Part shown: one piece after another, positions 1 to 45,536 of the stretch | Numbering within the stretch: position 1 is the first letter of the stretch | Layout: each line of letters starts with the position of its first letter | Source of the DNA: Defluviitaleaceae bacterium | Lineage (GTDB): Bacteria; Bacillota_I; Bacilli_A; MOL361; Turicibacteraceae | Length of the DNA: 45,536 bases | Direction of reading: 5' to 3' | Assembly (NCBI GenBank): GCA_009778135.1 | Contig: WRKJ01000098.1 | Coordinates: 1 to 45,536 of the forward strand | Position numbers and translations under genes: made by a program | Notes under the pieces: model-generated | What the model was told of the DNA's origin: nothing | The model's database searches: none | The model's input: the letters and a program-made list of their open reading frames with translations, nothing else

Positions 1-149
1 CTCACACACGCACCTAGAATTGCATTTTGAGATTTCATAAAATTTTCGTAGTTGAACGATTTTAAAGTCTGTAGGATTGCGAAAAAGCTGCCATAATGGT
101 ATACAACATGTTTTACTAACGATTCAAACTGGGTTAGATAAGTTTTGAA

Positions 150-191
150 CTATCGTCTTCCGAATGACCAAAACCAAACAAGAGTACGCAT
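150..191 (-). CDS. Tiny Trp-rich peptide, copy 2 (13 aa)
   Basis: The ORF encodes MRTLVWFWSFGRR and ends in TAG. An excellent ribosome binding site (AAGGAGGTG) stands 7 bases before the ATG. The last eight residues, and V just before the WFW core, match or resemble the upstream copy at 242-295. There is no signal peptide, double-glycine leader or cysteine, so it is not an AgrD-type thiolactone precursor. It lies downstream of, and on the same strand as, an AgrC/AgrA-like two-component system. It could be an unmodified signalling peptide, a membrane-active peptide, or a translated leader; I do not recognise a family. The translation signals are clear; the function is unknown. Confidence 0.6.
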   Translation of the reverse strand: MRTLVWFWSFGRR

Positions 192-241
192 CTTAGTCAC
201 CTCCTTCCTAACGATTCAAACTAAGTTAGACAAGTTTTGGA

Positions 242-295
242 CTATCGTCTTCCGAATGACCAAAACCAAATAACAGTAAACGGGGGCTTCATCAT
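242..295 (-). CDS. Tiny Trp-rich peptide, copy 1 (17 aa)
   Basis: The ORF encodes MMKPPFTVIWFWSFGRR with stop TAG. AGGAGGTG lies 6 bases before the first ATG (295) and 9 before the second (292). It is the first ORF after a near-consensus promoter at 365-393. It shares WFWSFGRR with the copy at 150-191, while its N-terminus differs, so the conserved functional part is probably the C-terminal octapeptide with its aromatic run and Arg-Arg end. The peptide is too short for a lipid-spanning helix with a cleavable signal. It may be the signal or output of the adjacent two-component system. Family unknown. Confidence 0.6.
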   Translation of the reverse strand: MMKPPFTVIWFWSFGRR

Positions 296-364
296 CTTAG
301 TCACCTCCTGATGGTACAAATTTCAAATAAATAAGCGAGACCCACTTGATAAGGTAATGAGAAA

Positions 365-393
365 ATTATAAGCTATTTACTGAAAAATTGCAA
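365..393 (-). promoter_or_regulatory. SigA-type promoter of the tiny-peptide transcript
   Basis: On the minus strand TTGCAA (393-388), a 17-base spacer and TATAAT (370-365) form a strong promoter. It lies 70 bases before the first tiny ORF and after the end of the histidine kinase gene, so the peptides have their own transcript. Confidence 0.75.
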
Positions 394-411
394 GTGATTT
401 CCAGGATGATT

Positions 412-444
412 GGTATAAGATGCAAAAAATGGGTACAAGATGCA
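412..444 (-). promoter_or_regulatory. Direct repeats upstream of the peptide promoter, likely LytTR-regulator site
   Basis: Two near-identical 12-mers (GCATCTTRTACC on the minus strand) start 20 bases apart, about two helical turns, and end about 19 bases upstream of the -35 element. Paired direct repeats at this spacing just upstream of -35 are the usual operator form for AgrA/ComE-type LytTR activators. The response regulator encoded next door carries a LytTR domain. The link is inference. Confidence 0.55.
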
Positions 445-469
445 CGTTGGTGTAGAAAAAATGATAATC

Positions 470-1789
470 TTATCTTTTATAAATGGCGCCATCAAAACTA
501 ATGGTTGCAATAAACTTGTCTTTGTCCGCTTTAAAATCTGTGATACCGCCATACTTTTTAACGATTCTTTTGATGGTTTTTGTTCCGAACCCATGATTGA
601 GTTTGTCTGCTTTTGATGTCATTAAATCTCCATTGGGATACCTGCTTAGTTCTCCTTTAAAATTATTTTCAACTTGAATTCGGAAGCGATTTGTATCTGT
701 TCTGATTGTGACAGTGACATACCCTTTGTCGGTTTCTACTTGTGATGCTGCCTCGAAAGCATTCTTCAGTAAATTGGAAAATAGGTTTGATAAATCTCGT
801 GGCGTTATTGTTAAGTTGCTCGGAATAACGCCTTTCCAATCGGCTTTTAATCCTTTGAATTGGCTGTTTGATTCTAATGCTAATAGATTGGCGTTGATCT
901 CAATGGCACCTGTTTCTGTTCCGGTCGTCTTAACAATCTTGTCTAAATCTCCGACCATTTCTCGGATGGTTTTTAAGGCACAGTCAATGGCATTAGATTT
1001 TAAAAGGGCTTCTAAAGCAATTAATTCATTTTTAATATCATGTCTAAACCGTCGGAGTTCTGAGTCTCTTTCTTGCATTTTTTGATAATGAAATTGTTGC
1101 TGTTGATTGATCTCTAACTGTTGTTGTTCGTTGTTTTTGACCCGTTGAACTTCATTTTTGGTTGCGATTAAATAGACAATGCTATAAATCGCGCCAAAAC
1201 CGCTGATTAAGGCGAAGGAATTGGTGATTCGTCTAAACCAAGTTTGGTTATCAAGTAGAGATAAATTATCAACATAATAGCCAAAAATGCCAATGAAGAA
1301 GACGATAAAAACGAGTTCTGTTTTATTCAAAGTTCGAATATTAAGCTGCAAGCCTAACTTTTTAACGATCAAGTGAAAACTCCAAATCGATAATGTTCCT
1401 AATCCCAATCCAGCTAAACTGTGTATGGGGTTGGTATAACGGTACAGTGTGTCTACGCCGATCAATGTGAACACGAATGTTGTTGTGAATGAACTGATGA
1501 ATGCCATAAGGAGATAAATAAATGGCACCCATAAAAGAATGATTAAACGCTTGGTGGTAATAGCCGAATAGATCATCAAACCATTGATTAAGACCAATGC
1601 AATCAGGGTATCATATGTTCTAACGGGTTGGTACCCATAATGAAATTGTCTGATGATGTCAAAGATGACCAATGCGAGGAAAATGATACAGTTTGCTTTC
1701 TTGATTGATCTCACTTTTTCAAAATTCAAAATGTTGTAAATGATTAAATGCATCATGAGAAATATCAGTAAGTATTGTAGCGCCAGCAT
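470..1789 (-). CDS. AgrC-like sensor histidine kinase (HPK10 type, GHKL ATPase)
   Basis: The 439-residue protein has an N-terminal half with about six hydrophobic helices (to about residue 210) forming a membrane sensor. A Gln-rich coiled segment leads to the phosphorylation motif FRHDIKNEL with His250. The GHKL ATPase follows, with an N-box around Asn339/Asn343 and a short G-box (NHGFGTK, about 399-404). HxxxN motifs of this kind mark the AgrC/ComD class that senses peptides. The start ATG is one base after the regulator stop, with GGGAGG inside the regulator's end, so the two genes are translationally linked. No AgrB or AgrD lies nearby; the only candidate peptides are the tiny ORFs downstream. 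Confidence 0.9.
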   Translation of the reverse strand: MLALQYLLIFLMMHLIIYNILNFEKVRSIKKANCIIFLALVIFDIIRQFHYGYQPVRTYDTLIALVLINGLMIYSAITTKRLIILLWVPFIYLLMAFISSFTTTFVFTLIGVDTLYRYTNPIHSLAGLGLGTLSIWSFHLIVKKLGLQLNIRTLNKTELVFIVFFIGIFGYYVDNLSLLDNQTWFRRITNSFALISGFGAIYSIVYLIATKNEVQRVKNNEQQQLEINQQQQFHYQKMQERDSELRRFRHDIKNELIALEALLKSNAIDCALKTIREMVGDLDKIVKTTGTETGAIEINANLLALESNSQFKGLKADWKGVIPSNLTITPRDLSNLFSNLLKNAFEAASQVETDKGYVTVTIRTDTNRFRIQVENNFKGELSRYPNGDLMTSKADKLNHGFGTKTIKRIVKKYGGITDFKADKDKFIATISFDGAIYKR

Positions 1790-1790
1790 G

Positions 1791-2534
1791 TTATTTTTCC
1801 TCCCCGAAAAGTAAATAGTTTGACCAAGCTTGTTTAAACGTTTTTTTGTAAGTCCTACTTAAATTTAATTCATCGTCATTGCTTAGGTAAACGATATTAT
1901 CTTCAAATTTCTCGACATTTTTTAAGTTGACCAAATTGTTTTTATTGACGTAAACGAATTCGGCTTGAGCTATTTTCTCTAACCAGAATGCCATCGGTTT
2001 TCTCGTGGCGTATTCTTCTCCAGATTCCATGTTGATATAACAGATCTTTCCATCGGCAAATAAACTAACGATTTCGTTGACATATACTTTAGCTTGCGCC
2101 TTATACTGGCTATTTCCGTAATGTGTTATTTCAAGGTACTTCCGGTTATTGATGTTCAAAACCGCACGTGATAACACGGCTTCAAATTTTTCATGAGGAT
2201 CACCTTTTAATAAAAAATCAAAGGGATGCAAGCTGACACTTGCTCGTACGACTTCAAGTGGCTGTTCGATACCTGACAAAAATATGACCAGTGGTTTAGG
2301 ACTTGTTTGATTTAACTTAATCAGTGTCTCTATTCCATTTAAACCAGGCATTTCATAGTCGAGAAAAATAATGTCATGTAACGTACGGCTGTTCACAATT
2401 TCTAAGCCATCAGCATACAGTTTAAATCTGACTTTTATCTGTTGTGGATTTAAAATCAATTCTATTTTTTTCTTGATCTTTTTTCTTACTCTTTGATCAT
2501 CATCAACAATACCAATGATAAGTTCTGGCTTCAT
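1791..2534 (-). CDS. LytTR-family response regulator (AgrA/ComE-like)
   Basis: The 247-residue protein has a CheY-like receiver with acidic residues DDD at 11-13 and phospho-acceptor Asp59 in FLDYEMPG, followed by a LytTR DNA-binding domain from about residue 135 to the end. I start it at the second ATG (2534) because GGGAGGT (2547-2541) directly abuts the first ATG at 2540 but is well spaced for the second. It is first in an operon with the histidine kinase. A promoter with extended -10 TGGTATAAT lies at 2561-2569. Its probable target is the repeat pair at 412-444. No copy of that repeat was seen at its own promoter. Confidence 0.9.
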   Translation of the reverse strand: MKPELIIGIVDDDQRVRKKIKKKIELILNPQQIKVRFKLYADGLEIVNSRTLHDIIFLDYEMPGLNGIETLIKLNQTSPKPLVIFLSGIEQPLEVVRASVSLHPFDFLLKGDPHEKFEAVLSRAVLNINNRKYLEITHYGNSQYKAQAKVYVNEIVSLFADGKICYINMESGEEYATRKPMAFWLEKIAQAEFVYVNKNNLVNLKNVEKFEDNIVYLSNDDELNLSRTYKKTFKQAWSNYLLFGEEK

Positions 2535-2560
2535 TTGCATACCTCCCTAATTTATGGATT

Positions 2561-2569
2561 ATTATACCA
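2561..2569 (-). promoter_or_regulatory. Extended -10 promoter of the two-component operon
   Basis: TGG-TATAAT on the minus strand lies about 27 bases before the regulator start. The -35 is poor (an A/T run), typical of extended -10 promoters. Confidence 0.55.
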
Positions 2570-2788
2570 TACATTTAAGGATAAAAAATAAAAAGTTGGG
2601 TCTAAGCTGGCATTTTTGGAGAGAAAAATAAATTTTTGTCATTATAAGAAAATTTTATGAGCTTTTATTCGTTTTAACCGAGGATGCGCTGTTAGCGTAT
2701 TGAAACGATTGATCGTTATAAGTAGGTGAGAAATTTTAAAATTTCTTCAAAGGATTGATAAGAAATTAATAAGTTTGGCACTTGAATA

Positions 2789-2817
2789 TTTACAAACGCG
2801 TCTGATCATGATATAAT
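2789..2817 (+). promoter_or_regulatory. Promoter of the antisense antitoxin RNA
   Basis: TTTACA (2789-2794), a 17-base spacer and TATAAT (2812-2817). A second TATAAT-like hexamer follows immediately downstream. It drives an RNA antisense to the decayed toxin on the other strand. Confidence 0.75.
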
Positions 2818-2823
2818 TGTCAT

Positions 2824-2953
2824 ATAATAAAAAGCGAGCCAACTGTTGCGGGAAACAACAATTGACTCTAACAGATACCGATTAAGACGGTAGCAAAGTT
2901 TGTTATTACGAAAGTAACGTTAACCTGCTAAAGTTAAGACGTTACTTTCTTTT
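2824..2953 (+). ncRNA. RatA-like antisense RNA (type I antitoxin), about 130 nt
   Basis: The RNA is predicted from the promoter at 2789-2817 to the hairpin AAAGTAACGT/ACGTTACTTT (2911-2948), which is followed by a T-rich tail. The region between shares phrases with the antisense side of the two toxin modules at 9.7-10.6 kb, for example the AAGACGGTAGCAAAG block. It overlaps the 3' end of the toxin-like ORF at 2942-3004. The partner toxin appears degraded, so this may be an orphan RNA. Confidence 0.6.
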
Positions 2954-3004
2954 GATTTTGTCGATGTAAGTTAGCAATGCGAGAATAAACATTCCGATTG
3001 CCAT
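2942..3004 (-). pseudogene. Decayed holin-like type I toxin (20 aa)
   Basis: The ORF keeps the toxin core GMFILALLTYID and a basic tail, matching the intact toxins at 9870 and 10354 from residue 15 on. The N-terminal SVAEAIGLMFAF part is replaced by unrelated sequence, and the strong GAAAGGAGG site is gone, leaving only TGGAGTT before ATG. No toxin promoter like those of the other copies is visible upstream. The antisense RNA promoter on the other strand is intact. Confidence 0.6.
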
Positions 3005-3264
3005 TAACTCCACTATACATGAATATCGCCAATGTTTCAAGAACTTTCGGGTTGTTACGACATTGGTTTTTTTAAATGTCATAAAACCTTGCTTAAACGC
3101 ATAAAAACAACGATAAATAAAGACCTCCTTTAATTGGCTGAAACAAGCTTAACTTGAATTTTTAATTGATTGAGACTTTCGATTGAACTTCGAGCGTTTT
3201 TTTGTTTAGAAAAAAAATAATGACGCATAATAAACTAGTAATAAAACAGAAAGGTGGAAATGAA

Positions 3265-3462
3265 ATGAGCCCAAAAGAGTTACTCTATATCAAAGATGCG
3301 TTGTCACATGCAAAATTTATGAAAGAAAAGTGTACACACGCTGCTAGTCAAGTAACAGATGCAAGTTTGAAACAATTAATTGAGGATGCAGCGGGACGAC
3401 ATAAAAAAATGTTTGACGACATTTATACTGTATTGGCTAGTCATGCAAATGGAGGTGCTTAA
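3265..3462 (+). CDS. Small CotF-type coat-like protein (65 aa)
   Basis: A short helical protein (start MSPKELLYIKDAL) with a pattern resembling half of a CotF/ferritin-like four-helix fold. AAAGGTGG precedes ATG 3265; the in-frame upstream extension has no ribosome binding site. It ends 2 bases before the next CotF-family gene, so the two are co-transcribed and probably partners. Such pairs are known among coat proteins of spore formers. The exact role is not inferable from sequence. Confidence 0.65.
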   Translation: MSPKELLYIKDALSHAKFMKEKCTHAASQVTDASLKQLIEDAAGRHKKMFDDIYTVLASHANGGA

Positions 3463-3464
3463 AG

Positions 3465-3713
3465 ATGAATGATCAATTAATCATGACGAATATTTTATCA
3501 CTTGTTAAAGGTGCGTCTGATATGTATATGCACGGTGCAATTGAAGCAGCTTGTCCAAAAATCAATGCTGCATTTAAACAAGCATTAGCTGCTAATTTAG
3601 CGCTACAACATGAGGTTTTTGATGCAATGAAACAAAAAGGTTGGTATCCAATTCCAGAAGAAACACCAGAGAATATCAATAAAGTTGTTCAAGAATTTGC
3701 AACAGGCTGTTAA
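3465..3713 (+). CDS. CotF-family spore coat protein (82 aa)
   Basis: The sequence pattern (ND-x-LI at the start, a VHGAIE-like MHGAIEAACP motif, then HEVFDAMKQKGWYPIPEE) is typical of the CotF family, in which a C-terminal KGWY motif follows the helices. The protein is cytosolic with no signal peptide, as expected for a coat component made in the mother cell. It overlaps nothing and follows its partner by 2 bases, with ribosome binding site GGAGGTG. Its presence suggests that the organism sporulates or descends from spore formers; the promoter cannot be assigned to a sporulation sigma factor with confidence. Confidence 0.8.
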   Translation: MNDQLIMTNILSLVKGASDMYMHGAIEAACPKINAAFKQALAANLALQHEVFDAMKQKGWYPIPEETPENINKVVQEFATGC

Positions 3714-3764
3714 ATGAACAAAGAGAAGCGCAGTTCTCCTTTTCTCATTAAAAATTAAAATAAC

Positions 3765-3802
3765 AAAAAACCCCTTAATAACGAAAAACTCGTTTTAAGG
3801 GG
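3765..3802 (-). terminator. Terminator of the serC-serA-HAD operon
   Basis: Stem CCCCTTAA plus AACG pairs with CGTT plus TTAAGGGG, followed on the minus strand by six T. It lies 8 bases past the HAD gene stop and also separates the convergent coat-protein genes. Confidence 0.85.
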
Positions 3803-3810
3803 TAATTGAG

Positions 3811-4659
3811 TTAAGCTTTTAAAACATGATTTTTAATGGCATGGGCAACGCCTGATTCTAAGTTACTTAAGGTCACCACATCTGCAGCTTCTTTTACTTC
3901 TGGTTCTGCATTTTCCATTGCAATAGACAAACCCGCAATGTTAAGCATCCCTAAATCATTTAAATTATCCCCCACGGCGATGGTATGTTCTAGCGGAATG
4001 TTAAAATGGTTCGCCAAGGCTTTAAGGCCTGTGCCTTTATGACCATCTCCAGATGAAATGGAAATGTTATCAACGTAAGAAGAGGTCATCATAACATTGT
4101 CTAGCGTCTTTACAAAAGTGGAACAAGTTTCCTTTTTCTTAGGGTTGGGTAAGAAGACGAAGATTTTAAAAATATCAGCCTTTGTCACTTCTGACAAGTC
4201 TTCAAAAGTGAGAACACTATGATTTTGACTATATTCTGCCATAAATTCATAAGATTCAAAAGGTGAACCTTTTGCACCAGGTGAAGTCTCAAATTCCGCT
4301 TTCACACGTTCAAGGAAGTCCGGCTTTGAATAAACGCCAGTACTTGCATAAATAAGAAATGGATACGTCTTGTCTAAATAATTAACGACTTCTTTTACGA
4401 GTTTTTCGGGCATGGATACGCGGCTAATTTCAATGTTATTAACAAGCGTAATGGCGCCATTGCTTCCAGAAACGGGTAAATGTTCCAGTCCTTCTTCTTT
4501 TAGCAATTCTAGTACACTCTCATGAGAACGACCTGATACAATAGCAACAATGTGCCCTGCTTCCTTCGCTGCTAAAATGGCAGCTTTATCTGCAACTGAG
4601 ATACCTTCGTCCCCAATTAAGGTACCATCCATGTCGATGGCAATTAATTTTTTTTCCAT
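3811..4659 (-). CDS. Cof-type HAD hydrolase in the serine operon
   Basis: The 282-residue protein has HAD motif I DMDGTL (nucleophile Asp9, acid Asp11), motif II VSGR (Ser42), Lys208 as motif III and motif IV GDNLNDLGM (Asp231, Asp235). The large cap between motifs II and III is the C2 type of the Cof/YkrA subfamily, which acts on sugar phosphates and other phosphomonoesters. It begins directly after the serA stop and is the last gene of serC-serA-HAD. A canonical SerB is absent from the operon, so this enzyme is a candidate phosphoserine phosphatase, though its sequence is not SerB-like. Confidence 0.85.
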   Translation of the reverse strand: MEKKLIAIDMDGTLIGDEGISVADKAAILAAKEAGHIVAIVSGRSHESVLELLKEEGLEHLPVSGSNGAITLVNNIEISRVSMPEKLVKEVVNYLDKTYPFLIYASTGVYSKPDFLERVKAEFETSPGAKGSPFESYEFMAEYSQNHSVLTFEDLSEVTKADIFKIFVFLPNPKKKETCSTFVKTLDNVMMTSSYVDNISISSGDGHKGTGLKALANHFNIPLEHTIAVGDNLNDLGMLNIAGLSIAMENAEPEVKEAADVVTLSNLESGVAHAIKNHVLKA

Positions 4660-5820
4660 TTACAAAAATCTCCCTCGTAATAAGCCGTTAATGGCTAAAA
4701 TCTCTGCTTCTGGTAAATCCCTTTCGTGGTCATCTACATCAACCATCGTATAAACAACATCACCCGAAGAACGACTTAACATTTCGCTAATATTAAAGCC
4801 AGAGCTCCCTAGAATGGTTGTTAAGCTACTGATCACATTTGGAATGTTTTGGTGGAAAATACAGATTCGATTTTTACCGACATAAGGGAGGCGACAAGGT
4901 GGGAAGTTTACTGAATTTCTGATTTCACCGTAGAGGAGATAATCACGTATTTGAGAGCCGGCCATAACTGCACAATTTTCTTCTGCTTCTGGGGTTGAAG
5001 AGCCGATGTGAGGCATTGTGATAATATTTGGATGACCTAAAAGTTTCGCAGATGGGAAGTCTGTTACGTACTTACCGACGATGCCAGCTTCTAACGCATC
5101 AAGCAAAGCGTCATTATCGAATAATTCTTCACGAGAAAAGTTGATGATTTTAATGCCCGGCTTACATTTTTTAAAGAAATCAGCATCAAATTTATGTTTT
5201 GTCTTGTCAGTCGCTGGGATGTGAACGGTTAAATAATCCAAACGACCATACATAGAAGACTCTTCTTCTGCGGTTACTTTTTCAACTTTATTTGAAATAC
5301 GCCATGCAGCATCAATGGTTAAATAAGGATCAAAACCAATGACGTGAACACCCATACGATGAGATAAATTAGCAACTAAACCACCGATGGCACCTAGTCC
5401 GACAACACCTAATGTTTTACCCATGATTTCAGGACCTGTAAACTTATTTTTATTTTTTTCAACCAGTGCAGGAACGTCGTCGTTAGGCTCGAGGCTTTGT
5501 GTCCAGTTAATACCCGCATGGACGTCTCTTGAAGCAAGTAACAAGCTGGCAATGACTAACTCTTTAACGCTATGAGCGTTCGCACCAGGTGTGTTGAAAA
5601 CTGGGATTCCTTGTTTTGTACAGTCTGACACAGGGATATTATTAACACCTGCGCCTGCACGTGCAATGGCTAAGAGGTTGTCGCCTAAATCTGTAATTTT
5701 TGCACTCCTCACTAAAATTCCCTCTGGATTGCTGATTTCTTTGCCAGCAGTAAATCTATCCTCGGGTAGTTCATTGATTCCTTTTTGAGCAATTTCATTT
5801 AATGTTAAAATATTATACAC
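4660..5820 (-). CDS. serA: D-3-phosphoglycerate dehydrogenase
   Basis: It oxidises 3-phosphoglycerate to 3-phosphohydroxypyruvate, the first step of serine synthesis. The 386-residue protein has the NAD-binding motif GLGAIGG (141-147), catalytic Arg230 and His271 (MPHIGSST), and a C-terminal ACT domain (about 318-386) that usually senses serine. It lacks the long intervening domain of larger SerA forms. The start is GTG at 5820, 7 bases after GAGGTG, overlapping the end of serC by 8 bases. Confidence 0.93.
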   Translation of the reverse strand: MYNILTLNEIAQKGINELPEDRFTAGKEISNPEGILVRSAKITDLGDNLLAIARAGAGVNNIPVSDCTKQGIPVFNTPGANAHSVKELVIASLLLASRDVHAGINWTQSLEPNDDVPALVEKNKNKFTGPEIMGKTLGVVGLGAIGGLVANLSHRMGVHVIGFDPYLTIDAAWRISNKVEKVTAEEESSMYGRLDYLTVHIPATDKTKHKFDADFFKKCKPGIKIINFSREELFDNDALLDALEAGIVGKYVTDFPSAKLLGHPNIITMPHIGSSTPEAEENCAVMAGSQIRDYLLYGEIRNSVNFPPCRLPYVGKNRICIFHQNIPNVISSLTTILGSSGFNISEMLSRSSGDVVYTMVDVDDHERDLPEAEILAINGLLRGRFL

Positions 5821-6895
5821 TGTGTTTCACCTCAAACTCTTTCATGAATTCAACTAATTTCAGCACACCTTCTAATGGATGAGGTGTGTAAATACTGGCA
5901 CGCATGCCACCAATGGTTCGATAGCCACCTAAATTGACCAATCCAACTTTTGCTGCTTCATCTACAAACAATTTATCTAACGCATCATCTTTTGTTCCAA
6001 ATGTGACATTTTGTGTCGAACGGGCTTCTTTATCAACAAAGGCATGGAACAATGCTGATTGGTCTAAGAAGTCATAGAGAATCCCTGTTTTATGTGTTTG
6101 GTGTTCTTGGACTTTCGCTAATGTACCAAACGTTTCCTTATACCAACGTAAAACTAACAAGGTTAAATAGACTGCATAAACAGGTGGTGTGTTATACATG
6201 GATTCGTTATTCGCATAAGTTTTATAATTAAGCATCGTTGGTGTTTCTTCTTTTGCATTTCCTATTAAATCGTCACGGACAATGGCAACCGTTAAGCCTG
6301 CAATTCCAAATTGCTTTTGAGCACCTGCATAGATAAGACCATGCTTGCTCACATCGTAAGGTTTTGCTAAAATAGCAGAGGTCATATCTGCAACGATAGG
6401 TGCATCAGTCATCGGTAATGTATGAACAGCTGTTCCATAAATGGTATTATTAGCTGTATAATGATAAAAATCAGCATTTGGTGTGAGCTTCTCGGGTTTG
6501 ATTTCAGGTATATAAGCATAATGACGATCTTTAGAAGAACCGACTACATTTACACTCATGTAGCGACTAACTTCAGCTTTTGCTTTTTCAGACCAATTTC
6601 CTGTTATCAGGAAGTCAGCGACACCGTTTTTGTACAAGTTAAAGGGTAGCATTGAAAATTGGAGTGATGCCCCGCCTTGACAAAAAAGGATTTGATAGTT
6701 TTCAGGAATTTCCATTAATTCACGAAATAAACCTTCTGCTTCTTCAAAAATGCTTCTAACCATTTTTCCACGATGGCTCATTTCCATGATGGACATGCCG
6801 CTACCTTCATAATCAAGCATTTCTGATTGTGCTTTCATTAAGACTGCTTCTGGTAACATTGCAGGACCAGCGCTAAAGTTATAGACTCGCTTCAT
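5813..6895 (-). CDS. serC: Phosphoserine aminotransferase
   Basis: A 360-residue class V aminotransferase that transfers amino from glutamate to 3-phosphohydroxypyruvate. Signatures are the N-terminal NFSAGPAMLPE, the HRGK substrate-binding region and the PLP lysine Lys194 in GAQKQFG. The length matches the family. AAGGAGG lies 10 bases before the ATG. It is first in the operon with serA and the HAD gene, behind a promoter at 6985-7013. Confidence 0.95.
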   Translation of the reverse strand: MKRVYNFSAGPAMLPEAVLMKAQSEMLDYEGSGMSIMEMSHRGKMVRSIFEEAEGLFRELMEIPENYQILFCQGGASLQFSMLPFNLYKNGVADFLITGNWSEKAKAEVSRYMSVNVVGSSKDRHYAYIPEIKPEKLTPNADFYHYTANNTIYGTAVHTLPMTDAPIVADMTSAILAKPYDVSKHGLIYAGAQKQFGIAGLTVAIVRDDLIGNAKEETPTMLNYKTYANNESMYNTPPVYAVYLTLLVLRWYKETFGTLAKVQEHQTHKTGILYDFLDQSALFHAFVDKEARSTQNVTFGTKDDALDKLFVDEAAKVGLVNLGGYRTIGGMRASIYTPHPLEGVLKLVEFMKEFEVKHSV

Positions 6896-6984
6896 TTATA
6901 AATAACCTCCTTATTTTTAGAGTATGATATCATAATTAACAAACCATGTCTAGAAGAAAAGTAAATGATTCACATGATCCGCTT

Positions 6985-7013
6985 ATTTTAATGTTAAGAA
7001 AACGTTATTTCAA
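6985..7013 (-). promoter_or_regulatory. Promoter of the serine operon
   Basis: TTGAAA (7013-7008), a 17-base spacer and TAAAAT (6990-6985) on the minus strand, about 90 bases before serC. No T-box specifier or AGGGTGG-type motif is visible in the leader. Confidence 0.6.
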
Positions 7014-7097
7014 GTCTAACAAAAGCAAAATAGTCCAAACGATACGCCATATGGGAAAAAGATATTTCAATCCATGCAATAAAACCATGTCAAAACA

Positions 7098-7126
7098 TTG
7101 TATTTTCTAAGAAAATTCTGTACAAT
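7098..7126 (+). promoter_or_regulatory. Promoter of guaA
   Basis: TTGTAT, 17 bases, TACAAT. The leader of about 100 bases up to guaA shows no purine riboswitch core that I can recognise. Confidence 0.55.
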
Positions 7127-7233
7127 ATAAAGATGACAATTACAAATTGATAAACATGAACTGTCAGTAGAAGTTGGAAATTTAGTTTTTATAAAAATCA
7201 CATAAATTTATATGTAAAGGTAGGTCAAAACAG

Positions 7234-8769
7234 ATGCAGCACGATGCAATAATCGTATTAGATTTTGGTAGCCAATATAACCAATTGATCGCTCGTAGAA
7301 TTAGAGAATTTAATGTTTACAGTGAGATGGTGTCTCATAAAATTTCGGCTGATGAAATTAAAGCGCGTGGGAATGTAAAAGGGATTATTTTATCGGGAAG
7401 TCCAAAAAGTGTAACAGACCCAGATGCTTATCAAATAGATGAAGCGATTTATGATTTGGGCATTCCGATTTTGGGCATTTGTTACGGCATGCAGTTAACT
7501 GCTCATCTATATGGTGGAAAAATTGAAAAAGCCGAAAAGCGTGAATATGGAAAAGCAGAGATCACTGTTAAAAATGCTAACTGTTTATTTGATGCTTTAC
7601 CGGTCCAGCAAGTTGTTTGGATGAGTCACGGTTATCATGTAACAGACTTACCAGAAGGATTTGTTGTAGACGCCAGTAGCCCATCTTGTGCAATTGCGGC
7701 AGCATCATGTACTGAAAAAAATATTTACCTTTTGCAATATCACCCAGAGGTACAACATTCTGAATATGGCACACAAGTTTTAAATAATTTTGTATTCAAC
7801 ATTGCGAAAGTCACTGCTAACTGGACCATGGCCAACTTTGTCGACGTTGAAATTGAAAAAATTAGAGCGCAAGTTGGCAATGGGAATGTCTTATGTGCTT
7901 TATCAGGTGGTGTTGACTCATCGGTGGTTGCGGCTTTGATCCATAGAGCCATTGGAGACCAGCTGACATGTATGTTTGTGGATCATGGCTTACTTCGGAA
8001 AGGAGAGGCAGAGGGTGTTGTAGATACCTTTGATGGCCAATTTGGTATGAACTTTATTAAAATTGATGCAAAAGACCGTTTCTTGAGTAAATTGATTGGC
8101 GTATCTGATCCTGAGCAGAAGCGTAAGATCATCGGGAATGAATTTATTTACTGTTTTGATGAAGAATCTGCTAAACTAAAAGATATGAAGTTTTTGGCTC
8201 AAGGAACGTTATATACAGACATTATTGAATCGGGAACAGAGACCGCTCAGACCATCAAGTCTCACCATAATGTCGGTGGCTTACCTGAAGATATGGAATT
8301 CGAATTAATCGAGCCACTCAATACATTATTTAAAGACGAAGTGCGTGCTTTAGGATTGGAACTAGGGTTGCCAGAAGAAATTGTGTACCGTCAACCTTTC
8401 CCTGGTCCAGGACTAGGTATTCGTGTCCTCGGAGAAGTGACCGAAGAGAAACTTGAAATTGTCCGAGAAACCGATGCGATATTGCGTGAAGAAATCAAAA
8501 AAGCTGGCCTTGAGCGAGACGTTTGGCAATACTTCACAGCATTACCTAATGTAAAGACAGTGGGTGTCATGGGTGACGAACGAACATATTCTCATGTCAT
8601 TGCTATCCGTGGTGTCTCATCCATTGACGGCATGACAGCTGACTGGGCAAGAATTCCCCATGAAGTCTTAGCTCATATCTCAACACGGATGATTAACGAA
8701 GTCCAAGGCGTGAATCGTGTCGTTTACGACATTACGAGCAAACCGCCGGGAACGATTGAGTGGGAATAG
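7234..8769 (+). CDS. guaA: GMP synthase (glutamine-hydrolysing)
   Basis: It converts XMP to GMP with ATP and glutamine. The 511 residues contain a class I glutamine amidotransferase (Cys83 in GICYGMQL, His170 and Glu172 in YHPEV), an ATP pyrophosphatase P-loop SGGVDSS (about 224-230) and the C-terminal dimerisation domain with the KPPGTIEWE ending of the family. It is a single-gene transcription unit with its own promoter and terminator. Confidence 0.97.
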
Positions 8770-8778
8770 AACCAAAGA

Positions 8779-8819
8779 GCTTGAAACGTTGTGAAGGCAA
8801 TAGTTTCAAGCTTTTTTTT
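8779..8819 (+). terminator. guaA terminator
   Basis: A perfect 9-bp stem GCTTGAAAC/GTTTCAAGC followed by eight T. Confidence 0.93.
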
Positions 8820-8932
8820 GTTTGAATGAAGATGTCATAAATGATATTGTCAAATTTAGTTGATATAAATTCAGAAAAACAAAATTTGAGAAATTAGAGT
8901 TAGTAGTAATGGATATTTAACAAAAAATGTGC

Positions 8933-8962
8933 TATAATAATATTAATTAAAATTTTAATTAA
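8933..8962 (+). promoter_or_regulatory. Toxin-antitoxin promoter with palindromic operator
   Basis: Extended -10 TGC-TATAAT (8933-8938) is followed at the expected start point by a perfect 20-bp palindrome of TTAATTAAAA and its complement (8943-8962), just before the antitoxin ribosome binding site. Placement over the transcription start fits autorepression by the Phd-type antitoxin. Confidence 0.65.
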
Positions 8963-8976
8963 GGAGTGTTTGAGAT

Positions 8977-9228
8977 ATGCAAAACATTATACCAATTTCT
9001 GATATGAGATTTTACAATGAATCGTTGAGCAAAGTTGCTGTGGGTTCTGAAGTAGTTTTAACAAAAAATGGAAAAGCCAAATATACTGTCGTTGATTTCG
9101 AAGAATGGGAGCAAACAAAAGCAACATTGGAGCTTTTAAAGGAAATTCAAAAAGGGGTAAATTCATTTAAAAACAAACCCACTCATACGATTGAGGATTT
9201 TGAAAAAAAGTATGGTTTGTCTGAATGA
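8977..9228 (+). CDS. Phd/YefM-family antitoxin
   Basis: The 83-residue protein begins with the family pattern IPISDMRFYN..L..V, then GSEVVLTKNGKAKYTVVDFEEWE, the DNA-binding half of Phd/YefM proteins. The acidic C-terminal tail would wrap the toxin. AAGGAG lies within the end of the operator palindrome. Its last 4 bases overlap the toxin start (ATGA), a standard coupled arrangement. Confidence 0.88.
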   Translation: MQNIIPISDMRFYNESLSKVAVGSEVVLTKNGKAKYTVVDFEEWEQTKATLELLKEIQKGVNSFKNKPTHTIEDFEKKYGLSE

Positions 9229-9542
9229 AAGAATATAACGTAAAGATTGCAGATGAAGTTTATAGTGATATTGATGATGCCGTTTTTTACAAAGAAAATC
9301 TAGGCACATATCAAACTAATATTGATGCATTCTTAGAGGCTGTTAGGGTTGAATTTAGGCGATTAATAACAAGCCCTAAGATTGGTGCAAAATTATCAAA
9401 TAGGATTCCTTTTGAAACTAATATGCAGTATCTTTTAATAGATGATTATTTGTTAATTTATGAAATTCAAGCTGATAAAGATGTCAATGTTTACAGATTG
9501 TTACCTGCTAAAAGTAACTGGCAGAAAATCTTATTTGGTTAG
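9225..9542 (+). CDS. RelE/ParE-family toxin
   Basis: The 105-residue protein has the RelE/ParE fold pattern: an N-terminal strand YNVKIADEVYSDIDDAVFY, two helices, then PKIGAKL, the strand LLIDDYLLIYEI and the C-terminal VYRLLP. The toxins of this family either cut mRNA at the ribosome or poison gyrase; the sequence does not decide which. It overlaps the antitoxin by 4 bases. The pair is plausibly complete. Confidence 0.85.
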   Translation: MKEYNVKIADEVYSDIDDAVFYKENLGTYQTNIDAFLEAVRVEFRRLITSPKIGAKLSNRIPFETNMQYLLIDDYLLIYEIQADKDVNVYRLLPAKSNWQKILFG

Positions 9543-9727
9543 AAGTTAAAAATATAGTGTGGTAGCTTTTTTGGTAGCCATTTAAATTATTTCTAACTAT
9601 TTTGGGTGGTTTTTTCGTTGAGTTCAGCACGTTTAAAATTCTGATTTCCGCCCCATGTAGTTTGGTTGACTGATGCTGTTTCGATGTTGAAAAATTGTTC
9701 CTCCCCATCGAAATATAGCGGAAGATA

Positions 9728-9736
9728 TGGTATAAT
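9728..9736 (+). promoter_or_regulatory. Toxin promoter, copy 1
   Basis: Extended -10 TGG-TATAAT. The identical sequence precedes copy 2 at 10210-10218. The leader to the toxin ATG is about 125 bases and contains two purine-rich ribosome binding sites before the toxin's own site. Confidence 0.65.
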
Positions 9737-9869
9737 GTCAAAAGCAGGAAGTTTAAGACGGTGGCAAAGCGATGATATTCAAGAAAGGAGGTTTATCCGA
9801 TTTTTTTGAAAGGAGCTGACGCCTATGTACGAGTATTTGGATTCTGGTGTTGCTTCGAAAGGAGGACGC

Positions 9870-9962
9870 ATGAGTGTTGCCGAAGCAATTGGATTAATGT
9901 TCGCATTTGGAATGTTTATCCTAGCATTGCTGACGTACATCGATAGAACACGAAAAAAGTAA
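9870..9962 (+). CDS. Holin-like type I toxin, copy 1 (30 aa)
   Basis: A short hydrophobic protein of the putative holin-like / TxpA-BsrG type: MSVAEAIGLMFAFGMF, a membrane helix, then a charged tail TYIDRTRKK. GAAAGGAGG stands 4 bases before the ATG. In this copy an upstream ATG (9825), also with a good AAGGAG, is in frame and would give a 45-residue form. Such toxins insert in the membrane and are held down by an antisense RNA; the matching RNA is read from the opposite strand at 9953-10081. Confidence 0.8.
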   Translation: MSVAEAIGLMFAFGMFILALLTYIDRTRKK

Positions 9963-9994
9963 CGTCTTAACTTTAGCGAGTTACGTTACTTTTT
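9953..9994. terminator. Two-way terminator of toxin 1 and its antisense RNA
   Basis: AAAAAAGTAACGT pairs with ACGTTACTTTTTT, with T runs on both strands. The stem begins inside the last toxin codons. Confidence 0.8.
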
Positions 9995-10081
9995 TGTATC
10001 TGTTAGCTTTGCTACCGTCTTTAACGGGTCTGCTAGAGACGTTTTTGCAATGCGACTTGCAATAGCGTCTCGCTTTATTAT
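9953..10081 (-). ncRNA. Antisense antitoxin RNA, copy 1 (about 129 nt)
   Basis: The minus-strand promoter is TTGCAA (10116-10111), 17 bases, TATACT (10093-10088). The RNA runs to the shared terminator, complementary to the 3' end of the toxin mRNA. The layout matches the TxpA/RatA kind of type I system. Confidence 0.7.
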
Positions 10082-10307
10082 ATGAAAAGTATAGCATAAG
10101 AATACAGAAATTGCAAACTAAATTTAAAGTAGCCGTGATAGCAGCTTTGATAACAATGTAAGTAAGCGAGAAAAAGTTGTTCCTCCCCATCGAAATATAA
10201 CGGAAGATATGGTATAATGTCAAAAGCAGGAAGTTTAAGACGGTGGCAAAGCGATGATATTCTAAGAGAGGAGGTTTATCCCGATTTCTTGAAAGGAGCT
10301 GACGCCT

Positions 10308-10430
10308 ATGGTACAAGTACTCGGATTCTGGCGTTGCTTCGAAAGGAGGACGCATGACTGTTGCCGAAGCAATTGGATTAATGTTCGCATTTGGAATGTT
10401 TATCCTAGCCTTGCTGACGTACATCGATAG
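10308..10430 (+). CDS. Possible leader ORF overlapping toxin copy 2
   Basis: ATG 10308 follows AAGGAG and starts MVQVLGFWRCFERRTH, running 40 codons in the +1 frame through the toxin gene. A one-base difference from copy 1 shifts this leader out of the toxin frame. It may be a translated leader that controls access to the toxin ribosome binding site. The part downstream of the toxin start is probably just a shadow of toxin coding. The FWRCFERR stretch faintly recalls WFWSFGRR at 150-295. Confidence 0.3.
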   Translation: MVQVLGFWRCFERRTHDCCRSNWINVRIWNVYPSLADVHR

Positions 10431-10446
10431 GACACGAAAAAAGTAA
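10354..10446 (+). CDS. Holin-like type I toxin, copy 2 (30 aa)
   Basis: It differs from copy 1 only at residue 2 (Thr for Ser), keeping VAEAIGLMFAFGMF, the membrane helix and the RTRKK end. GAAAGGAGGACGC precedes the ATG. The extended -10 promoter is at 10210-10218. A hairpin with GTAACGT/ACGTTAC overlaps its end. Conservation of the protein in both copies suggests that both are functional. Confidence 0.8.
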   Translation: MTVAEAIGLMFAFGMFILALLTYIDRTRKK

Positions 10447-10558
10447 CGTCTTAACTTTAGCCGGTTACGTTACTTTTCGTGACTATATTTTGCTACCGTT
10501 CTTTTACGGTCTGTTAGAGGTACGCTACTTGCAGGTAGCGTGTCCTCTTTTTTATTAT
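10437..10558 (-). ncRNA. Antisense antitoxin RNA, copy 2 (about 122 nt)
   Basis: Minus-strand promoter TTGAAT (10593-10588), 17 bases, TATAAT (10570-10565). The RNA runs to the two-way hairpin at about 10437-10479. Confidence 0.7.
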
Positions 10559-10656
10559 ATGAAAATTATAACATAAGAATACAAAGAATTCAAGAACTAA
10601 ACTAAGGTTGTTTGATTCTTTGCTAGTGGCTGACTAAAAAAGAAAGGAAATGATCC

Positions 10657-11085
10657 ATGCAAATTTTAGTGGATGCAGATGCATGTCCTGTTAAGGAAAT
10701 CATTGTCCGTCTTGCAAAGTGCAAGGAAATACCGGTGACGATGTTGATTGATACTGCACATGAATTGAATGATGGGTATAGCTGTGTTGTGACGGTTGAT
10801 AAAGGTGCAGACAGTGTGGACTTCGCGCTTATTGGCTTATTGAAAAGCAAAGATATTGTTGTGACCGGAGATTATGGTTTAGCAGCGATGGCGTTAGGGA
10901 AAGGAGCGCAAGTGATTCATCCGAATGGTTGGGTTTATTGTAATGAAAACATGGATAGGCTATTGATGGAACGACATTTGAATGCGAAAGCACGTCGTGC
11001 GAGTAATCGGATAAAAGGGCCTGCTAAGCGAACGAAGGAAGATGATGATAAGTTTGCTACAACTTTGTCGCAGATGATCGGTTGA
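10657..11085 (+). CDS. YaiI/YqxD (UPF0178) family protein
   Basis: The 142-residue protein starts with the family signature QILVDADACPVK and contains KGADSVDFALI and VVTGDYGLAAMAL, a PIN/NYN-like nuclease-type fold with conserved acidic residues (Asp6, Asp8 and others). The C-terminus is basic. The biochemical role of the family is not settled. It has its own ribosome binding site (AAAGGAA) and stands alone between the toxin modules and the convergent alkylsulfatase. Confidence 0.88.
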   Translation: MQILVDADACPVKEIIVRLAKCKEIPVTMLIDTAHELNDGYSCVVTVDKGADSVDFALIGLLKSKDIVVTGDYGLAAMALGKGAQVIHPNGWVYCNENMDRLLMERHLNAKARRASNRIKGPAKRTKEDDDKFATTLSQMIG

Positions 11086-11107
11086 AAATCATTTGTGATA
11101 CAACCTA

Positions 11108-13150
11108 TTATTCATCGAATTTATTTTGAGCTGTCATCACTGGGAAGTTAAGGGGGAATTGGATCAGGTAGTTTTCAATGAAATGTTGCGTTTTTTCGAT
11201 TTCTTTTGCTTTTACAAGTTGATGAAGCGCATGGACGTCATGTTGGGCGAAAGCGTTGAAAAAAGCAACTTTATCTCCTTTTATTGTGACATCAGCTTTA
11301 TCGTTTAATAGCTGATGCGTTAGACGATAATGGAGAATGCCAGATCGCACCTCAGCAGTGGCAAATTCCCGTGTTTGACCGGTGCTGACTGAAATAGCCA
11401 GTTGTAGTTGATAGTTGTCTGTCGTTACTTTGCTACCATTTAGCATAATGCCCAAATATTGAAGAATCATCTCTAATGTCATGGATGCTATGGTCGTGGG
11501 GTCGAAGATAAGGGGGGGGAGATTTTTAAATGACAGAGGGTCTTCAACTTCTCGTGCTGCTGTTAAATACATGTTGCGCCAGAGTGCTGATTCGGATTCG
11601 TGCCCCAATGTTTTCAATGCTTTTGCATAATTGTGCCGGACTTGTGAAATGCTATGTTGCGTGAGTTTTTCATCTGCATTCAATAAATAATCATAGAGTT
11701 CAATGGCCCAATGATAATCTTGCGCGATCAAGGCTTTGTTGGCAGCTTGTAAGATCTGAATGGAACCGAAAGTAGAGACATAGCGATTCGCACGATCTTT
11801 AGGCTTGTGCTGGTTAAGATGAGCGGGGTTTCCATCGTACCAGCCAATGTAACGTTGATAGATGGCTTTTGCATTGTGGTTGAATGTGCCATAAAAGCCG
11901 TGACAGCACCATTCGCTTTCAAAAGCAGTTGGGATCTGGCAAGTGCCGTCATCTCCAGAAATCATCCGACCAACTTCATCGATGGTGTAGCCTAAGTTGA
12001 CTAAATGTAACGTCATGTTATGGATATAGCGATACATATCTCGTTGAATGCCAATAAAATGTTGACATACAAAATTTCCAAAGCGTGGCCAGTTGTGGGC
12101 ACTACATAAGATTTCAATCTGTGGAAATTCAATCAGTGTTTGGTCAAGGAAGGTTGCCCACATCAGCAAGTCGCGAACTTGTGCCCCTCTTGGTGTGAGT
12201 GCATTATGTTGGGTGCCGGCACAGTTTTCAGCGATAAAGAGAACCTGTTGCATAGGTAAGTAGACATTCATTTCCGCGGGTGCCTCGGTGCCGGGTGTAT
12301 ACTGTAAATATAAAGTAAGTGCGTTAATTGTTCGTTTATAGTGGTTTTTGTCGTTTTCATAATCTTCAAAACCGATTTCGATCGTTGGCTTAATCAAGGT
12401 GGATTGTCCTTTACTAAAGGATTTTCCCAATCCACAATCAAGATTTCCTTCAGGTCCTATTTCTAACAGTTGTCCAAATTGATAGATGGCACGTCTTGCC
12501 ATTGCAGCACCTACGTAAATATTTTCACTTACTGCATGTTCAGTGAACCCTTTTGGTGCAATAATTTGAGTGTAGATCGGTTTGTTGTGATGATGTGGGT
12601 GTTGATACAGTTTATCTTTTTTCTTTTGGTGATGATTTTCTAGGAAATAATCAAGGAGTCCAGCTGCACCCCCATAATGATCTGCATGGGAATGAGAATA
12701 AATGAGGGTTGTGATGGCATGATCGCCTAAGTAAGGTTTAATCACATTTTCCCACACATGCTGTGCTGCTTCTTGGGTCGTTAAGACATCCATTACGATC
12801 CAACCTTCACCATCAAATGTTAACGTCATGTTCGCAATGTCAAAGCCTCTAATTTGGAAAGTCGAACCGACAGCAACAGGATATTGACCATTGTTGTTTT
12901 TTTCTAACTTGTGTCTGAGCGGACTCGGATAAATTTGATAAAGTCCAACATTCATATTGAGTTTTGCTTGATCCCATAGATTCTTATGCACAGTCGTTGG
13001 CGTATCCATCTGTTTTAAAAAGTTGTAAGCTTCAATATCGAATATCTCTTTATCCCAAACCAATGCCTTTTGCTCCAATAGGCCTATCTCGGAGAAATAT
13101 TTTTCTTTTGCGAGACTAATTTGTAACTGATGATTATCTTGATGAGACAT
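11108..13150 (-). CDS. SdsA1/BDS1-type alkylsulfatase
   Basis: A 680-residue hydrolase expected to cut sulfate from alkyl sulfates such as SDS. It shows a metallo-beta-lactamase core with HSHADH (His153, His155, Asp157, His158) and second-metal ligands in TEAPAEMN, AENCAGTQHN and SAHNWPRFG. Next comes an alkylsulfatase dimerisation domain and a C-terminal SCP2-like lipid-binding domain (about 550-660). There is no signal peptide, so it is cytosolic. AAGGGGAG precedes ATG 13150. It is a single-gene unit. The family is better known in Proteobacteria and yeast; codon use and base composition do not look foreign by eye. Confidence 0.88.
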   Translation of the reverse strand: MSHQDNHQLQISLAKEKYFSEIGLLEQKALVWDKEIFDIEAYNFLKQMDTPTTVHKNLWDQAKLNMNVGLYQIYPSPLRHKLEKNNNGQYPVAVGSTFQIRGFDIANMTLTFDGEGWIVMDVLTTQEAAQHVWENVIKPYLGDHAITTLIYSHSHADHYGGAAGLLDYFLENHHQKKKDKLYQHPHHHNKPIYTQIIAPKGFTEHAVSENIYVGAAMARRAIYQFGQLLEIGPEGNLDCGLGKSFSKGQSTLIKPTIEIGFEDYENDKNHYKRTINALTLYLQYTPGTEAPAEMNVYLPMQQVLFIAENCAGTQHNALTPRGAQVRDLLMWATFLDQTLIEFPQIEILCSAHNWPRFGNFVCQHFIGIQRDMYRYIHNMTLHLVNLGYTIDEVGRMISGDDGTCQIPTAFESEWCCHGFYGTFNHNAKAIYQRYIGWYDGNPAHLNQHKPKDRANRYVSTFGSIQILQAANKALIAQDYHWAIELYDYLLNADEKLTQHSISQVRHNYAKALKTLGHESESALWRNMYLTAAREVEDPLSFKNLPPLIFDPTTIASMTLEMILQYLGIMLNGSKVTTDNYQLQLAISVSTGQTREFATAEVRSGILHYRLTHQLLNDKADVTIKGDKVAFFNAFAQHDVHALHQLVKAKEIEKTQHFIENYLIQFPLNFPVMTAQNKFDE

Positions 13151-13212
13151 TTGAACTCCCCTTTTCTATCCTTAATCATATGCTTGATCATGACATCATA
13201 GTCCAAAAAATC

Positions 13213-13256
13213 AAAAACACTTAGAATCCTTTGAACAGGTCGTCTAAGTGTTTTTT
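13213..13256 (-). terminator. Terminator after the TraX-family gene
   Basis: CACTTAGA/TCTAAGTG stem (13218-13225 and 13243-13250) flanked by A and T runs on both sides, so it could act on either strand. It ends the leftward transcript of the gene at 13267-14061. Confidence 0.8.
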
Positions 13257-13266
13257 GTTGAGATGG

Positions 13267-14061
13267 CTATCTGATATTTAAAAGATGGGCAATCAAACCT
13301 AAGATGGCAAAATGGAGGGGATAGATGACATAGAAAAGGTATTTCATGCTTTTTCCTCGTTGGTTGTTATAACGCTTTAAAAGAAAGCCAGCCAGTAAAT
13401 GACCGATTCCAAAGAAGATGAGTAAAGAAGCCATTTGGAAACTAAAACCTTCTAATCCCAGTTCAGCTAAGTCGGCAAATTCAGGAGAAGCGGCTAATGT
13501 ACGGAGCAAAGCGACGAATCCCAATGCTAAAAATCCGAAGGAGATGTTGATAAATGCTAAAGTGAAAGGTGGCCAGAAGCGTCGCTTATTTTCATTTTTA
13601 ATGATTTTATACATTAAGATGGCAATGATACCGATGAAGCCCCATTCCATTGTCAAGCTGATCAACATAAAAATAATAAAGAGAACCCAGAACAACCAAC
13701 GAATCTGTATTTTCTCATGTAAATGCACCATGAGCAACCCTAAAAATAAGAGGAACATGACGTTCAAAGGAAAAAACCAGGGTGTGTAATTGTTGGCCCA
13801 AAAGTAGGGGATTTGGGAGACGACCGCAAAGATGAAGAGGCGTCCTAAGTATTTTTTAATATGAGTTGTTTTCTGGAAACCTTCAATTAAAAAGAAGGCC
13901 ATCATTGGAAAGGTTAGCCACCTGCGAGATACATCGGAATTTGCCATCCAAAAGGCACAACCGGTTCTAAAATGATCGCAGTGTGTTGTAAAATCATCCC
14001 CACAGTGGCAATGACTTTTAATGTGTATGCATCCCATGTTTTGTTCACAAAAAAACTCCAT
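13267..14061 (-). CDS. TraX-family membrane protein with two compensating frameshifts
   Basis: From about residue 48 on, the protein (264 residues) is a clear TraX-family polytopic membrane protein: LTFPMMAFFLIEGFQKT, PLNVMFLLFLGLL and about seven helices. Residues 5-47 read as nonsense rich in Cys and His. The other frame of the same bases reads VNKTWDAYTLKVIATVGMIL and on to PMYLAGG, the expected TraX N-terminus. Removing one T from the T7 run (plus 14049-14055) and adding one T near 13913-13920 restores MEFF-VNKTWDAY through AGG-LTFPMM. Either both are sequence errors or the N-terminal helix has been scrambled. Known family members include an F-pilin acetylase; the role here is unknown. 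Confidence 0.75.
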   Translation of the reverse strand: MEFFCEQNMGCIHIKSHCHCGDDFTTHCDHFRTGCAFWMANSDVSRRWLTFPMMAFFLIEGFQKTTHIKKYLGRLFIFAVVSQIPYFWANNYTPWFFPLNVMFLLFLGLLMVHLHEKIQIRWLFWVLFIIFMLISLTMEWGFIGIIAILMYKIIKNENKRRFWPPFTLAFINISFGFLALGFVALLRTLAASPEFADLAELGLEGFSFQMASLLIFFGIGHLLAGFLLKRYNNQRGKSMKYLFYVIYPLHFAILGLIAHLLNIR

Positions 14062-14158
14062 TCGTAAGATTTAAATCATCTCTTTTGATTAAAAGTTAAA
14101 AAGAAAAACCCCATAACAACAGGGATTTAAGCACTCCACACGAGTTAAATGATTTAAT

Positions 14159-14517
14159 TGGTGGAGATGAGGGGATTTGAACCCCTGTCCGAAAGCACTA
14201 ACCGCTCAAATTTCTACAAGTTTAGTCTTTGATTGATTTAACAAGCTACCCCTCCGAAGACAAAAGTTGATAACTTGCGAGCCCTGAGTTCTCTTTTTTG
14301 ATGCTCAGGCGGCACATCAAAACGTATCCCACTATTTAAGTGAGCTCGCATTCCATAGCGTGGGTAACTAAATTGAAGACGAGCGGCTGCGCTATATTAG
14401 GCAGCTAGTTGTAAATTATTATTGTTTCCGGTTATTATAACCTCGAACCTTTTAACGTGGGTGAACACGACTTGCTTATCAAGGGTGACATACTCCCGTC
14501 GAATCCAAAACATCCCC
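14159..14517 (-). ncRNA. ssrA: Transfer-messenger RNA (tmRNA)
   Basis: The RNA begins GGGGATGTTTTGGATTCGAC and ends with the T-loop GGTTCAAATCCC and an encoded CCA, giving a 359-nt tRNA-Ala-like molecule that rescues stalled ribosomes. The tag reading frame (14429 down to 14397) reads GNNNNLQLAA and stops at TAA; the LAA end is the usual degradation signal. The resume codon is GGA (Gly). The promoter is at 14540-14568. A weak hairpin with T5 follows at about 14106-14125. It is the last unit on the minus strand before the divergent pyrimidine operon. Confidence 0.95.
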
Positions 14518-14539
14518 ATTTGAAGAGGTGCTTTGTTAT

Positions 14540-14568
14540 AGTATACCAGATGACGAGCATTTATTCAA
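14540..14568 (-). promoter_or_regulatory. tmRNA promoter
   Basis: TTGAAT (14568-14563), 17 bases, TATACT (14545-14540). The start would lie about 16 bases before the mature 5' end, leaving a short leader for RNase P to remove. Confidence 0.8.
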
Positions 14569-14782
14569 CTTTTTTTCGCTGATACAGACAAGAAAGATAG
14601 ACGTTGTAGCTCTAGTTTCATCTTGAACGTCGTCTTGTTAAGGATCATTAAACGAATAAACAGGATGAAAATGGAAAAAATAAAAGGACTGATGATAGTG
14701 AAGGTTGGAAAAGAAAAAGAATTTATATTGAAGAAATTAGATCATTGTATGACGTTTTCAATCAAATAATTGCGTATAGCCA

Positions 14783-14811
14783 TTGACATTAATCGCCACT
14801 TTCTATAAAAT
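14783..14811 (+). promoter_or_regulatory. Pyrimidine operon promoter
   Basis: TTGACA, 17 bases, TAAAAT. Transcription would start near 14818, just before the PyrR binding element. The stretch 14569-14782 shows no gene. Confidence 0.8.
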
Positions 14812-14822
14812 AACCATTAGGA

Positions 14823-14940
14823 ACTTTAACTCAGTCCTGTGAGGCTGGAAAGAATACTTTTGTTAATAATGGATCGTTGTACGTGGTTTGATATGCCATT
14901 AGTGTATTCTCTTTCAGCATGCTTGAAAGAGAATTTTTTT
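14823..14940 (+). promoter_or_regulatory. PyrR-dependent transcription attenuator
   Basis: AGTCCTGTGAGGCT (14833-14846) matches the conserved PyrR anti-antiterminator loop AGUCCnGnGAGGCU. About 60 bases later a perfect 11-bp terminator stem ATTCTCTTTCA/TGAAAGAGAAT (14906-14934) is followed by seven T counting the last stem base. UMP-bound PyrR would hold the first hairpin and allow termination before carA. pyrR itself is not in the window. Confidence 0.88.
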
Positions 14941-14997
14941 ACCTAAAATAAGGTTGCTGAGTTTAAAGGATAGAAGCATTTTTATAAGGAGTTGGCA

Positions 14998-16077
14998 ATG
15001 ATGAATTTTAATCGAAAACTAGTCCTCGCTGATGGAACAGTGTTCCCAGGGAATGGATTTGGTTCAAAGGAAGAAGTAATCGCAGAGGTCATGTTTAATA
15101 CAGGGATGACAGGGTATCAAGAGATTTTAACGGATCCTTCGTATCATAATCAAATGGTATGTATGACTTATCCCATGATTGGAAATTACGGCATTAACCA
15201 AGAGGACTATGAGTCGAAAAGCCATGGTGCTTCGGCATTAATTGTGAAAGAATACTGTGAGGTGCCTTCAAATTGGAGCGCCGTTCAAACATTGGATGAA
15301 TTTTTAAAGTCGAGAAACACGCCTGGATTATGCGATGTAGATACAAGGGCGTTAACCATTAGAATCCGAGAAGCTGGTGCCATTCGTGGGATTATGGTGG
15401 ATGCAACGGTTTCTGATGAAGAAGCACTTGCGAAATTAAATGCCACTGAGGTTTTAACAGCGCATGTGAAGCAAGTTACGCCAAAAGCGTCTTATAAAGT
15501 ACCGACCCAAAATAAGAAGTTCAGGGTCGTGTTCATGGCGTTTGGTGCTAAACAAGGGATTATTAATGAATTGGCAGCGCGTGGGTGTGAAGTCATTGTG
15601 GTACCTTATCATACGACGTTTGAAGAGATTAAGGCTTTAAATCCGGATGGCGTTGTGCTCAGTAATGGACCTGGAGATCCGACCGATATTCCCGAAGTAC
15701 TCCCTGTGATTCGTGAATTACAAGTGAATTATCCATTATTCGGTGTGTGTTTAGGTCACCAGCTGTTTGCTTTAGCCAATGGTGCGACCACTTCAAAAAT
15801 GAAGTTTGGTCATCACGGTGGTAACGTACCTGTTAAAGACATCGCGCTTGGTCGAACATTGATTACGTCACAGAATCATGGGTATCAAGTCAATAGGGAA
15901 TCGTTAGAAGGAACAGATTTGGAATTAACCCACTATGCCATCAATGATGATACGGTCGAAGGGGTTAAACATAAAAAATATCCAGCATTTACAGTTCAGT
16001 ATCATCCTGAAGCGCATCCTGGTCCAAGTGATTCGAAGTATTTATTTGATCAGTTCATTGCCAATTTATCAAAGTGA
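14998..16077 (+). CDS. carA: Carbamoyl-phosphate synthase, small (glutaminase) subunit
   Basis: It supplies ammonia from glutamine to CarB for carbamoyl phosphate. The 359 residues show the N-terminal small-subunit domain (VLADGTVFPG) and a class I amidotransferase with Cys251 in FGVCLGHQ and His336/Glu338 in YHPEAHPGP. I start at ATG 14998, 6 bases after AAGGAG; a TTG just upstream lies too close to the site. It is first behind the PyrR attenuator, and the product serves pyrimidines here, though it could also feed arginine. Confidence 0.96.
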   Translation: MMNFNRKLVLADGTVFPGNGFGSKEEVIAEVMFNTGMTGYQEILTDPSYHNQMVCMTYPMIGNYGINQEDYESKSHGASALIVKEYCEVPSNWSAVQTLDEFLKSRNTPGLCDVDTRALTIRIREAGAIRGIMVDATVSDEEALAKLNATEVLTAHVKQVTPKASYKVPTQNKKFRVVFMAFGAKQGIINELAARGCEVIVVPYHTTFEEIKALNPDGVVLSNGPGDPTDIPEVLPVIRELQVNYPLFGVCLGHQLFALANGATTSKMKFGHHGGNVPVKDIALGRTLITSQNHGYQVNRESLEGTDLELTHYAINDDTVEGVKHKKYPAFTVQYHPEAHPGPSDSKYLFDQFIANLSK

Positions 16078-16104
16078 GATCATGATTTGAAGGAGATGTG
16101 AAAA

Positions 16105-17637
16105 ATGCCAAACCAGCACTGGATTATTATTTCATTTGTTGTTTATTTTGTTTTGATTATTTCAATGAGTTTATACTTTAGGAAGTCATCTAGCTTATCA
16201 GGCTTTTTACTCGGAGGAAGGTCTCTTGGACCTGTTGTCGGGGCGCTTTCGGCGCAAGCCAGTGATATGAGTGCTTGGCTACTAATGGGTCTTCCAGGTG
16301 TCATCTATACGGCAGGGACTCAAAACGCTTGGATTGCCGTGGGACTCATTATCGGAACGGTTTTGAACTGGCTTTTGATTGCGAAACGATTAAGACGCTA
16401 CACGATTGTTGCAGGAGATGCCATTACATTGCCATCTTACTTTGAGAATCGATTTCAAGATAAAACGCAAATTTTGAAAATTGTTTCAGCGGCCTTTATC
16501 ACGTTCTTCTTTACTGTTTATACAGCATCATTTTTCAGGTCATCAGCGATCTTACTTCAGCATATTTTCCCAGGACTCGATTTGCCAACAGCGGCGCTTA
16601 TTGGAGCAGTTTTCATTATTATTTATACGTTTATCGGTGGCTTCTTAGCCATTAGTTATACCGATGTGATCATGGGGTCTTTAATGTTTTTGGCGATTAC
16701 CTTGATGCCGATGATTGCTTTGTTTGTTTTGGGAGGTTGGAGCGGTGTGACGGAAGGAGCGCCAGCGTACTTTTTCCGTATGACAAGAGCAACTGATGGA
16801 GGTGTTGTTCCATTGACTTCGATTGCGAGTGGTTTGGCTTGGGGATTAGGCTATTTTGGAATGCCGCACATTTTGCTTAAATTTATGGCGATCAAACGTG
16901 AGAAAGATTTTAAACCAGCAGCAATGATCGGAATTTCTTGGGTGATTCTTGCTTTGTTTGCATCGGTGATGTTAGGTCTCATTGGTCGTGCTTTTATCCC
17001 GGGGCTTGCAGCACCTGAAACCATTTTTATTGAAATGGCACAAGATCTTTTTTTAAACCCTGGTGCGGTCATCGCCATTCCAGTTATTGGCGGCGTTTTC
17101 CTTACAGGGATGTTTGCAGCAGTTAAATCCACAGCAGATAGTCAACTGCTTGTCACATCATCAGCGCTCACCAATGATTTATATGCGCCACTTAAAAAGA
17201 CTGCTTCTCAGAAGCATCTCATTTGGGTTTCTCGACTTGCCATCTTGCTGATTTCGGCGATTGCCTTCTTTTTAGCTGTCGATCCAAATGCAGGTGTTAT
17301 GGTTTTAGTTGCCATTGCGTGGGCAGGTTTGGGAAGTGCGTTTGGTCCATTGGTTATTTTAACTTTATACTGGAAACGCGTTAACTTTCAGGGTGCCATC
17401 GCAGGTATCGTTGTCGGTGCATTAACTGTTATAACTTGGGTTTACGTTCCACTTGTGAATGGCTATACATGGGCAGAATATACAAATTTATTTGCCTTAT
17501 TACCTGGTTTTGTTTTGTCTTTTCTGTCGATTGTGATCGTCACTTTATTAACACCAGCACCAGCACAGGCTATTATTGATCAATTTGAAGAAGTGCAAAG
17601 ACCACTTGAAGAACAAGAAGTAAGCGAGCTTAATTAG
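16105..17637 (+). CDS. putP: PutP-type sodium/proline symporter
   Basis: The 510-residue membrane protein has about 12-13 helices. SAQASDMSAWLLMGLPG is the PutP signature of the solute:sodium symporter family, and AVKSTADSQLLVTSSALTNDLY holds the Ser/Thr sodium ligands. Proline is the likely substrate. AAGGAG stands before the ATG, 27 bases after carA. Its position between carA and carB in a PyrR-regulated unit is odd; nothing in its sequence points to a pyrimidine substrate, though a related substrate cannot be excluded. Confidence 0.88.
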   Translation: MPNQHWIIISFVVYFVLIISMSLYFRKSSSLSGFLLGGRSLGPVVGALSAQASDMSAWLLMGLPGVIYTAGTQNAWIAVGLIIGTVLNWLLIAKRLRRYTIVAGDAITLPSYFENRFQDKTQILKIVSAAFITFFFTVYTASFFRSSAILLQHIFPGLDLPTAALIGAVFIIIYTFIGGFLAISYTDVIMGSLMFLAITLMPMIALFVLGGWSGVTEGAPAYFFRMTRATDGGVVPLTSIASGLAWGLGYFGMPHILLKFMAIKREKDFKPAAMIGISWVILALFASVMLGLIGRAFIPGLAAPETIFIEMAQDLFLNPGAVIAIPVIGGVFLTGMFAAVKSTADSQLLVTSSALTNDLYAPLKKTASQKHLIWVSRLAILLISAIAFFLAVDPNAGVMVLVAIAWAGLGSAFGPLVILTLYWKRVNFQGAIAGIVVGALTVITWVYVPLVNGYTWAEYTNLFALLPGFVLSFLSIVIVTLLTPAPAQAIIDQFEEVQRPLEEQEVSELN

Positions 17638-17656
17638 GGCGTGTCGACACGCCCTA
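17635..17656. repeat. 22-bp perfect palindrome at the putP stop
   Basis: TAGGGCGTGTCGACACGCCCTA contains the putP TAG and abuts the left end of the MITE-like element. It could form a short terminator-like stem but no T run follows. Confidence 0.6.
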
Positions 17657-17819
17657 GTGCAGCAAAACGTAAGTAATAGCGCATATTGGCGTGTATCATT
17701 TTCAAATACAAGGAAACGAGGACGACTCGTACCAATATCGGTACGCTAGGACGAGTTGACGCAGTCGTTGGAAATGAGACGCATGAATAGGCGTGGTTAC
17801 TTATGTTGTGATGCACTAG
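17654..17819. mobile_element. MITE-like 166-bp element, copy 1
   Basis: A nearly identical block recurs at 38392-38557 with the same length. The ends are inverted repeats of 23 bp (17654-17676 against 17797-17819) matching at 20 positions, both beginning CTAGTGCA. The interior has nested inverted repeats, for example CGTACC/GGTACG. There is no transposase gene, so it would need one in trans. It sits between putP and carB, 32 bases before the carB start. An in-frame ATG inside it is not the carB start. Confidence 0.8.
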
Positions 17820-17851
17820 ATTTAAATGAAATAAAAGGAGATGCGACAGAA

Positions 17852-20800
17852 ATGCCGAAACGTACAGATATTAAAAGGATTTTAGTGATCGGGTCAGGTC
17901 CGATTATTATCGGACAAGCAGCAGAGTTTGATTATGCAGGGACGCAAGCGTGTCAGTCATTAAGAGAAGAAGGCTACGAGGTTATTTTGGTTAACTCAAA
18001 CCCAGCGACGATTATGACGGATAAAGAAGTCGCAGATAAAGTTTATATGGAGCCTTTGACGAAATCATTTTTAGCAAAGATTATTCGCAAGGAACGTCCA
18101 GATGCTGTATTGCCTTCTTTAGGTGGACAAACCGGTTTGAATTTAGTGGTCGAATTAGCAGAAGCGGGCATTTTAGAAGCGAATCACGTGGAAATTTTAG
18201 GCACGCATTTAAGCTCTATTGAGCAAGCAGAAGATCGTGATTTATTCCGGTCGTTAATGAATGAATTAAATGAGCCAGTCCCTGAGTCAATTATTGCCAC
18301 TCAAGTGGAAGAAGCGGTCGCTTTTGCGAATGAAATTGGTTATCCGATTATCGTTCGCCCAGCTTTTACTTTAGGTGGTACAGGTGGTGGTATTGTTGAT
18401 AATGAGCAAGATTTACGTACAGTGGTCGAGAATGGCTTGACTTTATCTCCTGTAACGCAATGCTTAATTGAACGCTCAATTGCGGGGTATAAAGAGATTG
18501 AATATGAAGTGATGCGAGATGCTAACGATAACGCCATCGTTGTTTGTAACATGGAAAATGTGGACCCAGTTGGGGTTCATACGGGAGATTCTATTGTCGT
18601 GGCGCCAGCGCAAACCATGACAGATGTGGAAGCCAACATGTTACGTGATTCATCCCTTAAAATTATCCGTGCGTTGAAAATTGAAGGTGGTTGTAATGTT
18701 CAGCTGGCATTAGATCCTTTTAGTCATCAGTATTATATCATTGAAGTCAATCCCCGTGTTTCTCGCTCATCCGCATTAGCATCTAAAGCGACAGGCTACC
18801 CCATTGCGAAAATCGCAGCTAAGATTGCTGTTGGTCTAACATTAGATGAAATTATTAACCCCGTTACGAAAACGACCTATGCAGCTTTTGAACCAACCAT
18901 TGATTATATCGTTTCAAAAATTCCGAGATGGCCATTTGATAAGTTTGACACAGCGAATCGTCGACTTGGAACGCAAATGAAAGCCACTGGAGAAGTGATG
19001 GCACTGGGGCGTACCTTTGAAGAGTCCATGATGAAAGCCATCCGTTCCTTAGAATTGAAAATTTACCATTTAGAAATTGATGAACTTAAAGAACGGGATG
19101 ATGAAACCCTTTGGCACAGAGCCATTCATGTAGATGACGAGCGATTATTCGTTGTGGCTGAACTCCTTCGTCGCGGTGTAGCCGTGCAAGAGATTCACGA
19201 GAAAACGATGATGGATATTTTCTTCTTGACGAAGCTAGAAAATATTGTGAAATATGAAGCGGTTGTAAAAGAAAATCCAATGGACGTGAACGTCCTTGAT
19301 CGAGCCAAACGTTTAGGCTTCTCTGATATTACCCTTGCGAAATATTGGCATGTGCCGGAAGTAGATGTTTACAATTTACGCCAATCAGCAGGCATTGTCC
19401 CTGTTTATAAAATGGTCGATACATGTGCAGCAGAATTCAGTTCAACGACGCCTTATTTTTATTCAACCATGGAGACTTTTACTGAATCTGTTAAATCGGA
19501 TCGGCCAAGTGTGGTCATTCTTGGTTCAGGACCGATCCGAATTGGTCAAGGCGTCGAATTCGACTATGCAACAGTACACTGTGTCAAAGCCATTCGTGAA
19601 GCGGGATACGAAGCGATTGTCATTAATAACAACCCTGAAACAGTGTCAACAGATTTTTCCATTTCAGATAAACTTTACTTCGAACCGTTAACATTAGAAG
19701 ATGTGATGCATATCATTGATTTGGAGCAACCCCTCGGCGTGATCGTTCAGTTTGGTGGACAGACAGCCATCAACTTGGCAGCTGGGTTACAAAGTCGTGG
19801 TGCGACGATCTTAGGAACGTCACTAGCAAATATTGATCGTGCGGAAGACCGTGATAAATTTGAAAAGCTATTAAAAGAGCTTGAAATTCCACAACCGTTA
19901 GGCTCAACTTGTCGCACAGTTGAAGGGGCCAAGAAGATTGCGAATGAAATTGGTTATCCAGTTTTATTACGCCCATCTTACGTGCTAGGTGGTCGTGCCA
20001 TGGAAATCATTGATCATGATGTTGAAATTGAACGTTACATGAGGAGTGCCTTAAAAGAAGACAGTAAAAATCCAATTCTGGTCGACCGTTATGTCACAGG
20101 AAAAGAAGTGGAAGTCGATGCCATTTCAGATGGGATAGATGTTTACATCCCGGGTGTGATGGAACATATTGAACGTGCAGGGGTTCACTCGGGAGATTCT
20201 TTGGCTGTTTACCCACCGCAAAACATTTCAGAAGCAGTGATGGAGCGACTAATTGACTACACCATTAAACTAGGCCGTGGACTTTCAATTGTCGGCTTGC
20301 TGAACATTCAGTTTATTGTAACGAAAGATGATGAAGTCTTTGTCATTGAGGTTAACCCCCGTTCGTCTCGTACAGTTCCGTTTTTAAGTAAAATCACAGA
20401 TGTACCGATGGCCAATGTTGCTTCCAGAGCGATTATGGGTGAATCGTTGAAAGCCCAAGGGTATTCAACGGGCTATCATCCGCATGTGCCAGGGGTTTAT
20501 GTGAAAGCACCTGTCTTCTCTTTCTCTAAGCTCCGTGGCGTCGATATTGCTTTAGGACCTGAAATGAAATCAACTGGAGAAGCCATTGGAAAAGATAGAA
20601 GCTTGGAAAAAGCTTTGTATAAAGCCATCTTAGCTTCGGGTATGAAAATGGGAGAAGCAGAACGGGTGCTATTTACCATTGGGAATAAAGACAAAGAAGA
20701 AGCTTTAGAATTGGCGCGAAATTTTGCGAATATTGGCTATGAAATTTTAGCGACCCACGGGACACACACGATGCTGCAAGCACAAGGTGTTCGTTCAATA

Positions 20801-21040
20801 CCTGTTGGAAAAATTGGTGAAAATGGAACAACAGTGTTAGATGTGATCCGTAAAGGACAAGTTGGCTTTGTTGTTAACACCTTCACAGCAACGAAGAAAG
20901 CGACGGTAACAGATGGTTTCCTCATTCGTCGAACAGCGGTCGAGAATAATATCCCATGCTTTACCTCCCTTGATACAGCAAAAGCTGTTTATAACGTGTT
21001 AGCATCTATGAGTTTTGCGATTGAAGCAACAGAGGCTTAA
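17852..21040 (+). CDS. carB: Carbamoyl-phosphate synthase, large subunit
   Basis: The 1062-residue synthetase has two homologous ATP-grasp halves ([20 protein letters not shown] and [20 protein letters not shown]) and a C-terminal MGS-type allosteric domain (about 930-1062). Length and motifs are normal. I start at ATG 17852 after AAAAGGAG; an upstream in-frame extension would translate MITE sequence and has no family counterpart. It ends at a strong terminator. The MITE between putP and carB may affect how much transcript from the pyrimidine promoter reaches it. Confidence 0.97.
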
Positions 21041-21084
21041 TTTCCATAAAACCCCCTGCATTCAGGGGGTTTTATGGAAATGTC
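21041..21084 (+). terminator. carB terminator
   Basis: A perfect 16-bp stem TTTCCATAAAACCCCC with its complement begins right after the carB stop. The T tract is inside the stem, so it may work as a two-way terminator or as a strong pause site. Confidence 0.75.
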
Positions 21085-21225
21085 AACTGGTTTCGTGTAT
21101 AATATGAATGAGTTAGAAGTTTGCGGTTGTGAGAGATAACGAAACAACGCCTCCAGTTTGAACGTAAGTTGGATGCGGGTCAGTCTGAGTCGTAAGCGTA
21201 AAGAATCATTTGAGGATGTGGTGAA

Positions 21226-21975
21226 ATGTCAACGACCAACTTGTATGATGAAACTGTCAAAAAAGAACTAGAGGTATGGCAACAAAAGTTATTGAAGCGA
21301 GCGAATCGAATCACGTACTTGTCAAAAAACGTTCAAGGAAAGATTCAAAACTTGGTACCAGAAAAGGTACAAAACACCATTACCGTTGCGATGAAAGGAA
21401 TGATTGAAACGGTTTTGACCGCGTCTAGTGTCTTTACTGAAACAGAAGTTGCAACAAATCCTGCGCTGTCTGAAAGTGACTTTCTCGTCGAGAGAATGTA
21501 TAAAACTTACTATAAAATAGCCATGGCACAAGGGGTTGGCTTTGGTATGGGAGGCATGTTAATTAACTTAGCCGACCTCCCAGCCCTCTTATCGACAAAA
21601 GTTAAATTTTTGTTTGATTGCGCGAAATTATATGGATTTGATGTGAATGAAAAATCTGAAAGGCTTTTTATTTTATATGTTTTCCAGTTGGCTTTTTGTA
21701 GTGACGAACATAAGGAAAAAATTGTGCCGATTGTGATGAATTGGGAGGCGCATAAAGAACATGTCAAATTGAATTGGCGTCAGTTGCAAATAGAATATCG
21801 AGATTACATGGATATTGCAAAGTTGTTACAGCTTCTTCCAGTTGTGGGAGCGGCAGCAGGTGGGTTTGCCAATCATCATTTAATGCAAAAATTGAAGGAA
21901 ACAGCGATGAATAGTTACCGATGGCGGATTGTGACGACAAAATATGTAGATGAGGAAGGTGATGGTGATGCGTAA
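21226..21975 (+). CDS. EcsC-family protein
   Basis: The 249-residue protein shows the EcsC family motif GMGGMLINLADLPALLSTKVKF and LYGFD, followed by LLPVVGAAAGGFANHHLM. EcsC of Bacillus belongs to a locus affecting secretion and competence, but the biochemical role is unknown. TATAAT at about 21099-21104 may be its -10; the leader 21105-21225 looks able to fold but fits no riboswitch known to me. Its end overlaps the pyrK start by 8 bases, so it is co-translated with the dihydroorotate dehydrogenase genes. Confidence 0.8.
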   Translation: MSTTNLYDETVKKELEVWQQKLLKRANRITYLSKNVQGKIQNLVPEKVQNTITVAMKGMIETVLTASSVFTETEVATNPALSESDFLVERMYKTYYKIAMAQGVGFGMGGMLINLADLPALLSTKVKFLFDCAKLYGFDVNEKSERLFILYVFQLAFCSDEHKEKIVPIVMNWEAHKEHVKLNWRQLQIEYRDYMDIAKLLQLLPVVGAAAGGFANHHLMQKLKETAMNSYRWRIVTTKYVDEEGDGDA

Positions 21976-22738
21976 GCAAGAAAAGATGTACGTGGTCAGC
22001 CAAAAAGAAATTGCATACGACATTTTTGAATTAGTCTTAAAAGGTGATTTAGTTGCGACCCTGTCACAACCTGGCCAGTTTGTGAATGTTAAAACGGGAG
22101 ACGGTGCACTTATCTTACGTCGTCCCATTTCAATTTGTAACATTGACCATCAAAAATCTGAATTAACACTTGTTTACAGGGCAACTGGTGCTGGTACGAA
22201 GGTGCTCTCTGAGAAGAAAGCAGGTGAGTATGTAGACATTTTAGGTCCTCTGGGAACAGGCTTTGATCTCGATCAAATCGAAATGGATAACACTGTTGTG
22301 CTAATTGGTGGTGGGATTGGGGTGCCACCGTTATATGAAACAGCTAAACGATTATCAGCACGTGGGAATAAAGTGATTGCTGTACTTGGATTTGCCAATG
22401 TAGGAGATGTTTTCTACGAAGAAAAATTCAAGGAATTTGCTGATGTTTATGTGGCAACCATGGATGGAACAAAAGGATTTCAAGGGCATGTTCTTGACCT
22501 GATTCAAGAAGAAGGTCTTGATTTCGATTGGGTTTTGGGTTGCGGCCCTCATGTGATGTTAAATGGAATTGTGACTGCGTACAAAGGGTTGAAAAAAGGC
22601 TTTTTATCTTTTGAAGAAAGAATGGCGTGTGGAACTGGTGCTTGCTATGCCTGTGTGAAAGAGATGGCTGATGAGTCGAGAACGCGGGTTTGTAAGGAAG
22701 GACCTGTTTACGACATGAATGAGGTGTGTTATTTTTAG
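21968..22738 (+). CDS. pyrK: Dihydroorotate dehydrogenase B, electron transfer subunit
   Basis: It carries electrons from the PyrD FMN to NAD+ through FAD and a 2Fe-2S cluster. The 256 residues include the FAD-binding RRPISICN motif, the NAD-binding GGGIGVPPLYE and the C-terminal Cys cluster in ACGTGACYACV and RVCKEGPVY. I start at ATG 21968, which overlaps the ecsC end; an in-frame ATG at 21950 lies before the GGAAGG site. It pairs with pyrD 41 bases later. Confidence 0.94.
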   Translation: MRKQEKMYVVSQKEIAYDIFELVLKGDLVATLSQPGQFVNVKTGDGALILRRPISICNIDHQKSELTLVYRATGAGTKVLSEKKAGEYVDILGPLGTGFDLDQIEMDNTVVLIGGGIGVPPLYETAKRLSARGNKVIAVLGFANVGDVFYEEKFKEFADVYVATMDGTKGFQGHVLDLIQEEGLDFDWVLGCGPHVMLNGIVTAYKGLKKGFLSFEERMACGTGACYACVKEMADESRTRVCKEGPVYDMNEVCYF

Positions 22739-22752
22739 GCTCACTGTGTTAA

Positions 22753-23691
<939 letters not shown>

Positions 23692-23704
23692 TGGGAAGCC
23701 CTCT

Positions 23705-24127
23705 ATGGAAAAACTAGATTTGATGAAAATGATTGAAACGATGAGAGACTTTCTCGTAGAAAAGGTTGATCCAAACTTTATTGTCTTATTTGGTTCTTAT
23801 GCAACGGGGGACATGCATGACAAAAGTGACGTTGATCTCGCTTTTTATAAAGTGTCACATCAGTTATCTGCTTATGATGTGTTCATATTGGCACAAGAGT
23901 TGGCAAGTCTTTTAAATGTTGAAAAGGTTGATTTGATCAATTTAAATGAAGCATCGACAGTGTTTAAAATGGTTATCTTGGATTCTGGAAAAGTGATTTA
24001 TGCGCAAGATGAAAAGGTTTTGAGTGACTACGAAACGAAGGCGCTCGGGATGTATTTTGATCTGAATGTCGAAAGAAAAGGAATTGTTCAAAGTATTAAA
24101 GAGAGTGGGCGTGTCTATGGATATTGA
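23705..24127 (+). CDS. MntA-type nucleotidyltransferase antitoxin
   Basis: The 140-residue protein has the minimal nucleotidyltransferase motif GSYATGDMHDKSDVDLAF: Gly30, Ser31, then Asp42 and Asp44 as metal ligands. In the MNT/HEPN (HepT-MntA) systems this enzyme AMPylates a tyrosine of the toxin and so silences it. Its end overlaps the HEPN gene by 11 bases. The start is 13 bases after pyrD and the ribosome binding site is weak, so it may depend on read-through and coupling from the pyr genes. Confidence 0.88.
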   Translation: MEKLDLMKMIETMRDFLVEKVDPNFIVLFGSYATGDMHDKSDVDLAFYKVSHQLSAYDVFILAQELASLLNVEKVDLINLNEASTVFKMVILDSGKVIYAQDEKVLSDYETKALGMYFDLNVERKGIVQSIKESGRVYGY

Positions 24128-24533
24128 AGTTGTTCTAAACAAAGTGAGTGTGATGGATCGCTGTATTAAACGAATCCATGATACTTATGAAGGAAATCCT
24201 GAAGTATTGACAGATTTTGATAAGCAAGATGTTATCGTTTTAAATTTACAACGTGCTTGTCAATCTGCAATTAGTTTAGGCATGCATGTTTGTAAAAGGA
24301 AAAAAATGGGCCTTCCGCAAGACAGTGGAGATGTGTTTGAACTTCTTTTTCAAGGGAATGTGATCTCGTTAGAACTTGCAACGAGAATGAAGAAAATGGT
24401 TGGATTTCGAAATACAGTTGTTCATGATTATCAAGGGTTGAATCTGAATATTTTAAGAAGTATTGTTGAAAATCATTTGAGTGAGTTGACAGAATATGGG
24501 AAAAATGTTTTGACTTTTTATGAAAATGATTGA
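24117..24533 (+). CDS. HepT-type HEPN toxin (RNase)
   Basis: The 138-residue helical protein carries the HEPN active motif Rx4HxY as RNTVVHDY (Arg98, His103, Tyr105). Tyr105 is the residue AMPylated by MntA partners in characterised systems. ATG 24117 lies inside the end of the antitoxin gene. The motif is intact, so the toxin is probably active when unmodified. Confidence 0.87.
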   Translation: MDIEVVLNKVSVMDRCIKRIHDTYEGNPEVLTDFDKQDVIVLNLQRACQSAISLGMHVCKRKKMGLPQDSGDVFELLFQGNVISLELATRMKKMVGFRNTVVHDYQGLNLNILRSIVENHLSELTEYGKNVLTFYEND

Positions 24534-24553
24534 CTTGAAAGGAGAACTTCTAA

Positions 24554-25198
24554 ATGATTAAAGCCATACTTTTTGATTTCGATGGGACGTTGGCAGACAC
24601 AAATCCCCTCATTATTAGGACGTTTACAGAAACGTTTGCTGCCATCTTACCGCATCTCAAAGTGACACAAGATGAAATTTTAACTTGTATTGGGCCAACT
24701 TTGGAGCAAACAGGAGAAAAATACCTCCCTGAAAATCCTGATCAGTTTGTCTCGTATTATCGAATGTTGAATGTGAAATATCATGATGATATGATTGATA
24801 TCTATCCCGGGATTCAAGAAATGCTGGCGGTCCTTCAAGAAAAAGGATTAACGCTGGTCATTGTTTCATCCAAGAAACGGGATTTTGTGATTCGAGGGTT
24901 GAAAAAATTGGCATTATTTCACTTCTTTGATGCCATTGTGGCAGGTGATGATGTGACAAATCCGAAGCCGCATTCAGAACCCATTGATCAAGTGCTGGCG
25001 CATTATGGCTTGCTGCCAACTGAGTGTTTGATGGTTGGGGATAATTCTCATGATATTGAATGTGCCCGAGCAGCTGGTGTTAAGAGCATTGCTGTAGGTT
25101 GGGCTGTTAAAGGTGTGGATTATTTAAAGCAGTTTAACCCTGACTATTTGATTAATGATGCCATGGAAATTGTCGAAATTATCGAAAAAAATGATTAA
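24554..25198 (+). CDS. HAD phosphatase of the PpaX/Gph type
   Basis: The 214 residues hold FDFDGTLADT (nucleophile and acid Asp), a small helical cap, VIVSSKKRD as motif II, the Lys in NPKPHSEP and GDNSHDIECA as motif IV. This matches pyrophosphatase PpaX and phosphoglycolate phosphatases; substrate is uncertain. GAAAGGAGAAC lies upstream of the ATG. It is last in the rightward cluster and converges on glpK; no clear terminator separates them. Confidence 0.85.
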   Translation: MIKAILFDFDGTLADTNPLIIRTFTETFAAILPHLKVTQDEILTCIGPTLEQTGEKYLPENPDQFVSYYRMLNVKYHDDMIDIYPGIQEMLAVLQEKGLTLVIVSSKKRDFVIRGLKKLALFHFFDAIVAGDDVTNPKPHSEPIDQVLAHYGLLPTECLMVGDNSHDIECARAAGVKSIAVGWAVKGVDYLKQFNPDYLINDAMEIVEIIEKND

Positions 25199-25239
25199 GT
25201 TTTGATCCAATTGTGATGTTTAGAAATAGTTAAAAGGAT

Positions 25240-26776
<1,537 letters not shown>

Positions 26777-26778
26777 AT

Positions 26779-26825
26779 GAAAAAATTCACAAGAGAAGCC
26801 ATCAATTGCAAGCTTTCTTGTGAAT
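26779..26825 (-). promoter_or_regulatory. Leader terminator/antiterminator of glpK
   Basis: On the minus strand ATTCACAAGA pairs with TCTTGTGAAT and is followed by six T, a proper intrinsic terminator between the promoter and the glpK start. Bacillus glp genes carry such leader terminators, which GlpP bypasses when glycerol 3-phosphate is present. glpP is not in this window. Confidence 0.7.
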
Positions 26826-26864
26826 CTCCAATGATCCATCACAAATGTATGAAATTCTGCTCCT

Positions 26865-26893
26865 AGCATAACATATGATGTAAAACTTGTCAA
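26865..26893 (-). promoter_or_regulatory. glpK promoter
   Basis: TTGACA (26893-26888), 17 bases, TATGCT (26870-26865). Transcription starts near 26858 and reads into the leader terminator. Confidence 0.75.
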
Positions 26894-26950
26894 TTTTTTT
26901 GAAACGAATGTGCCTAAAAGAAAAATCATTTAAATTTGAGCTATTTTATG

Positions 26951-27150
26951 GTACAATTAAAAGCGAAGTCGCACGTGTTAACCCCGACAAGCATTTTGAA
27001 GTCCGACTTATCACGTTAGTGATCAGTACAGGACGAGAAATGACCTCGAGGGGTTGCAAGACGTAGCTAGATACAATTAAAAGCGAAGTCGTGCATGTTA
27101 ACCCCGACAAGCATTTTGAAGTCCGACTTATCACGTTAGTGATCAGTACA
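26951..27150 (+). repeat. Tandem repeat leader of pyrF
   Basis: Two copies of a 79-base unit (26952-27030 and 27072-27150) are spaced 120 bases apart; they are identical apart from a short stretch (CACG against TGCA) after GAAGTCG. Each can form AAGTCG/CGACTT and a small ATCAC/GTGAT hairpin. An extended -10 TGG-TACAAT overlaps the first unit. No PyrR motif is present. It may be a tandem regulatory RNA or a pair of protein sites. Confidence 0.6.
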
Positions 27151-27181
27151 TAAATGAATCGAAGAGGAGTCATTGATAGAA

Positions 27182-27889
27182 ATGAATAAACCAGAAATCA
27201 TCATTGCGATGGATTTACCAAATAAAAGAGCTGTTGACCAATTGATTAATCAGTTTCCAGCAACTGAATCCTTGTATTTAAAAGTTGGGATGGAACTGTA
27301 TTATAAAGAAGGACCGGCGATTGTAACCTATTTAAAATCAAAAGGGCATCGCATTTTTCTAGATTTAAAACTTCATGACATTCCTAACACGGTTAAATCT
27401 GCGATGCGTTCGATTGCTTCTCTTGGTGTAGACTTAACGAATATACATGCAGCTGGTGGTAAAAAAATGATGGAAGCTGCAGTTGAAGGGTTGATGGAGG
27501 GAAGTCCTGATGGAAAACGTCCACTGATCATCGCTGTTACCCAATTGACAAGTACGAGTACAGAAATCATGAATCAGGAGCAAGGCATCCCTGGTGAAGT
27601 AGCAGATTCAGCTTTGAATTATGCAAAACTGGCGAAAGCTGCAGGACTTGATGGCGTTGTTTGTTCAGTACACGAAGCGATGAAGATACACAACGTATGT
27701 GGTGATGATTTTATTGCATTAACACCTGGCATTCGATTAGCAGGTGATGATGCGAACGATCAAGTGCGCGTGGCAACGCCAGCTGTGGCGAAAGTTGAAG
27801 GGAGCAACTACATTGTAGTGGGTCGTAGCGTGACACAGGCTGAAAGTCCTTATGAAGCTTATCGACGTGTTCAAGCAGATCTTGACTAG
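27182..27889 (+). CDS. pyrF: Orotidine 5'-phosphate decarboxylase
   Basis: It makes UMP from OMP. The 235-residue TIM barrel has the catalytic tetrad region DLKLHDIPNT (Asp61, Lys63, Asp66) and the phosphate-binding VVGRSVTQA near the end. I start at ATG 27182 downstream of GAGGAG; a TTG at 27173 could add three residues. It lies behind the repeated leader rather than a PyrR attenuator. Confidence 0.95.
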   Translation: MNKPEIIIAMDLPNKRAVDQLINQFPATESLYLKVGMELYYKEGPAIVTYLKSKGHRIFLDLKLHDIPNTVKSAMRSIASLGVDLTNIHAAGGKKMMEAAVEGLMEGSPDGKRPLIIAVTQLTSTSTEIMNQEQGIPGEVADSALNYAKLAKAAGLDGVVCSVHEAMKIHNVCGDDFIALTPGIRLAGDDANDQVRVATPAVAKVEGSNYIVVGRSVTQAESPYEAYRRVQADLD

Positions 27890-27998
27890 CGACGACTTTA
27901 TGGCACTTAATGGCTCCTTTTGGTGAGCGTCTACCATTCTAGTCTTTTGCGTGAAAAGATTGGCAAAACCATCATAATTGTGATATAATAGGACAAAA

Positions 27999-28045
27999 CG
28001 CTCATTTCTAAACATGTTCGTAGGATATGATAAAGTTTAATGAGC
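27999..28045 (+). promoter_or_regulatory. Leader hairpin before the DUF2500-like gene
   Basis: TATAAT at 27984-27989 is followed by CGCTCATT (27999-28006), which pairs with AATGAGCG (28038-28045). No T run follows, so it is a 5' leader structure rather than a terminator. Confidence 0.4.
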
Positions 28046-28087
28046 GTATAAGCTGAAATCAAGTAAGCACAGGAGAATGATATTAAT

Positions 28088-28474
28088 ATGCGAACCAAAC
28101 GACTAATCACTGAAGAAGCAACAGCTATTTTTAAAGGGGTAGAAATGACCCATGGCAATAGTGCGCATTATTTAACTTTTGAACTTAATTCGGGAGAAAG
28201 AATATACTTTCAAGTGAGTATGAAATGTTATATGCTAATCTTAGAAGGTGATCAATGTTTAATCACGTATAATATGACAAAGAAAAAGCTGAAATCATTT
28301 GAAGTGATAGGTGGAGCAAATGTTGCTTCAGTGTCCGTTGGAAAAGAGGAAGCTTCAGAAGTAAAAGATCATGTAGAAAAAACAGGAGAGCCCAGTTTGC
28401 TCCAAAGAAAATTAGAAGAGTCAAGAAGGTTACTACAAGAGTCAAGTAAAACGCGTCGAGAGAACAAACAGTGA
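28088..28474 (+). CDS. DUF2500-like small protein
   Basis: The 128-residue protein has a central beta-rich segment YLTFELNSGERIYFQVSMKC..LILEGDQCLITYNMTKKKLKSF that resembles the core of DUF2500 (x-F-x3-G-x-R-x-F-x-V then L-x2-GD-x-G-x-L). The usual N-terminal membrane helix is missing. The C-terminus (about 95-128) is charged and coil-like. It sits between pyrF and pyrE, 43 bases before the latter, so co-expression with pyrE is likely. Function unknown. Confidence 0.6.
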   Translation: MRTKRLITEEATAIFKGVEMTHGNSAHYLTFELNSGERIYFQVSMKCYMLILEGDQCLITYNMTKKKLKSFEVIGGANVASVSVGKEEASEVKDHVEKTGEPSLLQRKLEESRRLLQESSKTRRENKQ

Positions 28475-28516
28475 TCGAACTTGGCGTCGTTTGAAAATAG
28501 AGGAGATACGTGCATC

Positions 28517-29146
28517 ATGAAAGAAACCGTCGCAAAACATTTGTTGGACATTAAAGCCGTTATTTTGAGACCTGAGGCACCGTTTACGTGGACATCGGGC
28601 ATGAAGTCGCCCATCTATTGTGATAATCGATTGACACTGTCTTATCCACTGGTGCGTAAGGATATTGAAACAGGATTATGTGACATGGTGAGAAAGAGCT
28701 ATCCAGAAACGGAAATGTTAATGGGAACCGCAACTGCCGGCATCCCCCATGCAGCGATTATGGCACATCAGCTGGATCTTCCAATGGGATATGTTCGTTC
28801 AAGTTCGAAAAAGCATGGACGTGGCAATCAAGTTGAAGGCTTAACTGAAAAAGGGATGAAAGTGCTTGTTGTGGAAGATTTGATTTCAACTGGAAAATCT
28901 TCAATCGAAGCTGTTGAAGTTTTACGTGAACTTGGATGTGAAGTTTTGGGTATCATCAGCATTTTCTCTTATGAATTAGAAAAAGGACTTGCTAATTTAA
29001 AAGCGGCTAATGTGAAGCATGATGCACTTTGTAATTACGACACGTTAATTCAAATCGCAGCAGAGACCGGGTATATTACAGAAGCTGCAGTGGCTAAACT
29101 TGTTGCGTGGAGGAAAAACCCTACGGATGAAAGCTGGATCGGATAA
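28517..29146 (+). CDS. pyrE: Orotate phosphoribosyltransferase
   Basis: It joins orotate and PRPP to give OMP, the step before PyrF. The 209-residue protein has the PRPP motif [14 protein letters not shown] (about 116-129) and the flexible-loop region [19 protein letters not shown] lies 11 bases before ATG 28517; an upstream TTG-initiated extension is unsupported. A terminator follows directly. Confidence 0.95.
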
Positions 29147-29161
29147 CTGAAATTTAAAAGG

Positions 29162-29188
29162 GTGCCTTCTATTAAAGGCACTTTTTTT
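29162..29188 (+). terminator. pyrE terminator
   Basis: GTGCCTT/AAGGCAC stem followed by seven T, between pyrE and folP. It would reduce read-through into folP, which has no strong promoter of its own in the 18 bases that remain. Confidence 0.85.
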
Positions 29189-29206
29189 GAAGGTGAGGAA
29201 GCATTT

Positions 29207-29986
29207 ATGAAAATAATGGGAATTTTAAACGTGACACCAGATAGTTTTTCCGATGGCGGAAGATATGTCGATGTGGAAAAAGCAGTGGACCATGCCCTTC
29301 ATATGATTCAAGATGGTGCAGAGATCATTGATATCGGTGGAGAATCTACGCGTCCAGGTGCCGTGCCTGTTAGTCTCGATGAAGAATTAACACGGGTCAT
29401 TCCTGTGATCAAACGATTGAGAGAAGTGACCGATGTATCTATTTCGATTGATACTTACAAGGCAACCGTTGCCCAAGAAGCTGTTAAAGCAGGCGCCACA
29501 CTCATTAATGATGTTTGGAGCGGGCAAAGAGATTCAAACATGTTGCAAGTGATGGCTAAATCTCATGTTCCTGTTATTTTAACGCATAATCGAACACCAG
29601 AAATGGAAAATGAACATATGATCAACATTGTTGACGAAGTCGTGATGGAACTTCGACAAGTGATCCAACTTGCTTTGTCAGCAGGCGTTGATAAAGCGCA
29701 CATCATTGTAGACCCAGGGATCGGATTTGGAAAGACGCTCGCTCAAAATGTGGCACTCATCAAACATATCGACAGATTGAAGCAACTTGGATATCCAGTG
29801 ATGCTTGCAGCAAGCAAAAAAAGAACGATCCGTTCACTGGTTGAAAGTGAAGCACTGCTGCTTTCAAGCATTGGGACGATTGCAACGACTTGTCACGCGT
29901 TTTCTAAAGGGATTGATTATGTACGCGTTCATGATGTGAAAGAAAATAAAGCTGCTATTCGAGTGATGGCAGGCTTGGACGACTAG
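29207..29986 (+). CDS. folP: Dihydropteroate synthase
   Basis: The 259-residue TIM barrel condenses pABA with the pterin pyrophosphate in folate synthesis. Motifs are MGILNVTPDSFSDGG at the start, IIDIGGESTRPGA and IVDPGIGFGKT. I start at ATG 29207 after GGTGAGGAAG; the upstream frame would run through the terminator stem. Its usual partners folB and folK lie 2.3 kb downstream, separated by the LPMO gene and thioesterase. Confidence 0.94.
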   Translation: MKIMGILNVTPDSFSDGGRYVDVEKAVDHALHMIQDGAEIIDIGGESTRPGAVPVSLDEELTRVIPVIKRLREVTDVSISIDTYKATVAQEAVKAGATLINDVWSGQRDSNMLQVMAKSHVPVILTHNRTPEMENEHMINIVDEVVMELRQVIQLALSAGVDKAHIIVDPGIGFGKTLAQNVALIKHIDRLKQLGYPVMLAASKKRTIRSLVESEALLLSSIGTIATTCHAFSKGIDYVRVHDVKENKAAIRVMAGLDD

Positions 29987-30215
29987 TACCTGTTTTTTAT
30001 CAGTGAATGTCTATTTTAAAGAAAAATTGAAGGTGCACTGAATTAGAACACCAAAACTCAGCCTTTTATGATCAAAAGCAGTAATGCTCTACATATTTCA
30101 GAAACAAATTATGACAGTTTTCAATAATAAACGACAAATTCAGACATAATTCAACTAAAAATGATATTTTTTACAACATAAAAATTTACAATTAATTAAT
30201 ATTTGATTAAATAGC

Positions 30216-30264
30216 TTGTATTTAGTGATAAAGTTGTGTTAGAATTATCTTGTAATCGATTACG
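30216..30264 (+). promoter_or_regulatory. LPMO promoter with cre-like CcpA site
   Basis: TTGTAT (30216-30221), 18 bases, TAGAAT (30240-30245). TGTAATCGATTACG (30251-30264) is a near-perfect cre, with a 12-bp perfect palindrome at 30252-30263, over the transcription start. Catabolite repression is therefore likely. The region 29987-30215 is A/T-rich with no gene visible. Confidence 0.65.
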
Positions 30265-30409
30265 ACAAACTGCTTTAAAAAAGGTGACCTGTTTAGAAGT
30301 ACAAAGATTTTAATTGCTTTATTTTGTTTCAAACTGGTTTCAAATTGATTTTTAGATTTTAAGGTTTTTCTGTTATAAAATGTTTTTTATAAGATATGGA
30401 GGTTTTAAA

Positions 30410-31321
30410 ATGAAAAAAATATCAGTTGTTTTATCCGTCGTTTTAATGTCAGTTATGTTATTATTTGTCAATGTACAGACCGCCTTTGGGCACGGTTGGA
30501 TGTTTAATGATAGAGCCCATCTTGCTTCTGGTGGTGGAGGGAATTTGAATCAAAACATGGGGAATATCACGTGGGAACCTCAAAGTGCAGGAGAAGTTAA
30601 CAGTCGCTTTGCAGTAGAAGAAGGTCGTGTTACCCTTAATCAAGCCGTTTCTGCTAACAGTGGGAACATTGGTGGCTTCCCACGGATGTCAGATTTCGGT
30701 GTGAATCGTTTCCACAGAGTTCCGATGACCGGTGGTGCAACGAATATTCAATGGTGGTTTACAGCACCTCACAGTACAATTAGTATCGTTTATTACATCA
30801 GTCGTCCAGGATTTAATCCAGGTCAACCGTTAAACTTTGCTGATTTTGACTATTTGACAACTGTTCATTACCATGGGAATTCGCCAGCCATCTCACATAC
30901 TGTTCATACTCATAACATCACTTTACCAACTGATCGCAGTGGTGCACATGTGCTTCTAGCAGCATGGCATGTAGCAGATAATAATGTTTCTTGGTACAGA
31001 GTTAAAGATATTTACTTAACAAATACTGGTGTGCCAACACAACCACCTGTAACGCAACCAACACAACCGCCTGCAACGCAACCACCTGCGACACAACCAA
31101 CACAACCGCCTGCAACGCAACCAACACAACCACCTGCGACGCAACCGACACAACCACCTGTTGGAGGTGCGACACCATTTTCAGGTGTGGTGGGAACAGT
31201 TTATACACAAGGACAATTGGTTAGCTACAATGGTAATACTTACCGTGTTCAAGTAACTTTCACACTTTGGAGTCCAGATTGGACACCAACGCTTACACCA
31301 GCTCTTTTCCAAAGACTTTAA
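30410..31321 (+). CDS. Secreted AA10 lytic polysaccharide monooxygenase with CBM5/12-like domain
   Basis: The 303-residue protein has a signal peptide (1-27) cut before His28, so the mature N-terminus is His-Gly-Trp, the first ligand of the copper histidine brace. The second is His121 in FTAPHST, as in chitin-active CBP21. A Pro/Thr/Gln linker of repeated TQPPATQP units (about 213-255) leads to a C-terminal domain with YTQGQLVSYNGNTYRVQVTF resembling CBM5/12 chitin binders. It probably oxidises chitin outside the cell. GGAGG lies 7 bases before ATG 30410. It is monocistronic. Confidence 0.92.
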   Translation: MKKISVVLSVVLMSVMLLFVNVQTAFGHGWMFNDRAHLASGGGGNLNQNMGNITWEPQSAGEVNSRFAVEEGRVTLNQAVSANSGNIGGFPRMSDFGVNRFHRVPMTGGATNIQWWFTAPHSTISIVYYISRPGFNPGQPLNFADFDYLTTVHYHGNSPAISHTVHTHNITLPTDRSGAHVLLAAWHVADNNVSWYRVKDIYLTNTGVPTQPPVTQPTQPPATQPPATQPTQPPATQPTQPPATQPTQPPVGGATPFSGVVGTVYTQGQLVSYNGNTYRVQVTFTLWSPDWTPTLTPALFQRL

Positions 31322-31349
31322 TTTTTATCTAAATGAATCATAAAAAACA

Positions 31350-31383
31350 AAAAAGGGCCTTTGATTGGAAAGGTCTTTTTTTG
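31350..31383 (+). terminator. LPMO terminator
   Basis: GGCCTTT/AAAGGTC-type stem followed by seven T. Confidence 0.8.
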
Positions 31384-31539
31384 AGCAGATTAAGCCGTTA
31401 ATTGTTTAAAAGTTAAGGAATCTAACGCTGAGGAGTGCCATTTAGTCTTGTTGTGTGGTATAATACGTTTCATAGGATAAGCATTTTACTTTTATTCTTG
31501 TTGGTTGAAAATGATGAAGGCTATGATCAAGGAGTGAAG

Positions 31540-32280
31540 ATGATGATTTATGAAGCAAAAAAGCAAATAACATATAATGATATTGATGCGAATTGGGATG
31601 TCACCTTGACTGCAATCTTGAAATATATGACAGAAGCGAATTGGGGTAATGGGGAGCAAATAGAAGTTGGCGTTAATCATATGCTTGAAACTGGACTGGC
31701 TTTTGTCATACAGCGTATTGCGATCAAGATTTTAAAGTTGCCAATTCTAGGGGATGAATTTACCCTGCGAACATGGCATGCTGATACGCGGCGTTTAACT
31801 TTTACACGTAAAGGAGAATTTTTAGACAAGTCAGGTCATAAACTAATCGAATGGGAGAGTTTATGGGTTTTATTTGATGTTAATGACAGAAGGATCAAAA
31901 GGCCTGATGTTTTGAACGTTCCGCTTTCACCTTATGGAAGTTTAGGTGTTTCAGTCGAAACTGAAAAGATTTTACCTGTAGAAAGTGAACATTTAGCGTC
32001 TTTTAAACATTGTGTTCAATTTAGTGAGCTAGACACGTATCAACATATGAGTAATACCTATTATGGGAACCTCTTGGCAAATGTGTATGCATGTAACGAG
32101 AGTCGGTCGACATTTATGAAAGCAGGAACGGAAATACAGTTTAATTATATCAATGAAGGACAACTTGGCGATGAAGTTTTAGTCAACCTCAACCAAGCAG
32201 ATCATCATCTTTATATAACAGGTGAAACAAATAAGCATCAAGTATTTGCAGCAACCATTAAGCAGGAGGTGTCGCGTTAA
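31540..32280 (+). CDS. Acyl-ACP thioesterase (double hot-dog)
   Basis: The 246-residue protein belongs to the FatA/FatB-like acyl-ACP thioesterase family found in Bacillota. Two hot-dog halves are visible: the first with a long helix then WGNGEQIEVGVNHMLETGLAFVIQR, the second beginning near VQFSELDTYQHMSNTYYGNL, with Asp/His/Asn candidates for catalysis. It would release fatty acids from ACP. I start at ATG 31540 after AAGGAG (31543 is also possible). An extended -10 TGG-TATAAT is at 31456-31464. folB follows after 2 bases. Confidence 0.88.
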   Translation: MMIYEAKKQITYNDIDANWDVTLTAILKYMTEANWGNGEQIEVGVNHMLETGLAFVIQRIAIKILKLPILGDEFTLRTWHADTRRLTFTRKGEFLDKSGHKLIEWESLWVLFDVNDRRIKRPDVLNVPLSPYGSLGVSVETEKILPVESEHLASFKHCVQFSELDTYQHMSNTYYGNLLANVYACNESRSTFMKAGTEIQFNYINEGQLGDEVLVNLNQADHHLYITGETNKHQVFAATIKQEVSR

Positions 32281-32282
32281 AT

Positions 32283-32651
32283 ATGTTTTATTTAAATTTA
32301 AATCAGATGGCGTTTATGGCGAAGCATGGGGTATTAGCGTCGGAAAAGTTGACAGCACAAAAGTTTTTAGTAGATGTCAAAATTGAAACAGATCAAATTG
32401 TGACAGCTGCTGTGACAGATCATATTGATGATGCTTTAAATTATGTGGCTATTTATGAATTAATTCAAGATATTATGCTTAATCAGCAATATGACTTAAT
32501 TGAAACCATTGCTATGAAAATTGCGACAACCCTTGTCAAAACATATCCAGTTGTTATAAGCGTCGACACAAAAGTGACAAAGGTAAATCCACCAATCGAC
32601 GGGTTCATTGGCACTGTCTCTTGTGAATATTGTGCATTTGGAAGCGAGTAA
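32283..32651 (+). CDS. folB: Dihydroneopterin aldolase
   Basis: The 122-residue protein fits the FolB fold, with MAFMAKHGVLASEKLTAQKF (Gly-Val and Glu near the active site), DALNYVAIYELI, YDLIETIAMKIA and KVNPPIDG. It cleaves dihydroneopterin to the hydroxymethyl pterin used by FolK. GGAGGTG lies in the thioesterase end. It is followed one base later by folK. Confidence 0.93.
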   Translation: MFYLNLNQMAFMAKHGVLASEKLTAQKFLVDVKIETDQIVTAAVTDHIDDALNYVAIYELIQDIMLNQQYDLIETIAMKIATTLVKTYPVVISVDTKVTKVNPPIDGFIGTVSCEYCAFGSE

Positions 32652-32652
32652 A

Positions 32653-33162
32653 ATGAATCAAAAAAAAGCTTACTTATCATTGGGATCCAATATAGGAGAT
32701 CGGTTACATTTTTTGAAGCAGGCAACAAATCGATTAAACGAACATGGACAGATGACTGTTATGAACATCTCTTCAGTTTATGAAACGGCTGCTTGGGGAT
32801 TTGAAAATCAAAATGATTTTTACAATATGGCAGTGGAAATGAGCACAAGCTTGTCACCAGAAGCGCTACTTGAAGTGTGTCAATCAATCGAAATAGAACT
32901 AGAAAGAGTCCGAGATATTCATTGGGGACCTCGAACGATCGATATCGACATCTTATGGTACGAAAATGTAGAAATGGATCATGAAAACTTAACGATACCT
33001 CATAAATATTTACTAGAAAGACCTTTTGTCACCTTACCTCTTACAGAAATCGCACCTGATGTTTCAGTAGCCGGTGTAAAGGTTTCAACAGTTGCAGCAC
33101 ATCATGAAAAAGCAAAAGAGAAGTGTTTGAAATTGAACCATGTTATTAACGTTCATACTTAG
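32653..33162 (+). CDS. folK: 2-Amino-4-hydroxy-6-hydroxymethyldihydropteridine pyrophosphokinase
   Basis: The 169-residue HPPK has SLGSNIGDR near the start, VYETAAWG and WGPRTIDIDILWY, the ATP and magnesium signature of the family. It activates the pterin for FolP. The start ATG follows the folB stop by one base. The last 20 residues are a Lys-rich tail. No terminator is obvious before the rpsP promoter. Confidence 0.95.
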   Translation: MNQKKAYLSLGSNIGDRLHFLKQATNRLNEHGQMTVMNISSVYETAAWGFENQNDFYNMAVEMSTSLSPEALLEVCQSIEIELERVRDIHWGPRTIDIDILWYENVEMDHENLTIPHKYLLERPFVTLPLTEIAPDVSVAGVKVSTVAAHHEKAKEKCLKLNHVINVHT

Positions 33163-33207
33163 AGGTGTTGTTGAGTGGATGGATTTCGAACTGTTAAGTA
33201 AAAATAC

Positions 33208-33237
33208 TTGACAGCTGTTGATAGGATGTGATATACT
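33208..33237 (+). promoter_or_regulatory. rpsP promoter
   Basis: TTGACA, 18 bases, TATACT, about 45 bases before rpsP. Confidence 0.8.
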
Positions 33238-33281
33238 AGCTGGGTTGAAAAAGAAAAAATAATTTTGAGGAGGAATTTTCA

Positions 33282-33557
33282 ATGGTTAAATTAAGATTAA
33301 CGCGCATGGGATCTCATAAGAGACCTTTCTACAGAATTGTAGCCGCAACTTCGTCTGCACCACGTGATGGGCGTTTCATTGAAATTGTTGGAACTTATAA
33401 TCCAGTTGCCGATCCAGCTATTGTTGAGATTGATGAGGAAAAAGTGTTAAAATGGTTAGGGAATGGTGCTAAACCGACTGATACTGTGCGTGCACTCTTA
33501 TCAAAAGAAGGGATCATGACTAAGTTTCATGAGTTGAAACTCGCAGCAAAAAAATAA
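33282..33557 (+). CDS. rpsP: 30S ribosomal protein S16
   Basis: The 91-residue protein starts [19 protein letters not shown], the S16 signature, and binds 16S rRNA in the small-subunit body. GAGGAGG lies upstream. It heads a two-gene unit with a KH protein, as in many Bacillota, but the usual rimM-trmD-rplS does not follow here. Confidence 0.97.
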
Positions 33558-33593
33558 CTTGAAACTATTTACTTAATTTGGAGGATGAACTTC

Positions 33594-33845
33594 ATGGATT
33601 TTATTGAAATGATTAAAGGATTTGTTACACCGCTCGCGCGTAATCATGCTGCTGTTGTTGTTAAAGAAGTTGAAAGCACAGAAGCAGGGACGTTGATGTT
33701 CGAAATTTTAGTTGCACAGGATGATCTAGGACGTGTCATTGGTCGCGAAGGACGTGTTGCCAATGCGCTGCGTACGATCACTTATGCGGCAGCGATTAAA
33801 GAAGGGTTTAAAGTTAAATTAACTTTTGCAGCACTCCCTGAATAA
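33594..33845 (+). CDS. khpA: KH-domain RNA-binding protein (KhpA/YlqC family)
   Basis: An 83-residue single KH domain with the GxxG loop as IGREGR. In Bacillota KhpA pairs with KhpB and influences cell elongation and RNA metabolism. I start at ATG 33594; an ATG at 33585 overlaps the GGAGG site. It follows rpsP by 36 bases and ends at a terminator. Confidence 0.92.
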   Translation: MDFIEMIKGFVTPLARNHAAVVVKEVESTEAGTLMFEILVAQDDLGRVIGREGRVANALRTITYAAAIKEGFKVKLTFAALPE

Positions 33846-33851
33846 AAAAAT

Positions 33852-33891
33852 AGCTCGTGAGATTGATTTATCTTGCGAGCTTTTCGTTTTT
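33852..33891 (+). terminator. rpsP-khpA terminator
   Basis: AGCTCG(T)GAGAT pairs with ATCTTGCGAGCT, followed by TTTTCGTTTTT. Confidence 0.8.
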
Positions 33892-33925
33892 ATATTGCTA
33901 TTAAGTTGTTCAAGGAGGAATTGTT

Positions 33926-35590
33926 ATGTTTAAAAGTGATTTAGAAATTGCGCAAGCAACGACATTACTGCCAATCATTGAAATTGGACGTCATTTAGGG
34001 ATTGAAGATAAGATAGAACAATATGGGCATTATAAGGCGAAAATTAGTCTTGATGTGATGAAGTCTCCTCATCCTAATGGGAAATTGATTTTGGTTACAG
34101 CCATCAGTCCAACGAAAGCAGGAGAAGGGAAGACGACGACAACTGTAGGTCTTGGTCAAGGATTGACGCATATTGGAAAGAAAGCGGTTATCGCACTGCG
34201 TGAACCTTCATTGGGGCCTGTGATGGGCATTAAAGGTGGTGCAGCAGGTGGTGGCCTCTCACAGGTTCTTCCGATGGAAGATTTAAATCTTCACTTCACA
34301 GGAGACATTCATGCGATTACAACCGCTAATAACGCGATTTGTGCACTGGTTGATAACCATATTTATCAAGGGAATGAATTAGGCATTGATCCTGAACGTG
34401 TCGTCTTTAAAAGATGCTTAGATATGAATGACCGTGCTTTGCGTGAAGTGACCATTGGTCAAGGACCAAAAACGAATGGTGTTGAAAGAAAAGATGGATT
34501 TAATATTACGGTTGCATCTGAAATCATGGCTGTTTTCTGTTTGGCTAAGGATTATGATGACTTGAGACATCGTATTCAAAGGATTATCGTTGCTTACACC
34601 AAAGAAGGAAAGCCTGTGACTGTTTGTGATCTCAAGATTGAAGGTTCAATTGTCATGTTGTTAGCTGAAGCAATTAAGCCTAACTTGGTGCAAACCGTTG
34701 AGCATACACCTGTGATTGTTCATGGTGGGCCTTTTGCAAATATTGCCCATGGATGTAATTCAGTTATTGCGACGCAAACAGCACTTAAGCTAGCTGACTA
34801 TGTGGTGACGGAAGCCGGATTTGGTGCTGATCTTGGTGCTGAAAAGTTCTTTAATATCAAATGTCGAGAAGCAGGATTAACACCTGATGCGGTTGTGATC
34901 GTCGCAACCATTCGTGCTTTGAAAATGCATGGAGGTGTGAATGAAAATGAATTGAAAGATGAAAATGTCGAGGCACTGGTTAAAGGTGTTGATAATTTAG
35001 CCAAGCATATTGAGTCGGTTACCCAATTTGGTGTGCCTTATGTTGTTGCGATTAATCATTTTATTCATGATACAACAGCTGAGGTTGAATTTTTATTGAA
35101 TTGGTGCCAAGAAAATGGGCATCCTGTTTGTCTGTCAAAAGGATGGGCTGAAGGTGGAGCAGGTGTTTCTGATTTAGCACGTCAAGTTGTTAAACTTATT
35201 GATGAGAAAAAAGCAAATTTTAAACCTATTTATGAGAGAAATGAATCTTTTGAAGAAAAAGTAGAAAAAATTGCCAAACAGGTTTATGGCGCACGTGGTG
35301 TTGTTTATACAAATGAAGCAAAAGCGACTTTAAATGAATTACGTGATCTGGGTTATGGTGACTTACTTGTTTGTATGGCGAAGACGCCAGCATCACTAAC
35401 AGATGATCCGACACGTATGGGTCGTCCAACTGATTTTGATATTACCATTAATGAAGTTCGTATCTCGGCAGGTGCAGGTTTTATTGTCTTATTAGCTGGC
35501 GGTGTGATGACGATGCCTGGACTACCGAAACAGCCATCTGCGCTTAAAATGGATCTGACAGCTGATGGTGCGTATGTCGGATTATTTTAA
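33926..35590 (+). CDS. fhs: Formate-tetrahydrofolate ligase
   Basis: It makes 10-formyl-THF from formate, THF and ATP. The 554-residue protein has the ATP-binding loop SPTKAGEGKTTTTVGLG (about 61-77), the EPSLGPVMGIKGGAAGGG signature and the C-terminal family features. CAAGGAGG stands before the ATG. It is monocistronic by context. It links to the folate genes upstream only through the cofactor. Other Wood-Ljungdahl genes are absent from the window. Confidence 0.97.
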   Translation: MFKSDLEIAQATTLLPIIEIGRHLGIEDKIEQYGHYKAKISLDVMKSPHPNGKLILVTAISPTKAGEGKTTTTVGLGQGLTHIGKKAVIALREPSLGPVMGIKGGAAGGGLSQVLPMEDLNLHFTGDIHAITTANNAICALVDNHIYQGNELGIDPERVVFKRCLDMNDRALREVTIGQGPKTNGVERKDGFNITVASEIMAVFCLAKDYDDLRHRIQRIIVAYTKEGKPVTVCDLKIEGSIVMLLAEAIKPNLVQTVEHTPVIVHGGPFANIAHGCNSVIATQTALKLADYVVTEAGFGADLGAEKFFNIKCREAGLTPDAVVIVATIRALKMHGGVNENELKDENVEALVKGVDNLAKHIESVTQFGVPYVVAINHFIHDTTAEVEFLLNWCQENGHPVCLSKGWAEGGAGVSDLARQVVKLIDEKKANFKPIYERNESFEEKVEKIAKQVYGARGVVYTNEAKATLNELRDLGYGDLLVCMAKTPASLTDDPTRMGRPTDFDITINEVRISAGAGFIVLLAGGVMTMPGLPKQPSALKMDLTADGAYVGLF

Positions 35591-35708
35591 TTTCATATTT
35601 AAATGAGATGCTCTTTGATCTTGAAAATAAAATTATCATCATATTTAGGTATAAAATTAGATAATTTATTTATTTTCTTCTATATTTTGTATTTTAATTC
35701 GGATTTTC

Positions 35709-35737
35709 TTGACAATAAGCATGATTTGGTTTATAAT
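35709..35737 (+). promoter_or_regulatory. Consensus promoter of the LPXTG protein gene
   Basis: TTGACA, 17 bases, TATAAT: a perfect match to the vegetative consensus, 48 bases before the gene. Confidence 0.9.
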
Positions 35738-35784
35738 GATGTTTAGGGTTATGCCTATGTTTAAAAAATGAGAGGAGAACAACT

Positions 35785-36543
35785 ATGTTTAAAAAATTAT
35801 TAGCATTATTAATTGCTTTTGGGCTTGTTTTGCATGTTGCGACATCGAATGTAACGACTGTAGAAGGGCTTGAAATATCACCGATATCTGGGCTTCCTGG
35901 AACGGAACCTGGATTAATACCGGCACCAGGATTCCCGGCATTGCCGCCTGCACTACCAGGTCTGAATGTAGCACCTGGACTAGAAGGTTTCGAGCACACG
36001 GTGACGTTTACGGATCGATTCTGTAATGTGATTGATCACTTTGAACCTGTATTTCGTGTAGAAAATGGCACTTCATTAGGTGAATTAATGCCACCTACGC
36101 CAACTTGTCCAGAGCATGGCTGGGTGTTTGAGGGTTGGGTAATAATGGAATCTCACCAACCATTTACAGCAACAACGAATGTTTATACAACGTTACTCCT
36201 TTATCCAATTTGGGTTGAAGCAGAAGCGCCGACAACAGAACCAACAACAGTTGCGCCGACAACAGAGCCAACAACAGCTGCACCAACAGAAGTAACAGAG
36301 CCAACAACAGTTGCGCCAACAGAAGCAACAGAGCCAACAACAGTTGCACCAACAGAAGCAACTGATCCAGTAACAGATCCGACAGCTGCTCCGACACTAC
36401 CAACAGTGGTGGTGACTGAACCAACAACTGGTGGACTATTACCACAAACTGGTGTTGAATTCGTTAATCTAGCTTTAGCTGGTGCAGGTAGCTCATTTGT
36501 TGCTGCAGGTTCAACATTAGTATTAAAATACAAGAAAAAATAA
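35785..36543 (+). CDS. LPXTG cell-wall-anchored surface protein
   Basis: The 252-residue protein has a signal peptide (about 1-28), a Pro/Gly-rich stretch, and a domain about 72-147 with TVTFTDRFCNVID...PPTPTCPEHGWVFEGWV, which resembles the InlB B-repeat/MucBP-like beta-grasp folds. A stalk of Thr/Pro/Glu repeats (TEPTTVAPT units, about 150-205) follows. The sorting signal is LPQTG from residue 219, then a hydrophobic helix and KYKKK. A sortase would link it to peptidoglycan; none is in the window. The single small domain suggests a ligand or spacer role; function unknown. The repeats could vary in number. Confidence 0.88.
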   Translation: MFKKLLALLIAFGLVLHVATSNVTTVEGLEISPISGLPGTEPGLIPAPGFPALPPALPGLNVAPGLEGFEHTVTFTDRFCNVIDHFEPVFRVENGTSLGELMPPTPTCPEHGWVFEGWVIMESHQPFTATTNVYTTLLLYPIWVEAEAPTTEPTTVAPTTEPTTAAPTEVTEPTTVAPTEATEPTTVAPTEATDPVTDPTAAPTLPTVVVTEPTTGGLLPQTGVEFVNLALAGAGSSFVAAGSTLVLKYKKK

Positions 36544-36574
36544 TCTTTTATCATTGGAAGATGATTGCATGGAT

Positions 36575-36605
36575 AAAACCACCACTTTAGTGGTGGTTTT
36601 ATTTT
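36575..36605 (+). terminator. Terminator after the LPXTG gene
   Basis: A 12-bp stem AAAACCACCACT/AGTGGTGGTTTT followed by ATTTT; works on both strands. Confidence 0.88.
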
Positions 36606-36664
36606 GGGGATGATAGCAAAGATTTTCTAGTCCCAAGGTAAGCGAGAAAAAACGAAGATATGTC

Positions 36665-36778
36665 TTAGCAACTGCTTGAAGCAAATTGTTGGTAATGAAG
36701 TAAGACCTGCTTAGCTCATTCATTAAGTGAATCAAACATTGGTATCATCTTTTCTAAATATGCATTTTCCACTTGCAT
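36665..36778 (-). pseudogene. Relic ORF with in-frame stop
   Basis: ATG 36778, after GAAGGTGTG, reads MQVENAYLEKMIPMFDSLNE to TGA (36718-36716). The same frame continues AKQVLLHYQQFASSSC to TAA. The style (YLEKMIPMFDSLNE-x-AKQVLLHY) recalls the C-terminal helix of small HTH regulators, but no DNA-binding part precedes it. It is probably a decayed fragment. The rest of 36606-36956 shows nothing I can name. Confidence 0.35.
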
Positions 36779-36921
36779 CACACCTTCATACCTTCATTTT
36801 TATGTTATATTAGAAATTTTATGTATTCAAATGTTATTCTCTGTTAAATGATGCATATACTAATCATATCCACGATTAATTAACCGTGGATTAATGAAAC
36901 AATCTAAAAACACATTTTCTC

Positions 36922-36950
36922 TTGCAAGTGTGTCTCACATGTGATACAAT
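36922..36950 (+). promoter_or_regulatory. Promoter of a candidate small RNA
   Basis: TTGCAA, 17 bases, TACAAT with no plus-strand ORF downstream. Confidence 0.55.
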
Positions 36951-36956
36951 TGTTTC

Positions 36957-37029
36957 ATATCGATCAGTTGCTACGGCGCTGTGGGAAAAAATCTTTTTGA
37001 TTTCAGTCAGTGGATTCTGACTGTTTTTT
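36957..37029 (+). ncRNA. Candidate small RNA (about 73 nt)
   Basis: A short unit bounded by the promoter at 36922-36950 and an intrinsic terminator CAGTCAG/CTGACTG (37004-37010, 37017-37023) with six T. The end overlaps the 3' end of the truncated Abi ORF on the other strand, so the RNA could act antisense to it. It contains no convincing ORF. Confidence 0.45.
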
Positions 37030-37114
37030 GGGCATCCATATCACAATCAAATATGATCTTTTTATTTTGTTTTAAATGCATAATTTGCTCATCTAAATGT
37101 TTAAAATCTTTCAT
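37007..37114 (-). pseudogene. Truncated Abi-family (abortive infection) ORF, 35 aa
   Basis: GGGAGG precedes ATG 37114. The product starts MKDFKHLDEQIMHLKQNKKI and then reads IIFDCDMDAQKTV, matching the opening pattern of AbiF/AbiD-like proteins (K-x-F-x-T-x-DEQI-x-x-L, then L/I-I-x-x-D). It stops after 35 residues, where the family runs to several hundred. No remainder was found downstream. It follows the RhuM gene by 35 bases on the same strand. Confidence 0.55.
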
Positions 37115-37149
37115 TCCGTACAATCCTCCCACACATCGCAACCGGTAAA

Positions 37150-38130
37150 TCAATTTTTCCCCAGTTGCTCCAATTTTTTAATTTCTTCCAAATAATCTTT
37201 TTCTACTTGTGTTAACGTCTTTTGTTGGTATTTCTTATACTCACTATCGACTTTTTCCTGTGCTTGCTTTTGACTTACTCTGCCTTGTCCTTGCAACATA
37301 TTCTCACCTGTTGCTTGTAAGATCTTATCAACATGATTCACCCAATCCTTCATCGTCATGACAATTTCCCGACTTGCTTGCCTTTCAGCAAAATCTAAAT
37401 ATCCTGAAACGAGTTGATTTAACCCTGAAAGTTCAGTTTCTGATAAGTAATTTTTTGCTATTTTTGCCTCATTAAGCGTGGGAAGTTCTCCTTTAAAAGT
37501 CGTCAATCCCATAAATTCTTTTTTACTATCGACTCGTTTATGAATAAGCTCAGCAGCCGTATGATTATGAATCGCAAAGTGCATCTTATTTTGAACCGTT
37601 GCGAAAAAGCGTTTAGCTTCTGGGGTATCTTTACTATAATCACTGCTTGTTGAAAATAAATCTAGAATTTGACGATAAAATACCTTTTCACTTGAACGTA
37701 TGTCACGGATACGAGCAAGTAATTCTTTAAAATACCCTCCACCACCCAAATTTTTTAGTCGTTCATCGTCCATCGTAAACCCTTTTTTAATATACTCATG
37801 TATTCTCTTTGTTGCCCATTGTCGAAATTGCGTGCCACGTAAAGACTTCACACGGTAACCAACTGAAATAATGACATCTAGATTGTAATAGTCAACTTGG
37901 TAAGTTTTCCCATCTGTAGCAGTTGTTGCAAAATTTGCAACAACTGAATTTCTCTCTAATTCACTCTCGTCAAAAATATTTTTGATATGTCGTGAAATCG
38001 TCGATTTATTCCGCTCAAAAAGATCAGCCATTTGATCTAAAGTTAACCATGTTGTTTCTCCATCAAACCTTACATCTACTGCTATTTGTTCATCCGTTGT
38101 TTTAAAAATAATCATTTGATTTTTTGTCAT
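37150..38130 (-). CDS. RhuM-family protein
   Basis: The 326-residue protein shows the RhuM pattern: an N-terminal winged-helix-like segment TTWLTLDQMADLFERNKSTISRHI, then VDYYNLDVIISVGYRVKSLRGTQFRQWAT, and a C-terminal helical part with a NHTAAELIHKRVDSKKEFMGL motif. RhuM proteins are frequent in mobile and defence-linked regions; the mechanism is unknown. I start at ATG 38130 rather than the TTG before it. A 12-codon ORF with a strong AAAGGAG (ATG 38196, stop at 38158) lies in its leader. Weak extended -10 TGA-TAGAAT is at about 38240. Confidence 0.82.
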   Translation of the reverse strand: MTKNQMIIFKTTDEQIAVDVRFDGETTWLTLDQMADLFERNKSTISRHIKNIFDESELERNSVVANFATTATDGKTYQVDYYNLDVIISVGYRVKSLRGTQFRQWATKRIHEYIKKGFTMDDERLKNLGGGGYFKELLARIRDIRSSEKVFYRQILDLFSTSSDYSKDTPEAKRFFATVQNKMHFAIHNHTAAELIHKRVDSKKEFMGLTTFKGELPTLNEAKIAKNYLSETELSGLNQLVSGYLDFAERQASREIVMTMKDWVNHVDKILQATGENMLQGQGRVSQKQAQEKVDSEYKKYQQKTLTQVEKDYLEEIKKLEQLGKN

Positions 38131-38316
38131 CAATAACGCATCTCGACTTTTACACCATCAAGGTTGGTTTTTGTGTTATTTTTTAATCTTGTCATCGTTG
38201 TAAAATAACTCCTTTTATTTCATTCCCATCAATATTCTATCACATATTGACGAATTTTACTATCATTAGAATGTCGGTGGTCGTGTAAAATAGAAGTTGG
38301 AAAAAAATATATAAAA

Positions 38317-38391
38317 GAAGTAAGCACTGTGTTAAAATGTTTTTTACGGAAAACATAAACAAGATGTGCTTACTTCATGAATATTTTACCA
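38317..38391. mobile_element. Probable remnant of an insertion-sequence end
   Basis: GAAGTAAGCAC (38317-38327) and GTGCTTACTTC (38366-38376) are exact inverted repeats. The second is followed directly by ATGAATATTTTACC, then the MITE. This looks like an IS end with the first codons of a transposase cut by the MITE insertion. Nothing further of the transposase was found on the right side. Confidence 0.35.
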
Positions 38392-38557
38392 CTAGTGTAG
38401 CACAACATAAATAATAGCCCATATTGACGTGTATCATTTTCAGATACAAGGAAACGAGGACGACTCGTACCAATGTCGGTACGTTAGGACGAGTTGACGC
38501 AGTAGTTGGAAATGAGACGCATGAATAGGCGTGGTTACTTATGTTGTGATGCACTAG
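38392..38557. mobile_element. MITE-like 166-bp element, copy 2
   Basis: Same length as the copy at 17654-17819 and nearly the same sequence, in the same orientation. Ends CTAGTG...GCACTAG. A few substitutions separate the copies, so the transposition is not very recent. Confidence 0.8.
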
Positions 38558-38599
38558 TAACCCATCATGGGCAACTAATAAATGGTATCAGTGCAAATT

Positions 38600-38725
38600 A
38601 GTTGCTTTATTTCGGTACAGATGTGGCTGCCTGGTTTATGACATGACATTTACTATCTTCTGATAATAGGAATTTATATGCATCTGGGTATCCAGATGTT
38701 TCTCTTGATGGGCTTGTAGCTAATT
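38600..38725 (+). pseudogene. Degraded coding remnant
   Basis: One frame reads FGTDVAAWFMT, a stop, then HLLSSDNRNLYASGYPDVSL and DGLVAN before another stop. Amino-acid-like texture with stops and no start suggests an old gene fragment, family unknown. Nothing else is visible in 38558-38797. Confidence 0.25.
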
Positions 38726-38797
38726 GAACCTTTTAAAAAACGATCTTTTTTTTTGAAATAGTTAATTTTTAATTTAATTGTCAATTTTCAGCAAAAT

Positions 38798-38821
38798 ATA
38801 ACAGCGCTGTTATGCTATAAT
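38798..38821 (+). promoter_or_regulatory. Extended -10 promoter with 16-bp palindromic operator
   Basis: ATAACAGCGCTGTTAT (38798-38813) is a perfect palindrome ending 2 bases before TGC-TATAAT's hexamer (38816-38821). A repressor bound here would block RNA polymerase. Confidence 0.65.
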
Positions 38822-38915
38822 TATAGGGAACAAGGGAGAAGCTAATATTTTTCGGATTTTAAAGATGTAAATATTTTTGATATTAACTTTTAAAATTAAG
38901 AAGGGACGAGATATT

Positions 38916-39242
38916 ATGTTCAAAAAAAAAATTAAATTTTTATTCTTATCTTTACTAATGGCTATAGCTATACTTAGTGGAACTATAAATCTATCTACTC
39001 GTAATATGGCAGCCGTACAGGCATGCTCACCATTATATACTGTAAATACAAATAATGTTAACCTAAGAAGCGGGGCAGGAACTAATCATGCCAGTCACGG
39101 ACAAGTCCATCAAGGAACTAACTTCCGTACCAGCGCTACTGTTGGGGCGTGGCGTCGTGGAACAGTTCTGGGTGCAGGGGTACACTCTGGTACTGTAGGC
39201 TATATTCATTCAAACTACTTACGATTCGTAGCTTGTATTTAA
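38916..39242 (+). CDS. Small secreted bacterial-SH3 protein (108 aa)
   Basis: A signal peptide (about 1-36, with a hydrophobic core LFLSLLMAIAILSGTI) precedes one SH3b domain: YTVNTNNVNLRSGAGTNHAS, VHQGTNFRTSATVG, VGYIHSNYLRFVACI. Such domains bind cell-wall peptides. No catalytic or anchoring part is present. The Cys near the mature start and the penultimate Cys could form a disulfide. I start at ATG 38916 after AAGGGACGAG; an upstream in-frame ATG has no site. It has its own promoter with an operator. Confidence 0.8.
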   Translation: MFKKKIKFLFLSLLMAIAILSGTINLSTRNMAAVQACSPLYTVNTNNVNLRSGAGTNHASHGQVHQGTNFRTSATVGAWRRGTVLGAGVHSGTVGYIHSNYLRFVACI

Positions 39243-39298
39243 TGATTTTTTCTAAAGTGTATTAGCTTCTTTTACTCCTTGTTATTCTCAATATTTCT

Positions 39299-39323
39299 GC
39301 ACTCTTTTAAAAGGGTGCTTTTT
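39299..39323 (+). terminator. Terminator after the SH3 gene
   Basis: GCACTCTTTT/AAAAGGGTGC stem followed by five T. Confidence 0.75.
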
Positions 39324-39344
39324 GGTTTCACATGGTGGCTCAAA

Positions 39345-39375
39345 AAGCAAAATGCCGAAGCATATGGCTTCGGCA
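39345..39375 (-). terminator. Terminator after the hemolysin III family gene
   Basis: TGCCGAAGC/GCTTCGGCA perfect 9-bp stem followed on the minus strand by TTTTGCTTTTT. Confidence 0.85.
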
Positions 39376-39408
39376 CTAAGTCCAACTTTCAGGGGTCACT
39401 ACATAATG

Positions 39409-40071
39409 CTACCTCATTAAAAAGACAGCGATGGCAATAGAGTGCAAAAGAGATGCGGCGTTAACAAATAAGTGGAAGACACCGTGCATGTACTTTTTAT
39501 GTTTTCCTAACACATAGAACAAAACGCCGATGGTATACATCAGTCCGCCGGCTAAAATAAAAGCAAAGAAGGGGACACCATGAACGGAAATGAGCAAATT
39601 CACTCTGAAAAGTGCGATCCAGCCCATGCCAACATAGCAGATAAGTGAAAAAGTCATAAATCGTTTCAAATCAATCATGTTGAGGATAATGCCGATAATA
39701 GCTAAACCCCAAATGATGCCAAACATGACCCAAGCGTCTATTGGATAAATCTCTCGAAAGCTAATTAATAAAATAGGCGTGTAAGTACCAGCAATCAAAA
39801 CAAAGATGGTACAGTGATCAAGTATTCTAAACACTTTTTTAGCAGAACCAACTTTGAGACCATGATAAATGCTAGACATGGTGAATAGTAAAATGACCGA
39901 GAATCCGTAAGCAAAGGCACTTACAACGCCCCACACATTTTGAGCAAATGCTGCAATGGTGACGCAAACCAAAAGTGCAACGAGTCCTAGCCCGCCACCG
40001 ACGATGTGGGTGATCATATTGAAAAGTTCCTCGCCTTTTGTATAACGTGGCTTTTCTATGGTGTTTGTCAT
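39409..40071 (-). CDS. Hemolysin III / PAQR-family membrane protein
   Basis: The 220-residue protein has seven predicted helices. Family marks are EELFNMITHIVGG at the start, SSIYHGLK, FRILDHCTIFVLIAGTYTP and the final HGVFHLFVNAASLLHS; the His and Asp residues form the zinc site of the PAQR fold. Despite the name, haemolysis is not established for most members. AAGGAGG precedes the ATG. It is monocistronic with its own terminator. Confidence 0.92.
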   Translation of the reverse strand: MTNTIEKPRYTKGEELFNMITHIVGGGLGLVALLVCVTIAAFAQNVWGVVSAFAYGFSVILLFTMSSIYHGLKVGSAKKVFRILDHCTIFVLIAGTYTPILLISFREIYPIDAWVMFGIIWGLAIIGIILNMIDLKRFMTFSLICYVGMGWIALFRVNLLISVHGVPFFAFILAGGLMYTIGVLFYVLGKHKKYMHGVFHLFVNAASLLHSIAIAVFLMR

Positions 40072-40251
40072 TTCTTTTCCTCCTTAGTTATGGTACATGA
40101 ATTGTACATTTGATGATCAAAGTATACCATAAAAGTTCCAATTAGGATAGTATCTTTGGATAAAAAATGGTTGCTAAGTTGATCGTGCTGTTGCTATTTT
40201 GTACAAATTCATGTTTCCCCCGAAGTTTATATTGAGTTTATATTTCTAACA

Positions 40252-40385
40252 TATAATCGTAAGAAATAAGGGAGTAGTTACGTCAATGACGTGGTAATAG
40301 CAACATACCCGAATCATGCGATTCTGTTATTATCTTAAAAACGAGACTTATTGAAGGCTTTTTCTTTCAATAAGCTCGTTTTTTT
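40252..40385 (+). promoter_or_regulatory. yybP-ykoY (manganese) riboswitch and expression platform
   Basis: After TATAAT (40252-40257) the leader holds AAGGGAGTAG, CAACATACCC and ACGAGACTT, the conserved pieces of the yybP-ykoY Mn2+ aptamer (about 40266-40349). An intrinsic terminator follows, AACGAG-CTTATTGAAG with its complement and seven T (40340-40385). Overlap of ACGAGACTT with the terminator stem fits an ON switch when Mn2+ is bound. Confidence 0.85.
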
Positions 40386-40439
40386 GTTTGCGTGAAAGTA
40401 AAAATAGCCAAGATAGTAAAAGAGATGGAGTGATAAATC

Positions 40440-41390
40440 ATGAATGTTGTCTTAACTTTCTTTTTATTGGTATTGGGACTTGTTTTATTAATCAAAGGTT
40501 CTGACATTTTTGTGGATGCGAGCGCAGGCATTGCACGGAATTTTAAAGTACCGACGTTGATTATCGGATTAACAGTGATGGCTTTTGGAACAAGCGCACC
40601 GGAAGCGTTTATTGGTGCTCGGGCATCATTAGATGGGACAGCAGCGCTTGCCATGGGCAATGTGATTGGTTCGGATATTTTTAATTTAATCTTTATTATC
40701 GGTATTGCTGCTCTGATCAACCCAATGAACATTCGGTTTAAAGAAATCGCCAGAGATTACTGGGTTGCCATTTCTGGGCCTTTAATCTTATTGACCATGA
40801 TGCTCTTTTTTGATGATGTCATTCCAAGAATAGGCGGTGCCTTCTTTTTGATACTCTTCTTCATCTATGTGTTTGTTGTCGTTAAAGAGGCATTAAAAAA
40901 TCGTAAAGAAGCCCTTGTAGAAAAAAATGTTGAAGAAGAAATTCGTCCACTTAAATGGAATGTATTACTTTCAGTTTTAGGACTTGCTTTAATTATCTTA
41001 GGTGGAGAGCTAACCGTACATCATGCAGTGGCCATTTCTGAGCTACTTGGCATGAGTGCACGTCTTGTTGGCTTAACCATTGTTGCCATTGGAACATCTT
41101 TACCCGAACTAACCATCGTCTTGATGGCCGCAAAGCGGGGCGAAAATGAGCTGGCTGTCGGTAATATTATCGGTTCAAGTATTTTTAATATCATGTTTGT
41201 TTTAGGCCTTTCAGGTGTGATTGCGCCTTTACCTATTGAAGTGGGACTGATCTTTGATATTGCATTTTTACTCGTAGGAAGTCTGATTTTCTTACTCTTT
41301 ATCCTGACAAAAAAACGACTGTCTCGCATTGAAGGGGCGATCATGGTTCTGATGTACGTGGCTTATTTAAGTTATGTCGTGTTCACGTGA
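40440..41390 (+). CDS. CaCA-family cation exchanger (YrbG-like)
   Basis: The 316-residue protein has about 10 helices and both alpha repeats: GTSAPE with GNVIGSDIFN, and GTSLPE with GNIIGSSIFN, which line the cation path of sodium/calcium exchangers. A charged loop lies at about 140-170. The leader carries a manganese riboswitch, so Mn2+ export or exchange is a likely role. GGAGTGAT precedes the ATG. It converges with the DUF368 gene 7 bases later. Confidence 0.93.
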   Translation: MNVVLTFFLLVLGLVLLIKGSDIFVDASAGIARNFKVPTLIIGLTVMAFGTSAPEAFIGARASLDGTAALAMGNVIGSDIFNLIFIIGIAALINPMNIRFKEIARDYWVAISGPLILLTMMLFFDDVIPRIGGAFFLILFFIYVFVVVKEALKNRKEALVEKNVEEEIRPLKWNVLLSVLGLALIILGGELTVHHAVAISELLGMSARLVGLTIVAIGTSLPELTIVLMAAKRGENELAVGNIIGSSIFNIMFVLGLSGVIAPLPIEVGLIFDIAFLLVGSLIFLLFILTKKRLSRIEGAIMVLMYVAYLSYVVFT

Positions 41391-41397
41391 AGCATCA

Positions 41398-42222
41398 TCA
41401 TATCATTTGTTGACCCTGTTCGTCTTGATCTTCTAACCGACGCATTAAATTTCCAACAGTCAAACCAGCGATGAAGCATAAGCTGCTCATCCAGACTGAA
41501 TTGACTTCTTGTGGCATAATCATAACAGTTGAAGTAAGAACCAACCCTAGAATCACATGATAAAAAATGGGATAGGCAACCCTCAATAAATAAGTGACTA
41601 GCTTTGCGGTTGAAATCACAGATAAAATACCACCGAGGATAACGGGCATCAAGATGGTGAAGTTTAACTGGCTAATTGCTTCGTTTAAGGGTTGATATAG
41701 ATTCAGATACATGAGAAAGTTAGAGGGGCTTAAACCTGGAAACGTAATACCTAAGCCAATCATGATGCCACTCACAACCCAAGTCCAGATGCCGACAGCT
41801 GATGAATGTGTCGAAAATGTTGACTCAACTGTGTTTGATAATAAGAGAAATGAACCGATGGAGACTGTAACAGTTAGGAGCAAGTGAATGGGACTTCGAC
41901 CTTTAAGGCCCGATTGCTTGATGAGCGTTGGCAAAACGCCTAACATACAACCGACGAAGAAGATACTGATTTCTGCGAGATGATACTGGAGAAAATAGCT
42001 AAGGGCAAAAGAGAGCAAAAAGACACCGAAAACACCGCCAAAGACAACAGGGATGAAGCGCTTTATATTCACCTTGAAGTCTTTTTTTATGTTTGAAATG
42101 AAGTTAATAAGTGGTTCGTAGATGCCAAAAATGGTTGCTAGCGCACCACCACTCAACCCTGGTAAAAGGGCACCTACACCAATAAAAATCCCTTTGATGA
42201 AATTGAGACTTAATTTTTTCAA
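41398..42222 (-). CDS. DUF368 (PopT-type) undecaprenyl phosphate translocase
   Basis: The 274-residue membrane protein has the DUF368 inverted repeats: LLPGLSGGALATIFGIYEPL in the first half and GITFPGLSPSNFLMYLNLYQPL in the second. Family members (PopT) move undecaprenyl phosphate back across the membrane for wall synthesis. The start is TTG at 42222, 10 bases after GGGAG. It stands alone on the minus strand, divergent from ogt. Confidence 0.88.
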   Translation of the reverse strand: MKKLSLNFIKGIFIGVGALLPGLSGGALATIFGIYEPLINFISNIKKDFKVNIKRFIPVVFGGVFGVFLLSFALSYFLQYHLAEISIFFVGCMLGVLPTLIKQSGLKGRSPIHLLLTVTVSIGSFLLLSNTVESTFSTHSSAVGIWTWVVSGIMIGLGITFPGLSPSNFLMYLNLYQPLNEAISQLNFTILMPVILGGILSVISTAKLVTYLLRVAYPIFYHVILGLVLTSTVMIMPQEVNSVWMSSLCFIAGLTVGNLMRRLEDQDEQGQQMI

Positions 42223-42304
42223 AATAGCACGCTCCCTTCTCTTTTTAATCTTATGAAAAAATGGTAAAATATAGACGACTATTCAAGAAATTTTAAAAGG
42301 ATAG

Positions 42305-42784
42305 ATGATGATGTATAAGTGGACGTATGAAACTGAAGTTGGTGTCGTGACGATTGGCGCGAATAAGCATAGTATTACATATTTGAAGTTACATGATACA
42401 TCCATCGGTGCGTTTAAAGAAACAGTGTTAATTCGCCAAGCTTATTTACAACTTGAGGCATATTTACGTGGTGAATGTCGTAACTTTGATTTACCCTTTG
42501 AACCAGGCGGAACTGAATTTCAAAAACAAGTTTGGCATGTTGTGAGTACGATTCCTTACGGTGAAACGATGACTTACAAAGCAATAGCCCAGATGATTAA
42601 CAAGCCAAAAGCGATCCGTGCAGTGGGTGCAGCTAATGGGCAAAATCCGATTTACATGGTGATTCCTTGTCATCGTGTGATCGGTTCAAATGGTCATTTA
42701 ACTGGTTATGGTGGTGGATTAGAGATGAAAGAAAGATTATTGAAGTTAGAAGGAGCTGACATAAATGGAAGTTATAAAAATTAG
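42305..42784 (+). CDS. ogt: Methylated-DNA-protein cysteine methyltransferase
   Basis: The 159-residue repair protein has the acceptor Cys122 in IPCHRVIGSNG and the RAVGAANGQNP helix-turn-helix region. It takes a methyl group from O6-methylguanine irreversibly. Three ATG codons in a row (42305, 42308, 42311) follow AAAAGG; any could be used. An extended -10 TGG-TAAAAT is at 42262-42270. It overlaps ispH by 20 bases. Confidence 0.94.
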   Translation: MMMYKWTYETEVGVVTIGANKHSITYLKLHDTSIGAFKETVLIRQAYLQLEAYLRGECRNFDLPFEPGGTEFQKQVWHVVSTIPYGETMTYKAIAQMINKPKAIRAVGAANGQNPIYMVIPCHRVIGSNGHLTGYGGGLEMKERLLKLEGADINGSYKN

Positions 42785-43733
42785 TCCTCGAGGTTATTGT
42801 CATGGGGTTGTTACAGCTTTAAACATGGTAACCAAAGCGATCACTGATGAGTCAGTACCGAAACCGATTCATATTCTCGGAATGGTTGTTCACAACACGC
42901 ATCTAACGAAGGCATTTGAAGAAGAAGGTGTCATCACAGTAGATGGCATTGGGAAAACTCGTCTTGAGCTACTTGATGAAATTAATGCTGGAACGGTGGT
43001 GTTTACGGCGCATGGGATCAGTCCGAAAGTGAGAGAAAAAGCTGAAGCGAAAGGGTTGCACTATATTGACGCCAGCTGCACGGATGTCTTAAAAACACAT
43101 GGGATTATGCTTGATCATTTGGCGCGTGGCTATGAGGTCGTTTATATTGGCAAGCAGGGTCATCCTGAAACAGAGGGTTGCTTAGGACTTGCAGAAAAAG
43201 GGATTCATCTCATTGAACATATGGACGACATTGCGAACTTAGAACTTGATCATGTCGATATCATTATTACGAATCAGACGACATTGTCTTCATGGGATGT
43301 GAGTGATATAGCAGAAGCGATTATGGCGAAATATCCAACAGCAGAATTCATTAAAGAAATTTGTAATGCGACCCTCATTAGACAAGAAGCTGTTGCAGCA
43401 ATGGCAAAAGAGGCTGATTTAACCATCGTAGTGGGAGATCCAAAAAGTAATAACTCAAAACGTCTTGTTCAAATTTCAGAAGAACATGCAAAAACACCTG
43501 GGCTTCGAATTGGGAGCTTAGCAGAGTTGGATTTGGAGAAGTTAAAAGGGATCAATAAAGTAGCAGTTACCTCAGGAGCTTCAACACCGACGATCATGAC
43601 TAAAGAAGTTATTTCATTTCTAGAAAACTATGATCCAACTGATCCGAACACCCATGATACAGCATCTAAAGTTAACTTAGATAAAATATTGATGAAAAGG
43701 CAGCCTAGTGCAGCAAAATGTGTCATTAAATGA
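42765..43733 (+). CDS. ispH: 4-Hydroxy-3-methylbut-2-enyl diphosphate reductase
   Basis: The last MEP pathway enzyme, giving IPP and DMAPP. The 322-residue protein has the cluster ligands Cys12, Cys105 (DASCTDV) and Cys200 (EICNATLIRQ). AAGGAG stands 9 bases before ATG 42765 inside ogt. Its last codons run through a sequence (43705-43720) that matches the left end of the MITE-like element at 15 of 16 positions, so the tail PSAAKCVIK may be transposon-derived. Confidence 0.95.
   Translation: MEVIKISPRGYCHGVVTALNMVTKAITDESVPKPIHILGMVVHNTHLTKAFEEEGVITVDGIGKTRLELLDEINAGTVVFTAHGISPKVREKAEAKGLHYIDASCTDVLKTHGIMLDHLARGYEVVYIGKQGHPETEGCLGLAEKGIHLIEHMDDIANLELDHVDIIITNQTTLSSWDVSDIAEAIMAKYPTAEFIKEICNATLIRQEAVAAMAKEADLTIVVGDPKSNNSKRLVQISEEHAKTPGLRIGSLAELDLEKLKGINKVAVTSGASTPTIMTKEVISFLENYDPTDPNTHDTASKVNLDKILMKRQPSAAKCVIK
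43705..43720. mobile_element. Solo left-end fragment of the MITE-like element
   Basis: CTAGTGCAGCAAAATG matches the element's left end at 17654-17669 except for one base. It forms the end of ispH. Confidence 0.4.
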
Positions 43734-43756
43734 CAAGTGAAGGAGATATTGATGAG

Positions 43757-45052
43757 ATGATGAAAGACAACCCGCAAGACTTACTCGACTTTTTATACGA
43801 AGGACCAACAGCCAGTCATCAAGTGGCATTGATGGAAAAGAAATTATGTGAAGCGGGATTTGTCTCGCTTGAAGAAGGCGGGCGTTGGAAACTAGAAGTA
43901 GGTGGGAAATATTATTTAAAGAAGCAACATGCAGGACTGATCGCATTTAAAATCGGGACGGAAGATTTGGCGACAAACGGGTTGAGACTGATTGGCGCAC
44001 ATACGGACTCGCCTTCTTTTAAACTGAAATCGATTCCTGAGATGGTGACAGAAGAGACTTATTTAAAATTTAACACTGAGATGTATGGGGGTGCCATCGC
44101 TTATACATGGTTTGATCGTCCTTTATCACTAGCCGGTCAAGTCGTTGTAAAATCTGATGACCCATTAAAGCCAAGTGTTAAATTGGTTAACTTTAATCGC
44201 CCTTTGCTAACGATTCCAAGCGTTGCGATTCATTTAAATCCAACAGTGAATACTGAATTTAAAGTTAACAATCAAAAAGACATGTTGCCACTCATTGCAT
44301 TAGTTGACAAAGCATTTAAGAAAGCGGGTTATTTACAAAAGTTACTTGCCAAAGAAATCGGTGTACCTGAAGCAGATGTGTTGTCTTTTGAGTTGGAATT
44401 GTATGCTTTTTGTAAAGGGACGACCCTTGGTGTAAATGAGGAATTGATTCAAGCACAAGGTCTGGATGATAAGTGGATGGTTTATGCAGCTTTGATGGCT
44501 TTGCTTGAAAATGTCGATACAAAAAATACGCAAGTTGGGATCTTTGTTGATAATGAAGAAATCGGTAGTTTAACAGCAAGAGGGGCTCATTCAACATTTG
44601 TTGCTCAATTTTTAAAAAGAATGACACATGCTTTAGGATATGAAGGACATGAACTGCATGGTATTTTAGAAGCGTCAGTCCTGTTATCTGCTGATTTGGC
44701 ACACGGGGTGCATCCAAATGCAGGAGATTTGCATGATCCGACGCATCGTCCGGTATTAGGTGGCGGTCCAGTTGTTAAGGTTGCTGCATCAGGATCTTAT
44801 TCGACAGATGCAACGGGACTTGCGATTTTTAAAGGATTATGTGAAAAAGCAGAAGTTCCGTATCAAATGTTGTATAATCGGTCAGATAAACGTGGTGGGA
44901 CGACCATTGGTCCGATGATCGCTGCTTTGTTATCTGCGAGAGTGATTGACATGGGTGCACCACTCCTCGCCATGCATTCCATTCAAGAACTTGCCAGTGT
45001 TAAGGATCATCAATATGTGATGCGATTATTTGAAACGCTGTACACGTTATAA
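43757..45052 (+). CDS. M18-family aminopeptidase
   Basis: About 431 residues. Metal-binding motifs typical of M18 zinc aminopeptidases (aspartyl aminopeptidase type) are GAHTDSPSFKLK, VDNEEIGS and AHGVHPN near the end of the catalytic core, with GGTTIGPMIAA before the final His in LAMHSIQE. AAGGAG lies 11 bases before ATG 43757. An in-frame ATG at 43730 overlaps the ispH stop (ATGA) but lacks a ribosome binding site. It trims N-terminal residues, probably acidic, in the cytosol. Confidence 0.93.
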   Translation: MMKDNPQDLLDFLYEGPTASHQVALMEKKLCEAGFVSLEEGGRWKLEVGGKYYLKKQHAGLIAFKIGTEDLATNGLRLIGAHTDSPSFKLKSIPEMVTEETYLKFNTEMYGGAIAYTWFDRPLSLAGQVVVKSDDPLKPSVKLVNFNRPLLTIPSVAIHLNPTVNTEFKVNNQKDMLPLIALVDKAFKKAGYLQKLLAKEIGVPEADVLSFELELYAFCKGTTLGVNEELIQAQGLDDKWMVYAALMALLENVDTKNTQVGIFVDNEEIGSLTARGAHSTFVAQFLKRMTHALGYEGHELHGILEASVLLSADLAHGVHPNAGDLHDPTHRPVLGGGPVVKVAASGSYSTDATGLAIFKGLCEKAEVPYQMLYNRSDKRGGTTIGPMIAALLSARVIDMGAPLLAMHSIQELASVKDHQYVMRLFETLYTL

Positions 45053-45106
45053 AAAGAGTTATTTTGATCAAACTAATACTTGAAAATAGCGTATTGGAGG
45101 ATCAAA

Positions 45107-45418
45107 ATGATGAGTTTACATCTCAATCAAGGGCATGGATTGCCCTTTCAAGCACTCAAGGAAGTACCGGAAGTTCAAGCTGGTGCAAGAGAAATTACAG
45201 CTTTGGTTAAAAAGAGTGGTAAGGTTACGGGGTATCAATTATCTGATGGTCATATTGTTAGTAAAGAACAAGGGATTGAACTTGCGAAACAGGGTCAGAT
45301 CGCTGGTGTGGGAATTGCGACAAATAGAGGAACAGAATATTTGAAGTCATTACCTGATGTAACAGAAGCGAATAACCTTGGGAATCTGCCATCAGTAGCT
45401 GATATGAGTGAAGGGTGA
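45107..45418 (+). CDS. DUF3892-family protein (103 aa)
   Basis: The sequence has the DUF3892 order: ITALVKKSGKVTGYQLSDGHIVSKEQGIELAKQG, IAGVGIATNRGTEYLKSLPD, then NNLGNLPSV. It has no signal peptide or membrane helix. TTGGAGG precedes ATG 45107. It follows the aminopeptidase by 54 bases and may share its transcript. Function of the family is unknown. The rest of the window (45419-45536) shows no gene. Confidence 0.85.
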   Translation: MMSLHLNQGHGLPFQALKEVPEVQAGAREITALVKKSGKVTGYQLSDGHIVSKEQGIELAKQGQIAGVGIATNRGTEYLKSLPDVTEANNLGNLPSVADMSEG

Positions 45419-45536
45419 TTTCATCATGTCGTTAATTTGAAAACACGTTGTATTTTTTCTCGCTTACCTAAAATCTATCATTATGCAAAATTTAATATGG
45501 TAAAAACTGCACCTATACATATGCGACAATCTGCAT

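Follow-up and report, generated by a model that had tools for sequence, protein, structure and literature searches.

LytTR regulators such as AgrA and ComE are known to bind direct repeats with a spacing of about 21 bp, and in ComQXPA a short Trp-containing pheromone is read by a polytopic kinase. The reviews consulted pair peptide-sensing kinases with processed signals, and the peptides that the consulted papers describe are double-glycine, AgrD-derived or Rgg-linked. The leaderless communication peptides of the SIP/RopB and Rgg family are encoded in mature form, are 8–10 residues long and remain unprocessed (PMC13361665). Some AgrC-like kinases lacking AgrB and AgrD have no assigned ligand. 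An example is C. difficile RgaS, an AgrC-like kinase without an AgrBD of its own; RgaS-RgaR has a regulon of direct-repeat type, with a small ORF and a regulatory RNA among its members, and AgrD1 has been excluded as the signal of RgaS (PMC10602386).

The locus described here lies at the start of a 45 536-nucleotide stretch of DNA from a Defluviitaleaceae bacterium (the window, meaning the whole stretch analysed), which is one end of contig C98 in an assembly of 2.32 Mb. A first-pass annotation had reported two micro-ORFs between positions 150 and 295, each with a good Shine–Dalgarno (SD) sequence, beside an AgrC/AgrA-like system without local AgrB or AgrD. Both ORFs are present at exactly those positions on the minus strand, both SDs are as strong as had been claimed, and a GHKL kinase and a regulator with Response_reg and LytTR domains lie upstream of the pair:

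150..191, minus strand: micro-ORF 2 (ORF2), MRTLVWFWSFGRR, 13 codons, tandem copy with another N-terminus
199..206, minus strand: SD of ORF2, AAGGAGGT, 8-base match, 7-base spacer
242..295 including stop, minus strand: micro-ORF 1 (ORF1), MMKPPFTVIWFWSFGRR, 17 codons
302..309, minus strand: SD of ORF1, AGGAGGTG, 8-base match, 6-base spacer
365..370, minus strand: -10 element TATAAT, 17-base spacer from the -35 element
388..393, minus strand: -35 element TTGCAA; the second half-site starts 31 bases before it
412..444, minus strand: direct repeat TGCATCTTGTACC-N7-TGCATCTTATACC (full TGCATCTTGTACCCATTTTTTGCATCTTATACC), offset 20, between kinase and ORF1, putative response-regulator site
470..1789, minus strand: AgrC-like sensor kinase (Pfam HATPase_c_5 1.5e-21)
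1791..2540, minus strand: response regulator of the AgrA/ComE type, receiver plus LytTR DNA-binding domain (Pfam Response_reg 6e-13, LytTR 1e-11)

The pairing of AgrC-like kinase and LytTR regulator is that of agr. The kinase consists of a multi-helix N-terminal part of about 205 residues, hydrophobic by its hydropathy segments, a phospho-acceptor region (FRHDIKN) and a GHKL ATPase; the AlphaFold model is middling (pLDDT 61) and served for the helices only, and a profile built from five relatives matched the S. aureus AgrC module 6e52 at 5e-9. No AgrB or AgrD is found near the micro-ORFs on the stretch present, which ends with the contig 150 bp past ORF2, and to that extent this part of the annotation is borne out. 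Nor was either seen at the loci on contig C39 of the same genome and on C26 and C17 of a congener; genome-wide, AgrB occurs on contigs C99 and C77 only. The window ORFs carry no leader and would be mature as encoded. Their products have no Cys, a single Ser within WSFGRR and no AgrD scaffold, and do not conform to the cyclic thiolactone or lactone peptides of agr. Neither a double-glycine precursor nor its ABC exporter was found, the latter (Peptidase_C39) in a search of the whole genome, which is 97% complete. No cytosolic Rgg (HTH plus TPR) adjoins the ORFs: the neighbours are the kinase, the regulator, Coat_F proteins and metabolic genes. Two small tandem proteins are encoded at 3265-3713 on the plus strand, the second a clear Coat_F member and the first under the family cut-off. 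A 30-aa putative holin-like toxin of the Hol_Tox family (Pfam 9e-14) lies at 9870-9962 on the plus strand; a holin-like identity for the micro-ORFs themselves was dropped, the real Hol_Tox being located there. LytTR domains number 13 in G000 and 14 in the congener G001 (2.1–2.3 Mb), against 1–6 in other members of the family: regulators of this type are strongly expanded in the genus.

Compared with agr-type systems (AgrBDCA of S. aureus and its relatives Fsr and VirSR), the locus has in common a polytopic GHKL kinase whose homology to AgrC is detectable, a LytTR regulator, a direct-repeat promoter, an autoinduction layout and possibly a regulated RNA, but it lacks AgrB and AgrD, and the peptide is a linear leaderless ORF of 13–23 residues behind the kinase. 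ComCDE, Blp and plantaricin-type systems likewise combine a kinase and a LytTR regulator with direct repeats about 20–21 bp apart upstream of the pheromone promoter, an arrangement also present here, but neither the double-glycine leader nor the exporter has a counterpart in this genome. The likeness to SIP/RopB and Rgg systems is the signal encoded in leaderless form; their peptides, however, are read by a cytosolic Rgg, whereas the partner here would be a membrane kinase. ComQXPA offers the combination of a short Trp-containing peptide and a polytopic kinase, but at our loci there is no pre-peptide and no ComQ-like prenyltransferase was recognised. RgaS-RgaR resembles the locus in its AgrC-like kinase without an AgrBD and its direct-repeat regulon with small ORF and RNA, but its kinase and regulator genes lie apart. 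We therefore class the locus as peptide/two-component quorum sensing and not as agr or ComCDE, whose defining processing parts were looked for and not found. A text search of the literature gave no match to the window peptide, and one on AgrC-associated leaderless peptides in Lactobacillus was equally empty. Searches of an open-access library brought up no account of leaderless peptides that pair with AgrC-like kinases, which does not prove that none exists.

For the direct repeat upstream of ORF1, only 1 of 1000 dinucleotide shuffles gave one equally good. With up to 3 mismatches allowed, the genome contains 276 copies of the half-site by itself; we calculate that chance would place about 0.02 pairs of them at a distance of exactly +20, yet three were observed besides the window, on contigs C43, C49 and C63. 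A search with the combined pattern (3 mismatches allowed) returned these four sites and no other in the genome, with 0 in the control, but as the pattern was built from those four it is informative only on the absence of a fifth. The distance from half-site to -35 element and the 17-base spacer are identical in all four promoters, and a search of viral contigs did not find the repeat. Since repeats of this spacing are known LytTR sites, the LytTR regulator beside the kinase is the likely reader, and the promoter of the micro-ORFs looks self-inducing. A different LytTR two-component system is encoded near the C63 target, and its regulator may read the repeat instead, which counts against the pheromone reading.

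The other targets are diverse. The C63 promoter precedes a gene for a secreted CAP-domain/InlB-repeat protein. On C49, genes for a 722-aa protein and a 141-aa protein are followed by DnaJ, FHA, PP2C-like proteins and one that is VgrG-like (Pfam Phage_GPD 5.5e-9, GPD/base_V; PDB T6SS VgrG 1.6e-5), a composition suggesting a contractile-injection-like cluster. This cluster (locus L139, 4262-16088) thus stands behind a window-type repeat promoter, with the 722-aa protein as the sheath-like and the 141-aa protein as the tube-like component. The label ‘sheath’ rests on the neighbours (VgrG-like GPD/base_V, FHA, PP2C), because AlphaFold (pLDDT 30 from a two-row alignment) and a profile search of the PDB, which gave no match, lent it no support. 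A single further genome of the class (G139) has a syntenic cluster, its first protein being 53% identical. Between the first two genes of the C49 cluster there are three micro-ORFs of 24, 24 and 14 codons, with their starts at 6494, 6601 and 6728.

The C43 promoter faces a stretch of about 190 nt that contains no SD-led ORF, terminates in an inverted repeat and is possibly a regulatory, probably non-coding RNA; its folding energy is ordinary (z -0.7), and Rfam gave no match of any credibility, either for this region or for the window start. A rival explanation for the micro-ORFs is a non-coding RNA under the regulator in which they are fortuitous; in its favour, one repeat promoter of the four does drive a probably non-coding stretch. 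This explanation has to contend with SDs that in most loci are strong and ideally spaced, and with a dN/dS of about 0.14–0.18 in two ortholog pairs (see below), and we hold it to be very improbable. Seven leaderless small hydrophobic or Trp-rich ORFs of 30–50 aa, with SDs and on both strands, flank the same promoter (L141, 10187-11622); none has a Pfam match.

The micro-ORFs of the window stand out from their background. Among 51 SD-preceded intergenic ORFs of 8–30 codons in 275 kb of two genomes, Trp is absent from 33, and few combine an 8-base SD with at least two Trp; ORF1, ORF2 and one of the leaderless C43 peptides are among these. The annotation had gone further and read selection on the C-terminal octapeptide WFWSFGRR from its presence in both copies. 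Of the 63 bases that run from TTTGG to where the repeat unit ends, 59 are identical between the two; about 33 of the aligned positions are non-coding, after the stop, and carry all 4 differences. By this measure ORF1 and ORF2 are a tandem duplication, which would give the same identity, so that the shared C-terminus alone is no evidence of selection. With non-coding tails nearly as alike and so small a sample, we dropped the argument from the two copies, although its conclusion may itself hold. The octapeptide as such is not conserved: across genomes of the family, the DNA pattern of the window peptide matched the window alone, and paralogues carry IWWIWSIRR, RRWWFRLLYASM and SWWWIAWL instead.

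What recurs is the arrangement. In the same genome, a kinase on contig C39 that is 38% identical to the window kinase is followed by an offset-20 repeat and MPVTGTIWWIWSIRR. In the congener, micro-ORFs follow two of three kinases (MRARFWIEPRRWWFRLLYASM on C26 and MIHQRSWWWIAWL on C17), the one on C17 with an offset-21 repeat upstream. The repeats are specific to each system, and equally good ones arose in 4 of 1000 dinucleotide shuffles for contig C39 and in 0 of 1000 for C17; the SDs of these two ORFs are weaker than those of the window. Several observations count against the pheromone reading: the third congener kinase, on C37, has no such micro-ORF, the offset-20 repeats at C26 and C37 are not significant, and the repeat motif of contig C39 has a single site in its genome. 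The set examined contained only eight genomes of the host's order. Behind the peptides the genes differ from locus to locus (GH11-like, MFS, secreted protein/VanZ), and the peptide is therefore the constant element of these paralogous loci. Short Trp-rich ORFs could also encode leader peptides of the attenuator type, in which the Trp codons would sense the tryptophan supply. But the downstream genes vary and are mostly not recognisable Trp genes, the link to kinase and repeat promoter is constant and there is no Rfam match; trp attenuation seemed to us so remote that, once considered, it was dropped.

A broader view came from kinase homologues picked by kinase similarity alone, irrespective of peptides, in named and class-wide genomes, mostly of Lachnospiraceae. 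An offset-20 repeat lies downstream of 17% of 123 non-redundant kinases, compared with about 2% for most other offsets and with 4% after control gene ends. Strict-SD ORFs of 10–30 codons, taken without Trp selection, were counted 19 times behind 118 kinases and 21 times behind 573 control genes (p=2e-5), Trp made up 10.2% of their residues versus 2.6% (p=1.6e-5), and repeat plus ORF with at least two Trp followed 10 of 123 kinases versus 3 of 578 controls (p=4e-6), p-values that are somewhat optimistic since some of the loci are related to one another. The offset-20 segment precedes 15 of the 19 kinase-linked ORFs, and any other offset at most 5. The recurring layout is thus an offset-20 repeat, an SD and a Trp-rich ORF of 15–23 codons, exemplified by MNLCFIQFWKWLFGK, MLLSKDFWFWNWFRKFWK, MLLISGWSWWADFWRKLFG, MPYGLNWDWLIGLITGNGGKEEE and MVYTLLREIWRLIYGKR, by MMYYWTGLWRIWPFK from a Roseburia MAG and by MGYFAMALMPVWMKWLKNFFG from Petralouisia muris (Lachnospiraceae). 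At L101 (6866) and L110 (6828) the repeat lies behind the micro-ORF and not before it, so the layout varies. A further candidate, L164, was rejected because it lies inside a response-regulator gene. About 100 of the 123 HPK10-type kinases have no such ORF, which also counts against the pheromone reading. A lack of conservation beside related kinases had been named as what would refute the first-pass annotation; the arrangement recurs at paralogous kinases and, independently, in Lachnospiraceae, so that the annotation was not refuted, and its suggestion of a possible class of unprocessed signal peptide is supported.

The ratio of synonymous to nonsynonymous changes was another check that it had proposed: two ortholog pairs have pN/pS of 0.14 and 0.18 (dN/dS about 0.14–0.18; p=0.005 and 5e-6), so that their micro-ORFs are coding and under purifying selection. 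In four orthologous Lachnospiraceae loci from four species, the N-terminus is constant (residues 1-5 80–100% identical) and the C-terminal part hypervariable (residues 6-15 10–30%), while the kinases of the same loci are 74–83% identical in the sensor part and 79–91% in the kinase part. Pheromone/receptor pairs such as AgrD/AgrC diverge this way, and the four-locus divergence fits pheromone–receptor diversification.

The same data bear on the possibility that the two-component system merely induces leaderless antimicrobial or surfactant peptides, akin to leaderless bacteriocins or phenol-soluble modulins, the real signal being something else. The peptides are indeed rich in Trp and hydrophobic residues and often cationic, there are two tandem copies in the window, and one regulon site adjoins the cluster of seven hydrophobic ORFs on C43. 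Known leaderless bacteriocins have 30–60 residues, however, and these peptides only 13–23; some are strongly acidic (e.g. MPYGIDWEWLIGLITGNGGKEEE); in most loci a kinase has a single ORF, placed alike irrespective of the genes that follow; and the C-termini diverge beside conserved kinases. No immunity or export gene common to the examined loci was recognised. We regard this explanation as unlikely. Alternatively, the peptides might never leave the cell and act on the membrane kinase from inside, as feedback small proteins of the MgrB/SafA kind do. This would agree with the lack of leader and exporter at every locus, with hydrophobic peptides able to sit in the membrane and with their co-location and co-divergence with the kinase; but most, at 13–19 aa with interrupting charges, are too short for a full transmembrane helix, and promoter architecture and hypervariable part resemble those of pheromone systems, so that internal feedback seems to us rather improbable.

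We consider it probable that the locus is a peptide autoinduction (quorum-sensing) circuit, in which leaderless pheromones are sensed by AgrC-like kinases, with no AgrB/AgrD or double-glycine exporter at the locus. The pheromone would be translated in near-mature form, free of signal sequence, double-glycine leader and AgrD scaffold. The phosphorylated LytTR regulator would bind the 20-bp-offset direct repeat and turn on the promoter from which the tandem Trp-rich micro-ORFs are expressed. Their peptides would leave through a putative exporter and then, by way of the membrane domain of the adjacent AgrC-like kinase, activate that kinase, so that a positive loop is closed. Three more promoters may be switched on by this regulator, those of the contractile-injection-like cluster, the CAP/InlB-repeat protein and the short RNA. 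At the level of sequence, this proposal is supported by micro-ORFs with strong SDs, the promoter with its repeat, the four-site regulon, the recurrence and the purifying selection in two pairs. The peptide is the presumed ligand of the kinase beside it, a link drawn from position and co-diversification. Export, which we infer, is the weakest point of the pheromone account; no exporter or maturation gene is common to the loci, which counts against it, but leaderless secretion is possible in principle, since the leaderless communication peptides of Rgg systems are secreted (PMC13361665).

Whether this extends to a widespread and undescribed form of quorum sensing in gut Bacillota seems to us an evenly balanced matter: it would employ linear leaderless Trp-rich peptides of 13–23 residues, directly behind AgrC-like kinases without AgrBD, with offset-20 repeat promoters of their own and fast-diverging C-termini, and would control, for example, a contractile injection apparatus. 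Petralouisia muris, the source of MGYFAMALMPVWMKWLKNFFG, is listed as a strain, so a culture probably exists. If the wider reading holds, every locus offers a receptor, a promoter and a peptide for synthesis, all ready for immediate testing. The passage of leaderless peptides across the membrane would then become a question, and a contractile-injection-like cluster would be tied to cell–cell signalling. Leaderless peptides would then be the ligands of many ‘orphan’ AgrC-like kinases, and much of the communication of gut Lachnospiraceae and Turicibacteraceae would have been invisible so far, being encoded in tiny ORFs below the annotation cut-off.
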